Positions 1 through 34,028 of a DNA stretch of 34,028 nucleotides are shown here, piece by piece. Position 1 is the stretch's first letter. Every line of letters starts with the position of its first letter. Both the position numbers and the translations under genes were made by a program. Origin of the DNA: a virus. Below the pieces are notes generated by a model, which was not told where the DNA came from, made no database searches, and saw only the letters and a list, made by a program, of their open reading frames with translations. The stretch spans positions 1 to 34,028 of the IMG/VR virus record IMGVR_UViG_3300042385_000712; one strand, 5' to 3'.

Positions 1-245
1 GTCTCTTTGTAGGCTGTCACGATCTCGCCCGTGTTGACGTCCACAATCTCCTCTGTGGCGTCCGATTGCCAGTCCAGCAACATGTTCCGCATCTTGTTGA
101 GAACGCGCGCTGAGGTCACTGTGGCGCTGAAAAACGAGCGATTGCGGATTGCCGGTGCCATCGCTGACCACTCACGCCAACGAAACCACGAAGGCGTCAC
201 TTTGCGCCGTGAAAGATTTTCGACTGCTTGCAGGAATGAGTTCAT
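1..245 (-). CDS. 5' part of an unrecognised phage protein, cut by the window edge
   Basis: An open frame starts with ATG at 245 and runs off the left end without a stop, giving at least 81 residues. It begins MNSFLQAVENLSRRK and contains RNRSFFSATVTSAR followed by NKMRNMLLDWQSDATEE. The start overlaps the stop of the preceding winged-helix gene as ATGA, so it is translationally coupled and very probably real. The basic N-terminus and helical middle vaguely recall minor structural or head-morphogenesis proteins of phages, but I cannot name a family. A complete head and tail set already lies elsewhere in the window, so this may belong to a different genome arm (see the 127-bp repeat). Confidence 0.7.
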   Translation of the reverse strand, partial: MNSFLQAVENLSRRKVTPSWFRWREWSAMAPAIRNRSFFSATVTSARVLNKMRNMLLDWQSDATEEIVDVNTGEIVTAYKE

Positions 246-475
246 CTCGTTGATTCTGCGCTGGTCAGTTCGGCGATTGCTCGCTTGCCTGCTGCGGTCA
301 GGTGGTATGTCGAAGGTCTGCCAGCTCGCTTGGCGATGTAGCCCTTTTGAGTCAGGCTCCAGAGCTTGTTGTTGACAAAAACCAAGCTTGCTTTGGCTTG
401 AGTGGCGATTTCGCGCATAGTTCTCCCATCGGTGATGACGAAGATTTGCGCTTCGCTGATTCCGATTCCGAGCAT
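242..475 (-). CDS. small winged helix-turn-helix DNA-binding protein
   Basis: From ATG at 475 the product is 77 residues. It has an N-terminal helix (MLGIGISEAQIFV), a helix-turn-helix (TMREIATQAKASLVFVNNKL), and a wing with the pattern KGYIAKRAGRPSTYHLTAAG typical of MarR/ArsR-like folds. It is probably a small transcription regulator; no ligand or catalytic motif is seen. The same frame is open back to an ATG at 622 (126 aa) overlapping the upstream stop as TGATG. That extra 49-residue stretch is Cys-rich, is encoded by a conserved hairpin, and is frameshifted in the second cassette copy, so I prefer the shorter protein. The stop overlaps the next start as ATGA. Confidence 0.6.
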   Translation of the reverse strand: MLGIGISEAQIFVITDGRTMREIATQAKASLVFVNNKLWSLTQKGYIAKRAGRPSTYHLTAAGKRAIAELTSAESTR

Positions 476-571
476 GTAGAGTTTGCCAACAATGGCATGA
501 ACCGTGGTAGTGGTCACACAAGCAACATACAGAAATCTGAGCGGTTGGCAAGCGTGAAATATTGCGAGTTC

Positions 572-610
572 GCCCCTGCTCCTCGCGCCTGAACATGCGG
601 GAGCAGAGGC
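572..610 (-). other. conserved hairpin downstream of the DnaA-IV gene, copy 1
   Basis: Arms 600-610 and 572-582 pair over 11 positions with one G-U wobble, around a 17-base loop that holds a further CGC/GCG pair. It begins 11 bases past the stop codon of the DnaA-domain-IV gene. A homologous hairpin sits at 33231-33270 with a compensating T:A to C:G change in the stem, which argues for an RNA structure. No U-tract follows, so it is not a classical terminator. Confidence 0.55.
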
Positions 611-621
611 ATTAGTTCCCA

Positions 622-915
622 TCAGTCACTCGACTGGGAGAGTGTTAGCGCGGTCTTAACCGCATCGTATGCTTTGACCATGGCACGAGCCTGTTCGATC
701 TTTTGGCAATTGCGCCTAACTGTGGCGTGATCCGTGCTGAAAACTAATGCGATCCGAGAGTAAATCCATCCTCGGTCACGCATGACAGCCTGCACGACTG
801 CGCGAGCGTCTGCAACTTCTTGCACTCGGCTCTTGCTGGTGATTTCGTCTTGGTCAACGTCCATTTCGGCTGCGACGATTTCGATGATGTCTGAGATTTT
901 CATTGGTTTGTTCAT
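622..915 (-). CDS. stand-alone DnaA domain IV-like DNA-binding protein, copy 1
   Basis: The 97-residue product (MNKPMKISDIIEIV...) matches the C-terminal DNA-binding domain of DnaA: a helix RVQEVADARAVVQAVM, a GW.YSRIALVF helix, and TDHATVRRNCQKIE, the position of the DnaA signature DHTTVxHxxxKI. There is no AAA+ domain, so it cannot act as an initiator by itself. Phages carry such stand-alone domains, which could bind DnaA-box-like sites to control replication or transcription; that role is inference. The signature is more degenerate here than in the copy at 33282-33563. A second in-frame ATG at 903 gives a 93-aa form identical in length to copy 2. Confidence 0.8.
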   Translation of the reverse strand: MNKPMKISDIIEIVAAEMDVDQDEITSKSRVQEVADARAVVQAVMRDRGWIYSRIALVFSTDHATVRRNCQKIEQARAMVKAYDAVKTALTLSQSSD

Positions 916-948
916 TTGTGTTTTTCGGGCATCTGTGGCACTGGCTTT

Positions 949-1149
949 TTAGCCAACAAAAATCACACACACCGCACCGACGACGATGATTGCAAGAATC
1001 ATCATTTTAGCCAATACGCGTGGCACTAGCCACACGTCGAATGGTTGTAGGTCTAAGGGGGTTTCACTCTCGATAACGGCATCCTCACACACAGAGCAAG
1101 GAAGCCCGTCTATTTTTACTACACTGTTTTTTGGTAATATGTATTTCAT
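949..1149 (-). CDS. small membrane protein with N-terminal cysteine pair
   Basis: The 66-residue protein has a polar N-terminal half containing LPCSVCEDAVIE (a C-x-x-C pair) and one strong C-terminal transmembrane segment, about residues 48-65 (AKMMILAIIVVGAVCVIFVG). It is probably an inner-membrane accessory protein; no family was recognised. It lies between the 51-aa gene and DnaA-IV copy 1 and is absent from the equivalent place in the second cassette (33560-33563), so it is an insertion or deletion difference between the two copies. Confidence 0.6.
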   Translation of the reverse strand: MKYILPKNSVVKIDGLPCSVCEDAVIESETPLDLQPFDVWLVPRVLAKMMILAIIVVGAVCVIFVG

Positions 1150-1169
1150 AATCTATTTTTGGCGAGGGG

Positions 1170-1325
1170 TCATGGCTTTTGTTTGTGCCGCTTCGCCATA
1201 CCGTCCCACGATACTTCGTAGGCGCTCTCCCATGCGGGGTTCCGATTGGCTAGCAATACCCACCATAAGCTCTTGCGCTTGCGGAAAAGATAAGATACTC
1301 GCGCTTGCTTTTGTTTGTTAGTCAT
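1170..1325 (-). CDS. 51-aa basic conserved protein, copy 1
   Basis: A short gene of 51 codons starting MTNKQKQARVSYLFRKR with a conserved core SLWWVLLANRNPAWE and SWDGMAKRHKQK. The ATG overlaps the end of the upstream gene by 8 bases. It is strongly basic at both ends with a Trp-rich middle. About four fifths of the residues are identical to the protein at 33560-33715, and the differences are mostly conservative, which shows that it is translated. Function unknown; a nucleic-acid-binding or membrane-surface peptide is possible. Confidence 0.75.
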   Translation of the reverse strand: MTNKQKQARVSYLFRKRKSLWWVLLANRNPAWESAYEVSWDGMAKRHKQKP

Positions 1326-1941
1326 CGCTGATCTCCCATTTTCCAATTACTCTTAAAAAAGCCTCGGCGCGTTGCGCTGCGGTTGCAAAGGCGTTAGATT
1401 CACACTCCGAAACAGGTAGGTTGAAAATGCAATTAACGTATGACCTTCGTTGTTGTGCTGTCAGAATCATCTCTGCCTCATGCATTGCGTTGAGGTCGTT
1501 GAGGTAGTCGGGGACATCCCACGGTGACGGCCCGTATCCTTTGATCAATTCCTTGGTTGTAGGTTTGCGAGCGTCAGGCGGGTAGCCATGTGGTTTGCAC
1601 CCTTCTACTTGCCCAAGGCACGTCCAACCACACGCTTCCGCGATGGCGATGTTGATTTGTTCATCAGTCATTTTGCTGGTGTCGGCAACATGATCAACCC
1701 ATTCAAGCAAGCTCTCTTTCCAATCGTCGGCGTAGGGCGGGTGGTCAAGGTTAATGGTGCGTTCACCAAAATTTGGATAAAACGAAAAAATACCAACATC
1801 CAATGTAAATGTCGTGTCGGGTTTTCCATCATAATGCCAAACGGTTCCATTTTCATCCTGCGCGATATACCTGGGCGTCTCAATCCCCGCCGCTTTGCAC
1901 GCTGCTAGCAGGGATTCCGATAGTTCTTTTGTCATATTCAT
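1318..1941 (-). CDS. conserved phage protein with KGYGPSPWDVPDYLNDLNAM core
   Basis: The product is 207 residues. The N-terminal half (about 1-100) looks like a small alpha/beta domain with a Phe/Tyr-rich strand region. A middle segment has ACGWTCLGQVEG, and the C-terminal half has KGYGPSPWDVPDYLNDLNAM followed by a helix ending AEAFLRVIGKWE. I recognise the C-terminal pattern from many environmental phage genomes, where it is unannotated. The start overlaps the next upstream stop as ATGA. Codons for residues about 102-143 lie in the 127-bp exact repeat, and the C-terminal 68 residues diverge strongly from the version at 33712-34028. Confidence 0.75.
   Translation of the reverse strand: MNMTKELSESLLAACKAAGIETPRYIAQDENGTVWHYDGKPDTTFTLDVGIFSFYPNFGERTINLDHPPYADDWKESLLEWVDHVADTSKMTDEQINIAIAEACGWTCLGQVEGCKPHGYPPDARKPTTKELIKGYGPSPWDVPDYLNDLNAMHEAEMILTAQQRRSYVNCIFNLPVSECESNAFATAAQRAEAFLRVIGKWEISDD
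1511..1637. repeat. 127-bp exact direct repeat, left copy
   Basis: Bases 1511-1637 equal 33902-34028 without a mismatch, and the bases just before (g at 1510, t at 33901) differ. The right copy ends exactly at the window end. The repeat lies inside a coding region shared by the two cassette copies. The length of exactly 127 matches the largest k-mer commonly used by SPAdes-type assemblers, so it may mark a graph junction and not a biological repeat. Confidence 0.95.
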
Positions 1942-2141
1942 AATCTCGATAATTGGTATTTCATAAAATCCGCTTGAGTCAGCAGTCCGCTGATCTCCGC
2001 GTGTTTGCGCTCGATCTGACTGCGTTCGTCGATTGGAAACGATGGATACTCTGGTCGCTGCATTGTCGCCTCAAGCTTGTCGCATTGCGCCAGCAGCTCA
2101 GCCTCCAGCGCGGTGGCTAGTTCCAAGGCGCGTTCACTCAT
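1938..2141 (-). CDS. small coiled-coil protein
   Basis: A 67-residue, almost entirely helical protein: MSERALELATALEAELLAQ, a linker with RPEYPSFPIDE, and a second helix RSQIERKHAEISGLLTQAD. It probably forms a two-helix hairpin. The start overlaps the preceding gene by 8 bases and the stop overlaps the next gene as ATGA, which supports translation within the accessory operon. No known family. Confidence 0.65.
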   Translation of the reverse strand: MSERALELATALEAELLAQCDKLEATMQRPEYPSFPIDERSQIERKHAEISGLLTQADFMKYQLSRL

Positions 2142-2379
2142 GTAATTCTCCTTTCAAGGCTGCTAGAGCTTTGTCTAATCCCTCCGCCAACGCATCGCGC
2201 TGCTTTGTCATGTCGGCAAGCTCGCGCTCTAGGTAGTCGCAGGCACGCATGAGTCCTGCATCCGCCTCTTTCGCCTCGGCAAGCTCGCGCTCTAGCTTCT
2301 GTGCGTCCTGAATTGGCACCATGTATTCGCCGGAGAAAGCCATGCGCGTGGCTGCGTCTGTCCTCGGTGTATCACTCAT
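2134..2379 (-). CDS. small phage protein of the SDTPRTDA type
   Basis: I place the start at ATG 2379 because AGGAGG lies 5-6 bases upstream, one of the few strong ribosome-binding sites in the window. The 81-aa product opens MSDTPRTDAATRMAFSGEYM and continues as a long amphipathic coiled coil (KLERELAEAKEAD, YLERELADMTKQRDALAEG). Proteins opening SDTPRTDA with a LERELA coiled coil are widespread in phage accessory regions, with no assigned function. A related protein is at 3081-3356. The longer frame back to 2508 overlaps the membrane-protein gene and is not needed. Confidence 0.7.
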   Translation of the reverse strand: MSDTPRTDAATRMAFSGEYMVPIQDAQKLERELAEAKEADAGLMRACDYLERELADMTKQRDALAEGLDKALAALKGELHE

Positions 2380-2560
2380 GGGAGCCTCCTTTCTTGCCGA
2401 ATGCGCTGCCCTGCGCGTCCCTGCCGTCAAGGTCGGTCGGTGGCAAGCAATAGCTGATGTCCTGTGGCTGATGCGTTGCCCAAAGGAAAACGATGTGCAA
2501 GATGGCAATCAGGATCGCGATGATCGCAATCGTTAAGATGATTTGGTCGATGGTGGTCAT
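2372..2560 (-). CDS. small single-span membrane protein
   Basis: The 62-aa protein has a very hydrophobic N-terminal transmembrane segment (IILTIAIIAILIAILHIVFLW, residues about 7-27) and a short polar tail. Its start overlaps the upstream stop as ATGA, and its last codons carry the ribosome-binding site of the next gene. It is likely inserted in the host inner membrane; function unknown. Confidence 0.65.
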   Translation of the reverse strand: MTTIDQIILTIAIIAILIAILHIVFLWATHQPQDISYCLPPTDLDGRDAQGSAFGKKGGSHE

Positions 2561-2730
2561 TTTTCTGAGTTTTCTTTGCTGAGGGTTTCGATCTTCTGCG
2601 TGAGCCAGCCGAGCGTGATCGCGTCGCTTGCTGGTGATGGGTTGTATATTGCTTTGCGCAGATCCTGCATTGCGAATAGCAGCAGGAGCTTGGCTTCGGC
2701 TTCGGTTAGTTTTTGGATGTGTTCGATCAT
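2557..2730 (-). CDS. small helical protein
   Basis: From ATG at 2730 the product is 57 residues (MIEHIQKLTEAEAKLLLLFAMQ, then a segment NPSPASDAITLGWLTQKIE). An upstream ATG at 2826 would add 32 low-complexity Gln/Asn/Thr residues and overlap the previous gene by 44 bases, so the shorter form is preferred. The two predicted helices could form a small dimer. No family recognised. The stop overlaps the next start as ATGA. Confidence 0.55.
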   Translation of the reverse strand: MIEHIQKLTEAEAKLLLLFAMQDLRKAIYNPSPASDAITLGWLTQKIETLSKENSEK

Positions 2731-2782
2731 GGTGGTAGTTTGTTGAGTTTGCGCGTAGCAGTCGCGCCCCTGATTGCGGTTA

Positions 2783-2974
2783 TTACTTGCTTGCGAGTTC
2801 GCGTCCTGCGTTGATTGCAGCGTCACCCATGCGAGTGTTACCTTTCAGGATTGCGTGACTGTGCGCCACTGTGCTTGCTCCTTCGCCGTGCGTGTTGTGC
2901 TGCTCAAATGCTGCAATGCAGATTTCGATTCCGTATTTTGCGATTGCGTTTTTTGTTGCTGGTGTAAGTTTCAT
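2783..2974 (-). CDS. small conserved phage protein (MKLTPATKNAI type)
   Basis: The 63-aa protein (MKLTPATKNAIAKYGIEICIAAFEQ, then EGASTVAHSHAI and TRMGDAAINAGRELAS) resembles small unannotated proteins found in several phage early regions. The start at 2974 is fixed by the promoter: the -10 box lies at 3012-3017, so the longer frame from 3013 would begin inside it. It is the first gene of the small-gene operon that runs to 622. Function unknown. Confidence 0.65.
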   Translation of the reverse strand: MKLTPATKNAIAKYGIEICIAAFEQHNTHGEGASTVAHSHAILKGNTRMGDAAINAGRELASK

Positions 2975-3011
2975 AATGTTGCGTGTTCGGTTGTTGCCCT
3001 GCGGCGCGCTC

Positions 3012-3041
3012 ACAATACACTGATTCCTTGCAAATTGTAAA
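3012..3041 (-). promoter_or_regulatory. early-type promoter P2 (TTTACA-N18-TATTGT)
   Basis: On the minus strand, -35 TTTACA is at 3041-3036 and -10 TATTGT at 3017-3012. The 18-base spacer begins ATTTGCAAG. The block GCTTTACA-x-TTTGCAAG is shared with P1 at 10209-10238, in the same arrangement. Transcription would start near 3005, about 30 bases before the ATG at 2974. Confidence 0.7.
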
Positions 3042-3080
3042 GCGATTTCTGAAATAAAATTGAAAATAGTTCTCTAGCCT

Positions 3081-3356
3081 TTATGTATCAATGGATTTTT
3101 CTTGCTCTTTTTTTTCGTTGGTTAGTCTATTTGCTGCCGCAATCGCTCTGGTAAGCCGTGGATGCATCATGCTTGCGCTTTCATGCCTGCCGATCTCATC
3201 CGTCAAGTTCCGCAGTGCTGCCATTGCATCGGCAAGCTCTCGCTCTAGTTGGCGAGCGTGTGCTTCCATGGCTTCGATATGCTCAAACATTGTGCGCTTG
3301 TGTCCTTGGTCTGGCATTAGCGCATCCGTCTTCGGGGTGTCTGATTCTGTGTTCAT
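3081..3356 (-). CDS. small phage protein of the SDTPKTDA type, coiled coil
   Basis: The 91-aa protein begins MNTESDTPKTDALMPDQGH and continues as a coiled coil (ARQLERELADAMAALRNLTDE) and a basic helix. It is a paralogue in plan of the protein at 2134-2379: an SDTPxTDA opening and a LERELA helix. The start overlaps the upstream stop as ATGA. No function is known for this type. It is the last gene before promoter P2. Confidence 0.65.
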   Translation of the reverse strand: MNTESDTPKTDALMPDQGHKRTMFEHIEAMEAHARQLERELADAMAALRNLTDEIGRHESASMMHPRLTRAIAAANRLTNEKKEQEKSIDT

Positions 3357-3589
3357 TGTTCTGTTGGTTTGTAGTTCGCAGGTGAGAATTGCAGTTCATC
3401 CAGCATATCGCTTGGTTCTTGCCTCCCGTTTGCCATCGCCTCAATCCACAGTGCTGGGTCAATGGTTGCGGTGTGTTTCCATCCTGCTGCTAACAATTCC
3501 GTTTCTTGGATTTCATCTGCGGATAGGCATTTTATCAGTCCATTTAGGGCGTAAACGTACAATATTCGGTTTAGTTTGATTGTGTTCAT
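3353..3589 (-). CDS. hypothetical protein of the replication operon
   Basis: Starting at ATG 3589, which overlaps the stop of the ATPase gene as ATGA, the product is 78 residues (MNTIKLNRILYVYALNG, ETELLAAGWKHTATIDPALW, SDMLDELQF). It is compact and looks like a folded alpha/beta domain. No family recognised. Its position straight after the helicase-loader-like ATPase suggests an early replication accessory role, which is inference only. Confidence 0.6.
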   Translation of the reverse strand: MNTIKLNRILYVYALNGLIKCLSADEIQETELLAAGWKHTATIDPALWIEAMANGRQEPSDMLDELQFSPANYKPTEQ

Positions 3590-4305
3590 TTTGTTTTGGT
3601 TCTGTAGCTTTGCCAGTTGCATTCTATCCCGCATCCGATTTGCTCGATACGGGAAATGATCGACGGCGAAAGCGTGGCAGCAAACTCTTTCCGTCCTAGG
3701 TTAGTGATAAGCATCGTTGCTCGAACGCCGTCATAGCGTTTGTCGATCAGCGTGGTAAGCAAGTCATCCTCAAATTTTGTTTCACCTCTGACTTGTGCCT
3801 CATCGATGATCAAGAACGCCGCATCTTCCAGTTTTTGCAAAATCTCTTTGATTGTCGGAGCTTCTTTGCGGTTAAACGAGTGCTTAGAATCCACAAAGAT
3901 TTCCATGGCTTTCAGGTAGATAGCTGGTCGGTTTCGATGCTCTGGTGTAAATCCGTTTTTGTAAATCGGAGGAAATGATGCGTTTGGAAAGTTGGCATTT
4001 CTGGCGAGGTGGAAAGCCATCTGCGTTTTTCCCGTTCCGCGCCCACCGTAAGCGATGATTAACCCTCCTGCTTCTGCGCATTCTTTGGCTCTTTCGTATG
4101 CTGCTTGCCACTCATCCCCGTAAATGCTCACAGAATCGCCGTGACGGGCGGTTTGCCCTATGATTGGTATGCTAACCCTCGACGGCTCTGAAACGCGCGG
4201 TGGCACGTAACCAGCTGGCAATCTTACGGTTTTTTGCTCGGTCTGCTCTGCCATTGCTTCGACATTGGCGAGGATTTCGTCTAGTTCTTTTTTTAGGTCA
4301 CTCAT
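3586..4305 (-). CDS. DnaC/IstB-like AAA+ ATPase, probable helicase loader
   Basis: The product is 239 residues. It has Walker A GGRGTGKT at about 87-94, Walker B FLIIDEA at about 164-170, a sensor-1-like LITNLG at about 199-204, and a C-terminal ISRI carrying a candidate arginine finger, the motif order of DnaC/IstB-type loaders. The N-terminal 60 residues, helical then Pro-rich, would contact the helicase or the initiator. No helicase gene is present, so the protein probably recruits the host DnaB to the phage origin. The gene directly follows the initiator gene with an ATGA overlap, the O-P order of lambdoid phages. Confidence 0.85.
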   Translation of the reverse strand: MSDLKKELDEILANVEAMAEQTEQKTVRLPAGYVPPRVSEPSRVSIPIIGQTARHGDSVSIYGDEWQAAYERAKECAEAGGLIIAYGGRGTGKTQMAFHLARNANFPNASFPPIYKNGFTPEHRNRPAIYLKAMEIFVDSKHSFNRKEAPTIKEILQKLEDAAFLIIDEAQVRGETKFEDDLLTTLIDKRYDGVRATMLITNLGRKEFAATLSPSIISRIEQIGCGIECNWQSYRTKTK

Positions 4306-5045
4306 GGTAATAAGAAATTGTCTAGGTTTTTGCCTGCTTCAGGATCGGTCGGGTGACGGTCTGCGTAGGTTGTTTGTGGCTTTGCGTATGTCTTGATTTG
4401 CTTCTGACTCGCTAGCCATCCCTCAGCAGCGTATCGCCTAATTCCAGCTTTCCAATCCTTGCAAGGTGCTTTGCCGTTTTTCCATCCGTTTGCTTCCCAC
4501 ATGTAAAACATCGCATCGCCATCTGCTTCTTGATGTCCGATTGATTTGCAGAAAACTCGCAATTCGTCGATTGTAGGCTTAGTAAATTTAATCTTAGTAG
4601 TTGTAGTTGAAGATGAAATTGAAGATGAAGTTGAAGGGGTTGAAATTTGCTTATCCTTGGTGGTTGATTTTTGCTTAACCAAAATAGGGTTTCCACCTAG
4701 TTTTCCAGCGGTTGCACGTATTTTTCTGATTTCCTCATCACGGATCATACGCCTGTTTGAAATGATGCCAGTATGAGGACATTGTGTAGCAACGCCATAG
4801 GTTAGCAGGGTGGTTAACGTGGTGGTTAGAATTTGCTTATCCAAACCAAGCAATCTTGCGAGTGCATCAATCGGCATTGGTTGACCATTCAAAACTAGCT
4901 TTCCACGTTCCTCGGATTCATGCATCAAACAAATCATCTCAAACCAAACACCACGGTCGTGATAGTTTAGCGATTGCACGCTAGGGTCTTTTCTCCAGTC
5001 TCCAACGTAAAATTGGATTGCTGGCAGCTTGTGAATTTTGCTCAT
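4302..5045 (-). CDS. phage replication initiator, DUF1376/lambda-O-like
   Basis: The 247-aa protein has an N-terminal winged-helix domain of the DUF1376 type (LPAIQFYVGDWRKDPSVQSL, then RGVWFEMICLMHESEERG). A Ser/Thr-rich linker follows at about 125-150, then a C-terminal domain (PTIDELRVFCKS ... CKDWKAGIRRYAAEGW) resembling the helical domain that phage initiators use to contact the loader. It should bind the origin and recruit the ATPase encoded next. Three 18-bp iterons lie inside the gene, in and next to the linker-coding part, as in lambda O. The protein repeats KQI/KQK-x-T as a by-product of the iterons. Confidence 0.8.
   Translation of the reverse strand: MSKIHKLPAIQFYVGDWRKDPSVQSLNYHDRGVWFEMICLMHESEERGKLVLNGQPMPIDALARLLGLDKQILTTTLTTLLTYGVATQCPHTGIISNRRMIRDEEIRKIRATAGKLGGNPILVKQKSTTKDKQISTPSTSSSISSSTTTTKIKFTKPTIDELRVFCKSIGHQEADGDAMFYMWEANGWKNGKAPCKDWKAGIRRYAAEGWLASQKQIKTYAKPQTTYADRHPTDPEAGKNLDNFLLP
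4639..4842. repeat. three 18-bp iterons, candidate replication origin
   Basis: The plus-strand copies are GTTGAAATTTGCTTATCC (4639-4656), GTTGATTTTTGCTTAACC (4663-4680) and GTTAGAATTTGCTTATCC (4825-4842). Copies 1 and 2 match at 15 of 18 positions, and copies 1 and 3 at 16 of 18. The first two are 24 bases apart. A purine/T-rich tract with repeated TTGAAGATGAA units adjoins at about 4603-4635 and could melt. The arrangement parallels the iterons inside lambda O. Confidence 0.7.
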
Positions 5046-5060
5046 CGGTAAAATAAAAAT

Positions 5061-5123
5061 CCCGCCACGTTTGCAGTCTCCACCTAGGTTTCCTTAGATT
5101 CCTAGAACTGCACCCATGGCGGG
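5061..5123 (-). promoter_or_regulatory. structured leader RNA with terminator-like 3' end
   Basis: Three perfectly nested inverted repeats are seen: 5117-5123 with 5061-5067 (7 bp, CCCGCCA/TGGCGGG), 5107-5112 with 5072-5077 (6 bp, TGCAGT/ACTGCA) and 5101-5105 with 5084-5088 (5 bp). They are separated by a symmetric 4x4 internal loop and a 6x1 internal loop, with a 12-base apical loop. On the minus strand the outer stem is followed by ATTTTTATTTT and then the initiator ATG at 5045. It could be an attenuator or a translation-control element of the replication gene. Confidence 0.6.
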
Positions 5124-5140
5124 GAAAATGTTAAATTTGT

Positions 5141-5169
5141 AAATCACGGTGGAGATGTGATTTTGTCAA
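5141..5169 (-). promoter_or_regulatory. candidate replication promoter with overlapping dyad operator
   Basis: A consensus -35 TTGACA lies at 5169-5164 on the minus strand. The next 23 bases are a dyad (AAATCAC, 9 bases, GTGATTT at 5141-5163) that would cover the spacer and the -10 region. The -10 hexamer at 17 bases (TGATTT) is poor, so the promoter may need activation. The predicted start near 5134 lies just upstream of the structured leader. Confidence 0.4.
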
Positions 5170-5172
5170 TTT

Positions 5173-5200
5173 CTCGACGCGCCAAAAATAGCGCATCGAG
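5173..5200. terminator. hairpin after the winged-helix gene
   Basis: CTCGACGCG (5173-5181) pairs with CGCATCGAG (5192-5200) over 9 positions with one wobble, around a 10-base loop. It lies 10 bases after the stop at 5210 on the minus strand. There is no clear U-tract on that strand, so it would be a weak or factor-dependent terminator, or an RNA-stability hairpin. Confidence 0.35.
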
Positions 5201-5209
5201 GTCGTTTTC

Positions 5210-5584
5210 TCAAGCAATCTTTTTCGATTTGGCGATTTGGTCGATCATGCCCTGCAGGTTTAATGTTATCTCCGCCGCTTCCTCACGCCCTTTCTCGGTC
5301 AAGATGTAGGTGTAGTAACTGTGCGGATTGGTGAACTGCTCATGCTTGATCTTCGTGATGTAACGCTCGTGACCTTTCCATCCTTTGAGGTATCTATGGT
5401 CGCAGCACTTTTGTGATGCCTGTTGCATGTCGCCAGTTCGGACTGGGGTATCATATTGCGCCAGCTCCAGCAAAAACACCGCTCGGTAAATGCTCATGCC
5501 GTAAATCAAATGTTTGATTTGATCCCGTGAGATGTCGCCTTTTGGCGTTCGGATGACTAGTTGTAGTAGTTTCAGTGGTGTCAT
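5210..5584 (-). CDS. winged-helix protein, PadR/MarR-like fold
   Basis: The 124-aa protein starts MTPLKLLQLVIRTPKGD and has a helix pair (IYRAVFLLELAQYDTPVRTGDM), a recognition-helix-like stretch with a Cys pair (ASQKCCDHRYLKG), and the end of a wing, SYYTYILTEKGREEA, which is the usual end of MarR/PadR winged helices. A C-terminal helix may dimerise it. It is probably a transcriptional regulator of the early or replication genes, because it is the last gene before the dyad operator at 5141-5163. It starts one base past the methyltransferase stop. Confidence 0.65.
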   Translation of the reverse strand: MTPLKLLQLVIRTPKGDISRDQIKHLIYGMSIYRAVFLLELAQYDTPVRTGDMQQASQKCCDHRYLKGWKGHERYITKIKHEQFTNPHSYYTYILTEKGREEAAEITLNLQGMIDQIAKSKKIA

Positions 5585-5585
5585 G

Positions 5586-6386
5586 TTAGAAAAGTGTTAG
5601 CTGTGCTTTTTCATGTTGAAGCCATTCAACAGCCGCCTTGTGAAAATTTTTCTTAATTTCAAATCCGTAGGCTGAACGATTGCTGTGATGAGCCGCAACA
5701 ATCGTTGAGCCGCTGCCACAGCATGGATCAATAACTACATCGCCCTCGTCTGTAAATAGTCCGATTAGACGCTTTAGGAGCAATACGGGTTTTTGCGTTG
5801 GGTGAATTTTTTCACTCTCATTGTCTCGCGGCCAATCCATAGCATTGAAAATCATTTTGCCGTTATTGTTGAATTTTGGTAATTTGTCACGGTAGAGAAT
5901 CAAGCCGTATTCACAGTTTCCAACAACTCGCATATTTGCTTTCAAAACTTGCGCGGAAAAGTTTTTAACAAATACAAGATTGATATAGTTCATAAAGCCA
6001 TGCTCTTTGGCTTTTTCGATGATTTCCATTTGCTGATCAAAAGCGCAGAAAACAATCATACAAGGTGCAACTCCCGTCTTTTTTTTGTCCTCAGGCTTTA
6101 ACATGCGACTGCAAAAATGCAAAAACTCTGATATGCGAAAATCTTTGTCGGTATCAAAAAACTCTTTGCCAGCCAATGCGCTTTCTCCATTCTTGTTATC
6201 ACCGCCCTCATACCATGCAGGATTGCTCCCATAAGCGTTGATTCCGATATTGTAAGGAATATCAGCAATTACAAGTTGCGCTTTTGGTATATTGTGGCGT
6301 TTGTAATTCTGAAAATGGTCATTGTAAATTTCATGTTTGATTTTTTTTTGCTGTGGTAGTTCTTCATTCATATTCTTTAATATCAT
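5586..6386 (-). CDS. DNA methyltransferase, beta-class N6-adenine/N4-cytosine type
   Basis: The product is 266 residues. Motif IV (DPPY) appears as ADIPYN at about 41-46. The S-adenosylmethionine-binding motif I, DPCCGSGST, is at about 220-228, with HPTQKPVLLLKRLI just before it. The IV-before-I order defines the beta class. DIPY in place of DPPY is a tolerated variant; adenine-N6 is the more likely target. No restriction endonuclease is adjacent, so it is an orphan enzyme that probably shields phage DNA or tunes expression. The ATG at 6386 overlaps the previous stop as ATGA; an internal ATG at 6371 is also possible. Confidence 0.85.
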   Translation of the reverse strand: MILKNMNEELPQQKKIKHEIYNDHFQNYKRHNIPKAQLVIADIPYNIGINAYGSNPAWYEGGDNKNGESALAGKEFFDTDKDFRISEFLHFCSRMLKPEDKKKTGVAPCMIVFCAFDQQMEIIEKAKEHGFMNYINLVFVKNFSAQVLKANMRVVGNCEYGLILYRDKLPKFNNNGKMIFNAMDWPRDNESEKIHPTQKPVLLLKRLIGLFTDEGDVVIDPCCGSGSTIVAAHHSNRSAYGFEIKKNFHKAAVEWLQHEKAQLTLF

Positions 6387-6889
6387 AGTAGTTTTCTTCT
6401 GTAAAATTCTGCGATTAGTGCCGCGTCAGTAAATCCCATGTTTGCTGTCTTGCTGCGCGGTGTGGCGAGCCAGTCCTCATCGGGCCATATTTCGCGCGCT
6501 TTTGCCCTTGCATACGCTTTTGTCTCGCCTTTCGGCACGACACCCAGCATGACGCTCTGCCATGTCCTAGGCGCGATCCTGACGTGTCTGATGCCGCAGG
6601 ATTCAAGGATGCCGCGGATGGCGCCGTAGCAGTCCCACATCGAGCAAAGAGCGAGAGTGCCAGGCGAGTGCTTGCTGGGCGTTTCGAGCGCAACGGCGAT
6701 GCGATTAAATATAAAGCCGTGCAGCCATTCGATCATCTCGGCACCGTTGCACTCTCTGCTCTTTCCACTGGGTCGTGTCGGCATGAGGATTTTGTCGATC
6801 ACTTTGCCATGGTAGGCTGAGATTGCCACCAACGCTCCGCTGATGCCGTTGTCGATCCCGATGATAATGTCTGGTTTATCGTAGTTCAT
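6383..6889 (-). CDS. RuvC-like RNase H-fold nuclease (Holliday junction resolvase type)
   Basis: From ATG 6889 the protein has 168 residues. It shows the RuvC-fold acidic set: a first strand IIIGIDNGISGALV with Asp, a central ALETP with Glu, and a C-terminal FTDAALIAEF with Asp. A conserved PRTWQSVMLG region lies between. It should resolve branched DNA made during recombination or packaging. It sits with RecT and the YqaJ exonuclease in one operon. An ATG at 6907 would add six residues but increase the overlap with the upstream gene from 14 to 32 bases. Confidence 0.8.
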   Translation of the reverse strand: MNYDKPDIIIGIDNGISGALVAISAYHGKVIDKILMPTRPSGKSRECNGAEMIEWLHGFIFNRIAVALETPSKHSPGTLALCSMWDCYGAIRGILESCGIRHVRIAPRTWQSVMLGVVPKGETKAYARAKAREIWPDEDWLATPRSKTANMGFTDAALIAEFYRRKLL

Positions 6890-7076
6890 AGACCGTATAT
6901 TTTCCATTGTTAATCGTTTTTGATGCCACCATGCGCATCTTCTCCAGCCGATCCATGATTCTCTGGATCGTGCTTGCCGTCTGCCCGAAGCGCAATGCTA
7001 TCGCGTCTACGGTCGATTGCCCCGCGCTCAGATCGCGCAGGATTCTTTTTTCTTCGTATGTAAGCCTTTGGTTCAT
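6876..7076 (-). CDS. small winged-helix regulator
   Basis: The 66-aa protein is almost only a winged helix: LTYEEKRILRDLSAG, the HTH STVDAIALRFGQTASTIQRIMDRL, and a wing MVASKTINNGKYTVYEL. The fold matches MarR/DtxR-like minimal domains. It is likely to bind phage operators as a dimer. The start overlaps the preceding stop as ATGA and the stop overlaps the resolvase gene. Confidence 0.7.
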   Translation of the reverse strand: MNQRLTYEEKRILRDLSAGQSTVDAIALRFGQTASTIQRIMDRLEKMRMVASKTINNGKYTVYELR

Positions 7077-7279
7077 TTTGTTTGTTTGTCAGTGGTTCCA
7101 ACTGTGGCACCGCAGTCGATGCAGACGAGCTTGCCTTTTCGTTCCATCGGTGTTCCGAATTTGCAAACGGGACAGTCTGGCAGATCCGCAAAGCTCGGAG
7201 GTGCATAAAATGCTTGCCCAGCCGGTGAGTGCGCGTCCTTGACTGTTTGAATGCTTTCGAGTCCGTATCGTTCTTTCAT
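7073..7279 (-). CDS. small zinc-ribbon protein
   Basis: From ATG 7279 (ATGA with the upstream stop) the protein has 68 residues. The C-terminal part has two Cys pairs, CPVCKFGTPMERKGKLVCIDC, a classic zinc ribbon, followed by GATVGTT. The N-terminal half is KERYGLESIQTVKDAHSPAG and unordered. Zinc ribbons of this size in phage recombination operons probably bind nucleic acid or a protein partner. The longer frame to 7426 is a Arg/Ser-rich shadow of the next gene. Confidence 0.7.
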   Translation of the reverse strand: MKERYGLESIQTVKDAHSPAGQAFYAPPSFADLPDCPVCKFGTPMERKGKLVCIDCGATVGTTDKQTK

Positions 7280-7461
7280 TTCGTGTAATCCTTCTTCACA
7301 AATCTCCTCCAGTGCGCGTCGATTCTCCGCTGCACTACGTCCCTGTCCCGTTCGTCGTTGCGCTTTACCGCCGCCGCGGTGATTTTGATGGCAAGCCGCT
7401 CGTCTTTCGGAGCAGCTTGCCACCATTGGCGGAGCTTTTCTAATGTCTCCGTTTCACCCAT
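7276..7461 (-). CDS. small hypothetical protein
   Basis: The 61-aa protein (MGETETLEKLRQWWQAAPK, DERLAIKITAAAVKRNDERD, IDAHWRRFVKKDYTK) is helical and very basic towards the C-terminus. The start overlaps the exonuclease stop as TAATG and the stop overlaps the zinc-ribbon gene as ATGA, so it is a genuine operon member. No family recognised. Confidence 0.6.
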   Translation of the reverse strand: MGETETLEKLRQWWQAAPKDERLAIKITAAAVKRNDERDRDVVQRRIDAHWRRFVKKDYTK

Positions 7462-8087
7462 TACCGTCTAATTGCTTCGAGGATCTTCGGCATTTCCTGC
7501 TCGTAGTCAGCCGCGAATGCCAGCGCGGTGTCCTTGATTTTGTCGGTGTAGTCATCCCAATGCACTGGCACTATGAGCGGTCGAAGCCCGGGGAAGTAGG
7601 ATATGAAAAACCACGTTTGAATGCCGGTGATCGCCATGCTGAAATGCACCTGCGGTCGATACTTGGCTGGCAACTCGCCATCGAGCAGGTAATCGACATG
7701 CGTGTCCACGCTAGGGCACTTGATCTCCAGCCCGTGAACAACTTCGTCGATCATGAACAGCCCGTCAGGCGAGCAAGCTAAGCACGGGTGAAGCATGGAT
7801 TGCAACATGCCAACTGTATCGACAGCGTGCCCTGTGATCTCGGTGAACTCATCGCGAGCGATTGGCTCGTGGTCATGCCCCCACTGAGTCGCTGCATTGC
7901 CTGCAAAAGCGTGCGGATCGTCGAGCAGGCATTCCCGCGCCAGCTTGCGCATCAGCCCTTTGGATGCCGCTGCGAGCTTGCCAGTTGGCGTGATGATGCC
8001 TGCCGCCTGTGATGCCGTCAATTTGCCCTTGCGAGCGTTAAGCCATTCGTCGGTGCCTTGGTCGATGTTGATGATGTGGTAGTTCAT
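7461..8087 (-). CDS. YqaJ/lambda-exonuclease family 5'-3' DNA exonuclease
   Basis: The 208-aa protein has the conserved PD-(D/E)XK nuclease set: an N-terminal GTDEWLNARKGKLTAS, the GHDHEPIARDEF helix at about 70-81, catalytic Asp108 in SPDG, Glu121 and Lys123 in LEIKCP, and the Gln of YRPQVHFSM near 146. It should digest double-stranded ends to leave 3' single strands for the RecT annealase encoded just upstream. The length is typical of phage YqaJ proteins. The start overlaps the preceding gene as ATGA. Confidence 0.9.
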   Translation of the reverse strand: MNYHIINIDQGTDEWLNARKGKLTASQAAGIITPTGKLAAASKGLMRKLARECLLDDPHAFAGNAATQWGHDHEPIARDEFTEITGHAVDTVGMLQSMLHPCLACSPDGLFMIDEVVHGLEIKCPSVDTHVDYLLDGELPAKYRPQVHFSMAITGIQTWFFISYFPGLRPLIVPVHWDDYTDKIKDTALAFAADYEQEMPKILEAIRR

Positions 8088-8293
8088 GCCTCCCCCTTTC
8101 TTGCTTTGATCATTGCGTCTGCATAACCATAAGCGTGATTAGCAGCGCTATCGCATGATCCGTAACATCCATTTGCAAGCAAGCCCTGCAAAGCCGCCGC
8201 CGCGAAGTAGTCACGCAGGGTCATGCCTAGATCGCCGCCATGTGTGGGATCGCCGTGTGGAAATGCCCCCCCGCCATCGTTTATCTTGCTCAC
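8084..8293 (-). CDS. small conserved phage protein (GMTLRDYFAAAALQG type)
   Basis: The 69-aa protein has the pattern GGGAFPHGD, GMTLRDYFAAAALQGLLANG and AYGYADAMIKARKGE, a common small phage protein with no assigned function. The start codon is GTG at 8293, preceded by a near-perfect ribosome-binding site (AAGGAGGTGA) lying in the last codons of the RecT gene; GTGA overlaps the RecT stop. It lies between RecT and the exonuclease, so an accessory role in recombination is possible. Confidence 0.75.
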   Translation of the reverse strand: MSKINDGGGAFPHGDPTHGGDLGMTLRDYFAAAALQGLLANGCYGSCDSAANHAYGYADAMIKARKGEA

Positions 8294-9072
8294 GCCTCAC
8301 CTCCTTCCTGTGCAGGCTCCATTTGGATTGCTGGGAGCATCGGTGCAAACGGATTGATTGCCTCGGCGCGCACGGTCGGTGTGACATTGCGAGCCTGAGC
8401 GAACTCACGATCTTCGTCGGTGCGTATCGCCTCTTGGATCTCAGGTGAGAGCGGGAGCCATTTCGATGCGCGGCGAAACACGGTTTTCTTCGCCATCTCA
8501 TCGAAGTCGGAGATCCACGGTCCAGACTGACCTGCACGCGAGCGCTTGCGAATGCCTTCGACCTCGTCACGCGTCATCACCTCACACTTTTCTGACCCGT
8601 CCTTGAATGTCACGATGACATAGAAAGCGTAGGCGTTACCGCGTGGCGCTTTGTAGTCTACGACATGCTGTTCGATCTTGCCGCGATTGACCACGAATTG
8701 ATCTTGCTCGCATACCTTGTCGGCATGGATGCTCGTGACCGTGCCGCTGCGCATGACCAGCTCGGCGATGCCTTTGTAGTCAAGAATGAGCGTGCATTCT
8801 TTGCCGTAGGGGATCAGATGCGCTCTGCGACCGTCTGGTTCGATGCCGAGTGCGCTCAGATCGAGCAAGCAACGCATGAAGCTTTCAGGCGTGCAGTCCT
8901 GCAACTTCGGCGTGCGTGTCAATGCTGTGATCGCAACGCGAGCGAAGCGGTCTGCGCTCAGATGCTTTGGCAATGCCAGAGCGAATTGGTTTTTGACGTT
9001 CTCCTCGGAGAGTAGTCCTTTGAGTGTCCGAGGTTTTGTTTTCGGTGCGATTTCTGTATTTTCTGTTGTCAT
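8290..9072 (-). CDS. recT: RecT-family single-strand annealing protein
   Basis: The 260-aa protein matches RecT: an N-terminal LKGLLSEENVKNQFALALPKH-type helix, VAITALTRTPKLQDCTPESF, the hallmark ALGIEPDGRRAHLIPYGKEC and LILDYKGIAELVMRSG, then VMTRDEVEGIRKRSRA and GPWISDFDEMAKKTVFRRA. It anneals complementary single strands made by the YqaJ exonuclease and gives the phage its own recombination pathway. The C-terminal 25 residues are Pro/Glu/Ala-rich and disordered. The preceding 33-aa membrane ORF ends 12 bases upstream. Confidence 0.92.
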   Translation of the reverse strand: MTTENTEIAPKTKPRTLKGLLSEENVKNQFALALPKHLSADRFARVAITALTRTPKLQDCTPESFMRCLLDLSALGIEPDGRRAHLIPYGKECTLILDYKGIAELVMRSGTVTSIHADKVCEQDQFVVNRGKIEQHVVDYKAPRGNAYAFYVIVTFKDGSEKCEVMTRDEVEGIRKRSRAGQSGPWISDFDEMAKKTVFRRASKWLPLSPEIQEAIRTDEDREFAQARNVTPTVRAEAINPFAPMLPAIQMEPAQEGGEA

Positions 9073-9084
9073 ATGGTTTGGTAG

Positions 9085-9186
9085 TTAAAATGCGAATGCG
9101 TAAAATAGTGCGGCGATTCCGAAGCCGGTAGCGACTCCGAAGGCGTAGAGGGCGATGATGCCTAGTATTGGTGGGTTGTCGTTCAT
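9085..9186 (-). CDS. 33-aa membrane micro-protein
   Basis: An ATG at 9186 opens a 33-codon frame (MNDNPPILGIIALYAFGVATG, ending FGIAALFYAFAF) that fills the otherwise empty gap between the SSB-like gene and recT. It is one hydrophobic helix with a Gly-x3-Gly-type face and a short polar N-terminus, so it would span the inner membrane. It starts 3 bases after the upstream stop. Being so short it is not certain, but spacing and composition fit a real gene. Confidence 0.5.
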   Translation of the reverse strand: MNDNPPILGIIALYAFGVATGFGIAALFYAFAF

Positions 9187-9189
9187 GGC

Positions 9190-9540
9190 TTAAAAGGGGA
9201 CAAAATCTCCGTCATCATCCTGAGCTTGCGGTGCTTGCCGTGGTGCTGCGCTAGGTGCCGAGCTGCTGCCGAATGTCAGCGTTTTCCCATTGCCGATGTA
9301 AACCTTTGGAGCCTTAGCCTGTCGTTCTTCCTTCGTTTGTTGCAACGCAATGTTGTGAGTGTTTTCGAAGCGGTCTTTCTCTTTGCGCTCGGTCAGATCG
9401 CAATCGAGATATGCTCCTTTTTCGCCAATGAAAATTGATGGATGCGGGATGGCAAGATGCCAGCTTCCGTCTTTCGCTTGGAATTTGCGTGCGCCAGGTA
9501 TTTTCAATAGGTCGATTTTTAGTGGGTGTATTGTGCTCAT
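9190..9540 (-). CDS. probable phage single-stranded DNA-binding protein with SSB-type acidic tail
   Basis: The 116-aa protein has an N-terminal beta-rich domain (KIPGARKFQAKDGSWHLAI, GAYLDCDLTERKEKDRF) and a Ser/Ala/Pro/Gln-rich linker. It ends DDDGDFVPF, closely resembling the DDDIPF tip with which bacterial SSB recruits DNA-repair proteins. With recT and the exonuclease next in the operon, a role in covering single strands and passing them to RecT fits well. The N-terminal fold is inferred, not shown; the family is not one I can name. ATGA overlap with the next upstream gene. Confidence 0.65.
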   Translation of the reverse strand: MSTIHPLKIDLLKIPGARKFQAKDGSWHLAIPHPSIFIGEKGAYLDCDLTERKEKDRFENTHNIALQQTKEERQAKAPKVYIGNGKTLTFGSSSAPSAAPRQAPQAQDDDGDFVPF

Positions 9541-9728
9541 TTTGTCAGTGTTGGTTTGGTTTGGATTTTGAGTTCGCCGGTCAGAACGCGATCAATGCCT
9601 GAAAAAATCAGTGCCTTGGCAACGCTAGCCGGTTTTGTTTTGCATAGCTTAGCAGCAGCGCGTAGCTGTGCAAGCCCTTCGTGTCCTAGGGCAATGGTAA
9701 CTGCCCCGCGTTTGTTTTTTGGTATCAT
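9537..9728 (-). CDS. small putative DNA-binding protein (RHH/HTH-like)
   Basis: The 63-aa protein starts MIPKNKRGAVTIALGHEGL, a short strand as in ribbon-helix-helix proteins. It then has two helices (AQLRAAAKLCKTKPASVAKA, LIFSGIDRVLTGE) and a basic tail. The layout suggests a small DNA-binding dimer that could regulate the early operon, but the match is only in outline. Both ends overlap neighbours as ATGA. Confidence 0.5.
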   Translation of the reverse strand: MIPKNKRGAVTIALGHEGLAQLRAAAKLCKTKPASVAKALIFSGIDRVLTGELKIQTKPTLTK

Positions 9729-9964
9729 AGAGAAAGAAGTTGGTTCCTGAGATTGGCTGAAATAACCATGGTGCTATCGTCGGCACTGGCAAAGCGATCG
9801 CGGTGCATCTCGCTGCATGTTATGACCCAGTGCGCGCGGTCGTTGTAAGGAGCCACAATGCGGTAGTATGTGCCGCTGAGCTTCTTGATCGTGACCTCCT
9901 TGGTCTTTGCGTCAACGGTTATGACGTTCGGGTTTTCTGTTTTCTGGTAGTGTAGCAGGTTCAT
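9725..9964 (-). CDS. hypothetical early protein
   Basis: The 79-aa protein (MNLLHYQKTENPNVITVDAK, EVTIKKLSGTYYRIVAPYND, HWVITCSEMHRDRF) is rich in beta strands and looks like a compact beta-sheet domain. No family recognised. The start lies in CATAACACATG, where TAA is the stop of the preceding gene; the same ATAACACATG context occurs at two late genes. Confidence 0.55.
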   Translation of the reverse strand: MNLLHYQKTENPNVITVDAKTKEVTIKKLSGTYYRIVAPYNDRAHWVITCSEMHRDRFASADDSTMVISANLRNQLLSL

Positions 9965-9967
9965 GTG

Positions 9968-10186
9968 TTATGGGATGGTGTAAATTGCCTTATCCTTGCC
10001 GCCAATGCGCTCGATCTGAGTGCCACTTGACACATCATATTGACTGCAAAGATTTTCGATTGCCTCATCGCTCCAGCTTTCTCCGTTTGCTCCATCTAGG
10101 TATTTACCGGCAACGTAGATTTGATCGACGCAACGGCTTTTGATGTAGCGAATGGTGAGCTTGCCTTTAGGAAGTGGTAGTTTCAT
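9968..10186 (-). CDS. first gene of the early operon, hypothetical
   Basis: The 72-aa protein (MKLPLPKGKLTIRYIKSRCV, YVAGKYLDGANGESWSDEAI, SQYDVSSGTQIERIGGKD) begins about 16 bases after the predicted start of promoter P1, so it is the first protein made from the early operon. Mixed alpha/beta composition, basic N-terminus. No family recognised. First early genes of phages often act against the host, but nothing in the sequence shows this here. Confidence 0.55.
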   Translation of the reverse strand: MKLPLPKGKLTIRYIKSRCVDQIYVAGKYLDGANGESWSDEAIENLCSQYDVSSGTQIERIGGKDKAIYTIP

Positions 10187-10208
10187 AGCGGTGTCGGGTG
10201 ACGCGCAA

Positions 10209-10238
10209 AGAATAGACGAAAAACTTGCAAAGTGTAAA
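10209..10238 (-). promoter_or_regulatory. early promoter P1 (TTTACA-N18-TATTCT)
   Basis: On the minus strand, -35 TTTACA is at 10238-10233 and -10 TATTCT at 10214-10209. The 18-base spacer starts CTTTGCAAG, as in P2 at 3012-3041. The predicted start is near 10202, 16 bases before the ATG at 10186. No -10 or -35 overlap with the upstream dyads is seen; those lie 60-100 bases upstream. Confidence 0.75.
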
Positions 10239-10299
10239 GCATAAATCGCAATTATTTTTCAGATTTTTCATTTTCCCTTATTTTACAAGGGTTGCAGCG

Positions 10300-10341
10300 C
10301 GGGAAATCTGCGCTTCCCGAACGGGAAATCTGGAATTCCCG
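10300..10341. promoter_or_regulatory. two tandem 20-bp dyads, operator-like
   Basis: CGGGAA-8 bases-TTCCCG occurs at 10300-10319 and again at 10322-10341. Both share CGGGAAATCTG at the left, and the centres are 22 bases apart, about two helical turns. A minus-strand TTGACA is at 10347-10342, directly next to the second dyad. The pair looks like a binding site for two repressor dimers in the control region between divergent transcription units. Confidence 0.6.
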
Positions 10342-10351
10342 TGTCAACCAT

Positions 10352-10399
10352 ACGTCCGATTTACGTCCGATGACACCGCTTTTACGTCCGATGATACCG
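10352..10399. repeat. helically phased ACGTCCGAT direct repeats
   Basis: ACGTCCGAT occurs at 10352-10360, 10363-10371 and 10384-10392, offsets 11 and 21 bases, so all three face the same side of the helix. The last two extend to an 18-base repeat TTACGTCCGATGAyACCG (10361-10378 and 10382-10399) with one mismatch. They lie between the dyads and the plus-strand promoter at 10412, where an activator or repressor array would sit. Confidence 0.65.
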
Positions 10400-10411
10400 G
10401 TAAAGCGTGAG

Positions 10412-10439
10412 TTGACAATCGCTCGCTGACTGGTATCTT
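10412..10439 (+). promoter_or_regulatory. plus-strand promoter PR1 (TTGACA-N16-TATCTT)
   Basis: -35 TTGACA is at 10412-10417, the spacer has 16 bases, and -10 TATCTT is at 10434-10439, followed by TTGCT. The same hexamers, spacer length and downstream TTGCT recur in PR2 at 10594-10621. It is opposite in direction to all the phage genes. Transcription would start near 10446. Confidence 0.6.
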
Positions 10440-10445
10440 TTGCTC

Positions 10446-10591
10446 GCCTATCTGCCACGATGCAGAAAAGGATACGGATTCGCTCTGCGGGTCTAGCATT
10501 TCGATGGTGACAAGCTCCAGCTTGGTAACATCACACTGGCCGCATCACTTAATGCGTTGGGAGGACTCAGCGGAGGTGATGCGGTCTTTTT
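10446..10591 (+). ncRNA. candidate small RNA 1 (about 145 nt)
   Basis: The segment lies between PR1 and an intrinsic terminator and has no convincing protein gene. It can fold into several stems: GCAGA/TCTGC (near 10463-10489), an outer GTGA/TCAC around CAAGCT/AGCTTG (near 10507-10534), and the terminator stem. It is the first of two tandem plus-strand units. A regulatory RNA acting on the leftward early operon or on host RNA is inference. Confidence 0.45.
10540..10591 (+). terminator. intrinsic terminator of small RNA 1
   Basis: CCGCATCAC (10540-10548) pairs perfectly with GTGATGCGG (10576-10584) over 9 bp, around a 27-base loop, followed by TCTTTTTATTT. The loop is long, but the stem and U-tract are clear on the plus strand. 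Confidence 0.65.
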
Positions 10592-10593
10592 AT

Positions 10594-10621
10594 TTGACAA
10601 CGTTTCGGGTATTGGTATCTT
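10594..10621 (+). promoter_or_regulatory. plus-strand promoter PR2 (TTGACA-N16-TATCTT)
   Basis: -35 TTGACA is at 10594-10599, 16-base spacer, -10 TATCTT at 10616-10621, then TTGCT. The stretch TGGTATCTTTTGCT is identical to that of PR1 except at one base. It begins two bases after the terminator of small RNA 1. Predicted start near 10628. Confidence 0.6.
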
Positions 10622-10627
10622 TTGCTG

Positions 10628-10711
10628 GAACTTGTCAAACGGTGTATGCCGCCTAGCAGGTGAGCAGATCCCCCAGGCCTCTCGACGATGCACACTTGGG
10701 GGATATTTTTT
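10628..10711 (+). ncRNA. candidate small RNA 2 (about 85 nt)
   Basis: A short plus-strand unit between PR2 and a strong intrinsic terminator. No start codon with a plausible frame of useful length lies inside. The 40 bases before the terminator stem (GGTGTATGCCGCCTAGCAGG region) would be the exposed part. Function unknown; it is a good candidate for an antisense or decoy RNA. Confidence 0.45.
10668..10711 (+). terminator. intrinsic terminator of small RNA 2
   Basis: ATCCCCCA (10668-10675) pairs with TGGGGGAT (10697-10704), 8 bp, 21-base loop, followed by ATTTTTT. It faces the minus-strand terminator at 10726-10756, so the two convergent units end tail to tail. Confidence 0.75.
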
Positions 10712-10725
10712 CACAAAACTGATAG

Positions 10726-10756
10726 AAAAAAACCCCGCCAGTGGGTGCTAGCGGGG
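10726..10756 (-). terminator. late-operon terminator
   Basis: On the minus strand CCCCGC (10756-10751) pairs with GCGGGG (10738-10733) around a 12-base loop, followed by seven U (10732-10726). It lies 95 bases past the stop of the last late gene (10851) and ends the late transcript before the control region. A GTGCTAG at 10804-10798 could instead pair with CTAGCAC (10751-10745) of the loop and open the stem. Confidence 0.8.
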
Positions 10757-10850
10757 CTGAATGGCTAAGTCTGGTTCGCTTCGCAAGAGTCGCGCAACTA
10801 GCACTGTCACGGGAAAACCTAGCGCAATCCGGCGCGGAGTCAAGGCATAA

Positions 10851-11135
10851 TCACGCTTTGCCAGTAGCGTCCGAGTAGGCATTGCACTGCTTACCGTTGA
10901 TCTTGATTTTGCGTATTTTTAGCTCGCCATTTTTGACCAGCTTTTTCAGCTCCCACCGGCTGGAGTCATAGGTGGTATATAGCCCAAGCTTTTTCGATTT
11001 TTCGATATATTGCTCAACGGTGAATTCGTCGGCACGCAACGGCGATGCGGTTGCCATCTCCAGAGCCTTTTCAAGTGCGCTCAGAGAATCCCTTGTGGAC
11101 TGATCCAAATTCCGTTTTCCTTTGTAACTTGCCAT
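10851..11135 (-). CDS. winged-helix-like small protein, end of the late operon
   Basis: The start at ATG 11135 is chosen because AGGAGA lies about 10 bases upstream; a TTG at 11144 is also open. The 94-aa product has a basic start (MASYKGKRNLDQSTRDSL) and a C-terminal winged-helix-like domain: LRADEFTVEQYIEKSKKLG, SRWELKKLVKNGELKIRKIK and NGKQCNAYSDA. I recognise this plan from small phage regulators. It overlaps the phosphoesterase gene by 55 bases, so an internal start at 11057 cannot be excluded. Confidence 0.6.
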   Translation of the reverse strand: MASYKGKRNLDQSTRDSLSALEKALEMATASPLRADEFTVEQYIEKSKKLGLYTTYDSSRWELKKLVKNGELKIRKIKINGKQCNAYSDATGKA

Positions 11136-11812
11136 GCTGTCCAATCTCCTGTCTTGGTGTTTATTATGCCATACAAAAAGCCGTTGCGATGCCCTAGTTT
11201 TGCTGGCTGTCTGTCGCTGTAAGTGAGCTTGTCAAGGTCTGCCATGCAAGCCACCGAGAACGCTTTGCCGCCTTCAACGTGCCGAGCTGTATGCTCGTCT
11301 TTAGTGTGGCAGTGACCGTGCAAACATTCTCCCCAGTTGTCGAAATGAGCTTTAGCTGGGCTGACCGTCGAGCGGAAGCCGTGAATCAGCTTTGGACCGC
11401 CTTCGGGCAGTCTCAAAAACTTGGTCACTTTGTATTCGCAATAGGTAATTTTTCGGCGTTTGAATTCTTTTTCCGATGCTACCACAAGCTCCTCACATCG
11501 CTCGCGCAACATGCCGTCGGCACAATGCGTAGCGTATTGGTAAATCCGATCATCATGGTTCCCAAGCGTTAGGAAATTGGGTTTGTATTCGTCGAGAAAG
11601 TTTAAGCCTTCCACATAGTCGTCAGCGATGCCAAACGCTTTTTCCTCTTGGCTGGCGCCGCGGCGAAGCGGTGAAAAGTCCCAGAGATCGCCCAAATGAA
11701 TGCGGTAACTTGGTTTCCACGTTTCGCAGAACGCTAGCAAAACCTTTTTTGCCGAATGAGACACTAAGCCTCCGTGGTTGTCTGCTGCTACGATGAAACG
11801 TTTGTGGCTCAT
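11081..11812 (-). CDS. calcineurin-like metallophosphoesterase
   Basis: From ATG 11812 (TAATG overlap with the endolysin stop) the product has 243 residues. It carries all metal-binding motifs of the family in order: D-N-H in VAADNHGG, GD in IHLGDLWDF, GNHD in LTLGNHDDR, a His in LIHGFRS, and GHCHT in ECLHGHCHT. Phage members cleave nucleotide or nucleic-acid phosphoesters, but substrate cannot be told from sequence. Its position after the lysis genes is unusual for a replication enzyme; it may process host or phage nucleic acid late in infection. Confidence 0.88.
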   Translation of the reverse strand: MSHKRFIVAADNHGGLVSHSAKKVLLAFCETWKPSYRIHLGDLWDFSPLRRGASQEEKAFGIADDYVEGLNFLDEYKPNFLTLGNHDDRIYQYATHCADGMLRERCEELVVASEKEFKRRKITYCEYKVTKFLRLPEGGPKLIHGFRSTVSPAKAHFDNWGECLHGHCHTKDEHTARHVEGGKAFSVACMADLDKLTYSDRQPAKLGHRNGFLYGIINTKTGDWTAWQVTKENGIWISPQGIL

Positions 11813-12309
11813 TATATTGTAAATGTGATCCAATCCCGAACGTCTTTCACGTTCCTAGTTCTTATCATGACGCATCCGCCATCGCGTGAGCCTTTGGCGT
11901 TTGTGTTGCCTTCTATGCTCTGAAAATTACCTGCCTTTGTCGGTGCTGAAATAGCGATGCCGCAATGGCTCGTGGAGTGTAGTGAGAAAATGCCGATTGC
12001 TTCGCCTGTGTGGCTCCTGCGCGTCTTTGTGCTTCGATCCTGAGCAAGTGACCACTCATCGAAGCCGTAAGCCGCCGCGGTCTTTGGACGCGCAAATGTG
12101 AGCTTGCTTCCATGCTCCTTTTCCCATCGTGCCATCGCCTCGCGAACGACCCAGCAAATGAACGCCGCGCACCATGCCCAGCCTGTGCCGCCTAGTGATG
12201 TTGCCGCTTGGTATTGCCCGACTCTCTCCCCTGTGTTTGTATAGCCGACTTCCTTGGTGCCGATTTCCTCGGTGGCAACTTCGCGGATGTGTTCGCTGAG
12301 TGTTTTCAT
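11812..12309 (-). CDS. endolysin, CHAP/NlpC-P60-like peptidoglycan amidase or peptidase
   Basis: The 165-aa protein has a papain-like catalytic set: Cys47 in TGWAWCAAFICW, His115 in TSHCGIAIS, and an acidic/Asn partner in SIEGNTN at about 131-137. The N-terminal helix HIREVATEEIGTKEVG is typical for single-domain CHAP lysins of the TIGR02594 type. No signal peptide or wall-binding domain, so it should need the holin to reach the cell wall. It lies in the lysis block beside the holin-like gene and overlaps its neighbours by 4 and 1 bases. Confidence 0.85.
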   Translation of the reverse strand: MKTLSEHIREVATEEIGTKEVGYTNTGERVGQYQAATSLGGTGWAWCAAFICWVVREAMARWEKEHGSKLTFARPKTAAAYGFDEWSLAQDRSTKTRRSHTGEAIGIFSLHSTSHCGIAISAPTKAGNFQSIEGNTNAKGSRDGGCVMIRTRNVKDVRDWITFTI

Positions 12310-12452
12310 GGTTTCGTTTCTGTTAGTTCAATCAATGCTTGCAATGATTCAATCAGTAATTTTCCCTGCTCTCGCTCGCGCTGATGTGATGGCATGTGAG
12401 CAACTGCCGTTTTTAGTTTTGCAATCAACGCATTGATTTCTTCTTTGCTCAT
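12306..12452 (-). CDS. small helical protein of the lysis block
   Basis: From ATG 12452 (ATGA overlap with the previous stop) the product is 48 residues: MSKEEINALIAKLKTAVAHM, then QREREQGKLLIESLQALIEL. It is two amphipathic helices with no membrane segment, perhaps a regulator or spanin-associated peptide; this is guesswork. The stop overlaps the endolysin start as ATGA. A longer frame from 12488 lies inside the neighbour gene and is less likely. Confidence 0.5.
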   Translation of the reverse strand: MSKEEINALIAKLKTAVAHMPSHQREREQGKLLIESLQALIELTETKP

Positions 12453-12907
12453 AATGTTTTTGAATGCACGGTTTTGTCCTTCTGCCAAAAGTCCAAGCCG
12501 AAACCCATGACCGCTTGGTAATACATTTCAGAAAGCGGAAAGCGATCTTTGCGCATGATCGAGCGGAAAAGCCCGTTGACCTGCTCAAACGTTAGTTTGA
12601 AATGCTTAGTCGCCGAGAATTGAAACAACACGTCATGCACTAGCGATGCGTGGACGTTGGTCGCCGTGTCTGGAGTGCCGAGCCACACACCTAGCATTTT
12701 GCGCTTAGGACTGCACCCGTTCCAAGCGTAGCCTTGTGAGACGTAGAGTATTCCTTCTTCAATCGTTGCCCAGACTCGACCAGAGCCATCGCAGAACGCC
12801 GCATTGCGATGGAAGAACGGGATCGGTGTGGCGATGATCCTGCGCGTCACAAAGCGATAGACATTGCTGTCAGTGGTGCGAGCGTAGTCTGTGCCAAGAT
12901 GGATCAT
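12449..12907 (-). CDS. DUF1353-like phage protein
   Basis: The 152-aa protein has the pattern I know from DUF1353-like phage proteins: a beta-rich N-terminus, YAWNGCSPKRK, GTPDTATNVHASLVHDVLFQF (His-Asp pair), and a C-terminal helix with PLSEMYYQAVMGFGL. Members sit near endolysin or tail genes and have no settled function; the HD pair may bind metal. It overlaps the holin-like gene by 4 bases. Confidence 0.65.
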   Translation of the reverse strand: MIHLGTDYARTTDSNVYRFVTRRIIATPIPFFHRNAAFCDGSGRVWATIEEGILYVSQGYAWNGCSPKRKMLGVWLGTPDTATNVHASLVHDVLFQFSATKHFKLTFEQVNGLFRSIMRKDRFPLSEMYYQAVMGFGLDFWQKDKTVHSKTL

Positions 12908-13110
12908 TTGTCAGGTGATTGAATTTTTCTCCAAAAGCACCCATGCGCTCCGCATCCACCACTCAGCCGTGTAACGTCTTTTTCAAGTGCTTGTATGCGA
13001 TACATGAGCAGTGAGTAAATCAGCTTTCCTAATGCGCCAACGATGCCGCAAAGTGAGAGGAAACCCGTCAATGCCCATCCGATTGGAATCGTGAAATTTG
13101 CTTCATTCAT
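12904..13110 (-). CDS. holin-like small membrane protein
   Basis: The 68-aa protein has one membrane segment (WALTGFLSLCGIVGALGKLIY region, about residues 12-34), a short coiled coil (YRIQALEKDVTRLSGG) and a C-terminal GCGAHGCFWRK with a Cys pair. Size, topology and position just before DUF1353 and the endolysin fit a holin or a one-span lysis accessory protein. Start and stop overlap the neighbours by 4 bases. Confidence 0.6.
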   Translation of the reverse strand: MNEANFTIPIGWALTGFLSLCGIVGALGKLIYSLLMYRIQALEKDVTRLSGGCGAHGCFWRKIQSPDK

Positions 13111-13445
13111 AATTCAGGCTCTGGCTGTGGCTCGGGCTGTGGCTCAGCGTATGCAAATGCTCCGTTTTCGAAAACGTAGCCCTCTGGCATGTTGACAATA
13201 ACGCGAGTTAAAACGTCTGTTTTTTCCAACTGCAAATTCACAGCCGCGCCAAGCTCCGAATTCGCCACGAATCGCTGCATCGTAAGTTCAATATTTGCGT
13301 TGAGGCTGTCTAGAATCTCCTGCTTGTCGCGATTCCAGAACAAATGATAACACTCGTTCATGGTGACTGCTAAATGATTTACGGCTTTCACAACTCGCAA
13401 TGCAAGCTCGCGATTATATTCTGCGGGTGTTAATTTTTCGATCAT
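13107..13445 (-). CDS. hypothetical protein following the fibre gene, Pro-Glu-Gln tail
   Basis: The 112-aa protein is helical at the N-terminus (LTPAEYNRELALRVVKAVNH), has a central IELTMQRFVANSEL, then a short beta segment (LTRVIVNMPEGYVFENGAFA). It ends in the low-complexity repeat PQPEPQPEPEL. Its place between fibre and holin suggests a tail accessory, chaperone or fibre-associated factor; no family recognised. Confidence 0.55.
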   Translation of the reverse strand: MIEKLTPAEYNRELALRVVKAVNHLAVTMNECYHLFWNRDKQEILDSLNANIELTMQRFVANSELGAAVNLQLEKTDVLTRVIVNMPEGYVFENGAFAYAEPQPEPQPEPEL

Positions 13446-13449
13446 AAAA

Positions 13450-14919
13450 TTATAGTGATGTTACGGTTTCCCAAGTTGTTCCGTTATAAACATTAAGTTT
13501 GTTTAGTGAGGTATTATAGATCATTAGCCCAGCGGGAACGCTAGTAATCGCGTTTCGTTCTGTCGTTGTCATGCGCGGTGGCAAGAAACCTTTAGTGGTG
13601 CTTGTAAGGTCGAGAATTGCCTTTGCGCTTGGCGTTGTTGTTCCAATTGCAACAGTTCCTTGAACGTGAAGACCGTCAGTCGGAGGTGCTACATTTCCTG
13701 CTATAGAGCTTCTCCCGATTGTCACGCCGTAGTTTTGAGTGCCTCCTTGGTTGAGGCTCATCGACCTACTAAGCGGGATTCCCACACTAAAATCAAGCCT
13801 TGAAGTTAGACCAACTCCACCCTCAATCCTTCCTCTAGTCGTGCCAAGCTGTTGCAAATTGAAAGCAGGTATGTTTGCGTTTGATGTGTCGTTTAGAGCG
13901 AGAGTGACCGCTCCTGCATTTTGTAACGTTAGACTTGCCCCCGTAATCGTTTGTGCACCCGTAAATGTGTTGCCACCAGCTAAGTTGGCTTTTAAAGCAA
14001 GTAATGTATCAAGCTCTAAAGCCGTGCGATGCGCTGCCGCTGCGCCTGCACCGTAAGTATAAGTTGTCGCGTTGAATGTTGCCGAGGTGCCAATCGTCGG
14101 ACTGGTCAGCGATGGCGATGTGCCAAAAACCAATGAGCCTGTTCCAGTCTCGTCTGTGACCGCTGCGGCAAGATTCGTGCTGGTTGGCGTGGCAAGAAAT
14201 GTTGCTACGTTTGCCGCTGGTGTCGTCGTTGCGAGCGTTGTAAGCCCTAGCGAGTCTCTGTGTGCTGCCGCTGCCCCTGTTCCGTAGGTGTAGGATGTGG
14301 TGTTAAAGGTGGTTGCCGTTCCGCTTGGAATAGTCAGGTTGCGCCCTCCCGCGCTCCAAGTGAGGCAAGGTTGAAAGCTGCCATCGACAAGCGATGCGCC
14401 TCCGCTTTCGACTGCTGCAAAGTTGGTGCTTTTCACCGCTGCGTTTGCGTGCGATGTCTGGATATGTGCCGCTGAACCTGCGGTTGAAATTGTAGCGTTT
14501 GTGCCTGTAGTGTAGATCGTTGCATTTGCTCCTTGCGTGCCGATTGTCGCTCCTGCTCCTGCTGTGTAAATTTGCGCTGATGCTCCAGTAGTGTAAATTT
14601 GAGCTAGTTCGCCTTCGGTAAAAATTTCAGCTCCCGATCCAAGCGTAAAAATATGCGCATCTGTCCCCTGCGTGTAAATTTGTGAATAATCACCGTCTGT
14701 GTAAATCTCGCCGCCTACTACTTCCAAGTCGGCAATTGATAAATTTGCCGTGCCGTCCGATGTCGTTGCGCTTGTTACGCTGTTCGGGCCAGCGGGGCCT
14801 GTTGCTCCAGCAGGGCCAGCGGGTGCAACGACTTGTATTTCCACCACGTCACCCGCCGTTGTTTCAACTGTGACATTTTCCTCAATCGTTGTTACGTCTA
14901 AAATTACTTCGTCGGGCAT
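13450..14919 (-). CDS. tail fibre with collagen-like stretch and beta-helix repeats
   Basis: The 489-aa protein has an N-terminal domain (about 1-30), a short collagen-like GPAGATGPAGPN at about 33-45, and a run of nine 9-residue repeats of type (A)xIYTxGxx at about 78-160. Then come modules with TYGTGAAAAHRDSLGL and AAAVTDETGTGSLVFGTSPS. The C-terminal block has LTSTTKGFLPPRMTTTERNA and LMIYNTSLNKLNVYNGTTWE, a widespread phage-fibre ending. Such proteins are trimeric and bind the host surface. No chaperone-type autoprotease domain is seen. Confidence 0.85.
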   Translation of the reverse strand: MPDEVILDVTTIEENVTVETTAGDVVEIQVVAPAGPAGATGPAGPNSVTSATTSDGTANLSIADLEVVGGEIYTDGDYSQIYTQGTDAHIFTLGSGAEIFTEGELAQIYTTGASAQIYTAGAGATIGTQGANATIYTTGTNATISTAGSAAHIQTSHANAAVKSTNFAAVESGGASLVDGSFQPCLTWSAGGRNLTIPSGTATTFNTTSYTYGTGAAAAHRDSLGLTTLATTTPAANVATFLATPTSTNLAAAVTDETGTGSLVFGTSPSLTSPTIGTSATFNATTYTYGAGAAAAHRTALELDTLLALKANLAGGNTFTGAQTITGASLTLQNAGAVTLALNDTSNANIPAFNLQQLGTTRGRIEGGVGLTSRLDFSVGIPLSRSMSLNQGGTQNYGVTIGRSSIAGNVAPPTDGLHVQGTVAIGTTTPSAKAILDLTSTTKGFLPPRMTTTERNAITSVPAGLMIYNTSLNKLNVYNGTTWETVTSL

Positions 14920-14922
14920 AGA

Positions 14923-15279
14923 TCAATCTCTGGTTGTTGGTAGTGTCACGTTCATCCCGCCCTTAATGTAGTTGCGGCGAGTGCCATCCGTGGCGATGGT
15001 TCGGATTGAGAAAACGTAATATGCAGGATCAAGATCAAGCTCTGCGATGCGGTCGATTCGGAACTCCCACAGTGCCGCGTTTGTAATTGTGATCCCGTTG
15101 CCGTTTGTCAGTTGCAACGCCGTTTGGCAGTTCGCTGGCTGATTGGCGCGAAAGTCGATTTCGACGCTAGCAAGCGTGCTGCTAGGTGCGGCATCGTTGA
15201 TCGTGACGCGGAATGACTGCGCTCTTAGCGTGTCACCCTGCATAATGTCTGGCAAGTTATAGATTGCGGTGGTAGCCAT
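14923..15279 (-). CDS. small beta-rich tail-tip or fibre-adaptor protein
   Basis: The 118-aa protein has a pattern common to small proteins next to phage fibres: YNLPDIMQGDTLRAQSFRV, then a central beta region, and YYVFSIRTIATDGTRRNYIKGGMNV. It resembles the N-terminal domain of BppU-like receptor-binding adaptors, which attach the fibre to the tail. The role is inferred from this likeness and position. The start has no ribosome-binding site. The gap upstream (15280-15330) holds two TTGACA boxes 14 bases apart. Confidence 0.55.
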   Translation of the reverse strand: MATTAIYNLPDIMQGDTLRAQSFRVTINDAAPSSTLASVEIDFRANQPANCQTALQLTNGNGITITNAALWEFRIDRIAELDLDPAYYVFSIRTIATDGTRRNYIKGGMNVTLPTTRD

Positions 15280-15330
15280 GTTCTTTGCGCTTTTGTGTAG
15301 TTGATACGCCTTGTGTCAACATAATTTTTG

Positions 15331-16653
15331 TCATGTCAATTTATTTATCGCATCGGCATTTTCGTAGAGAAATTTTAGCGTGCGCTGATAGCGATCAAAA
15401 TGCCCACCCGCGATCTTGTGCAATGCACAATCGTCGTAATTCGATTCCGCTGGATTGGTGTGAACTGGCTTGTCTGGCTTCGTGACTGGCACGCCGTTGT
15501 TGCGGAAATACCAGCCCATGATTGCGTCATCAGCCAATAAAGCCTCAGTAAAATTCTCATTCAAAAAATAAATCAATCGTTTGAGCTTTTCTAAGTCAAT
15601 CAGTGATCGTCGGAAAATCACCGCGCCATAACCCTCTGGCAAGTCGGTGTTGTAAATGCGAAATACGCTATTCGCCATGGCGTGACCTTCCTTGTATTCG
15701 CTTGCCATGCGTGCCACAAGCTGTGGTGAGTATTGGCAATCGTCATCAAGAATGATGCACAAATCTTCATCCTGCACTTGCTCGCAAATACCGATGTATT
15801 TTGTAATCGCGCCATAATCTTTTGTCCGTCTGACAATGTGTTTTTCACTTAGCCTTTCGACCTCGGATTCGTCATAATCCTCATCGGTTCTAAATGCGTG
15901 ATTCGGGATCGAGAGTATTACTCCTTTTGGTTTTGTGTTCCCGCTTGTCATATGGTCGATGATTGCGCCAACGCCATGCAAACGTGATGGCATAACCGAC
16001 ATCCCCACCCATGCGCTTTCGCTGCTTGTGACGTGTTCGCCGCTTGCCAATCGCTGCAATTCTATGAGCGCATTGCTTCTTCCTTTTTCATCGTGTCCGT
16101 AAAGCCCACAATGGATCAATGATGCGTCCTCGCCGTTCCATGTATCAGCTCTGCGGCATTGCATAAACGGGAACAAATAAACGCCATTAGGGTAGCTCCT
16201 GCGCACCGCCTGACTCATTGCTGTATCCTCTTGATTGCCGCGCATCGAATCGCATGATTGCGATATGGTGATCTTAAGCAATGCCTCGCGTTTGATTGCG
16301 TAAGCAATGCCCAAAAACCTGCCAGCTTGGTTTTGCCATTGATGACCGCTTGCCATGACCCACGATTGAGAAAAAGGATCAAATAGGTTATTTTTCAAGT
16401 GCCAGGCATCAACATCCAGCTTTGCCACAATATCGCCGCCCGTTTCAAGCATGGCGTTGACGATGCTTCTGGCAACTCCGTTTCCCCATGTGATTTTCAC
16501 GCTTGGCAAATCATGGTCAATCGTAACTGGCTTCACGTTGTCGTTGCCTAGCCATAGCTCAACATCGGGATATAAATCACGCCACCGCTCGATAAAAATT
16601 GGCAGCATTTCTTGATCTGCTTCGTGGCAACAAACGATTGCTTTTTTGATCAT
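15331..16653 (-). CDS. tandem GT-A-fold glycosyltransferase in the tail operon
   Basis: The 440-aa protein seems to have two nucleotide-sugar-transferase units. Unit 1 (about 1-200) starts KKAIVCCHEADQEMLP and has a DxD-type motif in GGDIVAKLDVDAWHLKN. Unit 2 (about 240-440) begins VILSIPNHAFRTDED and has a second acidic motif, LCIILDDDCQYSPQL, followed by a conserved DDAIMGWYFRNNG near the end. No membrane segment. Targets may be tail-fibre sugars, host surface glycans (receptor masking) or DNA; position favours the first two. It overlaps the upstream gene as ATGA. Confidence 0.7.
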   Translation of the reverse strand: MIKKAIVCCHEADQEMLPIFIERWRDLYPDVELWLGNDNVKPVTIDHDLPSVKITWGNGVARSIVNAMLETGGDIVAKLDVDAWHLKNNLFDPFSQSWVMASGHQWQNQAGRFLGIAYAIKREALLKITISQSCDSMRGNQEDTAMSQAVRRSYPNGVYLFPFMQCRRADTWNGEDASLIHCGLYGHDEKGRSNALIELQRLASGEHVTSSESAWVGMSVMPSRLHGVGAIIDHMTSGNTKPKGVILSIPNHAFRTDEDYDESEVERLSEKHIVRRTKDYGAITKYIGICEQVQDEDLCIILDDDCQYSPQLVARMASEYKEGHAMANSVFRIYNTDLPEGYGAVIFRRSLIDLEKLKRLIYFLNENFTEALLADDAIMGWYFRNNGVPVTKPDKPVHTNPAESNYDDCALHKIAGGHFDRYQRTLKFLYENADAINKLT

Positions 16654-17597
16654 GGTATTTCCCTCCCACTACCACTTCCTGAGCATCCTGCGGTAAACGA
16701 TGTGCTTGCCGACGTGATCAAACCATCATCCCATGTAAGTATATCTGTTTCAACTCCAGTACATGAAATATGTTTTAATACTCCTTGAACGCCATTGCCA
16801 TGAACTTTAATCGCGTCTCCATCATCGGTTACATTTATCTGAGTCGGGGATGTTCGCGCCTTAATGCGCTTGAAATTTATAGTCTCATCAGTTTGATCCT
16901 TAATGACTGGTGATCCTTCACCTGATAGCTGCTTAAGCTTGCGAAATTCTACCTTGTCCGATGCCTCATTGTAAGTCTTGCCAACTTCGTAGCAATCGCC
17001 TTCAGCTTCTAGGTTTTCCATCGTGACCCGCTCATCGTAATGGTCGATGTTGTCACCTGCGCCGTAAAGTTTAAGCCTTGGCTTGCTGTCCACGATTTCA
17101 AATACGGCGATCTTGTAATTGTGTTCACCGTCCGCGCCATCGAAGTCGAAAATCTTCGGTTTATAATGCGCACCCGCTAGCTCGTCCTCACCAACTAAAA
17201 CGCTTGGTTCTTCTTCAATGGTGCCGTCTTTTTTGACTAATACTTTGACGTAAATCGCCTGCCCGTCTGTAATGTCGTGATAAATCGGGTTGTCATCCTC
17301 ATCGACTAAGCCTGTCGGAAAATGATAAATCAAAGCATTGCCATCTGGAATTCTGCGTTCAATTACATAGCCTTTAGCCAATGCAATTTCATAAGCTTGC
17401 GGGTCATCTTTTTTGCCTCGTAGCTTTGGCATAAATGGCGAATCGGGAGCGCGGTAAAATGCTCCTATATGCGTGTCCCGTCCTTGGCGAGAAAGCCGTT
17501 TCACTTGCGCTGCCAACTGCTGAATGTCTTTAGCTTTGACTCTATCGCCGCGCTTTGGTGCTTGAGGGTTTGTTGGTAAGTTTGTCTTGTTTCCCAT
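16650..17597 (-). CDS. tail-tip or fibre-related structural protein
   Basis: The start at ATG 17597 (1 base after the upstream stop) gives 315 residues. The N-terminus is basic and helical (KRGDRVKAKDIQQLAAQVKRL), then a beta-rich body with a Lys/Glu-rich part (KKDGTIEEEPSVLVGEDEL, FDFDGADGEHNYKIAVFEIV). It ends in a Thr/Ser/Gly-rich tail. The layout fits baseplate or tail-tip proteins that form trimers via the N-terminal helix. No named family. An extra 13-residue start at 17636 is less likely. Confidence 0.55.
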   Translation of the reverse strand: MGNKTNLPTNPQAPKRGDRVKAKDIQQLAAQVKRLSRQGRDTHIGAFYRAPDSPFMPKLRGKKDDPQAYEIALAKGYVIERRIPDGNALIYHFPTGLVDEDDNPIYHDITDGQAIYVKVLVKKDGTIEEEPSVLVGEDELAGAHYKPKIFDFDGADGEHNYKIAVFEIVDSKPRLKLYGAGDNIDHYDERVTMENLEAEGDCYEVGKTYNEASDKVEFRKLKQLSGEGSPVIKDQTDETINFKRIKARTSPTQINVTDDGDAIKVHGNGVQGVLKHISCTGVETDILTWDDGLITSASTSFTAGCSGSGSGREIP

Positions 17598-17598
17598 A

Positions 17599-18405
17599 TC
17601 AATCGTAAAGTATATTGTTATCCTCGGTATCGTCAATCACCGTCCACTTGCGAGTATAAGTAACTGGGTTATCACTGCTTCGCGTTTCGCTTGCACCTGA
17701 TAAAATCCAAACTTTCCCGCTTGGTGTCGGTGGAGAATTCGGAGGCGAATCAATCTTGCCAAGGTCTGCAACTTTGGAATTTGATAATCCGCCTTGATCG
17801 GTTTTTGTCTCAGTGTATTCTGGTATCGGTTCAAGGTATGTTTTAACGCCCCTGCGGAAAATCATATCAAACCATTTAATTGGATTCGGATCGGTAATGA
17901 TTGTAATTTCATCACCCGAAAAGTTGTCAATGATTCGAGGGTTTTGAGCTTCTAAGTTTTCACATCTTGCGGTTTCATTAAAGCAACGAACGATTGCGGC
18001 TGCGTCATCAGGTGTTGACAACGACATTTCAATAAACTTTGGATGCTCAACAATAGGACGCTCTGCAATATCCACCGAATACTCATAAACCGTCTCACGC
18101 TCTGTTTGTCCTTCAGTGCCTTCCTGCCAGCCGACAAAGGAAACAGTAATCGAATCCATGCCTCCAGGCTGCTCTTGGTATTCGTGATCCTCAATAATCA
18201 GCGGCGCAAAGTAATCCTGAACTTCGGGGTAGATATTAGGTATCGTTACGCCTTTTTGGAAATACTCGGCAACGCTTGCGTAGTCACCGCGTTTGATTTG
18301 GTAACTCTGCGTTGCTGTCCATTTGCCAGTCCCGTCTTTCTTTGCGCGAAAGTTTGGATTGGCGATGATTTGAGTGTTTGCGATTCCGATGATTGTTGCG
18401 CTCAT
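17599..18405 (-). CDS. tail protein downstream of the tape measure, unrecognised
   Basis: The 268-aa protein is beta-rich (TATQSYQIKRGDYASVAEYF, IEDHEYQEQPGGMDSITVSF, WTVIDDTEDNNILYD) with a Pro/Ser-rich linker at about 215-230. In siphophages the gene after the tape measure encodes a distal tail protein, and position suggests this here. I see no sequence hallmark that confirms it. Overlaps the tape measure gene as ATGA. Confidence 0.5.
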   Translation of the reverse strand: MSATIIGIANTQIIANPNFRAKKDGTGKWTATQSYQIKRGDYASVAEYFQKGVTIPNIYPEVQDYFAPLIIEDHEYQEQPGGMDSITVSFVGWQEGTEGQTERETVYEYSVDIAERPIVEHPKFIEMSLSTPDDAAAIVRCFNETARCENLEAQNPRIIDNFSGDEITIITDPNPIKWFDMIFRRGVKTYLEPIPEYTETKTDQGGLSNSKVADLGKIDSPPNSPPTPSGKVWILSGASETRSSDNPVTYTRKWTVIDDTEDNNILYD

Positions 18406-19454
18406 GCGTATGTTCCGTTAGTGCGTTCGATGCTTGCGAGGTAAGTGTTTGTTTTCTGTGCCTCTTGCAAAAGTTGTGATGTCGATGTGTCTTTGCTGCC
18501 GCCGAAAAGATTAGGAAAGCCGATGCCTGGAATCAAGTCTTTGATTGATCCTTTGACACCTTCACCAAATGATTCACCAAGTGATTTCATGGCGTTGCGG
18601 ATCGTGTCCATAAATGCGCTATCGTTGAAAACCTCCAATGCTTTGGCAAACTCTGATTTCAGCATGTAGCCAAGTTTTGAGAAGTCACCCGCATTGATTG
18701 CGCTTTCTAATCCGTCAAATAGTTTTTTAAGATATGCACCATTGCCGCCAAGTATTTCAAATCCTGCAAGGTTGATTCCGCGCCACAAGTATTTCAATCT
18801 CCCGATTTGATCTGAAAATGATCCAAGATTGCCAGCAGATTTTTCTACCTTCTCAGCAAAAAGCGCAACATCTGCTCCCATCTCGGTAGCCATGACGTCA
18901 GCATTTTTGAAAAGTCGGATTGCTTGCATTCCCATCTTTGCCCCAAAAATCTTTTCGGTAATGTCACTAAGTTCCCCGATGCTGCCTTGATATTGGGAGA
19001 GTGATTGCATTACGGTTTTGAATTGGTCAATTGGCTTCATTTTTGCCAACTCTGCCGCGCTCAATCCAATCTTGAAAAAGGTATCTTGCAGCTCTGTCCC
19101 TCCGTGTGTCGCATCATACATGTTGTCAGCAAGCGTTGAGAGCATTCGACCTGCGTCAACTTGCGCTCCTGCAAGTTCCAATGCTCTATTTAAGCGTATG
19201 ATTTCCGAAACGGTGCTGCCAGTTTGCAATGCAACATCCTCCGCAGCCCCTGCAAAGTCGGCAAGTTCATTCGTGCCGGTTGCCGCCTTGATGATGATGC
19301 TTTCCAGCGTCTGCGCTGCCATCATGCCGCCGACCAATGCCGCGCCTTTTCCCATGGTTCTACCAATTGCAGAAAATCCATTTTTAAGACCAGCAAAACC
19401 ACGTTTTACTTCCTCACCGTCAAATCCTACTTTTACTGTTGTGCCGATAGCCAT
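18402..19454 (-). CDS. short tail tape measure protein
   Basis: The 350-aa protein has the usual tape-measure opening: EEVKRGFAGLKNGFSAIGRT, a hydrophobic Gly/Ala stretch (MGKGAALVGGMMAAQTLESI), then QTGSTVSEIIRLNRALELAG and a helical body. It controls tail length and probably passes DNA through the envelope. At about 1.5 angstrom per residue the tail would be only some 50 nm, short for a siphovirus. The start overlaps the end of the frameshifted chaperone gene by 22 bases, as lambda H overlaps T. Confidence 0.8.
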   Translation of the reverse strand: MAIGTTVKVGFDGEEVKRGFAGLKNGFSAIGRTMGKGAALVGGMMAAQTLESIIIKAATGTNELADFAGAAEDVALQTGSTVSEIIRLNRALELAGAQVDAGRMLSTLADNMYDATHGGTELQDTFFKIGLSAAELAKMKPIDQFKTVMQSLSQYQGSIGELSDITEKIFGAKMGMQAIRLFKNADVMATEMGADVALFAEKVEKSAGNLGSFSDQIGRLKYLWRGINLAGFEILGGNGAYLKKLFDGLESAINAGDFSKLGYMLKSEFAKALEVFNDSAFMDTIRNAMKSLGESFGEGVKGSIKDLIPGIGFPNLFGGSKDTSTSQLLQEAQKTNTYLASIERTNGTYA

Positions 19455-20028
19455 TGTTCTAAGTTCCTTTCAAGTTGTTCTAGTTTGTCATTGGTTTTTT
19501 TATCTTCAACCGTTACCGAATACCTCAAAGTGTGACCGTTTTTGATGCTCTCGCAATAAAGCAATTGCAGCACCCGAGCGCAATCCATCTCCCATAAAAT
19601 AACCGCCATCGGGATGCCATGCCGTAACGCGAAGTATTCTAGCTGCGCGTCTAAGCATGGCGAATCTCCTTTCCCGATGCCCCACTTTCCATACGGGCAA
19701 TTCCGATGCGTGCCACTGCTTCCATGACCTGAGCAATAACGCTTTCAAGTTCATCCTCATTATCAATCGCAAAGTCTGACAAGATCAAATCACGCTCGTT
19801 TTTGTCTTTGCGTGCGTATTCCTTGAACTCATCCTTGCTTAACGACATGGCGAAAACCACCTCAGTGATTGCGCTCAATTCGTCTGGTTTTTCCGACTCG
19901 TTAAAACAATCGTTTCCAATCATTTTAAGTTTCTGAATCCTGCCAAATGATAGCTGATGCAATGGCTTTCCTGCCAGTGTGATTTCACCCAGCCATGCTC
20001 CTGATAGTTTGTTTTCTCTTTCGCTCAT
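19433..20028 (-). CDS. tail assembly chaperone GT-type product made by -1 frameshift
   Basis: The zero-frame gene (19651-20028) contains GGGAAAG at 19675-19669, read as TCG GGA AAG, the exact register for -1 slippage and the same heptamer lambda uses between G and T. After slippage the frame stays open for 78 residues (GDSPCLDAQLEYFALRHGIP, MAVILWEMDCARVLQLLYCE, then a coiled coil KTNDKLEQLERNLEQWLS) and stops at 19433, inside the tape measure start. The extension has the character of gpT domains that bind tail tube protein. The join is at 19669. It has no start long enough to be called as its own gene. Confidence 0.8.
19651..20028 (-). CDS. tail assembly chaperone, gpG-like
   Basis: The 125-aa protein (MSERENKLSGAWLGEITLAG, SFGRIQKLKMIGNDCF, AITEVVFAMSLSKDEFKEYA) is the unshifted product. 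In siphophages it coats the tape measure during tail assembly, in excess over the shifted GT form. The overall layout (small, acidic, helical, just before the tape measure) and the slippery site near its end support the call. The chain ends KEIRHA, 6 codons past the slip site. Confidence 0.75.
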   Translation of the reverse strand: MSERENKLSGAWLGEITLAGKPLHQLSFGRIQKLKMIGNDCFNESEKPDELSAITEVVFAMSLSKDEFKEYARKDKNERDLILSDFAIDNEDELESVIAQVMEAVARIGIARMESGASGKEIRHA

Positions 20029-20033
20029 ATCTT

Positions 20034-20567
20034 TTAACCGTTAAGTCTGCTTACAAGCTCACGCTTTTGATTCTGCGGCAGCTTCGCGTCGATCATTGCA
20101 CTTGCCTTGCCATTGGTCATGTAAATACTCTGGACGGCGATTCTGTGCAAATGCAGCAACTCCTTGCGGTTCATCGCAAACGCCAAGCAATAGCTTTCGG
20201 CATTGTTCGGGAATTTTGCAATGTGCCGTCCTGCATCCTCAAATGTTGCAACGTGCTTTAGATCGTAAGTCTCAATTGCATGAGCAAGCCAATCTTGCGG
20301 CGTAAATCCTTTTTGTGATGTCTTGACGAATGCAGACAAATGATGCAGCGGATGAGCTGCTGGCAATGTCTCCATGCGCGACCATGCCCGGGACATCGCA
20401 ATCGAATCGTGTTTGCCATCAATGCTGTGAGACTCAAAATAATAGCGCGAATAAACGCTGCCGTTTTCGTGGGAAATAATTTTGCAAGGCACGTCTTGAG
20501 CGTTCGGGATTCCGATGCTCATGAGTGACGTTGCAAGGTTGATGTCACCTGTTCCAAATTTCTCCAT
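20034..20567 (-). CDS. hypothetical tail-region protein
   Basis: The 177-aa protein (MEKFGTGDINLATSLMSIGI, HENGSVYSRYYFESHSIDG, FVKTSQKGFTPQDWLAHAIE, AMNRKELLHLHRIAVQSIYM) lies between the Ser/Thr-rich tail protein and the chaperone genes. It is mixed alpha/beta with several His residues. No family recognised; a tail accessory role follows from position alone. Upstream is CAAAAAGAAA with no ribosome-binding site. Confidence 0.55.
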   Translation of the reverse strand: MEKFGTGDINLATSLMSIGIPNAQDVPCKIISHENGSVYSRYYFESHSIDGKHDSIAMSRAWSRMETLPAAHPLHHLSAFVKTSQKGFTPQDWLAHAIETYDLKHVATFEDAGRHIAKFPNNAESYCLAFAMNRKELLHLHRIAVQSIYMTNGKASAMIDAKLPQNQKRELVSRLNG

Positions 20568-20582
20568 TTTCTTTTTGAGTTG

Positions 20583-21437
20583 TTACGATGATTTGCCCAA
20601 AGCGGTGATCGTAAGGTTTGTTCCTGCTGATGTAGCAGTGATAACTAGATCAGCGGTCAACATGCTGCCAGTAATGCCGCTTGTATTCCAGATTTTGCAA
20701 GGTAGCGTCAAAACCTGAGTGCCGTTCGTTGCCGATGCACTGCCGCTTGTGACGTTGATTTCTAGCGCGTAAATCCGCGCCATAGATGTCAGTGTAACGC
20801 CTTCAAAGTCTTTGCCGTCTCCGTCTAAAACTTGCACTCCAGAACTGGCAACCCCTGCCGTTGTATCAGTGCTTGTGGATGCCGCTGTGATTCCTAATCC
20901 GCTAGGTATCGCTATGTTCAACGTGCCATCGTTGGCAAGAAAGTTGCCATTTGCATCTGCTTTAACTGTCAGCACAATATCGGCACCTGAGCTTGCCACC
21001 GAGTATTTAGCGGCGATTGCAGCATTTGCATTTAGCCCCGATGCAAGTGCGCTTGCAACTAGTATGGCGGTGTTCGCTGATGTCGTCAACGGGATTGTTA
21101 CAGCAAGCGGCGATCCCGTTAAAGTTGATCCCGTTACGGTGACAATGCAATTGCCGCTCGATGTTGCCCCAGCAGCAGCAATTACTGTGGCAGTTTCGAC
21201 TTGTGCAACTCCTGCGACAAATGCCGCGCTGCCAGTGCATACACCTGTTTGAACGTCTAGCGTTGCCGTGGTGCTAGATGTGGTAAGTCTTGCGCTGATT
21301 GCATAGCCAATGTCGGCAGTTGCAAATGATTGCTGCGCGGCAGAAGTTCCGACTGTAACTCTGCCAGTTGTGAGCGATGATGCGGGACTAGCGGTAAAGC
21401 TCGTGCCATTGTTTGTTAGTGCTGAGGAAATGATCAT
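20583..21437 (-). CDS. Ser/Thr/Ala-rich beta tail protein, possible major tail protein or decoration
   Basis: The 284-aa protein has very few charged residues and consists of Ser/Thr/Ala/Gly-rich beta strands (GTSFTASPASSLTTGRVTVG, AVTIPLTTSANTAILVASAL), with a final region closer to a folded domain (TLTSMARIYALEINVTSGSA). It could be the tail tube protein with an Ig-like or stalk insertion, or a surface-decoration protein. The smaller gene at 21449-21874 competes for the tube role. Confident as structural, not as to which. Confidence 0.6.
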   Translation of the reverse strand: MIISSALTNNGTSFTASPASSLTTGRVTVGTSAAQQSFATADIGYAISARLTTSSTTATLDVQTGVCTGSAAFVAGVAQVETATVIAAAGATSSGNCIVTVTGSTLTGSPLAVTIPLTTSANTAILVASALASGLNANAAIAAKYSVASSGADIVLTVKADANGNFLANDGTLNIAIPSGLGITAASTSTDTTAGVASSGVQVLDGDGKDFEGVTLTSMARIYALEINVTSGSASATNGTQVLTLPCKIWNTSGITGSMLTADLVITATSAGTNLTITALGKSS

Positions 21438-21448
21438 AATTTTTTTTA

Positions 21449-21874
21449 TTAGCTTGCTGTCGATACTGCGGATGAATCAATGCTTGGTTTAAATACGCAT
21501 GTAAGATCGCCCATCTCAAATCCTGTATTGCTGCGCTTGAGCGATGCTTGCAAAACGATAACGCTGGCATTTGCTACGGGTGTGATTTTGAGCAAGTCAG
21601 TGGTAACCGTTAGCGAGTCCGCTGATGTGTTGGCAAGCGTTACCGTGTCAGCGATGCCGACTACTAAACCTGCGCCTTTGACCGCAACTACGCCATCAAT
21701 TGTTACGTCGATAGATTCATTGTAAATGCTCATGCCTACATCCTGCCCTACATGGTTAGGAGCGTAAGCAACTTCACTGTTGCCACTGTAACTGATGTTT
21801 GCAGCAAAAAGACCCGTTGATGCGGATTCTGATGCGATGCCAAATTTTGCCGTTCCGAAAACTGTTGCGCTCAT
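21449..21874 (-). CDS. small structural protein, candidate tail tube protein
   Basis: The 141-aa protein is a compact beta protein (SATVFGTAKFGIASESASTG, YNESIDVTIDGVVAVKGAG, SVIVLQASLKRSNTGFEMGD) with an acidic midsection. It lies just after the tail-terminator-like gene, where siphophages keep the major tail tube gene, and length fits a minimal tube subunit. No motif proves it. Confidence 0.55.
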   Translation of the reverse strand: MSATVFGTAKFGIASESASTGLFAANISYSGNSEVAYAPNHVGQDVGMSIYNESIDVTIDGVVAVKGAGLVVGIADTVTLANTSADSLTVTTDLLKITPVANASVIVLQASLKRSNTGFEMGDLTCVFKPSIDSSAVSTAS

Positions 21875-21886
21875 ATATTTTGTTGA

Positions 21887-22312
21887 TTAGATTTTGCACC
21901 CTGTGAGGGTGAATGATATTTGTGAAATTGTGGTGTCGTTGTCTGCCGATGTTTCGAGTTCAAAATCTCTTGCATCAAAAATTCTTGTCAGCGTATTGTC
22001 TGCTTCCGACCATGCGAGCAATGTAACAACATCGCCAAGCAAGTCATAGAATTGACCTTCTAGCTCATCCTTGTCGGCTAGCGTAGTGCCACCGTTCACC
22101 CTCGGCACTGTGCCAAGTTGTGCCGCGATGCTAAAATCAATAACGCCGCGCAAAACTTCATGCTCTTTGCTGCCAGTAATTGTGAGCTTGATTGCGGGAG
22201 GCTCGATCAAGCTTTGATCCCCGTCGATAAAAACATCCAAATCAGCAAGATCACCGATTGCGTTATCGGCGATGTAATTTTTGAGTGATTCAAGAATGAG
22301 CGTTGAGGTCAT
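21887..22312 (-). CDS. tail terminator-like protein (gpU-type position)
   Basis: The 141-aa protein (TSTLILESLKNYIADNAIGD, EPPAIKLTITGSKEHEVLRG, DELEGQFYDLLGDVVTLLAW, SQISFTLTGCKI) has the helix-strand-helix-strand plan of tail terminator proteins that cap the tail tube and join it to the head. The assignment rests on plan and gene order: after the gpZ-like gene and before the tube gene. Overlaps the upstream gene as ATGA. Confidence 0.6.
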   Translation of the reverse strand: MTSTLILESLKNYIADNAIGDLADLDVFIDGDQSLIEPPAIKLTITGSKEHEVLRGVIDFSIAAQLGTVPRVNGGTTLADKDELEGQFYDLLGDVVTLLAWSEADNTLTRIFDARDFELETSADNDTTISQISFTLTGCKI

Positions 22313-23004
22313 GCTGCTTTTTGTTTTTTGAATTTAGCCGTTGCCGCTTTGTCATACCACTTGAGAATGTTTAACAATGCGCGTTTCACCACCTGAGTCT
22401 TGCGCGATTGCGGTAGAATTTCAGGGCTGGCACTATGTTTCACTGTGTTGTTTAATTCCGCTTTTGGCGAAAAAATACTGCGCTTTGTTGTAGCATTTCC
22501 AAGGTTCGCAAACTTTTGAGCGTGTGGCAGAAAGTTTTTTCCAATGTTGACCTTTTGCGTACCGCTTTGCTTGCTCGATAGCTGATTGCCAGATCCAAAC
22601 CATGCGCCTTTTGCCATGCCAGCATTGTCCCGCTTTGGCTTCAATGCCTCTTGCAAGATTGCTGGCGTTACCGTCTTTCTTTGCTCAATAGGGAGCTTCA
22701 CAGTTCTACGCCGTCCGCGTGTTCTGTGTTGCTCGATCCATTCATAGCAAGCTTGCGGTGTTTTTAGCGATGGTCGAGATTCAACCATGCGGCAAACGTT
22801 CATAGCGTCGAGATAGATTGCCTTGTTTTGAATGTCCTTTGTTTTTTTACCCTTGCCAAACGCTTGTGTTGCGCCTGCAAGCTCCCTTGCGATCTGCACG
22901 CCCCACCGATACAAAGCTTGCTCTGATGACTCGCCAAACGACTTACTAGCCACAGCAAGGCTGCGCTCTAGTTGTCGATTGTCGGTTTTCATAGTTAGCT
23001 TCAT
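22309..23004 (-). CDS. gpZ/HK97-gp10-like head-tail protein
   Basis: The 231-aa protein begins with the helical NRQLERSLAVASKSFGESSE pattern of gp10/gpZ-like minor tail proteins. It continues with a strongly basic middle (RTRGRRRTVKLPIEQRK) and another basic C-terminus (AKFKKQKAA). Length exceeds typical gp10 proteins (about 130-200) because of the basic insert. It likely acts where tail meets head. The start overlaps the upstream stop as ATGA. Confidence 0.55.
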   Translation of the reverse strand: MKLTMKTDNRQLERSLAVASKSFGESSEQALYRWGVQIARELAGATQAFGKGKKTKDIQNKAIYLDAMNVCRMVESRPSLKTPQACYEWIEQHRTRGRRRTVKLPIEQRKTVTPAILQEALKPKRDNAGMAKGAWFGSGNQLSSKQSGTQKVNIGKNFLPHAQKFANLGNATTKRSIFSPKAELNNTVKHSASPEILPQSRKTQVVKRALLNILKWYDKAATAKFKKQKAA

Positions 23005-23333
23005 GCTCTGGTGATTGATTCCAATTTAAGAGTGATAAAAGAACGTCCTGAAACAATGTCTGTTAGTCGAAATGATCTGCTGCGGGATGATACCGATGAT
23101 CCGATATAACTCTTAATCGACGCCGTGTAAGCAGTTGTAAATTCAGTGCTTTCAACGACTGCTTGAAAACTAGCAATCGGTGAAAATCCTGTGTCTTCGT
23201 AGCTTTGTGAATCTGCGATTTCATTTAATACCGCGCTAACAGACGCGCCACCGTTAATGGTGATGGTTTCCCCGCCAATCGTTGTGCGAGCGGATAGGAA
23301 AGCTTTTTTTGCAAATTCTGTTAGCGCGGACAT
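23001..23333 (-). CDS. head closure / head-tail joining protein (gpFII-like)
   Basis: The 110-aa protein (SALTEFAKKAFLSARTTIGG, TITINGGASVSAVLNEIADS, RLTDIVSGRSFITLKLESIT) has the plan of the lambda gpFII type of stopper: a helix, then beta strands, small size, right after the coat protein. A terminator-like hairpin lies directly before its ATG, which should lower its expression compared with the coat protein. Confidence 0.55.
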   Translation of the reverse strand: MSALTEFAKKAFLSARTTIGGETITINGGASVSAVLNEIADSQSYEDTGFSPIASFQAVVESTEFTTAYTASIKSYIGSSVSSRSRSFRLTDIVSGRSFITLKLESITRA

Positions 23334-23337
23334 TTTG

Positions 23338-23365
23338 AAAAAACCACCCCGCCATTTCTGACGGG
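23338..23365 (-). terminator. attenuator-like terminator after the coat gene
   Basis: On the minus strand CCCGTC (23365-23360) pairs with GGCGGG (23353-23348), one G-U wobble, 6-base loop, followed after GTGG by six U (23343-23338). It ends only 5 bases before the ATG at 23333. It would allow high coat expression and lower read-through into the head-completion and tail genes. Confidence 0.6.
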
Positions 23366-23394
23366 ATGGAAGTTATGACTACTACCAAGAAAAA

Positions 23395-24543
23395 TTAGTC
23401 AGCAAGCAAACAGATATGCTCTGGCTTGAGAACCTTAGCACCCCACAGAACACCGATTTCGTAGTGAACCATGCGATAGCCGGGATAGACAGCAAGCTCA
23501 AAGCTAAGTCCGCTGCGTGGGTCAGTTACGACTTCGCGCATCAAAGCAAGATCGTTGCCGCCAAGTGGAACTTCTGGCAAGCGTGTTGCAAGGATAATTG
23601 CGTTGCGGCTGAATGCAGCGTTTGCATCTTGCGCGCTGAGAACCGTCACAGCATCGTTGTTGGCGATTGCTTTGATAAGTCCAGGTGCTGCGATTGTGAT
23701 ATCGCCGTCTCCGTCACCTGCGAATCCGCTGGTTACGGTGTAAGTGTTGCCGCCAATGGTCACAAGCGATCCAGTTGGGATTGTGCCAGTGCCTGTGTCA
23801 ACGTGGATCGTGGTGCTGCCGACTGGATAACCTGCTACAAGGTCAACAAGGTAGTTTGCACCTGTGGCAGTGGCGGTTAATCCGATTTGAGCAGACTCAC
23901 GAACACCGAAACCCATAAGGTTGCCAAGAACTCCTTGGCGAAGCAAGCCGTTATCTCCAGCACTATCAACGCTGTTAAGCTGGGTCAATCCGCGCATGGC
24001 AGCGGAAGCCGTGGTGTTGAGAACCATGTGACGGTCGCTAAGTGGTGCGCCGCGATCATCCAAGAACTTTTTGGCAAATGCAGCATCTTTCAATGTTGCG
24101 CTAAACAAAGTTGTTGCGTTTGGTGTGATTGCACCCGATGCACCAAGTGCGGCAGCGTCAGCGAGGTCATTTTCGATCTCATTTACGGCAGCGCGGATGG
24201 CTTGGGCGATTTGATCCTGAGCAACTGACAAAGTGCCAGCACCTTGATTGACCGCGTATTGCTCCTCAGCACTCCAAGAGAATGGAAAAGCGCGAGCCTT
24301 GGTGATTGTGATGTTTTCGTTGCCTACGGTTTGATCTGCGATTGCAGGAAAAGCCATGGCAGCGGTGATGTCCTTGCCTGCTGTATTTGCAGCAGTTTTG
24401 AACGAACGGAGATTTTGACCAACGGCAACGCGATCAGCGGAAGCGTCACGGGTTACGGATGGGATAAATCCGACAAGCTCACGCGATACCACGTCAAGCG
24501 CGGAATAAGCGTCAGCCACTAAGTTAGTAAGTGTGTTTGACAT
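23395..24543 (-). CDS. major capsid protein, P22 coat-like
   Basis: The 382-aa protein starts NTLTNLVADAYSALDVVSRE and LVGFIPSVTRDASADRVAVG, a pattern of the P22 gp5 coat family. It contains an inserted Gly/Thr-rich beta domain (about 230-300, GTGTIPTGSLVTIGGNTYTV) and ends with YEIGVLWGAKVLKPEHICLL, also typical. It builds the icosahedral head, with the neighbouring coiled-coil protein as likely scaffold. The start is in ACATAACACATG without a ribosome-binding site, odd for such a highly made protein. Confidence 0.85.
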   Translation of the reverse strand: MSNTLTNLVADAYSALDVVSRELVGFIPSVTRDASADRVAVGQNLRSFKTAANTAGKDITAAMAFPAIADQTVGNENITITKARAFPFSWSAEEQYAVNQGAGTLSVAQDQIAQAIRAAVNEIENDLADAAALGASGAITPNATTLFSATLKDAAFAKKFLDDRGAPLSDRHMVLNTTASAAMRGLTQLNSVDSAGDNGLLRQGVLGNLMGFGVRESAQIGLTATATGANYLVDLVAGYPVGSTTIHVDTGTGTIPTGSLVTIGGNTYTVTSGFAGDGDGDITIAAPGLIKAIANNDAVTVLSAQDANAAFSRNAIILATRLPEVPLGGNDLALMREVVTDPRSGLSFELAVYPGYRMVHYEIGVLWGAKVLKPEHICLLAD

Positions 24544-24551
24544 GTGTTATG

Positions 24552-24980
24552 TTAGTTGATGATTTTGCCGCCAGTTTTGACGAAGTTCATGCGCTCGGCA
24601 GGCGTGAGCGTGTTGAACTGTTGGAGAGTTTTGTTTTTGATTGCGCTTTCTTCCTCGATTGCAACTGGTGTTTCGTGTCCGTTTTGCGAAAGTAGCACAA
24701 TGGCTTTTTGCTCTGCGCTAGCCTCGGCAGTTTGCACTTCTTCTTGGAGAGTTACGATTTGCGCTTGTGCTTGTGTCAAGCTTTCTGCGGATGTATCACG
24801 CTCTGCGGTGAGAGTTGCAACTTGTGCTTGCAAGTCAGAAATTGATTGTGCATGAGCTGCGACTGTCTCACGTTCAGCGGATAGTTCAGCTTGTGCTGCG
24901 GTCAGATCCTCGGTGAGCGATGCAATTTGCGATTGCGCGGCTTCGAGGTCTGCTTTGTTTGCGAATGGGTTAAAGCTCAT
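24552..24980 (-). CDS. coiled-coil scaffold-like protein
   Basis: The 142-aa protein starts MSFNPFANKADLEAAQSQIA and is one long coiled coil to about residue 95 (heptads ASLTEDLTAAQAELSAERE, QAQVATLTAERDTSAESL). A short C-terminal domain follows (NTLTPAERMNFVKTGGKIIN). Its position between protease and coat genes and the all-helical form fit a head scaffold. It starts a possible own transcript (TTGACG element at 25012-25017). Confidence 0.65.
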   Translation of the reverse strand: MSFNPFANKADLEAAQSQIASLTEDLTAAQAELSAERETVAAHAQSISDLQAQVATLTAERDTSAESLTQAQAQIVTLQEEVQTAEASAEQKAIVLLSQNGHETPVAIEEESAIKNKTLQQFNTLTPAERMNFVKTGGKIIN

Positions 24981-24996
24981 TTCGAGTTCGATTTTT

Positions 24997-25018
24997 GATT
25001 GATTTGTGTTACGTCAAG
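24997..25018 (-). promoter_or_regulatory. late promoter-like element before the scaffold gene
   Basis: CTTGACGTAACACAAATCAATC on the minus strand, matching 19 of 22 bases of the element at 27515-27536. The TTGACG box (25017-25012) is 31 bases from the ATG at 24980, so the start of transcription would fall at or near the start codon. An A-tract precedes it. Confidence 0.5.
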
Positions 25019-25026
25019 ATTTTTTT

Positions 25027-25776
25027 TCAGATAATTTCATCTGCCAAGCCTAGGTCGATTGCTCGTTGTCCAGAATACCAGCCAGCGCGGAAAACTTCTT
25101 CGTCGATGTCTGGTCTGCGCTCTGAAACAAACGCTTTAAAAGCATCGCCAAATTGATTTGCTGACTCTTGCAAAAATGCTAGTTGCTCTGCATTCGGCTC
25201 CAAATGGAAAGTTGATTTCAGCGTTGCGCCTTCGTTGGTTATTGCCTTTGCCTCAATTCCGATATTGCGCTCGTATTGAGTATAATCATACCAAGTCATG
25301 ATTGTTCCGATGTTGCCGATTTGAGCGGTTTCAGAAATCACAATGCGATTGGTAGCACTTGCCAGCATGTAAGCCGCAGAGCAAGCGCAAGACATTACCG
25401 TTGCGGCAGTTGGCACGGATAGTGATGCAATGTAGCGCGAAAGCTCAATAGCACCATTTACGCTGCCGCCTCCGCTGTTGATTACAAAGTTGATTGCTTG
25501 CGCTCCTTGCTCCATCAAATCATCAATCTCATCTTTGATCGTATCGTAGCTGGTCACGATTCCGACCTTTTCGTAAATTGCTGGAACTCCATTTGTCAGC
25601 ATCCCCTGTATCGAGATTGTGCCGATTTCATTTTCGATTGATGGCGATGGTCGAAGGTTGTAAAAATCCTCAATCTCAACATCGTCGAGACTAGCGTTCA
25701 TTGCAGCGTTTAGCTGTGACGCATCGCAAGCGTAAAAGCGTTGCATTGCAAGGTGATTATGCAGTTGGTTCTTCAT
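25027..25776 (-). CDS. S49/SppA-type head maturation protease (lambda gpC-like)
   Basis: The 249-aa protein has the S49 fold signature: NEIGTISIQGML, NFVINSGGGSVNGAIELSRY, the nucleophile region MSCACSAAYMLASATNRI (Ser about 133), AQIGNIGTIMTWYD, and a candidate catalytic Lys in GATLKST (about 187). It should cleave scaffold and portal ends during head maturation. Unlike lambda gpC, it has no long C-terminal scaffold domain; a separate scaffold-like gene follows. It overlaps the portal gene by 20 bases. Confidence 0.88.
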   Translation of the reverse strand: MKNQLHNHLAMQRFYACDASQLNAAMNASLDDVEIEDFYNLRPSPSIENEIGTISIQGMLTNGVPAIYEKVGIVTSYDTIKDEIDDLMEQGAQAINFVINSGGGSVNGAIELSRYIASLSVPTAATVMSCACSAAYMLASATNRIVISETAQIGNIGTIMTWYDYTQYERNIGIEAKAITNEGATLKSTFHLEPNAEQLAFLQESANQFGDAFKAFVSERRPDIDEEVFRAGWYSGQRAIDLGLADEII

Positions 25777-27226
25777 TCGGTGTAGATTGTTGTTGGCTCA
25801 TTTCGTTTGGCGTGAGCATCACCATTTCGCGATCTTCGATGATCACTTTGTATTTTTCTGCTACTTGCGCGGCGATGACTTTGCGCATTGCGATTTCCTC
25901 AGCGCGCTCGGTGTAATGCTCCGTTAGCGTTGTGCCTTGCGCTTCCAGAATGTCACCCATGTTGATGGTTCCAAGTTTGAATCCTTCGCGTGCCATTTGC
26001 GCTTCTCTGCCATCATCCACGGTCAAACGTGGCGGCATTGTAAATGACCAAGAAAACGGCGCGGCAACTTGTGTGATTTTCCCGTTGGCTGCCAGAACTG
26101 CATAAGCGTATTCAAGCTTGCGCTTGGCAATATATTTCAGCACTTTTTGACGTGCAAGAATAGCTCTGCGTGCGCGTTCAACTTCTGCCCGTTCTGCCGT
26201 GCCTTGCCCTGCTGGCTTCCAAGTCATCGAATATGACCAGCCAATGCCTATCAAGCTCATTCGGATCATGCGGTCATGAAATGATTCCCAAACGTCACCG
26301 GGGTTTTCGTGTTTGATTGTTTCAATTTTGCTGCCGCTGCCAGCTACAAAGTAACGGTTTGTTCCTGGCTGAACTCGCTCAAAAGTGATTCCAGTATCAG
26401 TGTTACAAAGCATGTCAGTGTTTGCTGGATCGTCCAAATCAGCACCTCCAATTTCGTTGTGTTCAACAAGCCCAATGCTTGAAACGATCATTTGACGGAT
26501 GCGTTCGTATTCGGTTGATTGCAAGCAATGCTTCAAATCTTCCAATGCGTGCGTAAAGCTCGGCAATCCGCGCCCTTGCTCCTGCCATTCAGGGTTAAAG
26601 CCGTGAATGATTTTGTATGCTGGGAAATCCTCATAATCCGATGACTGCGTGCCAGTGCTGATACGAAATGCAATCGGTCTGCCAGCTTTGTTGTAAATAA
26701 CGCCATCGCGGATGACTGCGCCTTTGTAGGTGCCGTCTTTTAGCTCTTGCCCGTCCGCTGCGTTTTTGCTCCAACATTGGTGATACGGGATCGACTGAAA
26801 CTGTGGAAATGTCCCGCTTGAATCGTAGGTCAAAAGCGTGAAATCCCCGCCGTCTCGATCCATGGCGATGGATGTCAAACGCAAGTCAGTTTGCCAATCA
26901 TACATCCCGCCGCGGATGTCGCTGTTAGGATAAAGCACGTTTATCAGGTATTGCGTGGCAGCGTTGCCAGCGTCACGATCCGCGCCTGTGTAAGTTGGAA
27001 GCCATGCCTCACCAACGCTGTAATCGGCTTTTTGATTGATTGCTGCCCTCGGCACGCCCATGTTGGTGTATAGCCTGCGTGACAATGCCGCCAAGGTTCG
27101 GCGGTCATTCATCGGGATTAACTTGTCAATGTCACCATCTCGATTTTCGTATTGTGGCGAGCGGCGAACATCACGCGTAGCAGCGTGCGCAAATTTTACA
27201 GTTTGTCCGTATTGGTCAACGATCAT
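25757..27226 (-). CDS. portal protein, lambda gpB-type
   Basis: The 489-aa protein matches the lambda portal family: an N-terminal NDRRTLAALSRRLYTNMGVP, SIAMDRDGGDFTLLT, EWQEQGRGLPSFTHALEDLK, YERIRQMIVSSIGLVEHNEI, and EVERARRAILARQKVLKYIA in the helical stem. Twelve copies would form the ring at one head vertex through which DNA is packaged by the terminase. The last 25 residues are Gln/Ser/Pro-rich. The start overlaps the gpW-like gene by 4 bases. Confidence 0.9.
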   Translation of the reverse strand: MIVDQYGQTVKFAHAATRDVRRSPQYENRDGDIDKLIPMNDRRTLAALSRRLYTNMGVPRAAINQKADYSVGEAWLPTYTGADRDAGNAATQYLINVLYPNSDIRGGMYDWQTDLRLTSIAMDRDGGDFTLLTYDSSGTFPQFQSIPYHQCWSKNAADGQELKDGTYKGAVIRDGVIYNKAGRPIAFRISTGTQSSDYEDFPAYKIIHGFNPEWQEQGRGLPSFTHALEDLKHCLQSTEYERIRQMIVSSIGLVEHNEIGGADLDDPANTDMLCNTDTGITFERVQPGTNRYFVAGSGSKIETIKHENPGDVWESFHDRMIRMSLIGIGWSYSMTWKPAGQGTAERAEVERARRAILARQKVLKYIAKRKLEYAYAVLAANGKITQVAAPFSWSFTMPPRLTVDDGREAQMAREGFKLGTINMGDILEAQGTTLTEHYTERAEEIAMRKVIAAQVAEKYKVIIEDREMVMLTPNEMSQQQSTPNEEPTA

Positions 27227-27501
27227 TGGAAAAATACACGGGTTCGGGTTGTGGATGTGAAGCCGTTGTCATAATGCCAAACGACTCGCTCCAATAGTGC
27301 CAAGCGGTCAGCTTTGGAAATAGTCGTTGACTGTGAGAAGGTTTGACCGTTGACCGTTGCGCTAGTTAACTCTTTGCCAGCATCGGCTGATGTGGCAACT
27401 TCCAGCGCAATCGCGGCGTATTCGTCACGAATGGTTTGCATGGCAGTCGCGTTCGTTCGCGTAGCCTTTGCGACCGTTAATGCTAGCCGAGCAAGATTCA
27501 T
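27223..27501 (-). CDS. gpW-like head-tail joining protein
   Basis: The 92-aa protein lies exactly where lambda has W, between terminase large subunit and portal. It is helical (MNLARLALTVAKATRTNATA, RDEYAAIALEVATSADAG) with a central beta turn (SATVNGQTFSQSTTISKAD) and a final LLERVVWHYDNGF. This helix-hairpin-helix plan fits gpW. The ATG is 28 bases after a TTGACG box, so the mRNA may be leaderless. Confidence 0.65.
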   Translation of the reverse strand: MNLARLALTVAKATRTNATAMQTIRDEYAAIALEVATSADAGKELTSATVNGQTFSQSTTISKADRLALLERVVWHYDNGFTSTTRTRVFFQ

Positions 27502-27514
27502 GCGCGTATTGCGC

Positions 27515-27536
27515 GATTGATTCTTGTTGCGTCAAG
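27515..27536 (-). promoter_or_regulatory. late promoter-like element before the gpW-like gene
   Basis: CTTGACGCAACAAGAATCAATC on the minus strand, with TTGACG at 27535-27530 and GCAATA as a poor -10 at 17 bases. The ATG is 28 bases after the box. It follows an A-tract after the terminase stop. See the matching element at 24997-25018. Confidence 0.5.
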
Positions 27537-27553
27537 TATTTTTTTCGGCTAAT

Positions 27554-29254
27554 TTATTCACCCTTGAAAACGCCGCGAACGTAAGCAACTGCAACATTGT
27601 AATAAAGACAGTCCCACAAGTGGTTGTTACGATTCAGAGTTTTCCAGAACTGCGTGACGTTGCCTTTTCCGTCTGTTGTCTCAGCTTTGACCTCTGCCTT
27701 CAGGTGATTGCGGAAGTTGTCGCTAACATCAATCGGCAGCTCAATCCTGCCAGCGTTGAGCAATCCATCGGTGTCATCTTTGAATCGTTTTGACGATACG
27801 AAAAAGTAACGCACGATCTGCTTGCTCTTAGTCATCATGCGTCCGTATTTCGAATACGCCTTGGCAACTTGTTTCCCATCCTGCGTTTGATGCGTGAACT
27901 CTAGCTTGTCGCTACCTCTAATGCCCGTCCAGCCGTTGCGCTCAATCATCGCGAGAACGTCAAGGTTTTCCGTGTCCCATGAAATGTCAACAAACACGTT
28001 ACTTGCTGCGATTCCAGCTTTGTCCTGCACCGCTTTTAGCTTTGCCTCGCTATCGATGTAACCCTCGGAAAGAACTTTGCATTTTGCGTCTTTAGTCCAT
28101 GCCGCGCCAATATGCCAGTAATGCCCTTTGCCACAGTCAATAGTCATGTAGCGTCCATGCTCGTTTTCGATTGGTGTTGCGCTTAGTTCCTCTTTTGAAA
28201 AGTCACCGATGGCTATTTCCTTTTTGTCTGGCACAAAGTTTTCATCCCAAAACTCTGCAAAGTCTTTTTGCCGCAACTGCTTCCATGGCTCAATTCGCCC
28301 ATTGTTTAGCTGATCCTTTGCGTCGAGAATCCTGCCGACGACCTCGCTATATGAAACCCACCACATAGTGAGCCGTGTCACTCCGTGGATGTAAACCATT
28401 CGTGGATTACTGCCGATGCGCTCTAAAATGTAAGTGCTGGAATCACACAATGCCCGGCGATCCTGAATGCTGTCTTTGTGAATGTGTCCACAGTTCGGGC
28501 ATTGAATCCGCGCCGTATCGCACGTTGATTGTCGGTCTATTTCCCCGTCTTTTTTTACAATGTCATATTTCAGATTTGCATCGCTCCAATCGTGGTAATT
28601 CCCGCAGCCCTGACATGCCCATTTGTAAATGTATTCCGTGGCAATCTCGCGCTTTCTAAATCCTTCTTTGTGCTTGTAACCGCCCTGCGAAACGAAAAAC
28701 GCTTTTCGATTCCATCGCTCATGGTGCCGCGCCAATGCTTCTTTTATTAATCCATCATCCCATCGCCAATCCTCGTCGCCGAAAACATAGCGAACTGACA
28801 CCTCTTGGAAGTTTGTGAGGTTCGCGCCCACGAATTGCATCGCCATGTGAGGCCAGATGATCTCCGTTTTGCGCGAGCTGTGCCGATCCTCGGGCCATAA
28901 ACTTTCAAGTGATTTACACCTTTTTAATGCTGGCAACAATCGAGACTCTGCCCAAAACTTCGCCTTGTCGTTTGCCTGCGATGCGTAAAGCAAATTCCCT
29001 GCATCCTCGCTTACAATGTAGCAAAATAACGCTTCTGCCATTGTTGATTTTCCGCTGCCTGTTGGCATGGTAACGTAAACCTCTTGCACGTCATGGTTGC
29101 GGATCTGCTCCATCGGAAATCTCCACCAGGGGAATTGATCGATGTCAAATTTCGATGAGCGTTCTGATCCGACAATATGCACGTTTTGAGCGCACCAATC
29201 GGCAACTTGTAAATCTGATGGCGGTCTGACCGCTCGGCAAAATGCATCACTCAT
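27554..29254 (-). CDS. terL: terminase large subunit, GpA family
   Basis: The 566-aa protein shows Walker A MPTGSGKSTM (about 63-72), a Walker B-like VRYVFGDEDW (about 154-163), a zinc-binding pair of motifs (ACQGCGNYH and IQCPNCGHIH), and the C-terminal nuclease region beginning ENEHGRYMTIDCGKG. These match the lambda gpA family. It cuts concatemeric DNA and pumps it into the head through the portal. The length is slightly below lambda gpA (641). Its start overlaps the small-subunit gene by 8 bases. Confidence 0.93.
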   Translation of the reverse strand: MSDAFCRAVRPPSDLQVADWCAQNVHIVGSERSSKFDIDQFPWWRFPMEQIRNHDVQEVYVTMPTGSGKSTMAEALFCYIVSEDAGNLLYASQANDKAKFWAESRLLPALKRCKSLESLWPEDRHSSRKTEIIWPHMAMQFVGANLTNFQEVSVRYVFGDEDWRWDDGLIKEALARHHERWNRKAFFVSQGGYKHKEGFRKREIATEYIYKWACQGCGNYHDWSDANLKYDIVKKDGEIDRQSTCDTARIQCPNCGHIHKDSIQDRRALCDSSTYILERIGSNPRMVYIHGVTRLTMWWVSYSEVVGRILDAKDQLNNGRIEPWKQLRQKDFAEFWDENFVPDKKEIAIGDFSKEELSATPIENEHGRYMTIDCGKGHYWHIGAAWTKDAKCKVLSEGYIDSEAKLKAVQDKAGIAASNVFVDISWDTENLDVLAMIERNGWTGIRGSDKLEFTHQTQDGKQVAKAYSKYGRMMTKSKQIVRYFFVSSKRFKDDTDGLLNAGRIELPIDVSDNFRNHLKAEVKAETTDGKGNVTQFWKTLNRNNHLWDCLYYNVAVAYVRGVFKGE

Positions 29255-29909
29255 TTTCCATTGCTGCTTTTAGTTTTTCCCTGCGCTCCCAAAACTCGCT
29301 TTGCTGGTCAGCAAGCATTTCCAGAAAGTCACGATCTCGCTCATCGAGGATTGCCGCAATCTGATTTGCGCTCAACCCCTCCAAAATAGGCGGCAATTCT
29401 GATCTGCGCTTCATGGTCGCTGCCCTGACTGCTGCGCCAATCTTAGCATCTCGCGTGTCGATCTCTGCGATCCTGACAACTTCCATTTTCTCCTCTGCAA
29501 GCTTCAACTCTGCTAGTCCCGCCTGCGCTGCCTCCTTGCGAGCTTTAGATTCGTCGATGTCCGGCACGCCTTCAAAAGTGATAACGTCCTTTTGTTTGTC
29601 TCGCAATTTTTTAACATAAGCACGCATTGACGCAATGGCATCATACTTGCTTCCAACTGGCACAAGAACGCAATCGTTTTTGAGTTGCGTAATTCTACCC
29701 GCTGTTACGTCTAGAGCTTCGGTCATTTGACGAGCAGTAAATAATGGAGTTTTTTTATCAACTACTTCATCTTGCTTATTTTCAGCAATCGCTTTTTGCT
29801 CCTGAGCTGTCAGCACCTTGCCTGCCTTTACCTTTTTCAGGATGTTGTCAATGTTTGCGCTTTGTATTTTTTGCGCCATTTCTGGCGTGATGACGTTTTT
29901 TTCACTCAT
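29247..29909 (-). CDS. terS: terminase small subunit, Nu1-like
   Basis: The 220-aa protein has a helical N-terminus and a winged-helix segment TARQMTEALDVTAGRITQLK followed by the wing VLVPVGSKYDAIASMRAYVK, as in lambda Nu1. A long coiled coil (ESKARKEAAQAGLAELKLAE) and a C-terminal helix that should bind the large subunit follow. It recognises the packaging site, which in cos phages lies near its gene; the intergenic region 31660-31918 is one place to look. The start is in CCAATAACACATG. Confidence 0.8.
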   Translation of the reverse strand: MSEKNVITPEMAQKIQSANIDNILKKVKAGKVLTAQEQKAIAENKQDEVVDKKTPLFTARQMTEALDVTAGRITQLKNDCVLVPVGSKYDAIASMRAYVKKLRDKQKDVITFEGVPDIDESKARKEAAQAGLAELKLAEEKMEVVRIAEIDTRDAKIGAAVRAATMKRRSELPPILEGLSANQIAAILDERDRDFLEMLADQQSEFWERREKLKAAMENE

Positions 29910-29939
29910 GTGTTATTGGATTAGAGCGCATCGGTCGAG

Positions 29940-30017
29940 TTACATTGCCAGCTTTTTGACAAGATCGCCGTCAATCTCTAGCTTCGGTCTGCCGCCTTTG
30001 TTTGGTTTCTCACTCAT
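29940..30017 (-). pseudogene. truncated HTH protein remnant (25 codons)
   Basis: ATG at 30017 overlaps the glycosyltransferase stop as ATGA and opens MSEKPNKGGRPKLEIDGDLV, ending KKLAM and a TAA stop. The opening KGGRPKLEID.DLVxKLA is the start of small phage DNA-binding proteins (KRGRPPxEIDWELVxKLxxx then an HTH) usually found just before terminase genes. Here it stops before the HTH, and no clean continuation exists in the other frames up to 29909. Either a recent truncation or a retained mini-peptide. Confidence 0.55.
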
Positions 30018-30865
30018 GATTTTTTGTGCGTTTCATCAATAATCTTTGGAACTGAATTGTTCCAACTTATCCGGTGGTGAAGCCGTGGGTTTGTCCATCC
30101 CATCGGCATGATTTTTGTTGATGATGGCATTGCCATTACCGTGTAAAAACTTTTCACATAAGTGCCGCTGGATAAATAGGCTTCTGTCATTCCGCCGGCA
30201 TTTGCCTGAGTGGTTTGCTGATTCAACGAAATTTGGTTTATCGTTAGAAAAATTTCACCACGCATTCCAAGTGTCATGTATGTGTTAACGTCCTCATTCA
30301 ATCTGCTCACAAAATTAAATCGACGTGCCGTCAAACAGAAAAAGCTGTTCATGGCCTTTCGCTTTGTTTTTACAGCTTGCGAGAAGCCACCATTCGGGCC
30401 GCCGATAAAGTCGCCCTGCTGAGCAAATGCGATTGACGATATTTTTGGACATGATTTCAGTAAATCAACGACAGCAAGAAACGATATTCCGAGACTTCGC
30501 TTGTGTAGCCAGTCACCGTATTTCAGTGATCCATTGAACTTGTAGCAGAAAAACGAATAGTCGTCGTCAAGCATTACGAATGCCTCAACACCTTTTGTTT
30601 TTGCAATATCAAATATGGCGTTCCTAACGTGGGTCGTGCTTCGATAGTTTTTAAAGTTGTCGTAGTTGTCAGTGGCTTCTGCATACTTATTCTTGTCGAA
30701 TACCACGACTTGATCGCCATATTTTTCGCGATACTGGTCGCCTTGGCTGTCTTCGTTGTCGATCACGATAAAGATCGATCCATCGTAACCTTGTTTGCGC
30801 AGAGTGGCAAAGGTGATTACTGATTCAGCCCGTCCATGGGATAAAATAAATGCTGCGAATTTCAT
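30014..30865 (-). CDS. TET-associated-type glycosyltransferase (DNA base modification)
   Basis: The 283-aa protein has the GT-A plan of the TET-associated glycosyltransferase (TAGT) family: KFAAFILSHGRAES at the N-terminus, the metal motif VMLDDDYSFF (about 98-106), SRLNEDVNTYMTLG (about 187-200), TTQANAGGMTEAY and SGTYVKSFYTVM, then RLHHRISW near the end. Family members add sugar to 5-hydroxymethyl-cytosine in phage DNA, usually beside a TET dioxygenase. No TET is visible in the window, so substrate is open. It is coupled by ATGA overlap to the ParB-like gene. Confidence 0.75.
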   Translation of the reverse strand: MKFAAFILSHGRAESVITFATLRKQGYDGSIFIVIDNEDSQGDQYREKYGDQVVVFDKNKYAEATDNYDNFKNYRSTTHVRNAIFDIAKTKGVEAFVMLDDDYSFFCYKFNGSLKYGDWLHKRSLGISFLAVVDLLKSCPKISSIAFAQQGDFIGGPNGGFSQAVKTKRKAMNSFFCLTARRFNFVSRLNEDVNTYMTLGMRGEIFLTINQISLNQQTTQANAGGMTEAYLSSGTYVKSFYTVMAMPSSTKIMPMGWTNPRLHHRISWNNSVPKIIDETHKKS

Positions 30866-31659
30866 TCTTCCGAAAAGTCAGAGGTTGCTTCTTGAAACTG
30901 CGATTGCAGACGCTTGGTCAGGTTAACGTAGCCGTCAGCGATTGCTTTCTTGAAATCAATGATTACCAGTGCCGAATCTTCCATTAACTCTTGAGTTGGC
31001 TTGTCAGCGTGGCAGTAAAACTCGGCGATCTTGCCGTAATCAAAAATGATGTGGCGAGCAGCTGACGCTTCAAGGAATGATGAGACATCAACGGGCAGCT
31101 TGGCTTTTTTGATTGCTGCAATTAGCTTGTTTGCCTTTTCATGGTTTGCCAGTTCTTCAATCGGAGGCTTATCACCCTTCGGTTCATAGATCGGTGTTTC
31201 GACTTTGTGCGAGTAAAGATCAGCATCCGATTCATTTGGATCCAACTCAGGAGGATTGAGTGCAGCTTCGATTTCAGTCCCATCAAAACCAGTCAGGTCT
31301 AAATCAAAATCCAACTCCCGCAGGTCTGCCAGCTCCAGCCCGAGCATGTCCTCATCCCACTCGGCGTTCAACGCGAGCTTGTTGTCAGCGATGACGTAAG
31401 CCTTGCGCTGCGTCTCTGTGAGGTGATCGAGCCTAATGCACGGCACTTCGGCGAGTCCGAGCTTCTGCGCTGCCATGATGCGACCGTGACCGGCGATGAT
31501 GCCATTCTCTCCGTCGATCAGCACTGGGTTCGTGAAGCCAAACTCTCGCATGCTGCCAGCGATCTGTGCTACCTGTGCCTCGCTATGCGTGCGGCTGTTT
31601 CTAGCGTAGGGAATCAGTGAGTCGGTTTTGAGTATTTCTATTTTTGGTTTGTTTTTCAT
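30862..31659 (-). CDS. ParB/Srx-fold nuclease-like protein
   Basis: The 265-aa protein has a ParB N-terminal domain: LIPYARNSRTHSEAQVAQIA, EFGFTNPVLIDGENGIIAGH, GRIMAAQKLG, and ETQRKAYVIADNKLALNAEW (about 10-115). An acidic linker follows at about 125-160, then a C-terminal helical domain with FLEASAARHIIFDYGKIAEF and ALVIIDFKKAIADGYVNL. This two-part form is frequent in phages near methyltransferases and base-modification genes. It may bind or nick DNA to guide the modification. It is not a plasmid-partition system: no ParA is present. Confidence 0.75.
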   Translation of the reverse strand: MKNKPKIEILKTDSLIPYARNSRTHSEAQVAQIAGSMREFGFTNPVLIDGENGIIAGHGRIMAAQKLGLAEVPCIRLDHLTETQRKAYVIADNKLALNAEWDEDMLGLELADLRELDFDLDLTGFDGTEIEAALNPPELDPNESDADLYSHKVETPIYEPKGDKPPIEELANHEKANKLIAAIKKAKLPVDVSSFLEASAARHIIFDYGKIAEFYCHADKPTQELMEDSALVIIDFKKAIADGYVNLTKRLQSQFQEATSDFSEE

Positions 31660-31709
31660 AATGTCGTTTTCATTGGTTTATTTTAGAGCTTATTGCAAAA
31701 TTTGTGCAT

Positions 31710-31859
31710 TTAGATTGACCGCGAGACGCAGCGCATGGGGCATTTCAAAACCGTAAAAGATTCCTTAGTGGGGGTGTCTGCGCATATTCTCTTAAATGCA
31801 ATCAACTTGCGTTTGCAGTTACCGACTAAGCCTAAAGGATTTATCTCGCTCGCAATCAT
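31710..31859 (-). CDS. possible 49-aa Cys-containing small protein
   Basis: ATG at 31859 opens MIASEINPLGLVGNCKRKLI, continuing to SFTVLKCPMRCVSRSI and a stop at 31710. It has four Cys residues, two spaced C-x3-C near the end. It lies in the 258-bp gap between the ParB-like gene and the next small gene. No homologue is known to me and no ribosome-binding site is seen, only an A-rich tract, so it is uncertain. Confidence 0.3.
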   Translation of the reverse strand: MIASEINPLGLVGNCKRKLIAFKRICADTPTKESFTVLKCPMRCVSRSI

Positions 31860-31874
31860 TTTTCTTTTTTTGTC

Positions 31875-31902
31875 TTGACGTGTTTTTTGTTTTGGTTACA
31901 AT
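31875..31902 (+). promoter_or_regulatory. plus-strand promoter-like sequence antisense to a small gene
   Basis: TTGACG (31875-31880), a 16-base T-rich spacer and TACAAT (31897-31902) make one of the best consensus matches in the window. It points rightwards, into the antisense strand of the gene at 31919-32122. No plus-strand gene follows. It may be chance in a T-rich stretch or start an antisense RNA. Confidence 0.35.
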
Positions 31903-31918
31903 TGGATTACATTACTTG

Positions 31919-32122
31919 TTATTTAGTTACGTTTACGCCTTTCGATTCTGCATTGATTCTCGGCTTGGTGCTGCCATATGGCACGCGAATGATGCCCCGA
32001 TGATCCTCAAATGCTCGCAATGCCTCTTGCATCTCGCGTCTGCCGATGAACTCGTGAGCGATCAATTGCCGCCCGACTTTCTCCTTAGCCCAGCCGAGCG
32101 GTTTGCGTTTCTTGGTTGCCAT
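31919..32122 (-). CDS. small basic conserved protein, first gene of the late block
   Basis: The 67-aa protein (MATKKRKPLGWAKEKVGRQL, EFIGRREMQEALRAFEDHRG, VPYGSTKPRINAESKG) is basic and mostly helical. The ATG lies 29 bases after a TTGACA box, so it may be translated from a leaderless mRNA. Its position at the head of the late block suggests an early product of late transcription; DNA binding is possible. No family recognised. Confidence 0.55.
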   Translation of the reverse strand: MATKKRKPLGWAKEKVGRQLIAHEFIGRREMQEALRAFEDHRGIIRVPYGSTKPRINAESKGVNVTK

Positions 32123-32123
32123 G

Positions 32124-32157
32124 CGCTGACAATTGCAATTTGATTGCGTTATGTCAA
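32124..32157 (-). promoter_or_regulatory. probable promoter of the late block
   Basis: TTGACA is at 32157-32152 on the minus strand, followed by TAACGCAATCAAATTGC, in which the pattern yAACnnAATCAA is shared with the elements before the gpW-like and scaffold genes. A weak -10 (AATTGT) lies at 17 bases. It sits between the terminator at 32162-32190 and the first late gene, exactly where a new transcript must begin. Confidence 0.55.
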
Positions 32158-32161
32158 TAGC

Positions 32162-32190
32162 AAAAAAAGCACCGCCCGTTTGAGCGATGC
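32162..32190 (-). terminator. intrinsic terminator before the late block
   Basis: On the minus strand GCATCGC (32190-32184) pairs with GCGGTGC (32175-32169) over 7 positions with one wobble, 8-base loop, then seven U (32168-32162). It lies 25 bases after the stop of the gene at 32215 and ends the right-end operon. Confidence 0.8.
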
Positions 32191-32214
32191 CTTGTAATGT
32201 TTTAAGCGTTTGTT

Positions 32215-32799
32215 TTACTTCGTGATCTGAGCCAAGATTGTTGCAAGCTCTCCAGCGGTGAGCGTTGTCCCTGCTTCAAAGATGACTCTGCCATTCTTCA
32301 CAGTCCACGCTGGCTTGCCTTGCTGGCATGGCTTGGCATTGTTGCTCGCTTGCTGTGCTAAGAATGCTTTCTGCTCGCCCTCTGTTCTGATTCGACCCTT
32401 GGCAAACACTTGTTTGATTTGCTCGCGTGTCATGTTCTTAGCGTCCACAAGTAAAACGTCCGTTCCGTTGTTGGTATTGACGATCAGCGGGATCGGCTCT
32501 TGCTCGTATCGCTTCTGGAGTGACAAGGGCAACTCTCGGAGCCTACGCGCCCCTTCGCTGCTATCCATCGCCAATGACGGCAGCAGTAACCCTCTGCCGA
32601 TGCGCTCAAATACCCCGATGATTGTAGGCGTTAGCGCGGGGCATTGTTTGATAATGTCATCCACAGCGTGCGGGTCGTGGTCAACGATGCGAACGATGAT
32701 TCGCCCTGCTTCTTCCCATGCATCCATGCCTCGCTGATACGCTGCAACAAATGATGCGACTTCTTGCTCTAGGTTTATGATTTCGGTTTGTGTATTCAT
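32215..32799 (-). CDS. conserved phage protein with RRLRELPLSLQKRY motif
   Basis: The 194-aa protein is helical at the N-terminus (NLEQEVASFVAAYQRGMDAW, IVDHDPHAVDDIIKQCP), has FERIGRGLLLPSLAMD and RRLRELPLSLQKRYEQEPIP in the middle, a short strand GTDVLLVDAKNMTREQIKQV, and a C-terminal domain. I have the impression of similar unannotated proteins in environmental phages. No catalytic motif seen. A site-reading or DNA-binding role is possible. The start overlaps the upstream stop as ATGA. Confidence 0.65.
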   Translation of the reverse strand: MNTQTEIINLEQEVASFVAAYQRGMDAWEEAGRIIVRIVDHDPHAVDDIIKQCPALTPTIIGVFERIGRGLLLPSLAMDSSEGARRLRELPLSLQKRYEQEPIPLIVNTNNGTDVLLVDAKNMTREQIKQVFAKGRIRTEGEQKAFLAQQASNNAKPCQQGKPAWTVKNGRVIFEAGTTLTAGELATILAQITK

Positions 32800-33215
32800 T
32801 TCTTTTCTGTGTTGATGTTTGCAATTTCAGACAACGCTTGCGTCATCTGGAAAAATTTCATTGCGGTTTTTTCTGATCGTTTGCGAATCCATGATTTCTT
32901 ATTCATTTCTTTTATCTTTTCGGGATTCCCAGCGCGGTATTTCGCATCTCTAGCATGGATTTTTTCTAAATTTTTAGCGCGGTATTTTACTTTTGCAGCT
33001 TTCTCTTTATCAGGGTTTTCAGCGCGCCATTTTGCACTACGAGCCTTTACCTTATCAGGGTTTTTAGCATAGTATTTCGCTTTGCTAGCTTCCATTTTTT
33101 CGCGGTTTTCAGCACACCATTTTGCGAAATAATATTTTCTCTTCTCTTTTTTCGCAGTCATCCATGCAGCTTGCTCTTCTTTGCTTAGATTGTAAAAATA
33201 CTTTGGTATGTACAT
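32796..33215 (-). CDS. basic 15-residue-repeat protein, HNH-homing-type flank without HNH
   Basis: From ATG 33215 the product is 139 residues: an N-terminal MYIPKYFYNLSKEEQAAW, then five tandem 15-residue repeats (residues 35-109, DNA 32889-33113) with consensus AxNPxKxKAxxAKYR, then a basic helical tail ending KK. Such Asn-Pro-Glu-Lys repeats usually come before the HNH nuclease domain of phage homing endonucleases, but no HNH motif follows. It may be a DNA-binding remnant. A longer frame from 33272 begins inside the conserved hairpin and is unlikely. Confidence 0.65.
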   Translation of the reverse strand: MYIPKYFYNLSKEEQAAWMTAKKEKRKYYFAKWCAENREKMEASKAKYYAKNPDKVKARSAKWRAENPDKEKAAKVKYRAKNLEKIHARDAKYRAGNPEKIKEMNKKSWIRKRSEKTAMKFFQMTQALSEIANINTEKK

Positions 33216-33222
33216 ATTCTTG

Positions 33223-33282
33223 TTAAGTTCGCCCCCACTCCACGCGCCTGAACATTGCGGGAGCGGAGGCATTAGTTCCCAT
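33223..33282 (-). other. short 19-codon frame overlapping the hairpin copy 2
   Basis: ATG at 33282, overlapping the DnaA-IV stop as TGATG, reads MGTNASAPAMFRRVEWGRT and stops at 33223. In copy 1 the same opening MGTNASAPA continues in a different frame, because one A is missing. The loss of frame and the conserved base pairing suggest the DNA is kept for the hairpin and not for a peptide, although a leader peptide cannot be ruled out. Confidence 0.35.
33231..33270 (-). other. conserved hairpin downstream of the DnaA-IV gene, copy 2
   Basis: Arms 33260-33270 and 33231-33241 pair over 11 positions with two G-U wobbles around an 18-base loop. Compared with copy 1 (572-610), one stem position changes T:A to C:G, keeping the pair. 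The loop sequence ATGTTCAGGCGCG is the same in both. Same place relative to the DnaA-IV stop codon. Confidence 0.55.
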
Positions 33283-33563
33283 CAGCCACTCGGCTGGGAG
33301 AGTGTTAGCGCGGTCTTTGCCGCATCATAAGCTTTTATCATGGCGCGAGCCTGTTCGATCTTGCGGCAGTTGTGCATAACTGTGGTGTGATCCGTGCCGA
33401 AAACGGTGCCGATGCGTGACAAGATCCAGCCTCGGTCGCGCATGATTGCCTGCACGACTGCACGAGCGTCTGCAACTTCTTGCACTCGGCTCTTGCTGGT
33501 GATTTCGTCTTGGTCAACGTCCATTTCTGCCGCTACGATTTCGATGATGTCTGAGATTTTCAT
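33282..33563 (-). CDS. stand-alone DnaA domain IV-like DNA-binding protein, copy 2
   Basis: From ATG 33563 (ATGA with the 51-aa gene) the product is 93 residues. It is identical to copy 1 over its first 39 residues, and 13 differences follow. Nine of these fall in the 26-residue HTH and signature stretch, where it reads TDHTTVMHNCRKIE, closer to the DnaA consensus DHTTVxHxxxKI. The same function is expected as for copy 1 but perhaps with a different binding site. The longer frame to 33653 is a shadow of the 51-aa gene. Confidence 0.8.
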   Translation of the reverse strand: MKISDIIEIVAAEMDVDQDEITSKSRVQEVADARAVVQAIMRDRGWILSRIGTVFGTDHTTVMHNCRKIEQARAMIKAYDAAKTALTLSQPSG

Positions 33564-33715
33564 TGTTTTTGTTTGTGTCGCTTCCTCATGCCTTCCCACG
33601 ATACTTCGTAGGCTCTTTCCCATGCAGGATTGCGATTGGCTAGCAATACCCACCAGAAGCTCCTGCGCTTGCGGAAAACGTGAGATACTCGCGATTGCTT
33701 TTGTTTATTTTTCAT
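33560..33715 (-). CDS. 51-aa basic conserved protein, copy 2
   Basis: The product MKNKQKQSRVSHVFRKR... with core FWWVLLANRNPAWE and SWEGMRKRHKQK matches the protein at 1170-1325 over its full 51 residues. Both ends overlap the neighbours as ATGA, a tight coupling in which all three genes are read in series. Below common length cut-offs, so easily missed. Function unknown. Confidence 0.8.
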   Translation of the reverse strand: MKNKQKQSRVSHVFRKRRSFWWVLLANRNPAWERAYEVSWEGMRKRHKQKQ

Positions 33716-34028
33716 TCAATCCATTTTCCGATTGATCGCAGGTAAGCAGTTGCCCATTGCTTAGCTGTTGCCCACGCTGGTTCGTTTGTTGTGTTTGTTG
33801 GGTCTTCTAGCACTTCTAGGTAGAGAAAGTCTCTTAGCAGTTCTTTTCGAGGGTGTAACAGCATAGCGTGATGCATCGCATTGAAGTCGTTGCAGTAGTC
33901 TGGGACATCCCACGGTGACGGCCCGTATCCTTTGATCAATTCCTTGGTTGTAGGTTTGCGAGCGTCAGGCGGGTAGCCATGTGGTTTGCACCCTTCTACT
34001 TGCCCAAGGCACGTCCAACCACACGCTT
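33712..34028 (-). CDS. 3' part of the KGYGPSPW protein, cut by the window end
   Basis: The frame enters from the right edge without a start and stops at 33712. It encodes ACGWTCLGQVEG, KGYGPSPWDVPDYCNDFNAM and a C-terminal domain ending AWATAKQWATAYLRSIGKWI. The first 127 bases equal 1511-1637, in the same frame. If the sequence is circular, this part joins in frame to the N-terminal part at 1638-1941 and makes one complete gene of about 206 codons. Confidence 0.75.
   Translation of the reverse strand, partial: ACGWTCLGQVEGCKPHGYPPDARKPTTKELIKGYGPSPWDVPDYCNDFNAMHHAMLLHPRKELLRDFLYLEVLEDPTNTTNEPAWATAKQWATAYLRSIGKWIE
33902..34028. repeat. 127-bp exact direct repeat, right copy
   Basis: Identical to 1511-1637 and ending at the last base of the window. 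Offset between the copies is 32,391 bases. See the left copy and the findings for the reading as an assembly-graph junction or a circular genome. Confidence 0.95.

What the first reader, a model, noticed from the sequence alone, without database searches (positions are those of the whole stretch)
10412..10711. Tandem plus-strand small-RNA units in the control region
Two successive units each have a TTGACA-N16-TATCTT-TTGCT promoter and an intrinsic terminator, giving RNAs of about 145 and 85 nt. They are the only convincing plus-strand transcription in 34 kb and start from the operator complex, facing away from the early operon, the place where temperate phages keep a repressor gene. An RNA-based switch, in the manner of the P4 or P1 c4 immunity RNAs, is a possible reading. 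Alternative targets are host RNAs.
Basis: partly seen in the sequence, partly recalled or inferred. Interest (0 to 1): 0.8.

Follow-up and report, generated by a model that had tools for sequence, protein, structure and literature searches.

The report
Phage-encoded solitary AbiF antitoxin-like RNA
This virus of bacteria makes small RNAs from its control region, and one of them looks like the RNA antidote that bacteria use to restrain the suicide toxin AbiF (the ancestor of Cas13), but the virus has no toxin gene, so it probably carries the antidote to stop infected cells from killing themselves.

Summary
In detail: two TTGACA-N16-TATCTT-TTGCT promoters, each followed by a structured RNA with a terminator-like 3' end (about 147 and 84 nt), face away from the early operon. 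The proposed P4/P1-c4-type immunity RNA is not supported: there is no complementarity to phage mRNA beyond chance. The 3' hairpin of the second RNA (10669-10704) matches Rfam family abiF (RF03085; 32.0 bits, below the 37-bit cut-off), and 25 kin records pass the cut-off, nearly always at this same slot. Loop GCCUCUCRACGAUGC is near-invariant while the stem co-varies. abiF RNA is the antitoxin of the HEPN ribonuclease AbiF (Abi_2), ancestor of Cas13. With identical search patterns, an AbiF gene lies beside the hairpin at 72 of 92 bacterial loci but 0 of 83 distinct viral loci; cultured Aeromonas, Salicola, Synechococcus and Mycobacterium phages also carry it without Abi_2. Best reading: a solitary antitoxin mimic that keeps host AbiF inactive during infection. 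The first RNA is an undescribed structured RNA. In kin the slot is mosaic, with other hairpins, a second abiF RNA or tRNA-like genes, as if it were an exchangeable RNA counter-defence cassette. Binding, expression and host are untested.

The parts
10351..10399 (.). Three TACGTCCGAT repeats (two inside a 19-nt TTTACGTCCGATGAYACCG repeat): operator-like sites between the early minus-strand genes and the RNA units
   Evidence: repeat number and sequence vary in kin
10391..10418 (-). Candidate early promoter (TTGTCA-N16-TATCAT), back to back with promoter 1 and sharing its -35 bases
   Evidence: consensus match only
10412..10439 (+). Promoter 1 TTGACA-N16-TATCTT (extended -10) for RNA unit 1
   Evidence: kept in L167, L030, L227, L228
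10446..10592 (+). RNA unit 1 (about 147 nt): undescribed structured RNA made of modules M1, M2, M3
   Evidence: fold -57.9 kcal/mol; no Rfam match
10444..10498 (+). Module M1: two hairpins joined by a conserved GAUACGGA linker; loop CCACG/CCAUG
   Evidence: covariation in helix 1 (4 of 8 pairs change on both sides; 97.8% of cells paired against at most 49.4% when slid); found in divergent kin by covariance model R1
10501..10535 (+). Module M2: hairpin GATGGTGACAAGCT-CC-AGCTTGGTAACATC, absent in L228/L188/L166/L325
10539..10591 (+). Module M3: long hairpin plus U5, terminator of unit 1; the hairpin is also kept without U-run in L038
10594..10621 (+). Promoter 2 TTGACA-N16-TATCTT for RNA unit 2; perfect consensus in L227/L228/L188
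10628..10664 (+). Module M4: leader stem-loop ACUUG..AAACG..CGC.UAG.ARGU of RNA unit 2
   Evidence: 98.4% of cells paired against at most 50.8% when slid, two pairs changed on both sides
10669..10704 (+). abiF-antitoxin-like hairpin (Rfam RF03085 match, 32.0 bits, E 4e-4): stem UCCCCC/GGGGGA, loop GCCUCUCGACGAUGC at 10677-10691
   Evidence: stem covariation
10706..10711 (+). U6 run: 3' end of RNA unit 2
   Evidence: not kept in L024 and L030
10731..10758 (-). Terminator of the leftward structural operon, facing the RNA units

Best explanation
The second RNA (about 10628-10711) is a solitary, phage-encoded mimic of the RNA antitoxin of the AbiF (Abi_2, HEPN ribonuclease) abortive-infection system. 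It is made from a strong host-type promoter beside the early promoter. Its hairpin, with the near-invariant abiF loop on a freely co-varying stem, would bind the host's AbiF dimer and keep it inactive when infection would otherwise free the toxin, for example because the host's own antitoxin RNA is no longer made. The infected cell then does not abort the infection. The first RNA and its mosaic neighbours in kin are probably other decoy or counter-defence RNAs in the same exchangeable slot. Shown by sequence: promoters, hairpin, covariation, loop identity with AbiF-linked RNAs, absence of the toxin gene. Inferred: transcription, AbiF binding, anti-defence role. Unknown: the host.
For: cmscan: abiF RF03085 at 10669-10704. 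31 of 35 records (kin, plus some fetched by the loop motif) carry RF03085, 25 over the curated cut-off; one kin phage has two copies, 52.9 and 35.6 bits. In viral hairpins 5.60 of 6 stem pairs form, against 3.79 when arms are swapped among sequences; kin show CCACC/GGUGG, CCCUC/GAGGG, CUCCC/GGGAG and CCGCC/GGCGG. Same pattern in bacteria: AbiF-like ORF within 1.5 kb in 72 of 92 loci, against 0 of 83 viral, nearly always directly downstream on the same strand; Pfam Abi_2 confirmed in 8 of 10 genomes checked. Abi_2 absent from the window and from all but one of 123 viral records; that one is identical around the RNA to a bacterial AbiF locus. Cultured phages PZL-Ah8, T7-Ah, CGphi29, Thibault, S-CREM1 and S-SRM01 carry it at 49-55 bits without Abi_2. 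Published: the abiF-motif RNA RCd22 neutralises AbiF in trans by direct binding; its stem needs structure, not sequence (PMC12373285). Precedent: pseudo-ToxI of phage phiTE (PMC3475682).
Against: The window's own hairpin is below the Rfam cut-off (32.0 against 37): it has a G-A mismatch next to the loop and G in CUCRACG. Each change alone occurs next to bacterial AbiF genes (9 of 13 and 9 of 16 loci), but their combination was not seen there, so this allele could be weakened. The host is unknown and could not be shown to carry AbiF. The kin-specific stem sequence is absent from 84,980 bacterial and archaeal species genomes. No expression data. A U-run behind the hairpin in most kin leaves a terminator role as well. 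Lactococcus phage sk1, cited as protecting phage 712 from AbiF, has no abiF RNA.
Confidence: 0.72

Rival explanations
1. The hairpins are just intrinsic terminators that stop plus-strand transcription from entering the leftward structural operon.
For: U-runs follow both hairpins in the window; the converging operon terminator lies right behind.
Against: The 15-nt loop is near-invariant across unrelated phages while the stem changes; the U-run is missing in L024 and L030; module M3 is kept without U-run in L038; in L119 the abiF hairpin sits in the opposite orientation.
Confidence: 0.1
2. RNA-based immunity or lysogeny switch as in P4 CI / P1 c4: the RNAs pair with early phage mRNA.
For: Position beside operators and a divergent early promoter; duplex energy of unit 1 with the early leader is as low in only 1 of 100 shuffles.
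Against: Longest complementarity is 9-10 nt, at chance level; no integrase or repressor among proteins tested; modules are swapped freely among kin with the same early genes.
Confidence: 0.06
3. RNA anti-CRISPR (Racr): the hairpins mimic a CRISPR repeat.
For: Solitary structured RNA in a phage, mosaic among kin; some kin modules read ...GAUUGAAAG, like ends of CRISPR repeats.
Against: No Rfam CRISPR repeat match on the plus strand, only a weak minus-strand one (E 5.7); the 3' hairpin is identified as abiF.
Confidence: 0.05
4. Remnant or regulatory leader of a complete AbiF toxin-antitoxin system once carried by the phage.
For: Some prophages carry complete AbiF systems (PMC12373285); one viral contig here has the gene.
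Against: No Abi_2 trace beside the RNA in 83 distinct viral loci although loop and pairing are kept, which points to selection on the RNA alone.
Confidence: 0.07

Closest known systems
abiF RNA (Rfam RF03085), e.g. RCd22 of C. difficile prophage phi027 (PMC12373285)
   Same: Same loop (GCCUCUCRACGAUGC consensus of the family), stem with free sequence but kept pairing, own promoter
   Different: RCd22 has two motifs, sits upstream of its toxin gene and is co-transcribed with it; here there is one motif (two in L325), no toxin gene, and the window copy scores below the cut-off
pseudo-ToxI of phage phiTE (PMC3475682)
   Same: A phage-encoded RNA that mimics the antitoxin of a type III toxin-antitoxin/abortive-infection system
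   Different: Targets ToxN with a 36-nt repeat pseudoknot and becomes active only after repeat expansion; here the inferred target is AbiF and the hairpin is fixed and widespread
RNA anti-CRISPRs, Racrs (PMC10651486)
   Same: Solitary small RNA in phages that mimics the RNA partner of a host defence protein
   Different: Mimics CRISPR repeats; no CRISPR-repeat similarity was found here
abiF sRNA of cyanophage S-CREM1 (PMC9964418)
   Same: Solitary abiF RNA in a virulent phage, in a tRNA/RNA cluster
   Different: Reported as an Rfam hit with unconfirmed role; no toxin-linkage comparison and no anti-AbiF proposal in the passages read

Membership tests
abiF RNA (RF03085) | Covariance-model score at or above the 37-bit gathering cut-off | tested here: not met
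   Window copy 32.0 bits; hairpins at the same slot in most kin pass with 39-53 bits
abiF RNA (RF03085) | Near-invariant loop GCCUCUCRACGAUGC | tested here: met
abiF RNA (RF03085) | Stem of free sequence with kept pairing | tested here: met
AbiF type III toxin-antitoxin system | Abi_2 (PF07751) toxin gene next to the RNA | tested here: not met
   None in the window or kin; 0 of 83 viral against 72 of 92 bacterial loci
AbiF type III toxin-antitoxin system | RNA binds and neutralises AbiF | not testable with these tools
   Published for RCd22 (PMC12373285), not for any solitary phage copy
P4 CI / P1 c4 immunity RNA | Complementarity to early phage mRNA | tested here: not met
   Longest match 9-10 nt, as in shuffles
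pseudo-ToxI | ToxI-like tandem repeats | tested here: not met
   Sequence is not repeated in tandem in the window and matches abiF in Rfam; no other antitoxin RNA family matches
Racr (RNA anti-CRISPR) | Similarity to a host CRISPR repeat | tested here: inconclusive
   Only a weak minus-strand Rfam CRISPR match, E 5.7; host unknown
tRNA | Cloverleaf recognised by ARAGORN or Rfam | tested here: not met
   None in the window; RF00005 matches at this slot in kin L109 and L110

The most novel reading that the evidence does not exclude
The slot is an exchangeable cassette of several different solitary decoy RNAs (abiF antitoxin, the undescribed M1-M3, M4 and M5 RNAs, tRNA-like RNAs), each neutralising a different host suicide or defence system. 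The undescribed modules would then be handles for finding unknown RNA-regulated defence proteins, and solitary abiF RNAs would be a general phage strategy against the Cas13-ancestor family.
Probability: 0.4. Interest if true: 0.88.

Novelty: new variant of a known kind. Interest (0 to 1): 0.76.

Why it matters
AbiF is the root of the Cas13 CRISPR effectors. Finding its RNA antitoxin as a stand-alone gene in many unrelated phages would show a widespread RNA-based counter-defence aimed at this family, and would turn an Rfam motif that annotators leave unexplained in phages into a testable prediction: carriers should plate on AbiF-carrying hosts. The neighbouring undescribed RNAs suggest that further defences are countered in the same way.

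Tried and rejected
BLAST of the control region against annotated phages: nothing. Antisense to phage mRNA: chance level. sk1 against 712 (literature lead for AbiF protection, seen only in a reference list): no RF03085 in either genome. Kin-specific hairpin in bacterial genomes: none. Motif in 5,426 E. coli genomes: none. Modules M1, M3 and M5 in viral contigs: only this phage group. M1 model in 399 genomes of one bacterial order: two weak, probably chance matches. Host identification by RecT and terminase relatives: only distant named phages. Plus-strand ORF 31796-32143: no family, no independent support as a gene. The Cell 2025 AbiF/Cas13 paper was not held, so a remark there on phage copies cannot be excluded.

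Full report
WHAT IS THERE. The window is a 34,028-base viral contig of a tailed phage with GpA-type terminase, lambda-type portal, RecT, YqaJ exonuclease, DnaC-like loader and resolvase. The genes assigned here lie on the minus strand. Between the early operon (whose first gene ends at 10186) and the structural operon (nearest ORF 10851-11144) lies a control region. Both plus-strand promoters are present exactly as described and are the only TTGACA-N15..19-TATNNT sites in 34 kb. The predicted RNAs (10446-10592 and 10628-10711) fold well.

RELATIVES. Three protein scans and one promoter-pattern scan gave many relatives. BLAST of the control region against them shows a mosaic: flanks and early genes are shared while the segment between operators and structural operon is exchanged. 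Some kin have unit 1 and unit 2; others have a different promoter with module M4b plus a hairpin M5 (CCCGCCCCGA-loop-UCGGGUGCGGG) and then the last hairpin; in L034, L029, L024 and L035 a promoter directly abuts the last hairpin, so the RNA would be about 45 nt. In L109 and L110 tRNA-like genes take the slot. The last hairpin is the most constant element.

IDENTITY OF THE LAST HAIRPIN. cmscan with permissive threshold gives abiF RNA, RF03085, 32.0 bits, E 4e-4, over the full model. 31 of 35 searched records, mostly kin, match, 25 over the cut-off of 37 bits; L325's record has two copies. Among 73 distinct viral 40-mers, 57 form all six stem pairs; the mean is 5.60 against 3.79 with arms swapped. 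The base before the loop and its partner are C-G or U-A in most; the window has G-A, which also occurs beside bacterial AbiF genes (9 of 13 loci).

TOXIN LINKAGE. In bacteria the gene nearly always starts just behind the hairpin on the same strand. Pfam Abi_2 confirms the gene in 8 of 10 genomes and is absent from the window and from 122 of 123 viral records; the exception is identical around the RNA to a bacterial locus. Cultured phages show the same: RF03085 at 49-55 bits in Aeromonas PZL-Ah8 and T7-Ah, Salicola CGphi29, Mycobacterium Thibault, Synechococcus S-CREM1 and S-SRM01, no Abi_2. In the two Aeromonas phages it sits between the connector and capsid-assembly genes; in S-CREM1 among tRNAs.

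MECHANISM. Published work shows that an abiF-motif RNA neutralises AbiF in trans by direct protein binding, that breaking the stem abolishes this and that compensated stems keep it (PMC12373285). The comparative pattern here (fixed loop, free but paired stem) is what that mechanism predicts. With the toxin missing, the simplest purpose is to supply antitoxin to the host's AbiF during infection. Phage phiTE does this against ToxIN with pseudo-ToxI (PMC3475682) and Racrs do the equivalent against CRISPR (PMC10651486). Transcription, binding and benefit to the phage are inferred, not shown.

UNIT 1. It has no Rfam match. Its 5' part (M1) is a conserved two-hairpin element with a conserved GAUACGGA linker and covariation in helix 1 (six sequences only); a covariance model finds it in divergent kin, also in a second RNA unit facing the other way. 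Its 3' hairpin (M3) is kept in L038 without a U-run. Leader M4 of unit 2 also shows compensatory change. M1, M3 and M5 were found only in this phage group. Their function is unknown; by position and exchangeability I infer further decoy or counter-defence RNAs, with moderate confidence.

CAVEATS. The window's own hairpin is below the Rfam cut-off and carries two deviations whose combination was not seen next to bacterial AbiF genes, so kin copies are the better test objects. The viral records may be incomplete. The host is unknown. Absence of a published claim was judged only from the open-licence library.

Noticed in passing
L022 1834-1888, L334 79-133, L351 2421-2474, L477 8548-8601: A second RNA unit facing the other way: an M5-like core on a different stem, an M1-like hairpin pair, then a terminator GACCCCGTCAGCACCCACTGGCGGGGTTTTT.
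   Followed up: partly
L118, L114, L115 (about 7300-7450 in L118): Another stem with a long loop (GCCACGAGA ... TCTCGTGGC plus T-run) behind a promoter-like sequence, followed by an M1 element: possibly another solitary antitoxin-type hairpin.
   Followed up: no
L119 7139-7175: abiF RNA (51.4 bits) in the opposite orientation, with loop GCCUCUUAACAAUGC: a paired-looking C/G to U/A change inside the loop.
   Followed up: partly
L109 6949-7015 and L110 2854-2925: tRNA-like genes at the same slot behind TTGAC promoters, missed by ARAGORN; the L110 one has an odd anticodon loop without U33.
   Followed up: partly
window 10300-10399: Repeats CGGGAAATCTG and TACGTCCGAT before the early promoter; kin swap whole repeat families here (CCCTATGCAAA, GGCGTGAT), which suggests changing DNA-binding specificity or origin iterons.
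   Followed up: no
window 30014-30865 and 5586-6386: A protein like HMC-glucosyltransferases and an N6/N4 DNA methylase: the phage may modify its DNA.
   Followed up: no
bacterial loci L357, L358, L368, L370, L375, L379 and 14 others: abiF hairpins without an AbiF gene within 1.5 kb in bacterial genomes; some may be prophage-borne solitary RNAs.
   Followed up: no
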